From NCBI RefSeq assembly GCF_000336385.2, contig NZ_HG424497.1, positions 1 to 41,757 of the forward strand: 41,757 nt of DNA. Reading direction: 5' to 3'. Made by a program: the position numbers and the translations under genes. This document shows, piece by piece, positions 1 through 41,757 of this stretch; positions within the stretch are counted from its first letter, which is position 1; each line of letters starts with the position of its first letter. Below the pieces are notes generated by a model that ran no database searches, was not told the DNA's origin, and saw nothing but the letters and a program-made list of their open reading frames with translations. This stretch comes from Lysobacter antibioticus HS124. Lineage in GTDB: Bacteria; Pseudomonadota; Gammaproteobacteria; Xanthomonadales; Xanthomonadaceae.

Positions 1-108
1 CCGCCGGTCCGTCCGCCACGCCGGGCACAGGCACCGGCCCGGCCGCGTATCGGCGCGGTTGCGCACGCCGCCGCGCGCATCGCGCCGCACGGCCGCCGGC
101 GAGCGCTG

Positions 109-117
109 TGCTACCAT
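109..117 (+). promoter_or_regulatory. possible extended -10 promoter for the aminotransferase gene
   Basis: TG-C-TACCAT at 109-117 matches an extended -10 pattern (TGnTAnnAT) in otherwise very GC-rich DNA. No -35 hexamer is recognisable upstream. It would give a leader of about 90 nt before the ATG at 215. The rest of bases 1-214 shows no gene I can support. Confidence 0.3.
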
Positions 118-214
118 TTTGCGGCTCGATCCGGCGGTTTCGCAGCCTTCGGGAACCCCGTCGCGCACCTCTCCCGCACGCTCCCGACGTACCCGACCCC
201 ACGAGGTTTCTACG

Positions 215-1420
215 ATGCCCCAGCTCGCCCGGCGCATCGGTCGCGCCAAGCCCAGCGCGATCATGCAGGTTGCCGAAAAGGCCAAGCGGCTCAAGGCCGA
301 AGGCCGCGACATCATCAGCTTCTCGATCGGCGTTCCCAACTTCCTGCCCGGCGAGCACGTCTACGCCGCGGTGCGCGAAGCGCTCGCCAAAGACAGCGGC
401 CAATACGGCAGCAACCGCGGCGCCGACGCGCTGCTGGATGCCTTCATCGAGCACATGGGCAAAATCGGCCTGACCGGCTACGGCCGGGTCAACTGCGCCA
501 CCGGCATCGGCGCCAAGCACGTGATCTACAACATCGCCGAGGCGCTGCTCGACGAAGGCGACACGATCGCGTTCCCGACGCCGTACTGGACCAGCTATCT
601 CGACATCGCCGAGATCGTCAACGCCAAGATCGACCTGCTGCCTTGCCCCGCCTCGCAGGACTACAAGCTCACCCCGGAACAGCTCGACGCCGCGCTGGCG
701 AAGAAGCCGAAGGTGTTCTTGTTCAACAATCCCTCGAACCCGACCGGCATGGTCTATTCGAAGGACGAAATCGACGCGCTGGCCGCGGTCGTCGCCAAGC
801 ATCCGGACACCTGGATCATCACCGACGACATCTACAACCGGATGGTGTTCGACGGCCTGGGCTATCACAACTTCGTCCACTCGCGTCCGGAACTGCGCGA
901 CCGGGTGATCTTCATCGACTCGCTGTCCAAGACCTACGGCATGCCGGGTTGGCGCGTGGGCTTCATGGCCGGGCCGGAATCGGTCGCCCAGGCCGTGACC
1001 ACGATGAATTCCAACCACATCACCAACGTGCCGGAGATCGTCACCGCCGCCGCGGTGGCCGCGCTGTCCGGTCCGCAGGACGTGCCGACGCAGAAGTGCG
1101 CCGAGTTCCAGGCCAAGCGCGACCAGGTCATGGCGGTGATGAACGCGATCCCGGGCGTGGTCTGCCCGCGTCCGCAGGGCGCGTTCTACGTGTTCCCGGA
1201 CATCAGCGTCGCCTTCGGCAAGACCCACCAGCCCAGCGGCCTGAAGATCGGCAACGACATGGACCTGTGCAACGCTCTGCTGGAAACCAAGGGCGTGGCC
1301 TGCGTGCCCGGTTCGGCGTTCGGCGAGCCGCGCGCGCTGCGCATCAGCTACACCTGTCCGACCCCGCAGCTGGCCCCCGGCCTGCAGCGCTTCCAGGAAT
1401 TCTTCGCCGAGCTCGCCTGA
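215..1420 (+). CDS. PLP-dependent aminotransferase, class I/II (aspartate aminotransferase-like)
   Basis: A 401-residue fold-type I aminotransferase, predicted cytosolic, moving an amino group between an amino acid and a 2-oxo acid; aspartate/2-oxoglutarate is the likeliest pair but an aromatic or alanine preference cannot be excluded. Visible hallmarks are NNPSNPTG (171-178, N175 near the cofactor), D204 and Y207 in TDDIYNRM, the Schiff-base lysine K239 in SLSKTYGMPGWRVGF, R247 just after it, and a C-terminal ALRISY arginine of the type that binds the substrate carboxylate. Length is normal for the family. The reading frame is open upstream to a TTG at 59, but the ATG at 215 is preferred: it has GAGG at 203-206 and starts exactly where the family does (MPQLARRIGRAKPSA). 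A glutaredoxin-like gene follows after 50 bp and may be co-transcribed. Confidence 0.88.
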   Translation: MPQLARRIGRAKPSAIMQVAEKAKRLKAEGRDIISFSIGVPNFLPGEHVYAAVREALAKDSGQYGSNRGADALLDAFIEHMGKIGLTGYGRVNCATGIGAKHVIYNIAEALLDEGDTIAFPTPYWTSYLDIAEIVNAKIDLLPCPASQDYKLTPEQLDAALAKKPKVFLFNNPSNPTGMVYSKDEIDALAAVVAKHPDTWIITDDIYNRMVFDGLGYHNFVHSRPELRDRVIFIDSLSKTYGMPGWRVGFMAGPESVAQAVTTMNSNHITNVPEIVTAAAVAALSGPQDVPTQKCAEFQAKRDQVMAVMNAIPGVVCPRPQGAFYVFPDISVAFGKTHQPSGLKIGNDMDLCNALLETKGVACVPGSAFGEPRALRISYTCPTPQLAPGLQRFQEFFAELA

Positions 1421-1470
1421 GCCCGGCAAGAACTTCCAGGCCACCCAGACGATCCGGAGAAAGGAAGCCC

Positions 1471-1860
1471 ATGCGTGTCACCACCGTGCTCTGGATCGTT
1501 CTGGCGGCCGCCGTCGGCATCGGCGGCGCCAAGGCGCTCAAGTCCGGCAGCCTCGCCGGCTTGTTCTCTTCGCGTCCGGCCGAACTGCAGCCGGACGACC
1601 CGCGCCGCAGCACCGGCGACAAGCGCATCGTGATGCTCGCCGCGGAGTGGTGCGGTTATTGCGAGAAGCTGCGCAAGGACTTCGAGCTGGCCGAGGTGCG
1701 CTACCGCATCATCGACATCGACACGCCCGAGGGCCAGCGCGCGATGAGCGCGGTCGGCGCGCGCGGCGTGCCGGTGACCATCGTCGGCCAGGACATCGTC
1801 TACGGCTACAACATGGACGAGATCAAGCAGCGGCTGGAGCCGCTGGGCTACCGCCTGTAA
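1471..1860 (+). CDS. membrane-anchored glutaredoxin-like protein
   Basis: A 129-residue protein. Residues 5-22 are hydrophobic and look like a signal anchor or uncleaved signal peptide; residues 50-129 form a compact thioredoxin/glutaredoxin fold. The dithiol motif is W60-C61-G62-Y63-C64 and the cis-proline lies in GVPVTIVG (P101), so it should exchange dithiols with disulfides or glutathione mixed disulfides. With the N-terminal helix inserted, the redox domain would face the periplasm, which is unusual for a glutaredoxin; a cytoplasmic orientation cannot be excluded. A purine-rich Shine-Dalgarno (GGAGAAAGGA, 1456-1465) fits the ATG. It lies 50 bp after the aminotransferase and 94 bp before mdh, all on the same strand. 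The physiological partner is unknown. Confidence 0.8.
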   Translation: MRVTTVLWIVLAAAVGIGGAKALKSGSLAGLFSSRPAELQPDDPRRSTGDKRIVMLAAEWCGYCEKLRKDFELAEVRYRIIDIDTPEGQRAMSAVGARGVPVTIVGQDIVYGYNMDEIKQRLEPLGYRL

Positions 1861-1954
1861 GCGCGGCCGCTTCGTCCTCCCGTTCGCGGGCCGCGCGCCC
1901 GCATCCGTTCAACCTGCGATCCCATCTGCGATCCAATAGCGAAGGAAACACCCC

Positions 1955-2941
1955 ATGAAGACTCCCGTCCGCGTTGCCGTCACCGGTGCTGCCGGCCAGA
2001 TCGGCTATGCCCTGCTGTTCCGCATCGCTTCCGGCGAAATGCTCGGCAAGGACCAGCCGGTCATCCTGCAGATGCTGGAACTGCCGCTGGAGAAGGCCCA
2101 GGCCGCGCTCAAGGGCGTGATGATGGAGCTGGAAGACTGCGCCTTCCCGCTGCTGGCCGGCATGGTCGGCACCGACGATCCCAAGGTCGCGTTCAAGGAC
2201 GCCGACTACGCCCTGCTGGTCGGCGCGATGCCGCGCGGCCCGGGCATGGAGCGCAAGGACCTGCTGCTGAAGAACGCCGAGATCTTCACCGTGCAGGGCA
2301 AGGCCCTGAACGACGTCGCCTCGCGCAACGTCAAGGTGCTGGTGGTGGGCAACCCGGCCAACACCAACGCCTACATCGCCATGAAGTCGGCGCCGGACCT
2401 GCCGGCCAAGAACTTCACCGCGATGCTGCGCCTGGACCACAACCGCGCGCTGTCGCAGCTGGCCGCCAAGGCCGGCGTCGCCGTCGCCGACATCAAGAAC
2501 ATGGTGGTGTGGGGCAACCACAGCCCGACCATGTACCCGGACTACCGCTTCGCCACCGTCGGCGGCCAGTCGCTGAAGGACAAGATCAACGACGCCGACT
2601 GGAACGCGAACACCTTCATCCCGGTGGTCGGCAAGCGCGGCGCGGCGATCATCGAAGCGCGCGGCCTGTCCTCGGCCGCCTCGGCCGCCAACGCCGCCAT
2701 CGACCACATGCGCGACTGGGCGCTGGGCAGCAACGGCGAGTGGGTGACCATGGGCGTGCCGTCCGACGGCAGCTACGGCATTCCGGAAGGCGTGATGTAC
2801 GGCGTGCCGGTGATCACCGCCAACGGCGAATACACCCGCGTCGAAGGCCTGGACGTCGACGCGTTCAGCCGCGCCGCGATGGACAAGACCCTGGCCGAGC
2901 TGGAAGAAGAGCGCGCCGGCGTCGCCCACCTGCTGGGCTGA
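1955..2941 (+). CDS. mdh: malate dehydrogenase
   Basis: A 328-residue NAD-dependent malate dehydrogenase interconverting malate and oxaloacetate in the TCA cycle. The dinucleotide-binding loop GAAGQIG is at 11-17. Substrate arginines R94 and R100 sit in [14 protein letters not shown], and R164 in [15 protein letters not shown]. The catalytic pair is D161 and H189 ([16 protein letters not shown]). The long active-site loop and overall length match the clade of about 328 residues common in beta- and gammaproteobacteria rather than the 312-residue E. coli type. The ATG is preceded by GAAGGAAA at 1941-1948. A 9-bp direct repeat (CTGCGATCC at 1914-1922 and 1926-1934) lies in the leader. A strong intrinsic terminator follows directly. 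Confidence 0.97.
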
Positions 2942-2964
2942 TCCGCGCCGCGCGCAAGACCCGG

Positions 2965-2990
2965 AACGGGGCGGCTTCGGCCGCCCCGTT
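2965..2990 (+). terminator. intrinsic terminator after mdh
   Basis: Perfect 11-bp stem (2965-2975 with 2980-2990) closed by a TTCG tetraloop, running into TTTCGTTT. It lies 24 bp after the mdh stop. Confidence 0.88.
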
Positions 2991-3131
2991 TCGTTTGGCG
3001 GCGGCGTGTTTCGACGGATCGCCCCGCCGTCGGCCCGGCGCTGCATTGCGGCGTCGTTCGGCGCGCCGCAGCGGCCGCCGCAGTGCGCAGGAAGCGTGTA
3101 GGATCGGTTCCGCCGTGTTTCAGGACCGCCC

Positions 3132-3806
3132 ATGAGCGACGCGCTGCGCCTGTTGATCGCCGACGACCACCCGATGTTCCGGGCGGCGCTGCGGCATGCG
3201 CTGGGCGAAGTGCTGCCCGGCGCGGGCATCGTCGAAGTGGCCAGCCAGAGCGCGCTGGAGGCGGCCGTCGCCGGCGGCGAAGCCTTCGACCTGGCCATGC
3301 TCGACCTGATGATGCCGGGCGCGATGGGCTTTTCCTCGCTGGTGTTCGCGCGCGGCCAGCGGCCGGAACTGCCGGTGGTGATCATCTCCTCCAACGAGCA
3401 CCCGCGCACGATCCGACGCGCGCAGCAGTTCGGCGCCTCCGGCTTCGTGCCCAAGTCGGCGCCGGCCAGCGTGCTCGGCGAGGCGGTGACCGCCGTGTTG
3501 GCGGGCAAGGTCTGGTTTCCGCCGCTGCAGGCCGAGCGCGACGAAGGCGACGCCCAGCTCGCCGACCGCCTGGCCCAGCTGACCCCGCAGCAGCTGCGGG
3601 TGCTGATGCGGCTGGCCGACGGCCTGCTCAACAAGCAGATCGCCTACGACCTGTCGCTGGCCGAAAACACGGTCAAGATCCACGTCACCGCGATCCTGCG
3701 CAAGCTCGGCTGCCACTCGCGCACCCAGGCGGCGGTGCTGGTCAAGGGGCTGTCGCTGGAAGAGGAAAGCGGCGGCCTGCACGATCAGGGCAACGCGCTG
3801 CGCTAA
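3132..3806 (+). CDS. NarL/LuxR-family response regulator
   Basis: A 224-residue two-component regulator. The receiver domain spans about 1-130, with acidic pocket D11/D12, phospho-acceptor D58 (LAMLDLMMPG) and conserved K108 (GFVPKSAP). A LuxR/NarL-type helix-turn-helix occupies about 148-210 (LTPQQLRVLMRLADG, LAENTVKIHVTAILRKLG). It should be a DNA-binding transcription factor switched by phosphorylation. It converges on the hybrid kinase, the two stops being only 31 bp apart, so the kinase is its probable partner. A NarL-type regulator paired with a DctB-like sensor resembles the Rhodobacter DctS/DctR arrangement rather than the NtrC-type DctB/DctD pair. An AGGA at 3122-3125 precedes the ATG. 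Confidence 0.92.
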   Translation: MSDALRLLIADDHPMFRAALRHALGEVLPGAGIVEVASQSALEAAVAGGEAFDLAMLDLMMPGAMGFSSLVFARGQRPELPVVIISSNEHPRTIRRAQQFGASGFVPKSAPASVLGEAVTAVLAGKVWFPPLQAERDEGDAQLADRLAQLTPQQLRVLMRLADGLLNKQIAYDLSLAENTVKIHVTAILRKLGCHSRTQAAVLVKGLSLEEESGGLHDQGNALR

Positions 3807-3837
3807 GGCCGGCCTCTGGCGCCGCGCTCGACCGGCT

Positions 3838-6480
3838 TCATTCGCCGCGCGCCAATAAGCGCATCGCCAACGCGCGCAGCGCCGCCGGCTTGAGCGGCTT
3901 GGGCAGGAAATGCCAGCCGCGCTCGCTCGCGCGCGGGCGCAAGCCGGGTCCGGCGTCGGCCGACATCAGCACCACCGGCGGCAGCCGCTGCCACAGCGCC
4001 TCCAGTTGCGCGGCCAGTTCGAAGCCGGTGCTTTCGCCGAGCCGGTAATCGAGCAACAGCAACTCGGGCATGGGCGCCTCGACCGCGCGGGCCCGGGCCT
4101 CGGCCGCACTGCCCGCGGCCTCGACCGCGCAGCCCCAGTCGGCGAGCAACCCCTGCGCGGCCTGGCGCGAATGCGGGTCGTCGTCGACCACCCAGACCCG
4201 GCGGCCGTGCAACGCCGAGTCCGGCTCGGGCGCGGCCGCGGATGCCGGCACGGCCGCGGCCTCGACCGGCGCTTGCCGCGCGTAAGGCACTTCGACCGAA
4301 AACACGCTGCCGCGTCCCGGCCAGGAGCGCACGGCGATGCGGTGATCGAGCAACTGCGCGACCCGGCGCACGATCGCCAGCCCCAGGCCGGCGCCGCGCG
4401 CCGGCGCTTCCACGCCGACGTCCAGGCGCTGGAACTCTTCGAAGATCAGTTCGCGCTTGGCCTCGGGGATGCCCGGGCCGGTGTCCCAGATCTCGATCCG
4501 CACGCCGTCGCGCAGGCGCCGCGCGCCGAGCACGATGCAGCCCGCGCGCGGCGTGAATTGCAGCGCGTTGGAAAGGAAGTTCTGCACGATCCGGCGCAAC
4601 AGCACCTCGTCGCTGTCGACGATCGCGCTGCTGGCGATGCAATGCAGGCGCAGCCCGTGCGATTCGGCGAGGATGCGGAACTGGCCTTCGATCGCGTCGA
4701 ACACCCGCGCCAGCGGCAAGGCGCCGCGGCGCACTTCCAGCGCGCCCGACTCCAGCCGCGATATGTCCAGCAGGCTGGACAGGATGTCGTCCTGCGCGGT
4801 CAGCGCGGCCTCGATGCGGTCGGCCAGCTCGCGGCTGTCCGGGTCGACCCGCCGGCGCAGCGAGGACAGATACATGCGCGCCGCGTTCAAGGGTTGCAGC
4901 AGGTCGTGCACCGCCGCGGCGACGAAGCGGGTCTTGTAGCGGTTGGCGCGTTCGGCGTCGCCTTTGGCCGCCTGCAGGTCGCTGGTGCGCTGCTCGATGC
5001 CGCGCTCCAGGCTGTCGGCGAGGCTGCGCAGATCGCGCGCGGCCTGCTTGTAGGCGGTGATGTCGGCGTAGCTGGTGACGAAGCCGCCGTCGGGCATCGG
5101 ATTGCCGCGGATCTCGATCACCGTGCCGTCGGGGCGCTCGCGCTCGTGCAGATACGGCTGGCCGCGCTGCAGGTGTTCGAGCCGGCGCCGGATCGCCTCC
5201 TCGGGCTCGTTGCCGAGCAGGCCGCGCCGGGCGTTGTAGCGGATCAGGTCTTCGATCGGGCGACCGACCTGCAACAGCTCCGGCGGATAGCGGAACAGCT
5301 CGGCATAGCGCCGGTTCCAGGCCACCAGGCGCAGTTGCGCGTCGACCACGCTGATGCCCTGCGGCAGATGCTCCAGGCTCTGGCTTTCGCCGAGGCTGGC
5401 CTGCGCTGCCTGGACCACGCCGTCGCCGGCGTTGCGCAGCGCCTCGGCGTGCAGCTCGACCATCTTCTCCAGTTCCTGCCGGCTGCGCAGCCGCAGCGCG
5501 GCGATGCGGTTGCGCTGCAGGATCAGCAGCACCACCGAGACCATCAGCAGCCAGGCGCCGGCGGCGACCAGGCGCGCGATCCAGGCCGTGCGCAGGCTCG
5601 GCGTGGTATCGCGCAACAGGTGCAGGGTCCAGTTCTCGCGCGGCAGGTGCAGCGACTGCCACAGCATCGGTTCGCGCATCGCCGGATCGCGCAGCCGCAC
5701 CACCCGCGCGCCTTCGCCGACCTCGCGCTGGACCCGGAACGCGGCCGCTTGCAGGCGCTGGCCCTGGTACTGCCGGGTGAGGCGCAGCTCGCGCTGCTGC
5801 GCCGGCGTTTGCGGCGCGAGCACGCGATAGCGCCATTGCGGATGCGCACTGAGGAACACCACGCCGTTGGCGTCGCTGAGCAGGACCAGGTCGCCGCGCT
5901 CGCTCCAGTCCGAACGGATGTCCTCCAGTTCGACCTTGACCGCGACTGCGCCGACCGCGCCGCCGCGCTCGTCGTGGACGGCGCGGGCGATGAAGTGTCC
6001 GGGCACGTGGGTGGTGACGCCGATGGCGTAGAACTCGCCCGCGCCTTGGGTCATCGCGCGCTGGAAATACGGGCGGAAGGCATAGGAATGGCCGACATTG
6101 CTGTTGGCCAGGTTCCAGTTGCTGGCGGCGATGCCGATGCCCGCCGCGTCGATCAGGGTCAGCGTGCTGGTGCGGTTGGCGAAATTGAGCTGGACCAGGC
6201 GCTCGTTGGCGCGCTGGCGCTGGGTGCGGTCGTTCGGATTCGCGAGCGTCGCGCGCAGTTGCGGGTCCAGCGACAGCACCGCCGGCATGATCCGATAGCG
6301 ATCGATGTGCTGCTCGATCACCTGCGCCCGCTGCCCCAGCAACGCCCGCGCTTCTCCCGCCTGGCGCAGCAGCGCTTGCGAGTACGCCACCCGCCCGGCG
6401 ACCCACGCCGACAGCAGCCCGCCGGCCACGATCAGGATCAGCCACAAGGCGTTGCGGAGTTGGCGGGGGTGGTTCAGCAC
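3838..6480 (-). CDS. hybrid sensor histidine kinase with DctB-like periplasmic sensor
   Basis: An 880-residue membrane kinase. TM1 is at about 10-32 and TM2 at about 300-322. The periplasmic region between carries dCache/DctB-type signatures (SNWNLAN, YAFRPYFQRA, FYAIGVTTHVPGHF, WRYRVL), the fold that binds C4-dicarboxylates in DctB. A PAS domain follows at about 365-480, then HisKA with H525 (VHDLLQPLN), HATPase with N-box N634/N638, DTGPGIP (666-672) and RGAGLGLAIV (695-704), and a C-terminal receiver with D766-D768, phospho-acceptor D811 and K861. The start is GTG with a weak ribosome site and lies inside an intergenic repeat, so a slightly different start is possible. Genes upstream on the same strand encode a porin, DctA and a KgtP-like permease, which fits control of dicarboxylate uptake. 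The ligand is inferred, not shown. Confidence 0.88.
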   Translation of the reverse strand: MLNHPRQLRNALWLILIVAGGLLSAWVAGRVAYSQALLRQAGEARALLGQRAQVIEQHIDRYRIMPAVLSLDPQLRATLANPNDRTQRQRANERLVQLNFANRTSTLTLIDAAGIGIAASNWNLANSNVGHSYAFRPYFQRAMTQGAGEFYAIGVTTHVPGHFIARAVHDERGGAVGAVAVKVELEDIRSDWSERGDLVLLSDANGVVFLSAHPQWRYRVLAPQTPAQQRELRLTRQYQGQRLQAAAFRVQREVGEGARVVRLRDPAMREPMLWQSLHLPRENWTLHLLRDTTPSLRTAWIARLVAAGAWLLMVSVVLLILQRNRIAALRLRSRQELEKMVELHAEALRNAGDGVVQAAQASLGESQSLEHLPQGISVVDAQLRLVAWNRRYAELFRYPPELLQVGRPIEDLIRYNARRGLLGNEPEEAIRRRLEHLQRGQPYLHERERPDGTVIEIRGNPMPDGGFVTSYADITAYKQAARDLRSLADSLERGIEQRTSDLQAAKGDAERANRYKTRFVAAAVHDLLQPLNAARMYLSSLRRRVDPDSRELADRIEAALTAQDDILSSLLDISRLESGALEVRRGALPLARVFDAIEGQFRILAESHGLRLHCIASSAIVDSDEVLLRRIVQNFLSNALQFTPRAGCIVLGARRLRDGVRIEIWDTGPGIPEAKRELIFEEFQRLDVGVEAPARGAGLGLAIVRRVAQLLDHRIAVRSWPGRGSVFSVEVPYARQAPVEAAAVPASAAAPEPDSALHGRRVWVVDDDPHSRQAAQGLLADWGCAVEAAGSAAEARARAVEAPMPELLLLDYRLGESTGFELAAQLEALWQRLPPVVLMSADAGPGLRPRASERGWHFLPKPLKPAALRALAMRLLARGE

Positions 6481-6489
6481 GGTAGAGCC

Positions 6490-6620
6490 GGGATTGGAGA
6501 TTCGGGATTCGGGATTCGCAAAGCGTTTTGCCGATTCTGTCAGCTTACTCGCCCGCGCCCGAGATCACCCAACTCTCCCGCACCGCTCTTGCCAATCCCG
6601 AATCCCCCATCCCGAATCTC
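6490..6620. repeat. inverted pair of GGGATTCGGGATT-type intergenic repeats
   Basis: The left arm at 6490-6518 is built of GGGATTGG/GATTCGGGATTCG blocks and the right arm at 6592-6620 is its imperfect inverse. Together they can fold into a long hairpin covering the spacer between porin and kinase. The right arm touches the porin stop codon. The same family occurs at 20886-20957. It may work as a processing or termination structure between the two minus-strand genes. Confidence 0.7.
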
Positions 6621-7830
6621 AAAACTGCACCTGCGCCCGCATCTCCAGCATGCTCGGGTCCGCAGACAGCGGGCCCTTGTCGGCCTTCACTCGCACGTAG
6701 TTGGCTTGGCACTTGAAGTGGCTGGTCAGGTACCAGTTCACGCCCAGGGTCAGGTCGCGCTGGCGGCCGCCGGCGATGCCGCCGTCGTCGAGGTCGAGTT
6801 CGCCGTAGCGGGCCAGCAGTTCGACCGCGCCGTAGCGATGGGCCGGCTTGACGTTGCCGACGTTGTTGCCGTTGTAGGGACGCGATTCGCCGGTGAGCAC
6901 CCAACTGCCGGTGAGGTAGTAGCCGTCGGCGCTGAAGTCGCGCGCGCCGTTCTCGCGTTGCGCGGTGGCGTGCAGGTACTCGGCCTGGGCCGACCAGGGG
7001 CCGTCGATCCACAGCGCTTCCAGGCCGTTGCGCACGATCTTGTCGGTGTTGCGCAGGGTGCCGGAGTCGACCAGGCGCACGCCGGTGAGACCGGCTTCGG
7101 GGCGGGCGCGGAAGCGCGCCGCGGGGCCGAAATACGCGCCGCGGCCGTCGCGATAGCCGTGCGGGTTCTCGACCGAGCCGGTCATGCCCAGGTGCAGCAC
7201 GCGCGCTTTCTCTTTGATCGGGGTCCACACCGCGCGCCCGGCGGCGGTGATGCCGGGGTTGTCGCCCTGCAGGTCGTGGCCGAAGAAGTAGGCCGCGCTG
7301 AGCGCATAGCGCGGCCGTTCCAGCGACCACTCCACGCCGGTGCGGCGGCCCTGATAGATCGCCTGCGAGGCCGCGGACAACTCCATCAGGCTGCCGGCGC
7401 GCGAGGCGGCCACGCTCTCCATGCTGACCGGGGTCTTGAAGTAACCCACGCGCAGTCTGCCCAGGTCGGTGCCGAACAGCGCCTTGGTCTCCATGCGCAG
7501 GGCGACGTCGAGCCAGAGCTTGGATTCGAAGTCGTAGACCGCGGTGAAGTCGTAGACGTCCTTCTTCTTCAGGCTCATGCCGAACTCGCGCCGGCGGTAG
7601 TGACCGCTGTCGCGCAACGCGGTCGCGGCGCTGCCGTAGCCGCGGTCGCCGGAGAAATCGACCGTGTCGTAGGCCCAGTTGGCGGTCGCGGAAAGCTCGG
7701 TGCCGTCGGCGAAAGCGTGCTTGGTCGGCCAGTTTTCCAACGACCAGGGTTCGGCGGCCTGGACGAGCGGGGCGGCCGCGGCCAGCGCGGCGGCGGACAA
7801 GGCGAGGGCGTAGCGGGCGGAACGCGGCAT
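6619..7830 (-). CDS. OprP/OprO-type outer-membrane porin
   Basis: A 403-residue protein with a Sec signal peptide (MPRSARYALALSAAALAAAA..VQAAEP, cleavage near residue 27). It then shows the alternating strand pattern and aromatic girdle of a 16-stranded phosphate-selective-porin-family barrel and ends in phenylalanine (MRAQVQF), as outer-membrane barrels do. Family motifs include SLKKKDVYDFTAVYDFESK, LRVGYFKTPVS and a C-terminal LTLGVNWYLTSHFK. The reading frame extends upstream to 7893, but the ATG at 7830 is preferred because it starts the signal peptide and has GGAG nine bases upstream. Despite the family name, substrates vary; next to dctA and a KgtP-like permease it is more likely to admit organic acids than phosphate, which is inference. 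Confidence 0.85.
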   Translation of the reverse strand: MPRSARYALALSAAALAAAAPLVQAAEPWSLENWPTKHAFADGTELSATANWAYDTVDFSGDRGYGSAATALRDSGHYRRREFGMSLKKKDVYDFTAVYDFESKLWLDVALRMETKALFGTDLGRLRVGYFKTPVSMESVAASRAGSLMELSAASQAIYQGRRTGVEWSLERPRYALSAAYFFGHDLQGDNPGITAAGRAVWTPIKEKARVLHLGMTGSVENPHGYRDGRGAYFGPAARFRARPEAGLTGVRLVDSGTLRNTDKIVRNGLEALWIDGPWSAQAEYLHATAQRENGARDFSADGYYLTGSWVLTGESRPYNGNNVGNVKPAHRYGAVELLARYGELDLDDGGIAGGRQRDLTLGVNWYLTSHFKCQANYVRVKADKGPLSADPSMLEMRAQVQF

Positions 7831-7954
7831 CGGATGGGGCTCCATCGATAGGCGAGGGGCCGTCCTGGCCGCAGGGCGCCGTGCCGGACGCATGGCGTCC
7901 GGCGGCGGGCAGTCAAACGGGGCGATCCGGCCGGGGCGACCGGACCGGGGGCGA

Positions 7955-9277
<1,323 letters not shown>

Positions 9278-9350
9278 GGCGGGTACTCAGGCGGGGACGG
9301 ATGGAGAGGGTGGGGCGGAAAGGAGCGGGAGCGGGTGGGGCGATGAGCGA

Positions 9351-10703
9351 TCAGTCGCGGTCAATGTGCGAGTGCTTGCGGGTGTCCGGCATCAGCACGT
9401 AGACCAGCAGCGAGCAGGCGATGCAGGCGCTGACGTACCAGAAGAAGCCGGTCTCCATGCCGATCTTCTTGAACCACAGCGCGACCGGTTCGGCGGTGCC
9501 GCCGAACAGGGCCACGGTCAGCGCGTAGGGCAGGCCGACGCCGAGGGCGCGGATCTCGACCGGGAACAATTCGGCCTTCACCACCGCGTTGATCGCGGTG
9601 TAGCCGCTGACCGCGCTGAGCAGGATCATGATCAGCCAGAACGCCTGCATCGGCGTCTGCGCGCCCTGGATCAGGTGCATCACCGGCACGGTCAGGGTCG
9701 CGCCGAGCACGCCGAAGGCGATCAGCAGCGGGCGGCGGCCGATCCGGTCCGACAGCGCGCCCACCAGCGGCTGCATCAGCATGTACACGAACAAGGTGGC
9801 CGCGTTGATCAGCGACGCGGTCTCCTTGTCGAAGCCGGTGCTGATGGTGAGGAACTTCAGCATGTAGTTGGTGTAGGTGTAGAACGCCAGCGTGCCGCCC
9901 ATGGTCAGGCCGACCACGGTCAGCACCGCGCGCGGATGCTGCATCAGCGTGCGCAACGAGCCTTCCTTGCGCGCTGGCGTGTCGCCGGCCTTGAGCTTGG
10001 CGAAGGACTCGGTCTCCTGCATGTTGCGGCGCAGGTACAGGGCGACGACCGCGGCCAGCGCGCCGATCGCGAACGGAATGCGCCAGCCCCAGGACTTGAG
10101 CTGCTCCTCGTCGAGCACGAACTGCTGCAGCACGATCAGCACCAACAGCGCCAGCAACTGGCCCAGGATCAGGGTCACGTAGAGGAAGCTGGACCAGAAG
10201 CCGCGGTTCTCGCGCGAGGACATTTCGCTGAGGTAGGTGGCCGAGCTGCCGTATTCGCCGCCGACGCTCAGGCCCTGCATCAGCCGCGCCAGCACCAGCA
10301 GCACCGGCGCCAGCACGCCGATGGTTTCGTAGCCGGGGGTGAAGGTGATGATGAGCGAGCCGGCGCACATCATCAGCACCGACAGCATCAGCGCGGCGCG
10401 GCGGCCGTTGCGGTCGGCGTAGCGGCCGAACACCCAGCCGCCGAGCGGTCGCATCAGAAAGCCGACGGCGAAGATCGCGCCCGCATTGAGCGCCTGCGAG
10501 ATCTTGTCGCCCTTGGGGAAGAACACGTGGGCGAAGTACAGCGAGAACGCGCTGTACACGTACCAGTCGTAGTACTCGACCAGGTTGCCGATCGAACCGG
10601 AGAAGATCGACTTCAGGCGCTGTCCGGCGGTCATCGCCGTAGCGGGCGTCGTGGTCTCGGCGCCGGCGGGGCCGGCGGCGGTGTCAGCGGTAATCGCGCT
10701 CAA
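9351..10703 (-). CDS. kgtP: MFS permease, metabolite:H+ symporter family (KgtP-like)
   Basis: A 450-residue, 12-helix major facilitator of the MHS subfamily, best resembling the alpha-ketoglutarate permease KgtP. Seen: IFSGSIGNLVEYYDWYVYSAF at the start of TM1, the loop 2-3 motif GRYADRNGRR, RLMQGLSVGGEYGSSATYL in TM4-5, and SDRIGRRPLL in loop 8-9. Citrate/proline-type MHS members are similar enough that the substrate is only probable. The start is TTG at 10703, supported by GGAG at 10713-10716 nine bases upstream; an internal ATG at codon 24 is the alternative. It is the first of four minus-strand genes (permease, dctA, porin, kinase). Confidence 0.8.
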   Translation of the reverse strand: MSAITADTAAGPAGAETTTPATAMTAGQRLKSIFSGSIGNLVEYYDWYVYSAFSLYFAHVFFPKGDKISQALNAGAIFAVGFLMRPLGGWVFGRYADRNGRRAALMLSVLMMCAGSLIITFTPGYETIGVLAPVLLVLARLMQGLSVGGEYGSSATYLSEMSSRENRGFWSSFLYVTLILGQLLALLVLIVLQQFVLDEEQLKSWGWRIPFAIGALAAVVALYLRRNMQETESFAKLKAGDTPARKEGSLRTLMQHPRAVLTVVGLTMGGTLAFYTYTNYMLKFLTISTGFDKETASLINAATLFVYMLMQPLVGALSDRIGRRPLLIAFGVLGATLTVPVMHLIQGAQTPMQAFWLIMILLSAVSGYTAINAVVKAELFPVEIRALGVGLPYALTVALFGGTAEPVALWFKKIGMETGFFWYVSACIACSLLVYVLMPDTRKHSHIDRD

Positions 10704-11020
10704 GGCAAACGGCTCCAGGTCGGTGCGGACGGGGCCGGGCGGCGCGGGGGGAGGGGCGCGCAGCCGCGACGCAACGGCGGCACCTCCTGGCGCCGAGACG
10801 GATGGTGGGCCGGGCGCGCGGGGCGGCCAATAGCACCATCGGGTTAGAGCCCCGGCTCAGGTTCGGCCGGCCGCCCGTTCATCCGCTCAGCGATGAGCGC
10901 TGCGGCGCAGTCGCGGACCGTGCCGGCGCGCACGCTTCGCCATCAACGCGTCATCAAAGCCCGGCACCCTGCGCGCTTTGCATCGCGGCATTCCCTCTAC
11001 GCCGCCCGGAGACGCACGCA
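10704..11020. other. divergent intergenic region between permease and TonB receptor
   Basis: 317 bp separating divergent genes, so it must hold both promoters. I see only short weak inverted repeats (GAGCC/GGCTC at 10847-10858 and GCTCA/TGAGC at 10885-10898) and no convincing -35/-10 pair, Fur box or small gene. Confidence 0.5.
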
Positions 11021-13366
11021 ATGACCCGAGTGTTCGCCGCCCCGACCTTGTCGGCCGCCATCTGCCTTGCCCTGGCCACGCTGCCGGCCTACGCCGCGAC
11101 GGCGGATGCCGACGCGGCCGACGCCGATGCGGGCGTTGCCGACGCCACCACCCTGGACGCGGTATCGGTGATCGGCCTGGGCGAAACCCGCCAGGTGCAG
11201 CGGGTCAAGCTCGCCGACATCGAGCGCAAGGTGCCGGGCAGCAGCGCGCAGAAAGTGCTCAACAAGCTGCCGGGCATCTCGGTGCAGTCCAACGACGCCT
11301 ACGGCGCCAACGAGGAATCGCAGACCATCAGCCTGCGCGGTTTCAGCCAGCGCCTGCTCGGCTACACCCTCGACGGGATCCCGCTCGGCGACAACAGCTA
11401 CGGCAACTACAACGGCCTGGGCATCAGCCGCGCCCTGATCGGCGAGAACCTGGCCGGGGCCGAACTCGCCGCCGGCATCGGCTCGCTCGGCACCGCCTCG
11501 ACCAGCAATCTCGGCGGCACCCTGCAGTACTACTCGGCCGATCCGGAAAGCGAGTTCGGCCTGCGCCTGGCGCAGACCTTCGGCAGCGACCGCACCCGCC
11601 GCACCTATGCGCGCGTGGACACCGGCGACCACGGCGGCTTCTCGATGTACTTGTCCGGTTCGCTGCTCAGCGCCGACATGTGGTCGCGCCCGCACGACAA
11701 TCAGGACCAGAACCAGGTCAACCTCAAGGCCGTCTATCAGTTCGGCGAAGGCAACCGGATCAGCGCTTACTACGCCAGCGCGGACACCAGCCAGGCCAAC
11801 TACGCTTATCTGTCCAAGGCGCTGCTGGCGCGTGGCGCCGATTGGGACTGGAACCTGTACAAGCCGGACTGGAAGCGCGCGCTGGCCGCCGCCTATTGCG
11901 CGCCGCGGCCGTGGCCGGCCAATCAGCACCGTGCCGGCGACCCGCGCTGCGCCTTCGTCGCGCCGGCGGCGACCATCGACGACGCCTACTACGCCAGCCG
12001 CGCGCTGCGCACCGATCACCTCGGCGCGCTGGCCGGCGAGTTCAACCTCGGCGAAGGCCTGTCGCTGAAGGCCCAGGCCTACTACCACGACGACCGCGGC
12101 CAGGGCCATTGGTGGTCGCCGGGCAATTACTCCTACCCGAACACCGCCAGGGCGATTCCGATCTCGATCCGCAGCACCAATTACGGCATCAACCGCCACG
12201 GCGCGATCAGCTCGCTGGTCTGGGAAGTCGGCCAGCACCGCATCGAGGGCGGCGTGTGGTACGAACGCAACCACCACGACGTGCAGCGAAACTTCTACTT
12301 CATCGACGGCCCGGTCAACGACGACCGCTTCCTCAACGACCCCGACCGTCGCCTGTTCTTCCAGAAGTACCGCATCCACACCCGTCAGGCTTATCTGCAG
12401 GACACCATCCGCCTGCTCGACGACCGCCTGACCCTGGACCTGGGCGCCAAGAGCACCCAGGTGGTGATGCGCGCGCGCCAGGTCGATCCGCGCGCGATGG
12501 AAGTGCCGAACGCGACCGGCCAGTTGCAAACCCGCGACCGCTTCCTGCCCCAGTTCGGCGTCGGCTACCGCCTCGCCGACAACCAGGGCGAGCTGTTCGC
12601 CGCCTACACCGAGAATGTCGCCGCCTTCGTCGGCGGCGGCGCCGGTGGCCCGCTGGCGATCAACCAGGCCGCGTTCGACGCGCAGAAGGCCGGGTTGAAG
12701 CCGGAATCGTCCAAGACCTTCGAAGCCGGCTACCGCCGCGTCGGCCAGGCCTATCAGGCCTCGTTGAGCGTGTACAAGGTGCGTTTCGACGACCGCCTGC
12801 TGTCGCTGAACCCTTGCTCCAGCATCGAAGCCGGCACCCGGCCGGAGTGCATCACCAAGTTCTTCAACGTCGGCTCGGTGGACAGCGTCGGCAGCGAGCT
12901 GGTCTTCATCTGGAAACCGAGCGAACACTTCGAGTGGTACAACGCGCTGTCGTGGAACAAGTCGACCTATCAGGACAACTACGTCGACGGCGGCAAGGCG
13001 GTGCAGACCCGCGACAAGCGCGTGGTCGACGTGCCGGACACGATGCTGTCGAGCGAGATCAGCTGGCGCCAGGGGCCGTGGCTGGCCAGCCTGAGCGGCA
13101 AGTACACCGGCAAGCGCTACTACACCTATACCAACGACAACGGTTTCGGCGGCGCGACCACCTTCGACGCCAGCCTGCGCTACAGCTTCGATGCGATGGG
13201 GCCGCTGCGGCAGTGGTCGATCGCCCTGCACGGCAGCAACCTGACCGACAAGCGCACCGCCAGCAATCTGACCGCGTTCAGCGCGTCCGATGCGCCGGGC
13301 AAGACCTATGCCTTCCACGCCAACGCGCCGCGGCAGCTGTTCCTGACCTTGGACGCGCGGTTCTGA
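11021..13366 (+). CDS. TonB-dependent outer-membrane receptor
   Basis: A 781-residue receptor. The signal peptide covers about 1-25 (cleavage after AYA), followed by an Asp/Ala-rich linker and a TonB-box-like LDAVSVI at 45-51. The plug domain is at about 62-185 (KVLNKLPGISVQ, TISLRGFSQRLLGYTLDGIPLGD), then a 22-strand barrel ending in LTLDARF. It should import a substrate too large or scarce for porins, energised by TonB-ExbBD. The barrel carries an extracellular loop with two cysteines (AAYCAPRPW, DPRCAF) that may form a disulfide. The substrate is unknown; no siderophore genes or sigma/anti-sigma pair flank it. The ATG is chosen for GGAG at 11008-11011 and the signal peptide. It diverges from the organic-acid permease. 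Confidence 0.9.
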   Translation: MTRVFAAPTLSAAICLALATLPAYAATADADAADADAGVADATTLDAVSVIGLGETRQVQRVKLADIERKVPGSSAQKVLNKLPGISVQSNDAYGANEESQTISLRGFSQRLLGYTLDGIPLGDNSYGNYNGLGISRALIGENLAGAELAAGIGSLGTASTSNLGGTLQYYSADPESEFGLRLAQTFGSDRTRRTYARVDTGDHGGFSMYLSGSLLSADMWSRPHDNQDQNQVNLKAVYQFGEGNRISAYYASADTSQANYAYLSKALLARGADWDWNLYKPDWKRALAAAYCAPRPWPANQHRAGDPRCAFVAPAATIDDAYYASRALRTDHLGALAGEFNLGEGLSLKAQAYYHDDRGQGHWWSPGNYSYPNTARAIPISIRSTNYGINRHGAISSLVWEVGQHRIEGGVWYERNHHDVQRNFYFIDGPVNDDRFLNDPDRRLFFQKYRIHTRQAYLQDTIRLLDDRLTLDLGAKSTQVVMRARQVDPRAMEVPNATGQLQTRDRFLPQFGVGYRLADNQGELFAAYTENVAAFVGGGAGGPLAINQAAFDAQKAGLKPESSKTFEAGYRRVGQAYQASLSVYKVRFDDRLLSLNPCSSIEAGTRPECITKFFNVGSVDSVGSELVFIWKPSEHFEWYNALSWNKSTYQDNYVDGGKAVQTRDKRVVDVPDTMLSSEISWRQGPWLASLSGKYTGKRYYTYTNDNGFGGATTFDASLRYSFDAMGPLRQWSIALHGSNLTDKRTASNLTAFSASDAPGKTYAFHANAPRQLFLTLDARF

Positions 13367-13689
13367 GCCGGGCCGGAGCGCGGGAGGAGAGCCAATCCCT
13401 CGCGCTCCGGTCGCTGTCCCGCGTCGCGCTTGCGCCGGGCGCCGGCTCCCTTTTCGAAGGGCGCTGTTTTTCGCGCGGCCTTCGGCCGTTCTCTGCGGCC
13501 CCTTGGCTATCCGCGTCGCCCCGCCATCTGGGCCGTTGCTCCTCTGAGAGAAGGGGGCAGGGGGCGCCGTTGTCGTTGCCTTCCTCTCCCCGCCGTTCCC
13601 CGCGCCTAGACCATCGTCGTAACGCAAGCCGCCTCGGCTTGCACTAGCCTCGGCAGCATCCGCCGCTACGCCCTGCGCGAGGCCGCCGC
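13367..13689. other. intergenic region with two hairpins before prpE
   Basis: 323 bp without a gene. A 10-bp perfect stem (13373-13382 with 13401-13410) sits just after the receptor stop and may aid termination, though no T-tract follows. A second perfect 8-bp stem with a 3-base loop (13624-13631 with 13635-13642) lies about 50 bp before prpE. No clear promoter hexamers were found. Confidence 0.5.
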
Positions 13690-15585
13690 ATGCGTTACCA
13701 GGACTTCCACCGCCGCTCGATCGAGCAACCCGAGGCGTTCTGGGCCGAGCAGGCGCAGGCGATCCACTGGCACAAGCCGCCGCAGGCGATCCTCGAATAC
13801 GACCGGCCGCCGTTCCGGCGCTGGTTCGCCGGCGGCGAAACCAACCTCTGCTACAACGCCCTGGACCGTCATCTCGACGAACGCGGCGACCAGCTCGCCC
13901 TGGTCGCGATTTCCAGCGAGACCGGCCAGACCCGCGAGCTCAGCTACCGTGAGCTGCATGCCGAGGTCAATGCGTTCGCCGCGGTGCTCAAGTCGCTCGG
14001 CGTCGGCCGCGGCGACCGGGTGGTGATCTACATGCCGAACATGGCCGAGGCGGTGTTCGCCATGCTCGCCTGCGCGCGCATCGGCGCGGTGCATTCGGTG
14101 GTGTTCGGCGGCTTCGCCGCGCACAACCTGGCCCTGCGCATCGACGATGCCGCGCCCAAGCTGCTGATCTGCGCCGACGCCGGCATGCGCGGCGGCAAAG
14201 TCATTCCCTACAAGCCGCTGGTCGATGCCGCCTGCGAGCAAGCGCGGCAGCCGCCGCCGCACGTGCTGGTGGTCGGCCGCGGCCTCGACCCGGAACACCG
14301 CGTCGTCGCCGGACGCGATCTGGATTACGCGACCCTGCGCGCGCGCCACGAGGGCGCGCAGGTCGAGGTGCAGTGGCTGGAATCCAACGAGCCCAGCTAT
14401 CTGCTCTACACCTCCGGCACCACCGGCAAGCCAAAGGGCGTGCAGCGCGACGTCGGCGGCTACGCGGTCGCGCTGGCGCTGTCGATGTGGTCGATCTACG
14501 ACATCCGCGCCGGCCAGACCATGTTCTCGACCTCGGACGTCGGCTGGGCGGTGGGCCATTCCTACAACGTCTACGGCCCGCTCATCGCCGGCGCCACCTC
14601 GGTGCTGTACGAGGGCCTGCCGACGAATCCCGACCCGGGCATCTGGTGGCGGATCTGCGAGCGCTACCGCGTGCGCACCATGTTTTCCTCGCCGACCGGC
14701 ATCCGCGTGCTCAAGAAGCAAGACCCGGCCTGGCTGAAGCGGCACGATCTGTCCGCGCTGCAATGGCTGTTCCTGGCCGGCGAGCCGCTGGACGAGCCGA
14801 CCGCGCACTGGATCACCGAAGGCATCGGCAAGACCGTCGTCGACAACTACTGGCAGACCGAGACCGGCTGGCCGGTGCTGGCCCTGATGCCGGGGCTGGA
14901 TCTGCAGCCGGTCAAGTTCGGTTCGCCCGGCCTGCCCACGCCGGGCTATCGCCTGCGGGTGATCGACGAAGCCACCGGCCGCGACGTCGGCCCGCACGAG
15001 AAGGGCGTGCTGGTGATCGTGCCGCCGCTGCCGCCGGGCTGCATGACCACGGTCTGGAACGACGACGCGCGCTTCCTATCCAGCTACTTCGGCCACTTCA
15101 AGGAATTGCTGTACAGCTCGCTGGATTGGGCGGTGCGCGACGAGGACGGCTACACCTTCATCCTCGGCCGCACCGACGACGTCATCAACGTCGCCGGGCA
15201 CCGTCTGGGCACGCGCGAGATCGAGGAATCGGTGGCCAGCCACGGCAGCGTCGCCGAGGCGGCGGTGATCGGCGTGCACGACGAGCTCAAGGGCCAGGTG
15301 CCGGTGGTGTTCGCCACCCTCAAGAGCGGCAGCGGCGAGGATGCGGGCGAGGCCGCGGCGGGCATGCAGCGCTGTGTGGTCGAGCAACTCGGCGCGGTGG
15401 CGCGGCCGGCGCGGGTGTACGTGGTCGCAGCCCTGCCCAAGACGCGTTCCGGCAAGCTGTTGCGGCGCTCGATCCAGGCCCTGGCCGAGCAGCGCGACCC
15501 GGGAGACCTGTCGACCCTGGACGACCCGGGCGCCTTGGAGGAAGTGCGGCGCGCGCTGGAACGCGGCGCCGACGTCGGCGGCTGA
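13690..15585 (+). CDS. prpE: propionyl-CoA synthetase
   Basis: A 631-residue AMP-forming acyl-CoA synthetase that activates propionate with ATP and CoA, the entry step of the methylcitrate cycle. The P-loop YTSGTTGKPKG is at 240-250 and is followed by VQRDVGGYAVAL, a stretch typical of PrpE rather than Acs. YWQTETGWP and GRTDDVINVAGHRL mark the adenylate and hinge motifs. The C-terminal PKTRSGK holds catalytic K589, the residue commonly controlled by acetylation in this family. An N-terminal ACAS_N segment (YQDFHRRSIEQPEAFW) is intact. GAGG at 13679-13682 supports the ATG. It heads a same-strand run prpE - SUFU - prpB - prpC. Acetyl-CoA synthetase activity is the main alternative, judged less likely. 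Confidence 0.88.
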   Translation: MRYQDFHRRSIEQPEAFWAEQAQAIHWHKPPQAILEYDRPPFRRWFAGGETNLCYNALDRHLDERGDQLALVAISSETGQTRELSYRELHAEVNAFAAVLKSLGVGRGDRVVIYMPNMAEAVFAMLACARIGAVHSVVFGGFAAHNLALRIDDAAPKLLICADAGMRGGKVIPYKPLVDAACEQARQPPPHVLVVGRGLDPEHRVVAGRDLDYATLRARHEGAQVEVQWLESNEPSYLLYTSGTTGKPKGVQRDVGGYAVALALSMWSIYDIRAGQTMFSTSDVGWAVGHSYNVYGPLIAGATSVLYEGLPTNPDPGIWWRICERYRVRTMFSSPTGIRVLKKQDPAWLKRHDLSALQWLFLAGEPLDEPTAHWITEGIGKTVVDNYWQTETGWPVLALMPGLDLQPVKFGSPGLPTPGYRLRVIDEATGRDVGPHEKGVLVIVPPLPPGCMTTVWNDDARFLSSYFGHFKELLYSSLDWAVRDEDGYTFILGRTDDVINVAGHRLGTREIEESVASHGSVAEAAVIGVHDELKGQVPVVFATLKSGSGEDAGEAAAGMQRCVVEQLGAVARPARVYVVAALPKTRSGKLLRRSIQALAEQRDPGDLSTLDDPGALEEVRRALERGADVGG

Positions 15586-15624
15586 ACGTCCGCGGGCCGG
15601 CGCGGTTCGTGCCGGTTCAGTCCC

Positions 15625-15657
15625 TTGACGGATTTTTTGCCGGCGCCGCGTTAGCAT
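15625..15657 (+). promoter_or_regulatory. weak promoter candidate before the SUFU-domain gene
   Basis: TTGACG at 15625-15630 is a good -35, and TTAGCA/TAGCAT at 15651-15657 could be a -10, but the spacer of about 20 nt is too long for an ideal sigma-70 promoter. It would let the gene be transcribed separately from prpE. Confidence 0.28.
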
Positions 15658-15708
15658 CGTGAATACGCGGGATCCTCCGCGGCCGATGCGAGCGAGGCGG
15701 AACGCGCA

Positions 15709-16767
15709 ATGACGGCAGAACAGGACAGCGCGCCGGGGTGGGACGCGATCGACCAGGCCCTGAGCCGGCTCTACACGCGTCAGCAGCCGCTGCACTACGG
15801 CAGCCCGATCGGTCCCGAGCTCGGCGGCGAGCCTTTGCGCGGCATCAGCGCCTACAAGCGCATCACCCCGGTGCCGCACTGGCACCTGGTCACCTACGGT
15901 TTCAGCGAACTCTACGAGAAGACCTCCGAAGACCCGGCGATCAGCGGTTTCGGCTTCGAACTGACTTTCCGCGTCGCCGATCCCGAGGACAGCGAGCAGC
16001 CGCCGGCCTGGGCCCTGAATTTCCTGCAGAACCTGGCCCGCTACGTGTTTCAAAGCGGGCACGGCTTCCACGCGGGCCATTACCTGCACGCCAACGGCCC
16101 CATCGCCGCCGACACCCAGACTCATCTGCAGGCGGTGGCGTTCGCGCACGACCCCGAGCTGGCGCCGATCGATACGCCCAACGGCCTGCTCGAGTTCCTG
16201 CAGGTGATCGGCCTGACCAACGAAGAAGAGTTCGCGCTCAAGCGCTGGTCGACGCTGAAGGTGCTGGACGTGTTCCAGGACTATCTGCCGCTGTGGGTGA
16301 CCGATCTGGAGCGCGAGTCGTTGCTGGCCGATTCCGACATCGCCGCGCGCCTGGCCGCCGGTTCGGCCCACGAGGGGTCGAGTTCGGCGCTGATCTATAC
16401 CGACCAGCTCGACTGGAGCCAGCGCAAGCGCCTGCTGCGCCAACCGGCGACGCGGATCGCGCTGGGCGCGCGTCAGGTCGGCGAGCTGCTCGCGCTGCTG
16501 CCGCTGCGGCTGCCCTTCGGTAAGCCGTTCAGCCTGGTCGGCCCGCAGGCGCGGATCGTGTTCGAGGCGGCGCCGCGCAACGGCGCCCAGGCCGTGGAGG
16601 GAGCGTTGCATCTGCGCCTGAACGAGGCCGCTTTGCGCAATCTGGTCGCCTGCCTGCGCGCCCAGGAGGGCTGCTACCGGGTCGAGGGCGTGGAATTCCT
16701 CGAGGTCCAGGTGCTGCGCAGCGAGATCCGCGACCGCGACGGCAACGTGGTGCAGACCATCGGCTAG
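15709..16767 (+). CDS. suppressor-of-fused (SUFU) domain protein
   Basis: A 352-residue soluble protein without signal peptide. The N-terminal 200 residues match the SUFU fold known from the animal Hedgehog regulator: GWDAIDQALSRLY, LRGISAYKR, PHWHLVTYGFSELYEK, SGFGFELTFRV, WALNFLQNLARYVF, FHAGHYL, LAPIDTPNGLLEFLQVIGLT. The C-terminal part (about 205-352) is less conserved. Bacterial SUFU proteins are often linked to polymorphic toxin-immunity loci, but many are solitary and of unknown role. No toxin-like gene is adjacent; its neighbours are prpE (123 bp upstream) and prpB (88 bp downstream) on the same strand. GAGG at 15694-15697 supports the ATG. A link to propionate metabolism is only positional. 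Confidence 0.85.
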   Translation: MTAEQDSAPGWDAIDQALSRLYTRQQPLHYGSPIGPELGGEPLRGISAYKRITPVPHWHLVTYGFSELYEKTSEDPAISGFGFELTFRVADPEDSEQPPAWALNFLQNLARYVFQSGHGFHAGHYLHANGPIAADTQTHLQAVAFAHDPELAPIDTPNGLLEFLQVIGLTNEEEFALKRWSTLKVLDVFQDYLPLWVTDLERESLLADSDIAARLAAGSAHEGSSSALIYTDQLDWSQRKRLLRQPATRIALGARQVGELLALLPLRLPFGKPFSLVGPQARIVFEAAPRNGAQAVEGALHLRLNEAALRNLVACLRAQEGCYRVEGVEFLEVQVLRSEIRDRDGNVVQTIG

Positions 16768-16813
16768 CCGCGGCCGGCGCCCGGGCGGCAAGGACCGGGC
16801 CGGCGCGACGGGG

Positions 16814-16819
16814 TAAAAT
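16814..16819 (+). promoter_or_regulatory. -10-like element before prpB
   Basis: TAAAAT at 16814-16819 within GGTAAAATGCCGG, 36 bp before the prpB ATG. A related GGCAAAATAGCCGG precedes prpD at 39863. No good -35 is visible 16-18 bp upstream. Confidence 0.35.
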
Positions 16820-16855
16820 GCCGGATCGCCCGAACGGGTCCGCCGGAGTTTGCCG

Positions 16856-17743
16856 ATGTCGTTCACCTCCGCAGGCGCGAAGTTCCGCGCCGCGCTCGCC
16901 GCCGAATCGCCGCTGCAGGTGATCGGCGCGATCAACGCCAACCATGCCCTGCTGGCCCAGCGCGCCGGCTACCGCGCGATCTACCTGTCCGGCGGCGGCG
17001 TCGCCGCCGGTTCGCTGGGCCTGCCGGACCTGGGCATCAACACGCTCGAAGACGTGCTGATCGACGTGCGCCGCATCACCGACGTCTGCGATCTGCCGCT
17101 GCTGGTCGACATCGACACCGGTTTCGGCCCCAGCGCGTTCAATATCGAACGCACGGTCAAGTCGCTGATCAAGGCCGGCGCGGCCGCTTGCCACATCGAA
17201 GACCAGGTCGGCGCCAAGCGCTGCGGCCATCGTCCGGGCAAGGAGATCGTGAGTGCGGGCGAGATGGCCGACCGGGTCAAGGCCGCGGCCGACGCCAAGA
17301 CCGATCCCGACTTCTTCCTGATCGCGCGGACCGACGCGATCGCCGTCGACGGCGTCGATGCGGCGATCGAACGCGCCATCGCGTGCGTCGAAGCCGGCGC
17401 CGACGGCATCTTCGCCGAGGCCGCCTACGACCTGGCCACCTACCGCCGCTTCGTCGATGCGGTCAAGGTGCCGGTGCTGGCCAACATCACCGAGTTCGGC
17501 CAGACCCCGCTGTTCTCGCGCGACGAGCTGGCCTCGGCCGGGGTGGCGATCCAACTGTTCCCGTTGTCGGCGTTCCGGGCCATGAACAAGGCCGCCGAGA
17601 ACGTGTACCAATCGATCCGCCGCGACGGCCACCAGAAGAACGTGGTCGACAGCATGCAGACCCGCGCCGAGCTGTACGACCGGATCGGCTACCACGCCTT
17701 CGAGAACAAGCTCGACGCGCTGTTCGCCAAGAAGGGCGGCTGA
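16856..17743 (+). CDS. prpB: methylisocitrate lyase
   Basis: A 295-residue member of the isocitrate lyase/PEP mutase family, cleaving 2-methylisocitrate to pyruvate and succinate, the last step of the methylcitrate cycle. The signature KRCGH (121-125) carries catalytic C123, and metal ligands D85 and D87 lie in [28 protein letters not shown] and [12 protein letters not shown] are also typical of PrpB. Length is normal. The frame opens six bases earlier at a TTG, but the ATG at 16856 has GGAG at 16845-16848 with a 7-base gap. It is followed by prpC after a 169-bp spacer filled by a palindromic repeat. Confidence 0.95.
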
Positions 17744-17749
17744 GATTTT

Positions 17750-17876
17750 CCTTCTCCCGCGACGCGGGAGAAGGCGGCCCGTAGGGCCGGACGAGGGCGA
17801 GCGAAACTTCAAGCCAGCGACGCAGCCGGAAGTTCGCCTGCCCTCACCCTTGCCCTTTCCCATGCATGGGAGAGGG
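17750..17876. repeat. nested palindromic intergenic repeat between prpB and prpC
   Basis: It begins with a perfect 11-bp stem and GAC loop (17750-17760 with 17764-17774) and ends with a 10-bp stem with one mismatch and TGCA loop (17853-17862 with 17867-17876). Related sequence between them (GCGAAACTTC against GAAGTTCGCC) also pairs. This looks like a member of a dispersed xanthomonad intergenic repeat family. It separates two genes of one pathway and could cause partial termination or mRNA processing. Confidence 0.7.
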
Positions 17877-17912
17877 AATAAGGAAAAGACCAACTCTATT
17901 CGAGGAAGGACC

Positions 17913-19064
17913 ATGAGCGAACCGCAATCGACCCTGCCCAAACCCAAGAAGTCGGTCGCCCTCAGCGGCACCGCCGCCGGCAACACCGCGCTGTGCACCG
18001 TCGGCCGCAGCGGCAACGACCTGCATTACCGCGGTTACGACATCCACGACCTGGCGACTAAGTCGACCTTCGAGGAAGTCTCGCATCTGCTGGTGCACGG
18101 AGCGCTGCCGACCGTCTCTCAGCTGAAGGCCTACAAGACCAAGCTCAAGCGCCTGCGCGGCCTGCCGGCGATCGTCACCGACGCGCTGGAGCTGGTGCCG
18201 GCCAACGCCCACCCGATGGACGTGCTGCGCACCGGCTGCTCGGTGCTGGGCACCGTGCTGCCCGAGCGCGAAGGCCACGTCGCCTCGGAAGCGCGCGACA
18301 TCGCCGACCGCCTGATCGCCAGCTTCGGCTCGATGCTGCTGTACTGGTGGCACTTCACCCGCAACGGCCGCCGCATCGACTGCGAGACCGACGACGACTC
18401 GGTCGCTGCGCACTTCCTGCACCTGCTGCACGGCGAGCCGCCGAGCGCGCTGCACGCCGACTCGCTGGACAAGTCGCTGATCCTGTACGCCGAGCACGAG
18501 TTCAACGCCTCGACCTTCACCGCGCGCGTGATCGCCGGCACCGGTTCGGACATCCACTCCTGCATCACCGGCGCGATCGGCGCGCTGCGCGGCCCCAAGC
18601 ACGGTGGCGCCAACGAAGTGGCGATGGACATCATCTCCCGCTACGGCAGCGCCGACGAGGCCGAGGCCGACATCCGCGCCCGCGTCGAGCGCAAGGAAAT
18701 CGTGATCGGTTTCGGTCACCCGGTCTATACGGTCGGCGACCCGCGCAATCCGATCATCAAGGAGATCTCGCGCAAGCTGTGCAAGGACGGCGGCAACCAG
18801 ACCCTGTTCGACGTCAGCGAGCGCATCGAGACGCTGATGTGGGACAGCAAGAAGATGTTCCCCAACCTCGACTGGTACTCGGCGTCCGCCTATCACATGA
18901 TGGGTATTCCGACGCCCATGTTCACCCCGCTGTTCGTGATCGCGCGCACCACCGGCTGGAGCGCGCACGTGATCGAGCAGCGCGAGGACGGCAAGATCAT
19001 CCGCCCGAGCGCGAACTACACCGGTCCGGAAGACCGCGCCTACGTGGCGATCGAGCAGCGCTGA
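17913..19064 (+). CDS. prpC: 2-methylcitrate synthase
   Basis: A 383-residue citrate-synthase-family enzyme condensing propionyl-CoA with oxaloacetate. The catalytic triad is H230 (GPKHGGANE), H269 ([14 protein letters not shown]) and D319 ([16 protein letters not shown]). The protein is shorter than housekeeping citrate synthase and lacks its N-terminal extension, as expected for PrpC. The family-typical start ([22 protein letters not shown]) favours 2-methylcitrate synthase over GltA. The reading frame extends to 17850 through repeat DNA, but GAGGAAGGA at 17902-17910 marks the ATG at 17913. A strong terminator follows 50 bp after the stop. No acnD, prpF or prpR is next to it. Confidence 0.93.
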
Positions 19065-19114
19065 GTTGCTGCGGCGCCGGTCCGCCGGCGGCGCAAAACG
19101 CAGGACGGCAACGC

Positions 19115-19150
19115 AAAAGGCCAGGCGATCCGCCTGGCCTTTTGTTTTTT
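19115..19150 (+). terminator. intrinsic terminator after prpC
   Basis: Perfect 13-bp stem (19115-19127 with 19131-19143), 3-base loop and a following TTTTGTTTTTT tract. It closes the prp run. Confidence 0.95.
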
Positions 19151-19370
19151 ATCGCGACTTCGGCGCAGCCGCGCAGCGTAGCGGCTGCGGCATACGACTA
19201 ACGTCGAATGCGACACAGAATCCGCATCTGGCGACATGGCATAGTCCCTCGCCAAGCCGGCACGCCCGCACGGCCCGTCCGCGTGCGCACCGCGCATGCA
19301 GCGACTGGGTGCCGGCGTCCGCAGGCGCCGCATCGGGGGCTGCGGTCGGGGAAGACTCAGAGGAAACACC

Positions 19371-19892
19371 ATGCGCGAGAGCGATGTGCCGGTCAAAACC
19401 CAGGCCGGGCGCGACGAAATCCAGAACCGCACGCGCAAGCTCGCGCCGGTGTTGCGCTCGATCCTGCTGATCGTCGACGGCGATCGCAGCGCGCGCCATT
19501 TGCGCGGCCTGATCGCCAGCCTGCATGGGCCGGACGATGCGCTGGAGCAGCTCGAGGCCATGGGCCTGATCGCGTCTTCGGCGGCGGTCGCGGCGACCCA
19601 GTTCGCGCATTCGCCGACGCCGGGCGTGGCCTTCGCCGCGGCGGTGCCCGCGCCGGCGCCGCTGTCGGTGGCCGATGCGGCGCAGCGCTACCAGACGCTG
19701 TATGGCCTGATGACCGAAGCCGTGCGCGAGCACCTGGGGCTGCGCGGCTACTTCCTGCAGCTCAAGATCGAGCGTTGCGGCAACAGCGACGAGCTGGCCG
19801 AGCTGCTGCCCGACCTCAGCGCGGCGTTGGCCAAGGTGCGCAAGGACGACATCGCCGCGGAAATCGAAGCGCGTTTCGCGACCGGGGTCTGA
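19371..19892 (+). CDS. conserved protein of unknown function, 173 residues
   Basis: I do not recognise a named family. The protein is soluble with no signal peptide. The N-terminal part (KTQAGRDEIQNRTRKLAPVLRSILLIVDGDRSARHLRGLIASL, about 9-51) reads like a small winged-helix or response-type module seen at the start of short proteobacterial hypotheticals. A Pro/Ala-rich linker spans about 80-102, followed by a C-terminal helical region (YQTLYGLMTEAVREHLGLRGYFLQLKIERC, ELAELLPDLSAALAKV). The ATG is chosen for AGAGGAA at 19359-19365. Its own promoter should lie in the 220 bp after the prpC terminator, where I see no clear element. It stands alone, convergent with the GST gene. Confidence 0.75.
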   Translation: MRESDVPVKTQAGRDEIQNRTRKLAPVLRSILLIVDGDRSARHLRGLIASLHGPDDALEQLEAMGLIASSAAVAATQFAHSPTPGVAFAAAVPAPAPLSVADAAQRYQTLYGLMTEAVREHLGLRGYFLQLKIERCGNSDELAELLPDLSAALAKVRKDDIAAEIEARFATGV

Positions 19893-20101
19893 GCGCGGGA
19901 TTCCGCAATCGCACCGCGATATCGCGTCGCCATCCGAAGTCGGATCGCACCGGATATGTCGCCACTCGACTGCACGAGCCTCGGGCGATCGCGCTTGCGT
20001 ACGCGAGGCCATGCCATGACGCTGTCCGAAGCCCGGCGGCGCCGATGGAGGGCTGCACGGTGATTCGGGCTTCGGCGGCGCTTGCGTACGCCGCTGCGGT
20101 T

Positions 20102-20124
20102 GTCGCGGCTTACGCCGCTCCTAC
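20102..20124 (-). repeat. REP-like unit (inverted orientation)
   Basis: GTCGCGGCTTACGCCGCTCCTAC is the reverse complement of the gtaggagcggcgtaagccgcgac unit that recurs at 38114-38734. It lies in the convergent spacer between the 173-residue protein and gst; the rest of 19893-20168 shows only the hairpin next to gst. Confidence 0.75.
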
Positions 20125-20136
20125 CCCTGAAGCGCA

Positions 20137-20162
20137 GCGGTGCGGCCCTGGAGCCGCACCGC
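20137..20162 (-). terminator. hairpin after gst
   Basis: Perfect 10-bp stem (20137-20146 with 20153-20162) and 6-base loop, 6 bp beyond the gst stop on the minus strand. There is no T-tract, so it may be a 3'-end stabiliser rather than a full intrinsic terminator. Confidence 0.5.
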
Positions 20163-20168
20163 GGGTGC

Positions 20169-20780
20169 TTACAGCAGCCCTTCGGCCTTCAGCGCGGCCT
20201 GCACGCCGGCGTCGGCTTCCATGCGGCGCTTGAATGCGGCCAGGTGTTCGTAGCCGGACAGATCGACTTTGGCGCCGTCGGCCCAGCGCAGGGTGATGTA
20301 CAGGTAGGGATCGGCATAGCTGCGGAAACCGGCCAGCCACTCGCGATCGGCCAGGCGCCGGTCGGCCGCGGCGTACATCGCGCGCAGGCGCTCGCGCGCG
20401 TGCTGGCGCAGCGCATCGGCCTGGGCGGGGTCGGGGTGGAACTTGCCCGGCGCGAAGATCGGCAGGAAGGCCGGGTGCAGATCGGAGTTCACGAACGCCA
20501 GCCAGCGCGCGGCTTCGGCGTGCTGCTGCGCGCTGCCGTCGCCGGTCAGTCCCGCTTGCGGGAAGGTGTCGGCGATGTAGCCCATGATCGCCGCGTTCTG
20601 GGTCAGCACGAAATCGCCGTCGACCACCGCGGGCACGGCGCCGGCCGGATTGATCGCGAGGAAGGCGGGCGCCTTCATCGAGTCCTTGTCGAGCACGTCG
20701 ACCTCGAACGCGCCGCCGGCCCACTGCAGGGCGATATGGTCGGCGGTCGAACATGCGCCGGGCTTGGTGTAGAGCTTCAT
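20169..20780 (-). CDS. gst: glutathione S-transferase, beta class
   Basis: A 203-residue cytosolic glutathione transferase conjugating or exchanging glutathione with electrophiles and peroxides. The N-terminal thioredoxin-like domain starts MKLYTKPGACS, with C10 as the beta-class catalytic cysteine. The cis-proline is in AVPAVV (P53), and the SNAIL-type turn appears as LTQNAAIMGYI. The all-helical C-terminal domain begins near residue 85. GGAGAGG six bases upstream supports the ATG. A minus-strand terminator at 20802-20842 separates it from the hydrolase gene upstream, so it needs its own promoter in a short AT-containing gap of about 20 bp or read-through. Confidence 0.92.
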   Translation of the reverse strand: MKLYTKPGACSTADHIALQWAGGAFEVDVLDKDSMKAPAFLAINPAGAVPAVVDGDFVLTQNAAIMGYIADTFPQAGLTGDGSAQQHAEAARWLAFVNSDLHPAFLPIFAPGKFHPDPAQADALRQHARERLRAMYAAADRRLADREWLAGFRSYADPYLYITLRWADGAKVDLSGYEHLAAFKRRMEADAGVQAALKAEGLL

Positions 20781-20801
20781 GCGGACCTCTCCGTTGTGGC
20801 G

Positions 20802-20842
20802 AAAAACAAAAAAACAGGCCGGCGACTATCACCGACCTGTTT
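20802..20842 (-). terminator. intrinsic terminator of the SleB-like gene
   Basis: Read on the minus strand, AAACAGG at 20842-20836 pairs with CCTGTTT at 20818-20812, extended inward by CGG/CCG with mismatches, and runs into TTTTTTTGTTTTT. It lies 120 bp past the hydrolase stop, after an intergenic repeat. Confidence 0.75.
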
Positions 20843-20885
20843 CGCATCCTCAAGGAGGGTGCTGCAACGGATTGTTTCCTGGAGC

Positions 20886-20957
20886 GGGGATTGGGGATTC
20901 GGGATTGGTTAAAGCGGAGCGCTGAAGCTTCTACCGATCCCCAATCCCCAATCCCGG
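20886..20957. repeat. inverted pair of GGGATTCGGGATT-type intergenic repeats
   Basis: The left arm GGGGATTGGGGATTCGGGAT (from 20886) and the inverse arm built of ATCCCCAATCCCC blocks (ending 20957) surround a 23-bp core. It belongs to the same family as 6490-6620 and is again placed directly after the stop of a minus-strand gene. Confidence 0.72.
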
Positions 20958-20961
20958 CCGC

Positions 20962-21420
20962 TCAGCCGCGCCGGGACTTGAGCTTCTGCACCTTGTAGAA
21001 GGTGTGGTCGCCGATGACGGCGACTTGGTAAGCGTTGCGCCAGGACGGGCTGGCGATGGCGTGGGCGGCGAAGTGGCTCGCGCCGGGCACGATTTCCTTG
21101 CGCTGGCCGTTCGGCAGAGCCCAGTTGCGCTCGGCCGCCAGGGCGACGTTGACCGACTCGGCCCAGGCCTCGCTGTTGCTCAGGCGGGTGCCCGGCGACA
21201 CCAGGGTGGGGGCGAACTGCTTGTTGGCGGTGACCACGTCGCAGACGGTATCGCCCCACAGGCCGCTGTCGCGGCGGCGCAGGGCGACCTCGGCGACGGC
21301 CTGTTGGCCGCGCAGGGACTGGTCGCGGGCTTCCAGGTACACGGTGGTGCTCAAACACAGCGAATCGGCGGTTTGTGGCGGCAGTACCGAGGCCAACCAC
21401 AGGATCCAGGCCAGTTTCAT
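20962..21420 (-). CDS. SleB-like cell-wall hydrolase (Hydrolase_2 family)
   Basis: A 152-residue secreted protein. Residues 1-18 (MKLAWILWLASVLPPQTA) form a short signal peptide. The rest matches the SleB/CwlJ lytic-transglycosylase-like fold: TTVYLEARDQSLRGQQAVAEVALRR with probable catalytic E30, WGDTVCDVVTANKQFAPTL, and the closing GASHFAAH..SPSW..A..VAVIGDHTFYK with H116 and H139. It would cut peptidoglycan glycan strands in the periplasm. AAGGAG eight bases upstream supports the ATG. The usual ARGE after the catalytic Glu is replaced by ARDQ. Such proteins also occur as phage lysins, but no phage gene is nearby. Confidence 0.82.
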   Translation of the reverse strand: MKLAWILWLASVLPPQTADSLCLSTTVYLEARDQSLRGQQAVAEVALRRRDSGLWGDTVCDVVTANKQFAPTLVSPGTRLSNSEAWAESVNVALAAERNWALPNGQRKEIVPGASHFAAHAIASPSWRNAYQVAVIGDHTFYKVQKLKSRRG

Positions 21421-21644
21421 CAGATGACTCCTTGCTCCGTTGCGCTGGCCGCACTGGGGTGTCCATCGCCCGCGGGGGGCGAGGGGAACCGCGGTAGGGC
21501 CAACATGGCGTACTGGGGAGGGCAGCGGCTCTAGCGGCGCGCTTTTGCCCCGTCACCGGAACCCTGGCCGAAAGGCGGCCTCGGGGCGGTGGTGGGTGCC
21601 GCTTCTGCAGGGGCGGCGGAAAAGTCGGCGAACGGTAGCGGCGC

Positions 21645-21703
21645 CTAACCAAACAAAACCTGAATGCCGAAAAGGCAAGTTCCTATTTTGGTTGGAGTTT
21701 TTA
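21645..21703 (+). terminator. orphan terminator-like hairpin in an AT-rich island
   Basis: CTAACCAAA at 21645-21653 pairs with TTTGGTTGG at 21687-21695 (one G-T pair), enclosing a small TGCC-GAAAA-GGCA hairpin, and is followed by AGTTTTTATT. No plus-strand gene lies upstream, so it may end a small RNA or be a remnant. Confidence 0.45.
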
Positions 21704-22086
21704 TTCTGAACAGGCGGCAGGTCCTTGGTTTTACAGGGCTTTGTCCCGGCACGAAGCGTGCCCAGCCTGTCTCACCGCTTCATGATCTCACCCCCTAGGG
21801 CGTGCCTGAATGCGCGTTTCGGCGTCTCCAGCCCGTCGTGGACTCCGATGCGACTGGGATTGGCGCCCGTCCGGGACAAATTCGCCCCATCGAGCGGCCG
21901 GCGGGGTGGCGCGGGGATGGCGCAAGCCGCGACCACGCGCCACTGCGCTGATCGGCGGCGCAGTCGGTCGGCGCTCTATCGACGACCCCGCGACGTCCGC
22001 CCCGCGCGCGGAATCCGGCCGATGCCGGACACTCCAACGCCCGCCGCGCGCCTGCCCGTTCGCGCACGCAAACGCAGCGACACTCA

Positions 22087-22108
22087 CGCATACATATATA
22101 TGTGTGCG
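22087..22108. repeat. 22-bp TA-rich palindrome
   Basis: Centred on CATATATATG (22093-22102), with arms extending to 22087 and 22108 and one T/G mismatch pair. It stands out in surrounding DNA that is strongly GC-rich. Confidence 0.65.
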
Positions 22109-22128
22109 CGCAGGCATCCGCGCGCACG

Positions 22129-22161
22129 GCGGCGCCGGCGCGATACCGCCGCCGGCGCCGC
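22129..22161 (-). terminator. GC hairpin downstream of fadH
   Basis: Perfect 12-bp stem (22129-22140 with 22150-22161) with a 9-base loop, about 40 bp beyond the fadH stop. No T-tract follows on the minus strand. Confidence 0.4.
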
Positions 22162-22198
22162 GCGAAAGGCGGAAAAAACCGGCGTTTTATCGGGTGCG

Positions 22199-24322
<2,124 letters not shown>

Positions 24323-24445
24323 TCAAGCGCCGGCACGCTCCGCGTCGAGGCCGCGCGAGGACAGGCACCGAACGCCGCCGATTGCAACGGTTGTCACGGC
24401 CGGACCCATCGCCGAACATGCCCGACCCCTAGTCGTCCGGATTCC

Positions 24446-25894
24446 ATGGACCCCGCCTTCGATCCCAGCCTTCAGGACTATCTGCGCGCCGACATGTCGG
24501 CCGCCGATCTGCCGGACCTGCAGCCCCTGCTGGGCGCGCGCGACCTGCTGCGCGCGTTCTCGACCCTGTTCCACGGCGGCGAAGAGTCGGTGATGGTGCG
24601 CCTGCTGGTGCTGCGCGCGATCGGCGAGCGCGGCCAGGCCCCGGACTGGAGCCCGCAGGAGCTGCGCGAGCATTTCGCCTACCTGGAGCCGATCAAGTTC
24701 GACACCGTGCTCGGCCGCCTGCGCGAGAACGAGTTGCTGTTGTGGGACGGCGAGACCCAGCGCTACCGGATCAGCCCGGTCGGCCGCCAGGCCCTGGCCG
24801 CGATCGGTTTGTTGCTGCAGTTCAACCGCGAAGGCGACGAACTGGCCTACGTCACCGCCCAGATCGCGGCCGGCCAGGCGGTGGGACGGGTCAGCGCCGA
24901 CGACCTGCAGCACCTGTTGTCGCGCCTGAACGAGCTGCGCGAAGACTTCGACCAGGCCGTGCTCAGCGGCTCGGAGCACCGCATCCTGCGCGCCGCCGGC
25001 ACCTTGCAGCAGGCCTGGCGCTGGATCGAGAAGGGCACCGAGATCGTCGAGGACATCGCCGCCGACCAGGACTTGGACAGCGTCACCCACCGCGTCGCCC
25101 AGCAGATCGGCCGCGCCCAGAGCGCGATGCTGCGCCAGGCTTCGGTGTTCCAGCGCGCGTTGAGCCAGCTCGACCGGCATCGTGTGCACCTCGGCGCCAG
25201 CGGCCTGTCGTCCTCGGACGTCAACCGCTTCCTGCGCGAGCTCGACATCGATGCGCTCGCCGCATTGTCCGAGGACGTGCTCGCGCGCACCGCGATCCCG
25301 GCCTTCGTGCTGGCGCCGATCGCGCTGGACGTGGCCGAGTACGAACTGGTCGAGCGCGAACGCGAAGCGCGCGAGGACCAGTCGCTGCCGCCGGCGCAGG
25401 CCGCTCCCGACGCCGAGGGTTCGCCCGCCGCGGCCACCGATTTCCAGTTCGCCGAACGCTGGCTGGACGAGCTGGCCGCGCTGGCGGTCGATGCGGCCGG
25501 GCTGTCCGAGCTGGTGCCGCAGGACAGTTTCTCGGTCAGTGCCTATCGCCTGTCGTTGCTGGGCCTGATCGGCGACCCCGGCGCCGAGAACCGCGAGGGC
25601 GTCAGCGCGCAGATGGCGCGGCTGCCGTTGGCGTGGAAGATCGAGACCGAATTCGAAACCGTCGGCCGCGCCGGCGTCGCCTACATGAGCCGCGGCCGCC
25701 TGGAAGCGCTGAGCGAAGAACAACTGCGCCAGCAGCGCACGGCACGCCGCCGCGCACCCAAGCCCGACGAGGGCGAGGGCGAAACCGCCGCGCCCAAGCG
25801 CGCCAAGACCGGACACAAGAACAAGACCGCCTCCGCGGACGCGCCGGCCAAGCCGCGCCGCGCCAAGCCGGCCAAGGACACCGCCTACCGATGA
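24446..25894 (+). CDS. mksF: condensin kleisin subunit MksF-like
   Basis: A 482-residue protein, predicted kleisin of a MukBEF-like (MksBEF) condensin that organises the chromosome. The N-terminal winged helix (about 45-115: VMVRLLVLRAIGERG, LREHFAYLEPIKFDTVLGRLRENELL) is followed by a long helical region (about 125-300) typical of MukF/MksF dimerisation and coiled segments. A C-terminal folded segment at about 340-425 may be the second winged helix that contacts the SMC cap. The last 50 residues are a Lys/Arg/Pro/Ala tail (KPRRAKPAKDT) likely disordered and able to touch DNA. No strong Shine-Dalgarno precedes the ATG. Its stop overlaps the next start by four bases (ATGA), implying translational coupling. 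The gene is assigned mainly from operon architecture plus fold pattern. Confidence 0.75.
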   Translation: MDPAFDPSLQDYLRADMSAADLPDLQPLLGARDLLRAFSTLFHGGEESVMVRLLVLRAIGERGQAPDWSPQELREHFAYLEPIKFDTVLGRLRENELLLWDGETQRYRISPVGRQALAAIGLLLQFNREGDELAYVTAQIAAGQAVGRVSADDLQHLLSRLNELREDFDQAVLSGSEHRILRAAGTLQQAWRWIEKGTEIVEDIAADQDLDSVTHRVAQQIGRAQSAMLRQASVFQRALSQLDRHRVHLGASGLSSSDVNRFLRELDIDALAALSEDVLARTAIPAFVLAPIALDVAEYELVEREREAREDQSLPPAQAAPDAEGSPAAATDFQFAERWLDELAALAVDAAGLSELVPQDSFSVSAYRLSLLGLIGDPGAENREGVSAQMARLPLAWKIETEFETVGRAGVAYMSRGRLEALSEEQLRQQRTARRRAPKPDEGEGETAAPKRAKTGHKNKTASADAPAKPRRAKPAKDTAYR

Positions 25895-26910
25895 ACGACC
25901 CCATCGCCTCTCTGATCGCGCGTCTGCTGGCCGAACGCTGGCTGCCGCGCGACGACGCCGCGGTCCGCGAACTGCTGACCGACGCCGAATTGCGCAACGA
26001 TCTGGACCGGCGCCTGGCCGCCGCGGGCCTGCGTTTGCTCGAGCATCCCTACGCCGCCAACGTCGCCGTCGGCATCGCCCGGCCGCAGGAATCGGCCGCG
26101 TTCGGCAGCGCCAAGGCCTGGTCGGCCACCAACCTGCAACTGGACCGCGATGCGATCGCACTGTTGGTGGTGCTGTGGGCGCTGCTGGTGCTGCCCAAGC
26201 GTCAGCGCCAGATCGCCCGCCAGCAGGCCGACCGCGACCAGGACCAGGAACAGATGTTCGCCGAGCTCAAACCGATTCCGGTCGGCGCGGAAGTGGTCGA
26301 ACCGATCAACGAGCGCACCCTGCTCGCCGACTTCGGCGAGAAGCTCGGCGGCAAGACCCGGATCCAGTTCAACCTGGGTTCGCTGGCGCGGCAGGGCTTC
26401 ATCACGCGGCGCAAAGAGCGCATCCACGAAGGGCCGCTGCTGGACCTGGCCTTCGATTACGAACGCATCGCCGGCCGGGTCATGGACGGCGCGCTGTCGT
26501 TCGTGGTGACCGAGGCGCGCCAGCATGCGAACGAACAGGCGCTGCTGGACGCGGCCGCGGGCCTCGACGGCGATGCCGAGGACGAGGCGGCCGCCGCGGC
26601 GATCCGCGTCGGCGCCTACGTCGGCGACGAGGAAGCCGCGTTCGCCGCGCTGGCCGCGGCCGCCGCGGCGGCCGAGACCGATGCCGCGCTGGACCGGGCG
26701 GCGGCTGCAGTCGCCGAAGACGAAACCGAAGCCGGCGACGACCTCGACGACGCGACCGACGCGGCGTCGTCCGGCGACGAGGCCGCAGCCGAATCCGCGC
26801 CGACGGCGACGACGGACGCGGGCGGCGACGACCCAGACCACGGCGACGCTCATCGGGCGTCCGCCGGCACCCAGACCCAGCTCGACCAGGAGGCCGCGGC
26901 CGATGTTTGA
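25891..26910 (+). CDS. mksE: condensin accessory subunit MksE-like
   Basis: A 339-residue protein. The core (1-215) resembles MukE/MksE tandem winged helices: DPIASLIARLLAERWLP, LRLLEHPYAANVAVG, LDRDAIALLVVLWALLVLPK, RTLLADFGEKLGGKTRIQFNLGSLARQGFI and EGPLLDLAFDYERI. Residues 216-339 are an Ala/Asp/Glu-rich low-complexity tail that is strongly acidic and absent from ordinary MukE. MukE-type subunits bind the kleisin and modulate the ATPase. The start overlaps mksF by 4 bases and the end overlaps mksB by 8 bases, so the three subunits are almost certainly made together. The acidic tail faces a basic tail on the kleisin, hinting at a regulated contact; this is inference. Confidence 0.75.
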   Translation: MNDPIASLIARLLAERWLPRDDAAVRELLTDAELRNDLDRRLAAAGLRLLEHPYAANVAVGIARPQESAAFGSAKAWSATNLQLDRDAIALLVVLWALLVLPKRQRQIARQQADRDQDQEQMFAELKPIPVGAEVVEPINERTLLADFGEKLGGKTRIQFNLGSLARQGFITRRKERIHEGPLLDLAFDYERIAGRVMDGALSFVVTEARQHANEQALLDAAAGLDGDAEDEAAAAAIRVGAYVGDEEAAFAALAAAAAAAETDAALDRAAAAVAEDETEAGDDLDDATDAASSGDEAAAESAPTATTDAGGDDPDHGDAHRASAGTQTQLDQEAAADV

Positions 26911-29710
26911 ATTCCGCTCGCTCGAAGTCGTGCACTGGGACTATTGGCAGCGCTTCCAACTGCCGCTGGACGCCTCCATCGTCACCGTGGTCGGCCCCAA
27001 CGGTTCCGGCAAGACCACCTTGCTCGACGCCCTGCGCACCTTGCTGGCGATCGAGGACCGCGACACCGCGCGCGACTACAAGACCTACCTGCGCCACAAC
27101 GGCAAACCCTACGCTTGGCTGCGCGCGGTGGTCAGCAACCGCCCCGATCGCCGCGGCGGCCGGCCGTTCTTCCCGATCAAGGACGACCTGGTCACCCTGG
27201 CCTGCCGGGTGCGCAAGCGCGGCGGCGACTGGAGCCGCGATTACCAGATCGTCGGCGGCGACGTGGCGGTGGAAACCCTGGAACAGGGCGGCGAATGGCT
27301 CGGCGTGCGCGACTACCGCGTGCGCCTGGCCGGCGCCGGCCTGACCCGGGCGATCTGCCGCGTGCTGACCCTGGAGCAGGGCGCCACCGACAAGCTCTGC
27401 CAATACTCGCCGCGCGAACTGCTGCAGCTGATCTTCGACGTGTTCGAGGACAAGGCGGTGCTGGACGACTACCAGCGCGCGCGCACCGAGCAGTTCGACG
27501 TCGAAAAAGAATTGCAGCAGCTCGGCCAGGACTTGGCCGGCCTGCACCTGCGCCTGGAATCGGCCAAGGCCGACGTGCGCTCGTTCGAGGAATACAACGC
27601 CCTGCGCAACCAGCGCCAGCGCCTGGAAACCGAGGTCGCGCCCAAGGTCGAGCTGGCCGAACAGCGCGCGGTCATCGACGGCGCCAAACCGCGCCTGACC
27701 GGTCTGCGCCGCGCTCTGCGCGAGCGCGAGCGCGCGCTGGACGAGATGCGCGCGCAGGACAGCGTGGCCTCGCAGGGCCGCGACGCGCTGCAGGAGGCGA
27801 TGCGCGAAGCGCGGCGACAGGTCGGCGCCAGCGAACAGGCCTTCACCCAGGCCCGCGATGCTGCGCGCGACGCGGAAATGCTGGTCAAGCGCCGCGACGA
27901 GCTGGCCAAGCTGCAGGCGCAACGCGGCGCGGTCGACGTCGACGCGCTCAGCGCCGGCGTCGAGAACGGGCGCCGCCGCCAGGCCGAGCTCAAGCTCGAG
28001 GCCGAGCGCGACCGCAAGCGCGCCGGCGAAATCGCCGCGCAGATCGCCGCGCTCAGCGGCGGCGGCCGCATCGTCGAGCCGTTCGAGCGCGACTTCCGCA
28101 CCGCGCTCGATCGCGCCGGGATCGACCACCGGGTGCTGACCGAACTGGTCGAAATCGCCGACCCGCAGTGGGCGGTGGCGGTGGAAGCGGTGCTGGCGCC
28201 GTACCGGCACTTGCTGGTGCTGGAGAATCCGAAAGACGCGCGCGAAGCCTGGAAGCTCGGCGAAAGCCTGCAGTACCGCCACTTCATCGTCGCCGAGCGG
28301 GCGCCGGTGTCCAAGGCCAGCGCCGGCTCGCTGCTGGAAGTGGTGCGTTTCTCGGCCGACCCGCCGGCGTGGTTGCCGCGCCAGCTCGACCGCATCCGCC
28401 GCGTGACCGACATCGAACACGGTTCGCGCCTGCCGGCTTCGCAGGACTGGATCACCCAGAAGGGCTATCTGCGCGAGAGCCGCGGCGGCCGCCACATCGG
28501 CGGCAACCAGCAGCACTTCGGCAGCGGCGCGCGCCAGTCGCAACTGGCCGAACTGCGCGCCGAGCAGATCGCGATCGCCCAGCGCGCGCAGGCGCGCGAG
28601 GCCGAGCTGCACGAACTCACCCAGCGCGTCGATGCCGACCAGTCGCGCCTGCTCGGCCTGGACGCGACCCAGGAACTGGTGACCCGCGCGGCCGAGTTCG
28701 CCGATGCCCAGGAGCGCCTGCCGGCGTTGGCCGAAGCCGCCGCCGAAGCGGCCGCCGCCCTGGCACAGGCGCGCGCGCAGATCGACGCGGCCGGCGAACA
28801 GGACAAGGCCGAAGGCATCGCCGCGGCCAAGCGCCAGGGCCAAATCGACGCGCTGGCGCGCGAGTTGCGCGAACGCGCGCAGCAGATCAACGGCGAGCGC
28901 CACAGCCTGATCCAGCGCATCCTCGACTACCGGCGCAAGCGCGGCCTGATGCCGGACGACTGGCGCAGCGCGGCCGCGCTGCAGGCCGCGCGCGAGGAAT
29001 ACGAAAGCGCCTCGGCGGTGCGGCGGGAGATGGAACGCATCGACGACCGCCTGACCCGCGGCGGTTTCGTGGTCGACGAATCCTGCGTACCGCTGCGCGA
29101 CAAGATCGGCGCCGACCACGACGAACTGGCCAGCTCGATCATGCGTCGCGAGGCGCATCTGGAGCGGGCCAAGCGACTGACCGAGGAAGCGCGCGGCGCC
29201 TACATCAACGTGCTGCGCGCGACCGTGCGCCGCTACAAGAAGAACCTGGTCGCGCTGGGCGAGCTGGCCGGCATCGGCGTCGATGCCGACATGCCGGAGC
29301 TGGCCAACAACGACGTCGCGCTGGCCCAGGCCGGCCTGTCGGTGCGCTTCGATTTCGACCGCAAGGGCTGGATCGGCCTAGACGACGGCGAAGCCTCGGG
29401 TGGCCAGCAGGTGATGAAATCGCTGTTGCTGCTGGTCGCGCTGCTGCGCGACGAAGACCAGCCGGGCGGCTTCGTGTTCATCGACGAGCCCTTCGCTCAC
29501 CTGGACGTGTTCAACATCGAGAAGGTCGGCCGCTTCCTGCGCGCCACCGATGCCCAGTACATCCTGACCACGCCGATCACCCACAACCTCAACGTGTTCG
29601 ATCCGTCCGACCTGGTGCTGACCACCAGCAAGCGCCGCGGCGGCAATACGTGGGCGGAGCCGGTGGCGGTGCTCAAGCGGCAGGTCGAAGCCAAGGGCGA
29701 GGCGGCGTAA
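26903..29710 (+). CDS. mksB: SMC-like condensin ATPase MksB-like
   Basis: A 935-residue SMC/MukB-type ATPase. Walker A GPNGSGKTT is at 31-39. Long coiled coils lie at about 190-385 and 545-760, split by a hinge-like domain at about 392-540 (VLTELVEIADPQWAVAVEAVLAPYRHLLVL). The C-terminal head has the ABC signature SGGQQ (832-836), Walker B GFVFIDEP with D861/E862, and the D-loop AHLDVFN. It should dimerise at the hinge, close its heads on ATP and extrude or compact DNA with MksF and MksE. The size fits Pseudomonas-type MksB, shorter than MukB. AGGAGG at 26888-26893 serves the ATG inside the end of mksE. No nuclease subunit (MksG/JetD of Wadjet) follows; the next gene is an EF-G paralogue. An SbcC/RecN-type repair ATPase is the alternative, made unlikely by the partners. 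Confidence 0.82.
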   Translation: MFEFRSLEVVHWDYWQRFQLPLDASIVTVVGPNGSGKTTLLDALRTLLAIEDRDTARDYKTYLRHNGKPYAWLRAVVSNRPDRRGGRPFFPIKDDLVTLACRVRKRGGDWSRDYQIVGGDVAVETLEQGGEWLGVRDYRVRLAGAGLTRAICRVLTLEQGATDKLCQYSPRELLQLIFDVFEDKAVLDDYQRARTEQFDVEKELQQLGQDLAGLHLRLESAKADVRSFEEYNALRNQRQRLETEVAPKVELAEQRAVIDGAKPRLTGLRRALRERERALDEMRAQDSVASQGRDALQEAMREARRQVGASEQAFTQARDAARDAEMLVKRRDELAKLQAQRGAVDVDALSAGVENGRRRQAELKLEAERDRKRAGEIAAQIAALSGGGRIVEPFERDFRTALDRAGIDHRVLTELVEIADPQWAVAVEAVLAPYRHLLVLENPKDAREAWKLGESLQYRHFIVAERAPVSKASAGSLLEVVRFSADPPAWLPRQLDRIRRVTDIEHGSRLPASQDWITQKGYLRESRGGRHIGGNQQHFGSGARQSQLAELRAEQIAIAQRAQAREAELHELTQRVDADQSRLLGLDATQELVTRAAEFADAQERLPALAEAAAEAAAALAQARAQIDAAGEQDKAEGIAAAKRQGQIDALARELRERAQQINGERHSLIQRILDYRRKRGLMPDDWRSAAALQAAREEYESASAVRREMERIDDRLTRGGFVVDESCVPLRDKIGADHDELASSIMRREAHLERAKRLTEEARGAYINVLRATVRRYKKNLVALGELAGIGVDADMPELANNDVALAQAGLSVRFDFDRKGWIGLDDGEASGGQQVMKSLLLLVALLRDEDQPGGFVFIDEPFAHLDVFNIEKVGRFLRATDAQYILTTPITHNLNVFDPSDLVLTTSKRRGGNTWAEPVAVLKRQVEAKGEAA

Positions 29711-29730
29711 CGCGGCTTCCCGATCTACCT

Positions 29731-29812
29731 GTAGGAGCGGCGCGGGGTTTGGAACGATAAATTCCACCGCGCAGGCCCCCGCACGGCTTGACTCCCGCCG
29801 CGCCGCCCCTAC
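29731..29812. repeat. inverted pair of REP-like units
   Basis: GTAGGAGCGGCGCGGGG at 29731-29747 and the inverse CCGCCGCGCCGCCCCTAC at 29795-29812. The right arm overlaps the candidate promoter of the EF-G leader. Confidence 0.55.
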
Positions 29813-29815
29813 GAT
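29788..29815 (+). promoter_or_regulatory. sigma-70-like promoter of the EF-G paralogue leader
   Basis: TTGACT at 29788-29793 and TACGAT at 29810-29815 with a 16-bp spacer, one of the best -35/-10 matches in the window. Transcription would start near 29822, about 360 nt before the EF-G-like ATG. It overlaps the arm of a REP-like repeat, which lowers certainty. Confidence 0.45.
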
Positions 29816-29857
29816 ATGCACACGCATCACCCATCCCTTTCTTCAGGCCGTCCCATC

Positions 29858-29956
29858 ATGCAGCGCTTCCCGCTCCTGATATCGCTGAACGCCCTGCGCG
29901 CGAGCGCGGGCCGGGTGCGCCTGCCTCCTGCGATCTTCGCTTCGCGGTCGAACTGA
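29858..29956 (+). CDS. possible 32-residue leader ORF
   Basis: ATG-initiated ORF (MQRFPLLISLNALRASAGRV...) ending in TGA, placed between a promoter-like element and an intrinsic terminator whose stem starts 28 bases after the stop. The Shine-Dalgarno is weak (AGG at 29845-29847). The spacing suits a leader peptide whose translation could affect folding of the terminator, but in GC-rich DNA an ORF this short can arise by chance. No known peptide is recognised. Confidence 0.3.
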   Translation: MQRFPLLISLNALRASAGRVRLPPAIFASRSN

Positions 29957-29984
29957 CCGGCGTCGTCCGAAGCCGCACGAAAAC

Positions 29985-30008
29985 AAGCACCCGACCGGGT
30001 GCTTTTTT
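29985..30008 (+). terminator. intrinsic terminator or attenuator upstream of the EF-G paralogue
   Basis: AAGCACCC at 29985-29992 pairs with GGGTGCTT at 29997-30004 (GACC loop), followed by a T run to 30008. It lies 275 bp past mksB and 175 bp before the EF-G-like gene. It either ends the condensin transcript or attenuates the leader. A second hairpin (GCCGGC 30028-30033 with 30038-30043, GAGC loop, then TTTCTT) follows. Confidence 0.8.
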
Positions 30009-30086
30009 ATTGCCTGTTTTTCGTCCCGCCGGCGAGCGCCGGCTTTCTTCTCATTGCATCGTCCGTAAAGCCAAGGAGAACGTGTC

Positions 30087-30116
30087 GTGACTACCACGGA
30101 AGACACCCAAGCCTAG
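30087..30116 (+). CDS. possible 9-codon leader peptide
   Basis: A strong Shine-Dalgarno AAGGAG (30073-30078) sits 8 bases before GTG at 30087, opening a 9-codon frame (MTTTEDTQA) that stops at TAG 30114-30116, 67 bases before the EF-G-like start. The strength of the ribosome site compared with the weak one of the main gene suggests the ribosome is meant to load here. The Shine-Dalgarno region (30070-30078) can pair with CTCCTGTTGGC at 30154-30164. A chance occurrence is possible. Confidence 0.4.
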   Translation: MTTTEDTQA

Positions 30117-30169
30117 CCGCGCGTCCCGTCGCCAACCGGGGCGTGCGGCGACCCTCCTGTTGGCCACGA

Positions 30170-30183
30170 ATGCGAGTCCGCAT
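30170..30183 (+). promoter_or_regulatory. hairpin abutting the EF-G paralogue start codon
   Basis: ATGCG (30170-30174) pairs with CGCAT (30179-30183) around AGTC, ending exactly at the ATG and enclosing the weak GAG ribosome site. A stable 6-bp stem (30128-30133 with 30147-30152) lies just upstream. The arrangement could hold initiation down until the leader is remodelled. Confidence 0.4.
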
Positions 30184-32244
30184 ATGAACACCCCGCTCAA
30201 CCGCCTCTCCGTCGACCGCTGGCGCAATCTGGGCATCATCGCCCACGTCGACGCGGGCAAAACCACGCTCACCGAACGCCTGCTGTGGAAGACCGGCGCG
30301 ATCCATCGCACCGGCGAAGTCCACGAGGGCGCCGCCACCACCGACTTCGATCCGATCGAACGCCGCCGCGGCATCACCATCGGCGCGGCCGCCGTGCAGG
30401 CGCGCTGGACGCCGCACGACGGCGCCGAGCATCGCCTGACCGTCATCGACACGCCAGGCCATATCGACTTCGCGATCGAAGTCGAACGCTCGCTGCGCGT
30501 GCTCGACGGCGCGGTCGCGGTGTTCAGCGGCGTCGACGGCGTACAGCCGCAATCGGAAACCGTGTGGCGCCAGGCGCGCCGCCACGGCGTGCCGCTGATC
30601 GCGTTCGTCAACAAGATGGACCGCGTCGGCGCGTCGCTGGAGCGCACGCTGGCGCAGATGCGCGACAAGCTCGACGCGGTGCCGTGGGCGCTGGGCGAAA
30701 CCGTCGGCGAAGAATCCGAACTGCGCGGCTGGATCGACTACGTGGCGCGCGCGAGCCTGTCGTGGGACGAACAGGGCGCGCTGTCTCGCCGGGAATGGAC
30801 CGAGCAGGAGGCGCAAGCGTTCGAACCGGCGCGCCAGCGTCTGGTCGAAGCCGTCGCCGATCACGACGACGCGCTCGCGCTGGCCTTCCTGGAAGGCCGC
30901 GCGGTCGACGCCGAACTGCTCAAGTCGGCGCTGCGCCGGGCCACCCTGGCCGGCGCCGGGACCCCGGTGCTGGCGGGTTCCGCGTTCAAGAACAAGGGCG
31001 TGGAAGCGCTGCTCGACGCGATCGTCGACTACCTGCCGTCGCCGCTGGACCGGCCGGCCGTGCTTGCGCAAAGCGAACGCGGCGAGGTCGAACTGGCGCC
31101 CGACGCCGAGGGGCCGCTGGCCGGCCTGGTGTTCAAGATCGTGCACCAGGAGCACGGTGCGCTCAGTTTCGTGCGCCTGTACTCGGGCACGTTGCGGGTC
31201 GGCGACACGGTATGGGCATCGCGGCGCGAAAAGGCGCTGCGGGTGGGGCGGTTGCAAGTCGTGCAAGCCGACCGCGGCCAGGACGTGGACGTGGCCCGCG
31301 CCGGCGAGATCGTCGCGATCGCGGGTTGGAAAGACGCGGTCAGCGGCGAGACGCTCAGCGGCGTCGGCGCGCGTCTGGCGCTCGACAGCATCCAGGCCCA
31401 GCCTGCGGTGTTGTCGTGGCGATTGACCGCGGCCAAGTCCAGCGACCTGATCCGCCTAGGCCAAGGCCTGGCGAGCCTGGCTCAGCAGGACCCGTCGTTC
31501 CGCGTCGGCACCGACGCGGATACGGGCGAGACCTTGGTCTGGGGCATGGGCGAGCTGCACCTGGAAGTGATGGTCGACCGCTTGCGCGAGTTGTGGAACG
31601 TCGAGGTGCGCACCGGTTCGCCGCGCGTGGCCTATCAGGAAACGCCGAGCCGCGCGGTGCGCGGCGTGGAGGGCAAGTTGTCCAAGCAAACCGGCGGCAG
31701 CGGCCAGTTCGCGCGCGTGGTCATCGACGTGACGCCGCGCGAGGACGGGCAGTTCGAGTTCGTCGACCGCAGCGTGGGCGGCGTGATCCCGCGCAACTTC
31801 GTCGGCGCGACCGAGAAAGGCTTGCGCGCGGCGTTGGCCGAGGGACCGCAAGGTTTCCCGGTAGTGGGTTTGACCGTCGCGCTGACCGACGGCGAGACCC
31901 ACGCGGTGGACTCCTCGGAGCTGGCGTTCCAGCGCGCCGCCGCCGAGGCCCTGAAGGCCGCGCTGGCGCAAGCCGGCACGACCGTGCTCGAACCGATGAT
32001 GGCGCTGGTGGTGGACACCCCCGCGGCCAACGTCGGCGACGTGGTCGGCGACTTGCAGCGGCGTTCCGGCCGCGTCCTGTCCATCGAGGACAAGGGCGGG
32101 CGCAGCGATGTCGCCGCGCGCGCGCCGCTGGCGCAGCTGTCGGGCTATACGACGGCGCTGCGTTCGTTGACTCAGGGGCGCGCGTCGGCGTCGGTGGTGT
32201 TCGACGGCTACGAAGTCGCGCGCGGTTTGCCCAAGGCCGCGTAA
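30184..32244 (+). CDS. elongation factor G paralogue (EF-G2-like translational GTPase)
   Basis: A 686-residue translational GTPase. G1 AHVDAGKTT (20-28), G2 RGITI (62-66), G3 DTPGH (89-93) and G4 NKMD (143-146) are intact. EF-G-specific runs HRTGEVHEGAATTDF and GVQPQSETVWRQA place it with EF-G rather than Tet(M). Domain II begins near 310, domain III carries DLIRLGQGLASLAQQDPSF and GMGELHLEVMVDRL, and domains IV-V end with GDVVGDLQRRSGRVLSIEDK. The domain IV tip reads GGSGQFARVV instead of canonical GGRGQYGHVV, as in divergent EF-G2 proteins. It is not next to rpsL/rpsG/tuf, so it is not the housekeeping fusA. Possible roles are ribosome rescue, recycling, back-translocation or antibiotic protection. 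TTG at 30160 is an alternative start. A terminator follows. Confidence 0.88.
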   Translation: MNTPLNRLSVDRWRNLGIIAHVDAGKTTLTERLLWKTGAIHRTGEVHEGAATTDFDPIERRRGITIGAAAVQARWTPHDGAEHRLTVIDTPGHIDFAIEVERSLRVLDGAVAVFSGVDGVQPQSETVWRQARRHGVPLIAFVNKMDRVGASLERTLAQMRDKLDAVPWALGETVGEESELRGWIDYVARASLSWDEQGALSRREWTEQEAQAFEPARQRLVEAVADHDDALALAFLEGRAVDAELLKSALRRATLAGAGTPVLAGSAFKNKGVEALLDAIVDYLPSPLDRPAVLAQSERGEVELAPDAEGPLAGLVFKIVHQEHGALSFVRLYSGTLRVGDTVWASRREKALRVGRLQVVQADRGQDVDVARAGEIVAIAGWKDAVSGETLSGVGARLALDSIQAQPAVLSWRLTAAKSSDLIRLGQGLASLAQQDPSFRVGTDADTGETLVWGMGELHLEVMVDRLRELWNVEVRTGSPRVAYQETPSRAVRGVEGKLSKQTGGSGQFARVVIDVTPREDGQFEFVDRSVGGVIPRNFVGATEKGLRAALAEGPQGFPVVGLTVALTDGETHAVDSSELAFQRAAAEALKAALAQAGTTVLEPMMALVVDTPAANVGDVVGDLQRRSGRVLSIEDKGGRSDVAARAPLAQLSGYTTALRSLTQGRASASVVFDGYEVARGLPKAA

Positions 32245-32257
32245 ATCTCGCCCAGGC

Positions 32258-32286
32258 AGGGGCCGGTTCGCCGGCCCCTTTTTTTT
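32258..32286 (+). terminator. intrinsic terminator after the EF-G paralogue
   Basis: Perfect 9-bp stem (32258-32266 with 32271-32279), TTCG loop, then an eight-T run to 32286. It also lies just past the stop of the convergent oxidoreductase gene. Confidence 0.95.
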
Positions 32287-32299
32287 GCGGCGCAGCCGT

Positions 32300-33322
32300 T
32301 TACCAGCCGGCCAGCACGAGCTTGCCGATGGTGCTGCCCGATTCCAGCCGCCGGTGCGCTTCGCGCAGGTTCTGCGCGTTGATCGTGCCGAGGGTTTCGC
32401 CGTGCGTGCCGCGCAGTTCGCCGGCGTCGACCAGGTCGGCGACGCGGTCGAGCAGGCGCCCCTGTTCGATCAGGTCGGCGGTGCCGAAGCGCGGCCGGGC
32501 GAACATCATTTCCCAGTGGATGCCGATGCACTTGGCCTTGTACGGATCGCCGATGTGCAACGGACCGGTGGGCTCGACGATCAGGCCGACGTGGCCCTGC
32601 GGCGCCAGCAGTTGGCCCAGTTCGGTCCAGTAGCGATCGGTGTCGGCCAGGTTGAGCGCCGCGTCGATCTGCGCAAAGCCCAGGGCCTGCAGCTGCGGCG
32701 CCAGCGGTTGCGCATGATCGACCACGTGATCGGCGCCGAAGCGCCGGCACCATTCGGCGCTGGACGCACGCGAGGCGGTGGCGACGACCTCGAAACCGGC
32801 GCGCTTGGCGAGCTGGATCGCGATCGTGCCGACGCCGCCGGCGCCGCCGAGGATCAGCAGGCGGCGGCCGCGGCCGCCGTGCTCGCTGTCGTAGGGCATG
32901 CGCTGGAACAACAGCTCCCAGGCGGTGATCGCGGTCAGCGGCAAGGCTGCCGCCTCGGCCGCGCTCAGCGACGTCGGCGCGCGGCCGACGATGCGTTCGT
33001 CGACCAGTTGCAGTTCGCTGTTGCTGCCGGGGCGGCCGATATCGCCGGCGTAATAGACCCGGTCGCCGACTTTGAACCGGGTCACCGCGTCGCCGACCGC
33101 CGCGACCGTGCCGGCGGCGTCGTAGCCGAGCACGCGCGGTTCGGCCAGCACCTCGGTCGCCGGCTTGGAGCGGCGCACCTTGGTGTCGACCGGATTGACC
33201 GAGACCGCCTCGACCCGCACCAGCAGATCGTGGCCGGCGGCGACCGGCGTGGGCAGGTCGAATTCGAGCAGCGATTGCGGATCGTCGATCGGCAGGTGGC
33301 GAAGGATGGCTACGGCTTTCAT
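32300..33322 (-). CDS. zinc-binding alcohol dehydrogenase family oxidoreductase
   Basis: A 340-residue medium-chain dehydrogenase/reductase, NADPH-dependent quinone or enone reductase type. The GroES-like N-terminal domain contains VRVEAVSVNPVDTKVR and VLGYDAAGTVAAVGDAV. The nucleotide-binding loop is LILGGAGGVGTIAIQLAK, followed by RFGADHVVDH. The zinc-ligand cysteines of classical alcohol dehydrogenases are absent, so it is probably zinc-independent despite the family name. GGAG seven bases upstream fixes the ATG; the frame runs upstream into the neighbouring hydrolase gene. It lies 97 bp after the SGNH hydrolase on the same strand and may share its transcript. The substrate is unknown. Confidence 0.87.
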   Translation of the reverse strand: MKAVAILRHLPIDDPQSLLEFDLPTPVAAGHDLLVRVEAVSVNPVDTKVRRSKPATEVLAEPRVLGYDAAGTVAAVGDAVTRFKVGDRVYYAGDIGRPGSNSELQLVDERIVGRAPTSLSAAEAAALPLTAITAWELLFQRMPYDSEHGGRGRRLLILGGAGGVGTIAIQLAKRAGFEVVATASRASSAEWCRRFGADHVVDHAQPLAPQLQALGFAQIDAALNLADTDRYWTELGQLLAPQGHVGLIVEPTGPLHIGDPYKAKCIGIHWEMMFARPRFGTADLIEQGRLLDRVADLVDAGELRGTHGETLGTINAQNLREAHRRLESGSTIGKLVLAGW

Positions 33323-33419
33323 TGCGGACTCCGTGGGCAGGGGAGGAGAACCGGCATCGACGGCATCGACGCCGGATTGTGGATCGAGCGCCGGCTCGCC
33401 GCCGTACCGCGTCGGCGGT

Positions 33420-34667
33420 TCAGCGCCGGCCGAACAGCAGCGTGTCGTCGACCGCCGCGGCCATGGCGCGATAACCCGCGTCGCCGGGGTGCAGGCGGTC
33501 GCCGGAATCGTAGGCCGGCAGGAACCGGGTCGGGCGCTGCGGGTCGCGGACGACGGCATCGAAGTCGACCACCGCGTCGAACTCGCCGCTGTCGCGGATC
33601 CAGGCGTTGACCGTCTGCCGCACGCGCTCCTTGGCCGGGCTGTAGTAGTCGTGGATCGGCGAACCGGGCAGGGCGTCTTCGAACGGCGTCAGGGTGGCGC
33701 CGACGATGCGCACCCCATGCAGCCGGGCCTGGGCGATCAGCTGGCGGTAGCCGTCGATCAGGCGCTGCGCGTCCACCGCCGCGCGCGTCGGTTCGAAGGT
33801 GCTGCCGGGCCAGGCGATGTCGTTGATGCCCATCAACAGCACCACGCTGTCGGGGCGTTGGCTGAGCACGTCGCGCTCGAACCGGGCCAGGGCGCTGACG
33901 CCCATGCCGTCGCTGAGCACGCGCGCGCCGGAGATGCCGGCGTTGAGCACGGCGACGCCGCGCGGGGCCAGGCGCTGGGCGAGCGCGTCCGGCCAGCGCC
34001 GGTAGCGGTTCGGGGTCGAGGCGGCGCCGTCGGTGATCGAATCGCCGAACGCGACCACGCGACGTACCGGCTGCGCGGCTTCCACGTAGACGCCGCTGAG
34101 GAACGGCCGGGTCTGCAGCACTTGCCCGCCGTCCAGGCGCGCATCGGCGGTGCGGTCGCCGGCGACGAGGAACGCGTCCTGCCGGCCTTCCCAATGGAAG
34201 GTGCGCAGCGCGGTGTCCTGCGGCAGGTACAGGCTGACCGCGACCTCGCCGAGCGCGGCGACCTCCAGTTCGACCGGATCGCTGAGCACCGGCGCGCCCG
34301 GCAGCAGGGTCACTGCGCGCCGGCCGCCGAAGGTCAGCGCGCGGTCGCTGCCGGCTTGGATGCGCGAGCCGCCGGCGCTGCGGGCGATGCGCGCCGCGCC
34401 GATGGTCACCGGCGCATCGCCGTAGGCGTTGGACAGGGCGATGCGGACCCGGCCGCCGCCGACGCTGACCCGCGCCACCTGGCGCACGGTCTGGTCGTGC
34501 AGGCGCTCCGGCGCGCCGTTGGGCAGGGCGAAGCCGGCGCCCCAGGTGGCTTGCGGGCTGGCGCTCCAAGTGCCGACCCACTGCGGGGCGGCGACCGCGG
34601 CGGGCGCGGCCAGGCCGAGGGCGAGCGCGGCGGCGGCGAGCGGTTGGAGCAGGGACTTGGCGTTCAT
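33420..34667 (-). CDS. secreted SGNH/GDSL-family hydrolase
   Basis: A 415-residue protein with a Sec signal peptide (MNAKSLLQPLAAAALALGL..AVAAP, cleavage near 27). A beta-rich N-terminal domain (about 28-200, starting WVGTWSASPQ) precedes the SGNH hydrolase domain with block I FGDSITDG (S210), block II NAGISG (G244), block III GIND (N282) and block V DRLHP (D390, H393). All four catalytic-site residues are present, so an active esterase or carbohydrate deacetylase is expected outside the cytoplasm. The ATG at 34667 is preferred because it starts the signal peptide. It diverges from a LysR gene across 137 bp containing a palindromic operator candidate. Confidence 0.9.
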   Translation of the reverse strand: MNAKSLLQPLAAAALALGLAAPAAVAAPQWVGTWSASPQATWGAGFALPNGAPERLHDQTVRQVARVSVGGGRVRIALSNAYGDAPVTIGAARIARSAGGSRIQAGSDRALTFGGRRAVTLLPGAPVLSDPVELEVAALGEVAVSLYLPQDTALRTFHWEGRQDAFLVAGDRTADARLDGGQVLQTRPFLSGVYVEAAQPVRRVVAFGDSITDGAASTPNRYRRWPDALAQRLAPRGVAVLNAGISGARVLSDGMGVSALARFERDVLSQRPDSVVLLMGINDIAWPGSTFEPTRAAVDAQRLIDGYRQLIAQARLHGVRIVGATLTPFEDALPGSPIHDYYSPAKERVRQTVNAWIRDSGEFDAVVDFDAVVRDPQRPTRFLPAYDSGDRLHPGDAGYRAMAAAVDDTLLFGRR

Positions 34668-34757
34668 GAGGAAACTCGCAGAGGACGTCGGGAAGTCGAC
34701 GCGACTCACGTTAGGTTCTTCCGATCTTGGCCAGTAGCGGGCAAGATCGCATAGGGC

Positions 34758-34776
34758 TCATTCCATATCGGAATGA
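34758..34776. promoter_or_regulatory. LysR-type operator candidate
   Basis: TCATTCC (34758-34764) and GGAATGA (34770-34776) form a perfect inverted repeat around ATATC and contain a T-N11-A core. It lies 28 bp before the LysR ATG in the divergent spacer to the SGNH hydrolase gene. Confidence 0.6.
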
Positions 34777-34804
34777 TGTCGCCGCTACCGGATCGGGATC
34801 GCTC

Positions 34805-35713
34805 ATGGACACGCTTCGTGGCTTGCACACCTTCGTGCGCGCGGTCGAACTCGGCAGCCTGTCGGCGGTCGCACGCGAGCTCGGCACCACCCAGCCGACG
34901 ATCAGCAAGACCGTCGCCGCACTGGAGCAGGAACTCGGCGTGCGCCTGCTGCAGCGGAGCACCACCCACCTGGCGCCGACCGAACAGGGCCGGCGCTTCT
35001 ACGAACGCGCGCGGCGGGTGCTGGAGGAATACGGCGAAGCGGTGGCCGACGCGCGCGGCCTCAGCCAGACGCCGGCTGGCCTGCTGCGCGTGGCCGCGCC
35101 GGTCAGCATCGGCGTGCTGCGGCTCAATCGCCTGGTGCAGGCGTTCCTGGCCCTGCATCCGCAGGTCGAGATCGAACTGATCCTCAACGACCGCTACGTC
35201 GATCTGGTCGAAGAAGGCATGGACCTGGCCCTGCGCATCGGCGCCAACCTGCCGCCGAACGCGGTCGCGCGCCGCATCGCGTCCTCGCCGCGCGGGCTGG
35301 TCGCCTCGCGCGACTATCTGGCCCGGCATGCGCCGATCCTTCATCCGCAGGACACCGCCGCGCACGATTACCTGCGCTTCGCCTGGGCCGGCGACACCTA
35401 CACCTTGCACGGCCCCGGCGGCGAGACCGCGGTGCTGCGCGGCGACGGACGTTACCGTATCAACAACTCGCTCGGCATCCGCGAAAGCTTCCTGATCGGC
35501 AGCGGCATCGGCCTGGCGCCGGCCTGGCTGGTGCAGGACCTGGTCGACGACGGAGCGTTGCAGTGGATCCTGCCGCAATGGCGGGCGTCGGCGCATGAGC
35601 TGTATCTGCTGTATCCGGCCCGCCGCTACCTGCCGGCGCGGACGCGGGCCTTGCTGGAATTCCTGAGCGAGCGCCTGCCGCAGCAGCCGGGTTTCGAGGC
35701 CGTCGCGGCGTGA
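34805..35713 (+). CDS. LysR-family transcriptional regulator
   Basis: A 302-residue regulator. The N-terminal winged helix-turn-helix occupies about 1-62 (LRGLHTFVRAVELGSLSAVARELGTTQPTISKTVAALEQELG is its core, residues 4-45). The effector-binding domain runs from about 90 to 295 and belongs to the CrgA/PA2206-like subgroup (GLLRVAAPVSIGVLRLNRLVQAFLALHP, DLVEEGMDLALRIG). The frame opens earlier at 34727, but the ATG at 34805 gives the standard LysR start. It probably controls the divergent SGNH hydrolase and oxidoreductase genes and itself through the palindrome at 34758-34776. Effector unknown. Confidence 0.92.
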   Translation: MDTLRGLHTFVRAVELGSLSAVARELGTTQPTISKTVAALEQELGVRLLQRSTTHLAPTEQGRRFYERARRVLEEYGEAVADARGLSQTPAGLLRVAAPVSIGVLRLNRLVQAFLALHPQVEIELILNDRYVDLVEEGMDLALRIGANLPPNAVARRIASSPRGLVASRDYLARHAPILHPQDTAAHDYLRFAWAGDTYTLHGPGGETAVLRGDGRYRINNSLGIRESFLIGSGIGLAPAWLVQDLVDDGALQWILPQWRASAHELYLLYPARRYLPARTRALLEFLSERLPQQPGFEAVAA

Positions 35714-35723
35714 GCGCGGCGGC

Positions 35724-36980
35724 TCAGGCGGCGCAATCGGCGACGGCCGCTTGCGGCGCTGGGATGCCGCGTTCGCGCGGTCGCGCATCCAGGCGCGCCG
35801 CCCACACCGCCAGCGCCAGGCCGGACAAGGTCACCAGCGCCGCGACCCAGGTCACCGCGCCGAGGCCGGGACCGTGCTCGATCACCGCGCCGCCGAGCCA
35901 GGCGCCGAGCGCATTGCCGAGGTTGAACGCGCCGATGTTGAGGCTGGAGGCCAGGTTCTGCCCGGCCGGGTCGGTCTTCTGCAGCACCCACAGCTGCAGC
36001 GGCGGCACGGTCGCGAACGCGGCCACGCCGAGCAGGCCGACGAAGGCCACCGCGGCGACGGCATGGTGCAGGGCGAAGGTCATGACGCCGAGCACCGCGG
36101 CCAGCGCGAGCAGGGTGCCGATCAACGCCGGCGCCAGGCGCTTGTCGGCGAAACGGCCGCCGATCAGGTTGCCGAGGATCATGCCGCCGCCGAACACCAG
36201 CAGGATCGGCGACACCGCGGCCTCGCCGAAGCCGCTGATGCGGGTCAGGATCGGCTGGATGAAGGTGTAGACGGTGAACACGCCGGCGAAGCCGAGCACG
36301 GTCATCAGCAGCCCGAGCAGCACCTGCGGATGCAGCACCGCCTTCACTTCGCGGCGCAGCGCCACCGGCTCGGGCTTGCTGCGGTCCTTCGGCACCAGGG
36401 TGGCGATCACCACCGTGGCGATCACGCCGATCGCGGCCACCGCCCAGAAGGTCGAGCGCCAGCCGAACTGCAGGCCGAGCCAGGCGCCGGCGGGCACGCC
36501 GAGCAGGGTGGCCACGGTCAGGCCGGTGAACATGATCGAGATCGCGGAGGCCTTCTTGTCGGCCGGCACCAGGCCGGTGGCGACCACCGCGCCGACGCCG
36601 AAGAAGGTGCCGTGGGCGAGCGAGGTGATGACCCGGGCGATCATCAGCACGGTGTAGTTCGGCGCGATCGCGCAGACGATGTTGCCGAGGGTGAAGATCA
36701 GCATCAACGCGACCAGCACCGCCTTGCGCGGCATGCGCCCGGTGGCGACGGTCAGCACCGGCGCGCCGACGAACACGCCCAGGGCATAGCCGGAGATCAG
36801 CAGCCCGGCCGCGGCCAGGCCGACCTGCAGGTCGGCGGCGACCTGCAACAGCAGGCCCATGATCACGAATTCGGTGGTGCCGATGCCGAACGCGCCGACG
36901 GTCAGGGCGTACAAGGCCAGCGGCAAGCGCCCGCCGGCGGCGGCCGGGGCGGCGGAGGAGGGAGCAGGGGAGGCATGCAT
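35724..36980 (-). CDS. MFS transporter, DHA1 family (AraJ/YdhP-like exporter)
   Basis: A 418-residue, 12-helix major facilitator. TM1 contains LALYALTVGAFGIGTTEFVIMGLL, a hallmark of the DHA1 sugar-efflux/arabinose-efflux-like subgroup. Loop 2-3 carries the degenerate motif A ATGRMPRK, and TM5 has the antiporter motif C variant TVATLLGVPAGAWLG. It should export small hydrophilic metabolites or drugs by proton antiport. The ATG at 36980 is chosen over the upstream frame end at 37025 because the family starts there. It is convergent with the first LysR gene (10 bp between stops) and divergent from the second (101 bp), which is its likely regulator. Confidence 0.88.
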   Translation of the reverse strand: MHASPAPSSAAPAAAGGRLPLALYALTVGAFGIGTTEFVIMGLLLQVAADLQVGLAAAGLLISGYALGVFVGAPVLTVATGRMPRKAVLVALMLIFTLGNIVCAIAPNYTVLMIARVITSLAHGTFFGVGAVVATGLVPADKKASAISIMFTGLTVATLLGVPAGAWLGLQFGWRSTFWAVAAIGVIATVVIATLVPKDRSKPEPVALRREVKAVLHPQVLLGLLMTVLGFAGVFTVYTFIQPILTRISGFGEAAVSPILLVFGGGMILGNLIGGRFADKRLAPALIGTLLALAAVLGVMTFALHHAVAAVAFVGLLGVAAFATVPPLQLWVLQKTDPAGQNLASSLNIGAFNLGNALGAWLGGAVIEHGPGLGAVTWVAALVTLSGLALAVWAARLDARPRERGIPAPQAAVADCAA

Positions 36981-37038
36981 GACGGCGCATCCAGGAGGGC
37001 GAGGCGGCAGTCTGGGCGCTTGCATATTGTGGAAAAAC

Positions 37039-37051
37039 CGCCAGGATGGCG
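37039..37051. promoter_or_regulatory. small palindrome in the MFS/LysR divergent spacer
   Basis: CGCCA-GGA-TGGCG at 37039-37051, next to an AT-rich stretch (AACGAATAATTGAAA at 37062-37076). Possible site for the adjacent LysR protein. Confidence 0.35.
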
Positions 37052-37081
37052 AATCACTATCAACGAATAATTGAAAGTGGC

Positions 37082-37996
37082 ATGGACCGTATCGCCGACC
37101 TGCACCTGTTCCTGCGCGTACTCGACCTGGGTTCGATCAGCGCCGCCGCGCGCAGCCTGGACCTGTCGGTCGCGGTCGCCAGCCAGCGCCTGAAGCGGCT
37201 GGAACGCGAACTCGGCGTACGCCTGCTGCACCGGACCACCCGTCAATTGCATGCCACCGCCGAAGGCCTGGCCCTGGCCGAGCGCGGCCGGGGACTGATC
37301 GAAGAGCTGGAGGCGCTGACCGCCGACCTGCGCCGCGCCGGCAGCGAACCGGCGGGATTGCTGAGGGTCACCACCTCGGCCGCGTTCGGGCGCCTGTACC
37401 TTTCGCCGCTGCTGCCCGAGTTCCAGCGCCGCTACCCGGCGGTGCGGCTGAGCGCGAACCTGACCGACCAGAACCTGGACCTGATCGCCTCCGGCATGGA
37501 CCTGGCGATCCGCATCGGCGCGCTCGACGATTCCAGCCTGGTCGCGCGCAAGCTGGCCGACAATCGCCGCGTGCTGGCGGCCTCGCCCGAGTACCTGCGC
37601 CGGCACGGCGCGCCGCGCACGCCGGAGGATCTGATCGCGCACGAATGCCTGGTGCTGGTCGGCGGGCAGGGGCGGATGGAGGACTGGCGCCTGCTCGACC
37701 GCGACGGCGCGGCGAGCACGGTGCGGGTCAACGGCCGGATCGAAAGCAACTTCGGCGAAGTGCTGCGCGACGCCGCGATCGCCGGCCTGGGCATCGCCCA
37801 CTTCTCGGTCTGGCACGTGCACGAAGACCTGCGCAGCGGGCGCCTGGTGCAGGTGCTGCCGGATTACCGGCTGCCGGACACGGCGATCAGCGCGGTGATG
37901 CCGCAGCGGCGCTTCGTGCCGTTGCGCGTGCGCGCCTTCATCGACTTCGTCGCCGAGTCCTTCGGCGATGTGCCGCCGTGGGAGCGCGGCGGTTAG
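37082..37996 (+). CDS. LysR-family transcriptional regulator
   Basis: A 304-residue regulator with an N-terminal helix-turn-helix (about 1-60: LHLFLRVLDLGSISAAARSLDLSVAVASQRLKRLE is its core, residues 6-40) and a CrgA-type effector domain (GLLRVTTSAAFGRLYLSPLLPEFQRRYP, DLIASGMDLAIRIGALDDSSLVARKL). The frame has an earlier ATG at 37046, but the ATG at 37082 gives the usual MDRIADLHLFLRVLD start; ribosome sites are weak for both. Divergence from the DHA1 exporter suggests it controls that gene in response to an unknown small molecule. A repeat-filled region follows. Confidence 0.9.
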   Translation: MDRIADLHLFLRVLDLGSISAAARSLDLSVAVASQRLKRLERELGVRLLHRTTRQLHATAEGLALAERGRGLIEELEALTADLRRAGSEPAGLLRVTTSAAFGRLYLSPLLPEFQRRYPAVRLSANLTDQNLDLIASGMDLAIRIGALDDSSLVARKLADNRRVLAASPEYLRRHGAPRTPEDLIAHECLVLVGGQGRMEDWRLLDRDGAASTVRVNGRIESNFGEVLRDAAIAGLGIAHFSVWHVHEDLRSGRLVQVLPDYRLPDTAISAVMPQRRFVPLRVRAFIDFVAESFGDVPPWERGG

Positions 37997-38043
37997 CGCT
38001 GCACGCCTTTGCGTAAGCGGTAGGGGATGTCCTGCGGTCATAG

Positions 38044-38221
38044 GCCGCGACCCCGGTATCCGTAGAGAATCCAGCGCCGATGTCGTCGAGCGAAGCCCGA
38101 AACCGTCGCGAGGGTAGGAGCGGCGCAAGCCGCGACCCCGGGACGTGCAGAGAGCCCAACGCCGACGTCATCGATCGAAGCCCGCAACCGTCGCCGAGTA
38201 GGAGCGGCGCAAGCCGCGACC
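38044..38221. repeat. tandem repeat of about 85 bp
   Basis: Unit starts GCCGCGACCCCGG at 38044 and 38129, and its leading GCCGCGACC recurs at 38213, giving periods of 85 and 84 bp. The two full units share GCGCCGA/CGCCGA, GTCGTCGAGCGAAGCCCG-like and ACCGTCGC blocks with scattered substitutions. Confidence 0.7.
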
Positions 38222-38332
38222 GCCATCGGTCATTCTCGCCGCGCCTTTGTCCTGGGCCCCCTGTAGGAGCGGCGTAAGCCGCGACCGCGCTCTTGCGACC
38301 TCGCGGCGTCGGTCGTTCGAAAGCCTGTGAAG

Positions 38333-38356
38333 CTCCAAAGCTCCAAAGCTCCAAAG
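38333..38356. repeat. triplicated 8-mer
   Basis: CTCCAAAG occurs three times head to tail at 38333-38356, followed by CAAAG. Confidence 0.85.
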
Positions 38357-38387
38357 CAAAGCTTCCGTCCGCACGCGGCCGGGTCAC

Positions 38388-38449
38388 TTTCTTTGTCCAA
38401 GGCGACAACGTCCTACTGGATTTCCTTCGGTCAAAAGTAACCAAAGAAA
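38388..38449. repeat. inverted repeat TTTCTTTG/CAAAGAAA
   Basis: TTTCTTTG at 38388-38395 and CAAAGAAA at 38442-38449 flank 46 bp. The combination GTCACTTTCTTTG ... AGTAACCAAAGAAAA resembles a recurrent intergenic element of this bacterial group, here next to REP units. Confidence 0.55.
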
Positions 38450-38613
38450 ACGCCATGACCGTTTCGGATCAAAAGCCACGATGGGATGAGGTTTTCGCCG
38501 GACTGCTCCGCACAGGCTCTTCCTGGCTTGGCTGCGCACGGCCCGTCTCTCTGCGGGCCGCCCTTCGGGGCTTCAGGGCGTTCTCGCGAGATCGCTGCGG
38601 CGCCAGGCTCTTC

Positions 38614-38637
38614 ACGGCAACGGCAACGGCAACGGCA
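38614..38637. repeat. hexamer tandem repeat
   Basis: ACGGCA repeated four times at 38614-38637. Confidence 0.85.
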
Positions 38638-38885
38638 AGCGCTGCGTCGCAATTAGGGTAGAAGCGGCACAAACCGCGACCACCATGCGCCGATTTCACG
38701 GCGATCCCTTGTAGGAGCGGCGTAAGCCGCGACCACACGGCGCGCAGGAAAACCACCGCCGCCGGAATGGATCGAAGCCGCGTTCCGTGGCCTTCGAGTC
38801 GCCACGTCGTCGACGGACTGTCGCGGTCGCGGCGCGGTCAGAGGAAATTCCCGCAGGACGCCGCTCCTATCCTGCCGCTAGGCCC

Positions 38886-39677
38886 TCAATCGAACGCGAA
38901 CGCATCCAGGGCCAGCGAGCCCATTTCGTGCGAGCGGTGCAGGCCGCGCGCGGTCGGCGCTTCGCCGGCGGCGCCGAGGGCGACGAACAGCGGCATCAGG
39001 TGTTCGACCGTGGGGTGGGCGCGATGTGCGTGCGGAGCCTGGGCCTGCCAGTCGAGCAGGGCGGGCACGTCGTGCGCGATCAGGCGCCGGCGCATCCAGT
39101 CGGCGAACTCGGCCGCCCAGGACGGCATCGGCGCATCGCGGTCGCCCCAGTCCAGATCGCCGAGGTTGTGCACGAAGCCGCCGGAGCCGATCACCAACAC
39201 GCCTCCGTCGCGCAGCGACGACAACGCTTGGCCGACCGCGTAGTGGCGCCGCGCATCGCCGTGCGGCATCACCGACAGCGGCACCACCGGGATATCGGCC
39301 TGCGGGTACATCCGCCGCAGCGGCACCCACACGCCGTGGTCGAGACCATGGTTGTCGCGCAGCCGCGGTTCCAGGCCGGCGTCGGCGAGGCGGTCGCGGA
39401 TCTCCTCGGCCAGCCGCGGCAGGCCCGGCGCCGGGTACTGGATCCGGTACAGCGGCTCGGGGAACCCGCCGAAGTCGTGCACGGTATGCGGCCGATCGTG
39501 GCCGCCGACCATCGGCCGGTCGGTCATGAAGTGAGCGGACGCGATCACGATCGCGCGCGGCCAGGGCAGCTGCTGGCCGAGTCCGTCCAGGAAACGCCCG
39601 GCGGGCGAATCCTCCAAGGCGAGCATCGGCGAGCCGTGCGAGAGGAACAGGGTCGGCAGGCGGGTGGGGATGTCCAT
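38886..39677 (-). CDS. class III extradiol dioxygenase, 4,5-DOPA dioxygenase family (YgiD-like)
   Basis: A 263-residue cytosolic enzyme of the LigB superfamily. The metal-ligand pattern of YgiD/plant DODA is present: H14 (LFLSHGSPM), H49 (VIASAHF), H170 (GGFVHNL) and H226 in HPTVEHLMPLFVALGAA. DNHGLDHGVWVPLRRMYP is the other family signature. The zinc or iron enzyme should open the ring of a catechol; the physiological substrate in bacteria is unclear. The reading frame extends upstream to 39884, overlapping the prpD promoter region, but the ATG at 39677 gives the family length. No good Shine-Dalgarno is visible. It diverges from prpD. Confidence 0.9.
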   Translation of the reverse strand: MDIPTRLPTLFLSHGSPMLALEDSPAGRFLDGLGQQLPWPRAIVIASAHFMTDRPMVGGHDRPHTVHDFGGFPEPLYRIQYPAPGLPRLAEEIRDRLADAGLEPRLRDNHGLDHGVWVPLRRMYPQADIPVVPLSVMPHGDARRHYAVGQALSSLRDGGVLVIGSGGFVHNLGDLDWGDRDAPMPSWAAEFADWMRRRLIAHDVPALLDWQAQAPHAHRAHPTVEHLMPLFVALGAAGEAPTARGLHRSHEMGSLALDAFAFD

Positions 39678-39863
39678 GCGCCCAGGGTGATCCCGCGCCG
39701 GGCGATTTCCAAGTCGGGCTGGCGCGCCTGATCGTTCCGCCCCTGTTCGCAATGCGGTCGCTGCGAAGCGATTGTTGACCGGCGGTGCCCGGCCGCGGCT
39801 TGCCGTTCCTGCCTGCGCCCGCGCCTTCCGGCCGGCCCGTGCCGCCGGCTCCCCGCCGTCTGG

Positions 39864-39869
39864 CAAAAT
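39864..39869 (+). promoter_or_regulatory. -10-like element before prpD
   Basis: CAAAAT within GGCAAAATAGCCGG, 32 bp before the prpD ATG. It resembles GGTAAAATGCCGG before prpB; no good -35 is visible. Confidence 0.35.
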
Positions 39870-39901
39870 AGCCGGCTCACTCACCCGCAGGCCTCTTGCA
39901 C

Positions 39902-41356
39902 ATGAGCCACTTCGACATCCGTTCGACCGTCCGCCCCGATCCCGACAAGCCGATGGTCGACATCGCCGACTACGTCGCCGACTACAAGATCGATTCGAAG
40001 GAGGCCTTTGATACCGCGCGCTACATGCTGCTGGACTCGCTGGCCTGCGCGGCGCTGGCGATGGACCACAAGGAATGCCTCAAGCACCTCGGCCCGCTGG
40101 TGCCGGGCGGCGAGATGAAGGGCGGCGCGCGCGTGCCGTTCACCTCCTACGAGCTCGACCCGGTCCAGGCCGCCTACAACATCGGCGTGCAAATCCGCTG
40201 GCTCGACTTCAACGACACCTGGCTGGCCGCCGAATGGGGCCATCCCTCCGACAACCTCGGCGCCATCCTCGGCGTCGCCGACTACCTGGGCCGCAAGGCC
40301 GAGGCCGAAGGCGGCCAGGCGATGACCGTGCGCGACGTGCTCGGCTACGCGATCAAGGCGCACGAAATCCAGGGCGGCTACGCGCTAAAGAACTCGTTCA
40401 ACCGGGTCGGCCTCGACCACGTGATCCTGGTCCGCCTGGCCTCGACCGCGGTCGCCACCCAGATGCTGGGCGGCGGCAAGGACGAGATCGTCACCGCGGT
40501 CTCGCACTCCTGGATCGACAACGGCGTGCTGCGCACCTACCGCCACGCGCCGAACACCGGCCCGCGCAAGAGCTGGGCCGCCGGCGACGCCTGCCGCCGC
40601 GCCGTGACCCACGCGCTGAACGCCAACAAGGGCGTGGTCGGCTACCCGAGCGCGTTGTCGGTCAAGACCTGGGGCTTTTACGACATCGCCTTCAAGGGCA
40701 AGCAGTTCGAGTTCGAACGCCCGTTCGGCAGCTACGTGATGGAGAACGTGCTGTTCAAGATCTCCTTCCCGGCCGAGTTCCACGCCCAGACCGCGGTCGA
40801 GTGCGCGATGAAGCTGCACGATCAGGTCAAGGACAAGCTCGACCAGATCGAGCGCGTCGAACTGGAGACCCAGGAAGCCGGCGTGCGCATCATCGACAAG
40901 ACCGGCCCGCTGGCCAACTACGCCGACCGCGACCACTGCCTGCAGTACATGGTCGCCGTGCCGCTGATCTTCGGCCGCCTGACCGCCGACGACTACGTCG
41001 ACGCGGTCGCCGCCGACCCGCGCATCGACGCCCTGCGCGACAAGATGGTGGTCAAGGAGAACGAGCAGTTCACCAAGGACTACTTCGACCCGGACAAGCG
41101 CTACATCGGCAACTCGGTGCAGGTGTTCTTCAAGGACGGCAGCTCGACCGACAAGGTCTCGATCGACTATCCGATCGGCCACCGCAAGCGCCGCGCCGAA
41201 GGCATCCCGGTGCTGATGGCCAAGTTCGAAGCCGCGATCCGGGCCAAGCTGCCGGCCGCCCAGGCCGAGCGCCTGCTGGCCCTGGCGGCCAAGCCGGACG
41301 AACTGGAAGCGCTGCCGATCACCGAGTTCCTCGGCCTGTTCGCCGCCGCCAAGTAA
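39902..41356 (+). CDS. prpD: 2-methylcitrate dehydratase
   Basis: A 484-residue MmgE/PrpD-family enzyme dehydrating 2-methylcitrate to 2-methyl-cis-aconitate. Family stretches are ARYMLLDSLACAALAM, RWLDFNDTWLAAEWGHPSDN, AYAIKAHEIQG-like GYAIKAHEIQGGYALKNSFN, GKDEIVTAVSHSWIDNG, GPRKSWAAGDA and PVGHRKRR-like YPIGHRKRRAEGIP. Length equals the E. coli-type stand-alone PrpD, which does not need AcnD/PrpF. The ATG at 39902 is two codons after a possible TTG; the ribosome site is weak. It is 20.8 kb from prpC and stands alone after the divergent dioxygenase gene. Rehydration to methylisocitrate would need an aconitase encoded elsewhere. Confidence 0.94.
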   Translation: MSHFDIRSTVRPDPDKPMVDIADYVADYKIDSKEAFDTARYMLLDSLACAALAMDHKECLKHLGPLVPGGEMKGGARVPFTSYELDPVQAAYNIGVQIRWLDFNDTWLAAEWGHPSDNLGAILGVADYLGRKAEAEGGQAMTVRDVLGYAIKAHEIQGGYALKNSFNRVGLDHVILVRLASTAVATQMLGGGKDEIVTAVSHSWIDNGVLRTYRHAPNTGPRKSWAAGDACRRAVTHALNANKGVVGYPSALSVKTWGFYDIAFKGKQFEFERPFGSYVMENVLFKISFPAEFHAQTAVECAMKLHDQVKDKLDQIERVELETQEAGVRIIDKTGPLANYADRDHCLQYMVAVPLIFGRLTADDYVDAVAADPRIDALRDKMVVKENEQFTKDYFDPDKRYIGNSVQVFFKDGSSTDKVSIDYPIGHRKRRAEGIPVLMAKFEAAIRAKLPAAQAERLLALAAKPDELEALPITEFLGLFAAAK

Positions 41357-41382
41357 AGCCTCGCCGCGGCGACTCATTCGAA

Positions 41383-41410
41383 TGCGCAAAGCCGGGCCCG
41401 GCTTTGCGCA
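41383..41410. terminator. perfect 28-bp palindrome after prpD
   Basis: TGCGCAAAGCCGGG mirrored exactly by CCCGGCTTTGCGCA (14-bp arms, centre GGGCCC), 26 bp past the prpD stop. No T-tract, so a factor-assisted terminator or 3'-end stabiliser is likely. Confidence 0.55.
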
Positions 41411-41604
41411 CATCGAAACTGAACGAATCACGACTCGCAGCGGATTCGGTGACGCTGCGCGTCGATATGTTAGACGGTTGTTAACACCGCTTTCACGTTG
41501 GCAAACCTAACCTGCGCGGGATGGCGTCATCCAGGCGACCGTCCTGAACGGTAGAAACCTCGCAGACGCGGTTTTCCGAATTTTTTTGACTCAGGAGCTA
41601 CAAG

Positions 41605-41757
41605 ATGAATAAGAAACTCCTCTGCGCCGCCCTGCTGGGTGGCCTGAGCCTCGCCCAGGTCGCCAGCGCGCAGGACTTCGACGACCGCTGGTACCTGACC
41701 GGTTCGGCCGGCATGAACGTCCAGGACAACGACCGCGGCACCCGCAACGCTCCGTTC
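41605..41757 (+). CDS. OmpA-family outer-membrane protein (N-terminal part, cut by window end)
   Basis: The first 51 codons are present. A Sec signal peptide (MNKKLLCAALLGGLSLAQ.ASA, cleavage before QDFDD) is followed by DDRWYLTGSAGMNVQDNDR, the start of an OmpA-type beta-barrel as found in xanthomonad OmpA-like proteins. The C-terminal peptidoglycan-binding domain, if present, lies outside the window. AGGAG at 41593-41597 with a 7-base gap supports the ATG. A conserved-looking leader of nearly 200 bp (41411-41604) precedes it, less GC-rich than its surroundings and ending in a T-run at 41581-41587; I could not assign a promoter within it. Confidence 0.85.
   Translation, partial: MNKKLLCAALLGGLSLAQVASAQDFDDRWYLTGSAGMNVQDNDRGTRNAPF

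Follow-up and report, generated by a model that had tools for sequence, protein, structure and literature searches.

What is the long leader upstream of the elongation factor G (EF-G) paralogue of Lysobacter antibioticus HS124 for? Many bacteria have extra EF-G genes of unknown purpose, and a conserved attenuator in front of one of them would make the question directly testable in a group of soil and opportunistic bacteria that includes Stenotrophomonas, Xanthomonas and Lysobacter. We analysed a stretch of 41,757 nucleotides (positions 1 to 41,757 of contig NZ_HG424497.1, hereafter the window), to which all coordinates refer; all features described lie on its forward strand. An original prediction, made from sequence alone, placed an attenuator-like leader upstream of the EF-G paralogue, and this claim not only held but is stronger than first stated: the interpretation as an attenuator is supported. 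Our reading, to which we give a probability of roughly 0.78, is that the leader is a ribosome-mediated transcription attenuator that senses slow translation, followed by an element acting at the level of translation; the switch itself is predicted by folding and there are no expression data.

The downstream gene (30184-32244) has intact GTPase motifs (AHVDAGKTT, RGITI, DTPGH and NKMD) and scores 711.9 against an EF-G cut-off of 659.4. With 369 bits against a cut-off of 775 it falls far below the score required of Tet ribosomal protection proteins. Since it keeps RGITI, which is absent from EFG II (PMC3150367), we take it to be of the EFG I type, i.e. an extra EFG I-type copy, an inference from score and motifs made without a tree. 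Among 60 genomes searched, its own included, the paralogue was found with 81-92% identity in 18 genomes of the same genus and 59-71% in three others, other full-length EF-G copies being about 45% identical. Two EFG I copies are likewise present in Pseudomonas aeruginosa, where they differ in activity and in their response to fusidic acid (PMC3832671); because these are 84% identical to each other, they probably belong to a different lineage from the Lysobacter paralogue. The possibility of a mobile resistance gene was rejected, all 1371 matching plasmid records being less than 60% identical. Two oddities came to light among the loci: in a Xanthomonas-like genome (L133, G225) the paralogue match carries one internal TAG, and a record titled Bacillus subtilis SK7B5 (L107), with a Stenotrophomonas-like leader and EF-G, is probably mislabelled or contaminated.

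All 21 relatives' upstream regions carry the same leader. In their alignment, the promoter, a first short ORF (ORF1), the terminator, a second short ORF (ORF2) with its Shine-Dalgarno sequence and a hairpin/pseudoknot stand out as conserved islands, and the stretches before the promoter and between the terminator and ORF2 are poorly conserved. Lack of conservation of the promoter, short ORFs and hairpins would have refuted the prediction; instead, several genera share them, with compensatory changes. The link to the gene is equally consistent: among 299 sampled genomes of the order, the leader lies upstream of the paralogue in all 42 genomes that have one (called at 867 bits or more, the next best EF-G scoring 613). 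A covariance model, R1, found 31 of these, about 40-260 nt upstream of the paralogue and on the same strand, seven of the 31 having contributed to building the model; the remaining 11 form one group of the Stenotrophomonas kind, judged by its likeness to named records, in which the same architecture with a diverged terminator was read by eye. R1 matched 34 genomes of the order in total, 31 just upstream of the paralogue and three elsewhere. Three of 369 genomes of the class had the paralogue at that level. R1 matched two of them and, in addition, a single unrelated terminator; the third, G061, belongs to the eleven Stenotrophomonas-kind genomes. Four R1 matches come from genomes without the paralogue: those in G117 (L057, E 9e-6) and G368 (L062) are plain terminators by eye, and those in G262 and G278 are weak.

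Named records with the leader belong to Lysobacter, Xanthomonas, Stenotrophomonas, Pseudoxanthomonas, Luteimonas and Tahibacter. A pattern scan of named records gave 58 loci, 53 of them with EF-G; in four (L083, L085, L090 and L113) the match lies at the edge of the locus with the gene beyond it, and a Bacteroidales MAG (L080) has no EF-G. The leader as a whole matches its own genome once. No Rfam family reached its gathering threshold; at E up to 1 there were only two weak matches on the opposite strand (20.1 and 19.4 bits against thresholds of 60 and 70). Conservation of the leader, its covariation, the keeping of its reading frames and its linkage to the paralogue are features that we regard as shown in the genomes sampled.

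Transcription is expected to begin near 29822, from a sigma-70-like promoter (TTGACT-N16-TACGAT, 29788-29815) that is predicted and has no experimental mapping. One promoter-like match was found against 0.1 expected in shuffles, and TTGAC is invariant in 21 aligned leaders, so that this part of the prediction held. The -35/-10 stretch overlaps one arm of a TGTAGGAGCGGCG palindromic repeat; the promoter is kept in two loci (L013 and L016) with no visible palindromic repeat in the approximately 100 nt before it. Repeats of this type lie at 29730-29742, 29801-29813 and 38113-38871, and the window holds 11 matches with at most two mismatches against 2.6 expected. A promoter carried by the repeat was considered and rejected, since the leader matches once in the genome and the palindromic repeat is missing here in some relatives.

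ORF1 (29858-29956) encodes the leader peptide MQRFPLLISLNALRASAGRVRLPPAIFASRSN and, as predicted, has 32 codons. It has no clear Shine-Dalgarno sequence, and its start, stop and frame are kept in relatives, with lengths of 28-34 codons in 82 distinct parsed leaders (those left after dropping the unparsed loci L045, L074, L078 and L121 and loci without a matched terminator, such as L064, and merging duplicates). Codons 5-7 read Pro-Leu-Leu (PLL) in 68 of the 82, and two more have a near form (PLI, RLL). The parser required PL, KH, HIL or RLL near the N-terminus, so this count is partly by construction, although no more than one locus (L074) was lost in this way. In the 70 anchored leaders the proline is present in 69, the first leucine in 70 and the second in 69. 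All four CTN codons occur at the first leucine (CTC 43, CTG 14, CTA 10, CTT 3) while the residue itself is kept in 70/70, which indicates selection on the peptide rather than on the base.

In the window, PLL is followed by a rare AUA codon (29879-29881), and we propose the two together (29870-29881) as a site where the ribosome would slow. AUA is the codon used in 32 of 33 leaders with isoleucine after PLL, compared with 1 of 156 isoleucine codons in seven long window ORFs, which we assumed to be genes. It directly follows PLL in the Lysobacter, Xanthomonas and Tahibacter types; in the Stenotrophomonas type the codon after PLL is AAG or ACG, neither of them rare, and UUU comes one codon later (34 of 36 phenylalanines), a codon that is never used in four EF-G genes from this group, which have 14-16 phenylalanines each. 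The residue after PLL accordingly varies between I, K and T. It is possible that the rare codon is a built-in slow site; it is also possible that AU-rich codons at this pivot serve the openness of the RNA instead of slow decoding. Twelve leaders of a g69 type have a different peptide (e.g. CKHDL...IA..ARRGCAR), without PLL and without the AUA/UUU pivot. In S. maltophilia-like leaders (e.g. L127) about 7 nt separate the -10 box from the start codon of ORF1, which suggests that ORF1 might be translated there from a leaderless mRNA, a possibility inferred from sequence. A '+X+' sequence is known as a macrolide motif; we rejected RVR in ORF1 as such a motif, as it falls within the predicted OFF stretch and reads RAC in S. 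maltophilia.

The RNA strands that would make up the switch lie in and just after ORF1. Strand 0 (29860-29872) is predicted by folding to pair with strand 2 before strand 3 has been made, i.e. to act as an anti-antiterminator. Strand 2 (CGGGTGC, 29912-29918) lies within ORF1 and is complementary to strand 3 (GCACCCG, 29987-29993), the 5' arm of the terminator, so that strand 3 is common to the antiterminator (2:3) and the terminator (3:4). Between the two antiterminator strands lies a stem-loop, P2 (29930-29976), which contains the ORF1 stop codon. The intrinsic terminator itself consists of a hairpin (29985-30004) and a T run reaching 30008, as predicted, and its arms are conserved in relatives; in the terminator scan as a whole this hairpin, detected on both strands, accounts for two of the three sites, a total only modestly higher than the 1.0 expected. 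Immediately before strand 2 stands HP1, a hairpin of 8 pairs (29891-29911) whose loop is of the GNRA type in 19 of 22 aligned leaders. RNA polymerase pauses have the consensus G-10, pyrimidine -1, G+1; as HP1 adjoins strand 2 and the bases that follow it in the window fit this consensus, we take HP1 to be a pause hairpin, a role that is inferred. HP1, strand 2 and the rare AUA codon had been missed by the original prediction. A second hairpin with a T-rich tail, which it had listed at 30028-30043, is present, yet it is shrunk or missing in L005, L010, L021 and L022; being not conserved, it was rejected as a second terminator.

Covariation supports these helices. Across 21 distinct relatives, 99.4% of cells are paired in the terminator arms (with no double change within A2); the figures are 97.6% for HP1, with two doubly changed pairs, and 90.4% for P2, with double changes in six of its eight pairs. 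Jointly, the three give 95.8% of cells paired and eight pairs changed on both sides. None of 500 shuffles reached the observed values on four of five measures (109 did on the fifth, further pair types), and slid structures reached at most 53.1% of cells paired; related sequences may exceed shuffles even without structure. All seven antiterminator pairs can form in 20 of the 22 aligned leaders; the other two have six and miss the outer pair. This high count is partly by construction, because strand 2 was located with a pattern permitting T or C. In one genome (L045/L121) strand 2 is shortened.

The clearest signal is a change involving three strands. The terminator of the Stenotrophomonas type has the sequence GCGCCC/GGGCGC, and its strand in ORF1 is altered accordingly to GGGCG[CT], i.e. 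strand 2 and both terminator arms change together from T-A-T to C-G-C. Among the 82 distinct leaders, C in strand 2 goes with G in strand 3 in 35 of 35 cases and T with A in 46 of 47, the exception (L046) forming a G-U pair and so being an intermediate. Such a change is what is expected of mutually exclusive helices; it may represent only one or two evolutionary events. The locus thus meets, by sequence, the criteria for an attenuator: a short ORF over the control strand, a terminator before the gene and a mutually exclusive antiterminator that shares the terminator's 5' arm. It resembles a leader-peptide attenuator in these sequence-based tests; regulated read-through and translation of ORF1 are inferred.

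The folding energy of the single sequence is unremarkable (z = -1.65; 15 of 200 shuffles as low), and our case therefore rests on conservation and covariation. Before strand 4 exists the window RNA is predicted to fold into 2:3 with HP1 and P2, and the full RNA into the terminator with strand 2 paired to the start of ORF1. To model the ribosome we masked its footprint in 80 distinct leaders (32 with AUA, 36 other PLL leaders and 12 of the g69 type), from which the three leading codons overlapping the -10 box in S. maltophilia-like leaders had been removed and duplicates merged again; here 'Stenotrophomonas type' means PLL leaders without AUA, which include L023 and L109. With the mask at the pivot, 0:2 falls to 0.00, a loss that is partly built in since the mask covers strand 0. 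The mean probability of 2:3 is then 0.97 in the AUA group, 0.95 in the other PLL leaders and 0.69 in the g69 type, exceeding 0.8 in 31/32, 34/36 and 8/12, respectively; the exceptional L023 reaches only 0.10. With the mask at the stop codon, 2:3 drops to 0.32 in the Stenotrophomonas type, whereas the AUA group keeps 0.91 and the g69 type 0.63. The AUA group has 0.98 without any ribosome, and most of its loss of 2:3 comes when the ribosome sits at about codons 15-25; since 2:3 is predicted both without a ribosome and at the stop codon, the OFF state in this group would have to come from the order of folding, which was not simulated. When the window's ORF1 was recoded synonymously, 4 of 300 sequences matched the natural one in sequestering strand 3. 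The model predictions thus support a slow ribosome as the ON state, with OFF at the stop codon clear only in the Stenotrophomonas type.

In the mechanism that we propose, RNA polymerase would start near 29822 and probably pause at HP1 while a ribosome begins ORF1. A ribosome that moves slowly or stalls near PLL-AUA would cover strand 0 and leave strand 2 free to pair with the emerging strand 3, so that no terminator forms and transcription continues into the EF-G paralogue. Should the ribosome complete ORF1 instead, 0:2 would re-form behind it, or the ribosome itself would cover strand 2; strand 3 would then pair with strand 4 and transcription end at 30008. The net effect would be that the paralogue is made when elongation is impaired, with ORF2 and the pseudoknot downstream setting or gating its translation in a manner that is unresolved. 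That the leader senses slow translation is inferred, and the drug- or stress-inducible switch of the original prediction remains an inference, as it was there, no inducer having been identified.

The part downstream of the terminator (module 2) begins with a Shine-Dalgarno sequence, AAGGAG (30073-30078; the module's ORF region spans 30073-30116), that is invariant or nearly so in relatives and precedes ORF2 (VTTTEDTQA, GTG at 30087 to TAG at 30114-30116); both the strong Shine-Dalgarno sequence and the nine-codon ORF had been predicted. ORF2 has nine codons in most loci and 10, 14 or 22 in some, with peptides such as MHQIAETER, MHYAAEPET and MKNCRDPRS elsewhere. In the usual form its stop codon abuts a hairpin, S1 (30116-30149), that begins at the last base of the stop (99.5% of cells paired, three pairs with a double change). 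A hairpin against the start codon of the EF-G gene had been predicted, and this claim failed as written: S1 excludes the ATG, and its loop (GCCAAC, 30131-30136) pairs instead with GTTGGC at 30159-30164. Between this second helix, S2 (30131-30164), and the ATG at 30184 there are about 20 nt, and together S1 and S2 likely form an H-type pseudoknot.

Pairing between the loop and the downstream strand, sought within about 230 nt, is kept in every one of the 79 distinct leaders that show the ORF2 pattern, in two helix versions plus two leaders with a G-U pair: GCCAAC/GTTGGC in 67, GCCAGGGGC/GCCCCTGGC in 10 and GCCAAT opposite GTTGGC in two, these last read by eye. S2 is invariant in the 21 aligned leaders and never varies within A3, and its covariation rests on one clade switch and two wobbles. 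Three loci lacked the ORF2 pattern; by eye, L061/L142 are misses of the pattern and L058 (G251) truly has neither ORF2 nor pseudoknot, its attenuator being joined almost directly to EF-G. As L058 keeps the attenuator alone, module 2 is separable from it. In L047, L048, L125 and their kin, of the Stenotrophomonas type, TAG of ORF2 has become TGG and the ORF extends to a TAG in the S1 loop (MHQIAEPQTWPHAR). A prfB-like frameshift from ORF2 into EF-G was rejected, because the spacing keeps no constant frame: stop-to-start distances vary between 60 and 67 nt, with each of the three frames represented (17 of 22 leaders; L004, L005, L007, L022 and L023, whose EF-G start was misplaced by a first-ATG rule, are excluded). 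Module 2 could be a translation checkpoint, a binding site for a protein or the ribosome, or a means of mRNA protection; all are possible and none is resolved.

The rival that we take most seriously, without favouring it, is a drug-specific switch, in which ORF1 would be an antibiotic-dependent arrest peptide with PLL in the tunnel, as in erm or msrD leaders, and the paralogue a ribosome-protecting or drug-insensitive EF-G. In its favour, PLL is conserved at the peptide level and at fixed codons, the EF-G-like proteins TetM and TetO protect ribosomes (PMC12190993), and the PA5471.1 leader of P. aeruginosa is a proposed drug-responsive attenuator (PMC12057347). Against it, the residue after PLL differs between types, the g69-type leaders have another peptide altogether, and the motifs of the paralogue are those of an ordinary EFG I, its score passing the EF-G cut-off and failing those of tet protection. 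A classical trp-type attenuator responding to leucine, isoleucine or arginine would share the anatomy of leader-peptide attenuators and could use the AUA, CTN and CGC codons of the control region; we consider it unlikely, as ORF1 has no run of codons for one amino acid, leaving the criterion for an amino-acid biosynthesis attenuator unmet, the downstream gene is not biosynthetic, and Lys or Thr replaces Ile in the Stenotrophomonas type.

Little more can be said for a riboswitch-like or protein-bound leader, e.g. autoregulation by EF-G or a ribosomal protein through the pseudoknot with ORF1 incidental. The invariance of S2 and the existence of ribosomal leaders of the rpsL-fusA type (PMC2965389) would fit such an explanation, which is nonetheless improbable: the start, stop and frame of ORF1 survive length changes, its leucine codons drift synonymously, the antiterminator strand lies inside ORF1, one locus keeps the attenuator without module 2, and no Rfam family matches at threshold. 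Least probable of all is that the leader is an independent small RNA or simply the end of an mks transcript. It does have its own promoter, with a terminator about 190 nt away, and mksB lies upstream in the HS124 window and within 1.5 kb in 13 of the 21 first relatives, as well as in five of 82 later loci, all five Lysobacter (the upstream stretch examined varies). However, the paralogue follows in every paralogue-bearing genome of the order, the alternative pairing of the terminator arm is conserved, and the leader is equally conserved without detectable mksB, including in Stenotrophomonas loci with at least 3 kb of upstream sequence, so that a terminator serving only to end the mks transcript fails as a general account.

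We thus retain the ribosome-mediated attenuator as the preferred reading and believe that the finding is real, conserved and new within the open-access literature searched. It hints at how cells could detect a block in protein synthesis and respond to it. Of greatest interest are the pivot with its rare codon, the nature of the inducer and the pseudoknot; the pseudoknot, which is new, and the defined site of the rare codon could both be studied with simple reporter tests. A bolder version, which we hold to be less likely than not, is that the leader gauges the speed of elongation in general rather than one drug or amino acid: PLL and the rare AUA or UUU would form a slow site that makes ribosome lag the signal, and the spare chromosomal EF-G would be the answer. 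If true, this would be a feedback in which the cell monitors how much translocation it can sustain and supplies more elongation factor when that capacity drops; ORF2 with the pseudoknot would form a second checkpoint, at which translation is read once more ahead of EF-G synthesis.

To our knowledge, the proposed attenuator would be a rare case in Gram-negative bacteria of a core elongation factor controlled by a leader peptide. We found no leader or attenuator of such an EF-G paralogue in the open-access literature searched, which leaves out most subscription journals and in which larger result sets were sampled only partly. A 2010 survey of attenuators mentions EF-G once, only in the rpsL operon (PMC2965389), and the relevant sections of a review of translation control in P. 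aeruginosa hold nothing on an EF-G leader (PMC13159725). Among known systems, the ribosomal leaders of rpsL-fusA, including Xanthomonas rpsL, are likewise attenuators linked to EF-G genes (PMC2965389), but they belong to the str operon (with fusA in streptococci), whereas the Lysobacter leader has a leader peptide and serves a separate EF-G paralogue. Proteobacterial attenuators of the trp/ilv type share the pause hairpin, an antiterminator that uses a terminator arm and a leader ORF over the control strand; the Lysobacter leader differs from them in having no repeated amino-acid codons and a translation factor as its target. The leaders of BmrB/BmrCD and MsrD show drug-responsive, ribosome-mediated attenuation with a leader peptide (PMC4191407, PMC10314930), albeit in Gram-positives and with ABC transporter or ABC-F targets, and the fusB leader is proposed to respond to an EF-G-directed stall (PMC12190993), although by translational attenuation of an EF-G-binding protein and not of EF-G. 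The Tet(M) leader attenuator, like the one described here, combines a short leader ORF with a terminator before an EF-G-like GTPase; it serves a Gram-positive mobile resistance gene, in contrast to the chromosomal, ordinary-looking EF-G and the second RNA module of Lysobacter. The nearest proteobacterial case that we met is the PA5471.1 leader of armZ (PA5471) in the control of MexXY in P. aeruginosa, also a gammaproteobacterial leader peptide with one or more terminators before the gene and proposed attenuation by a stalled ribosome (PMC12057347); it controls the anti-repressor of an efflux pump, and the likeness that we draw is one of arrangement, with no sequence relation claimed.
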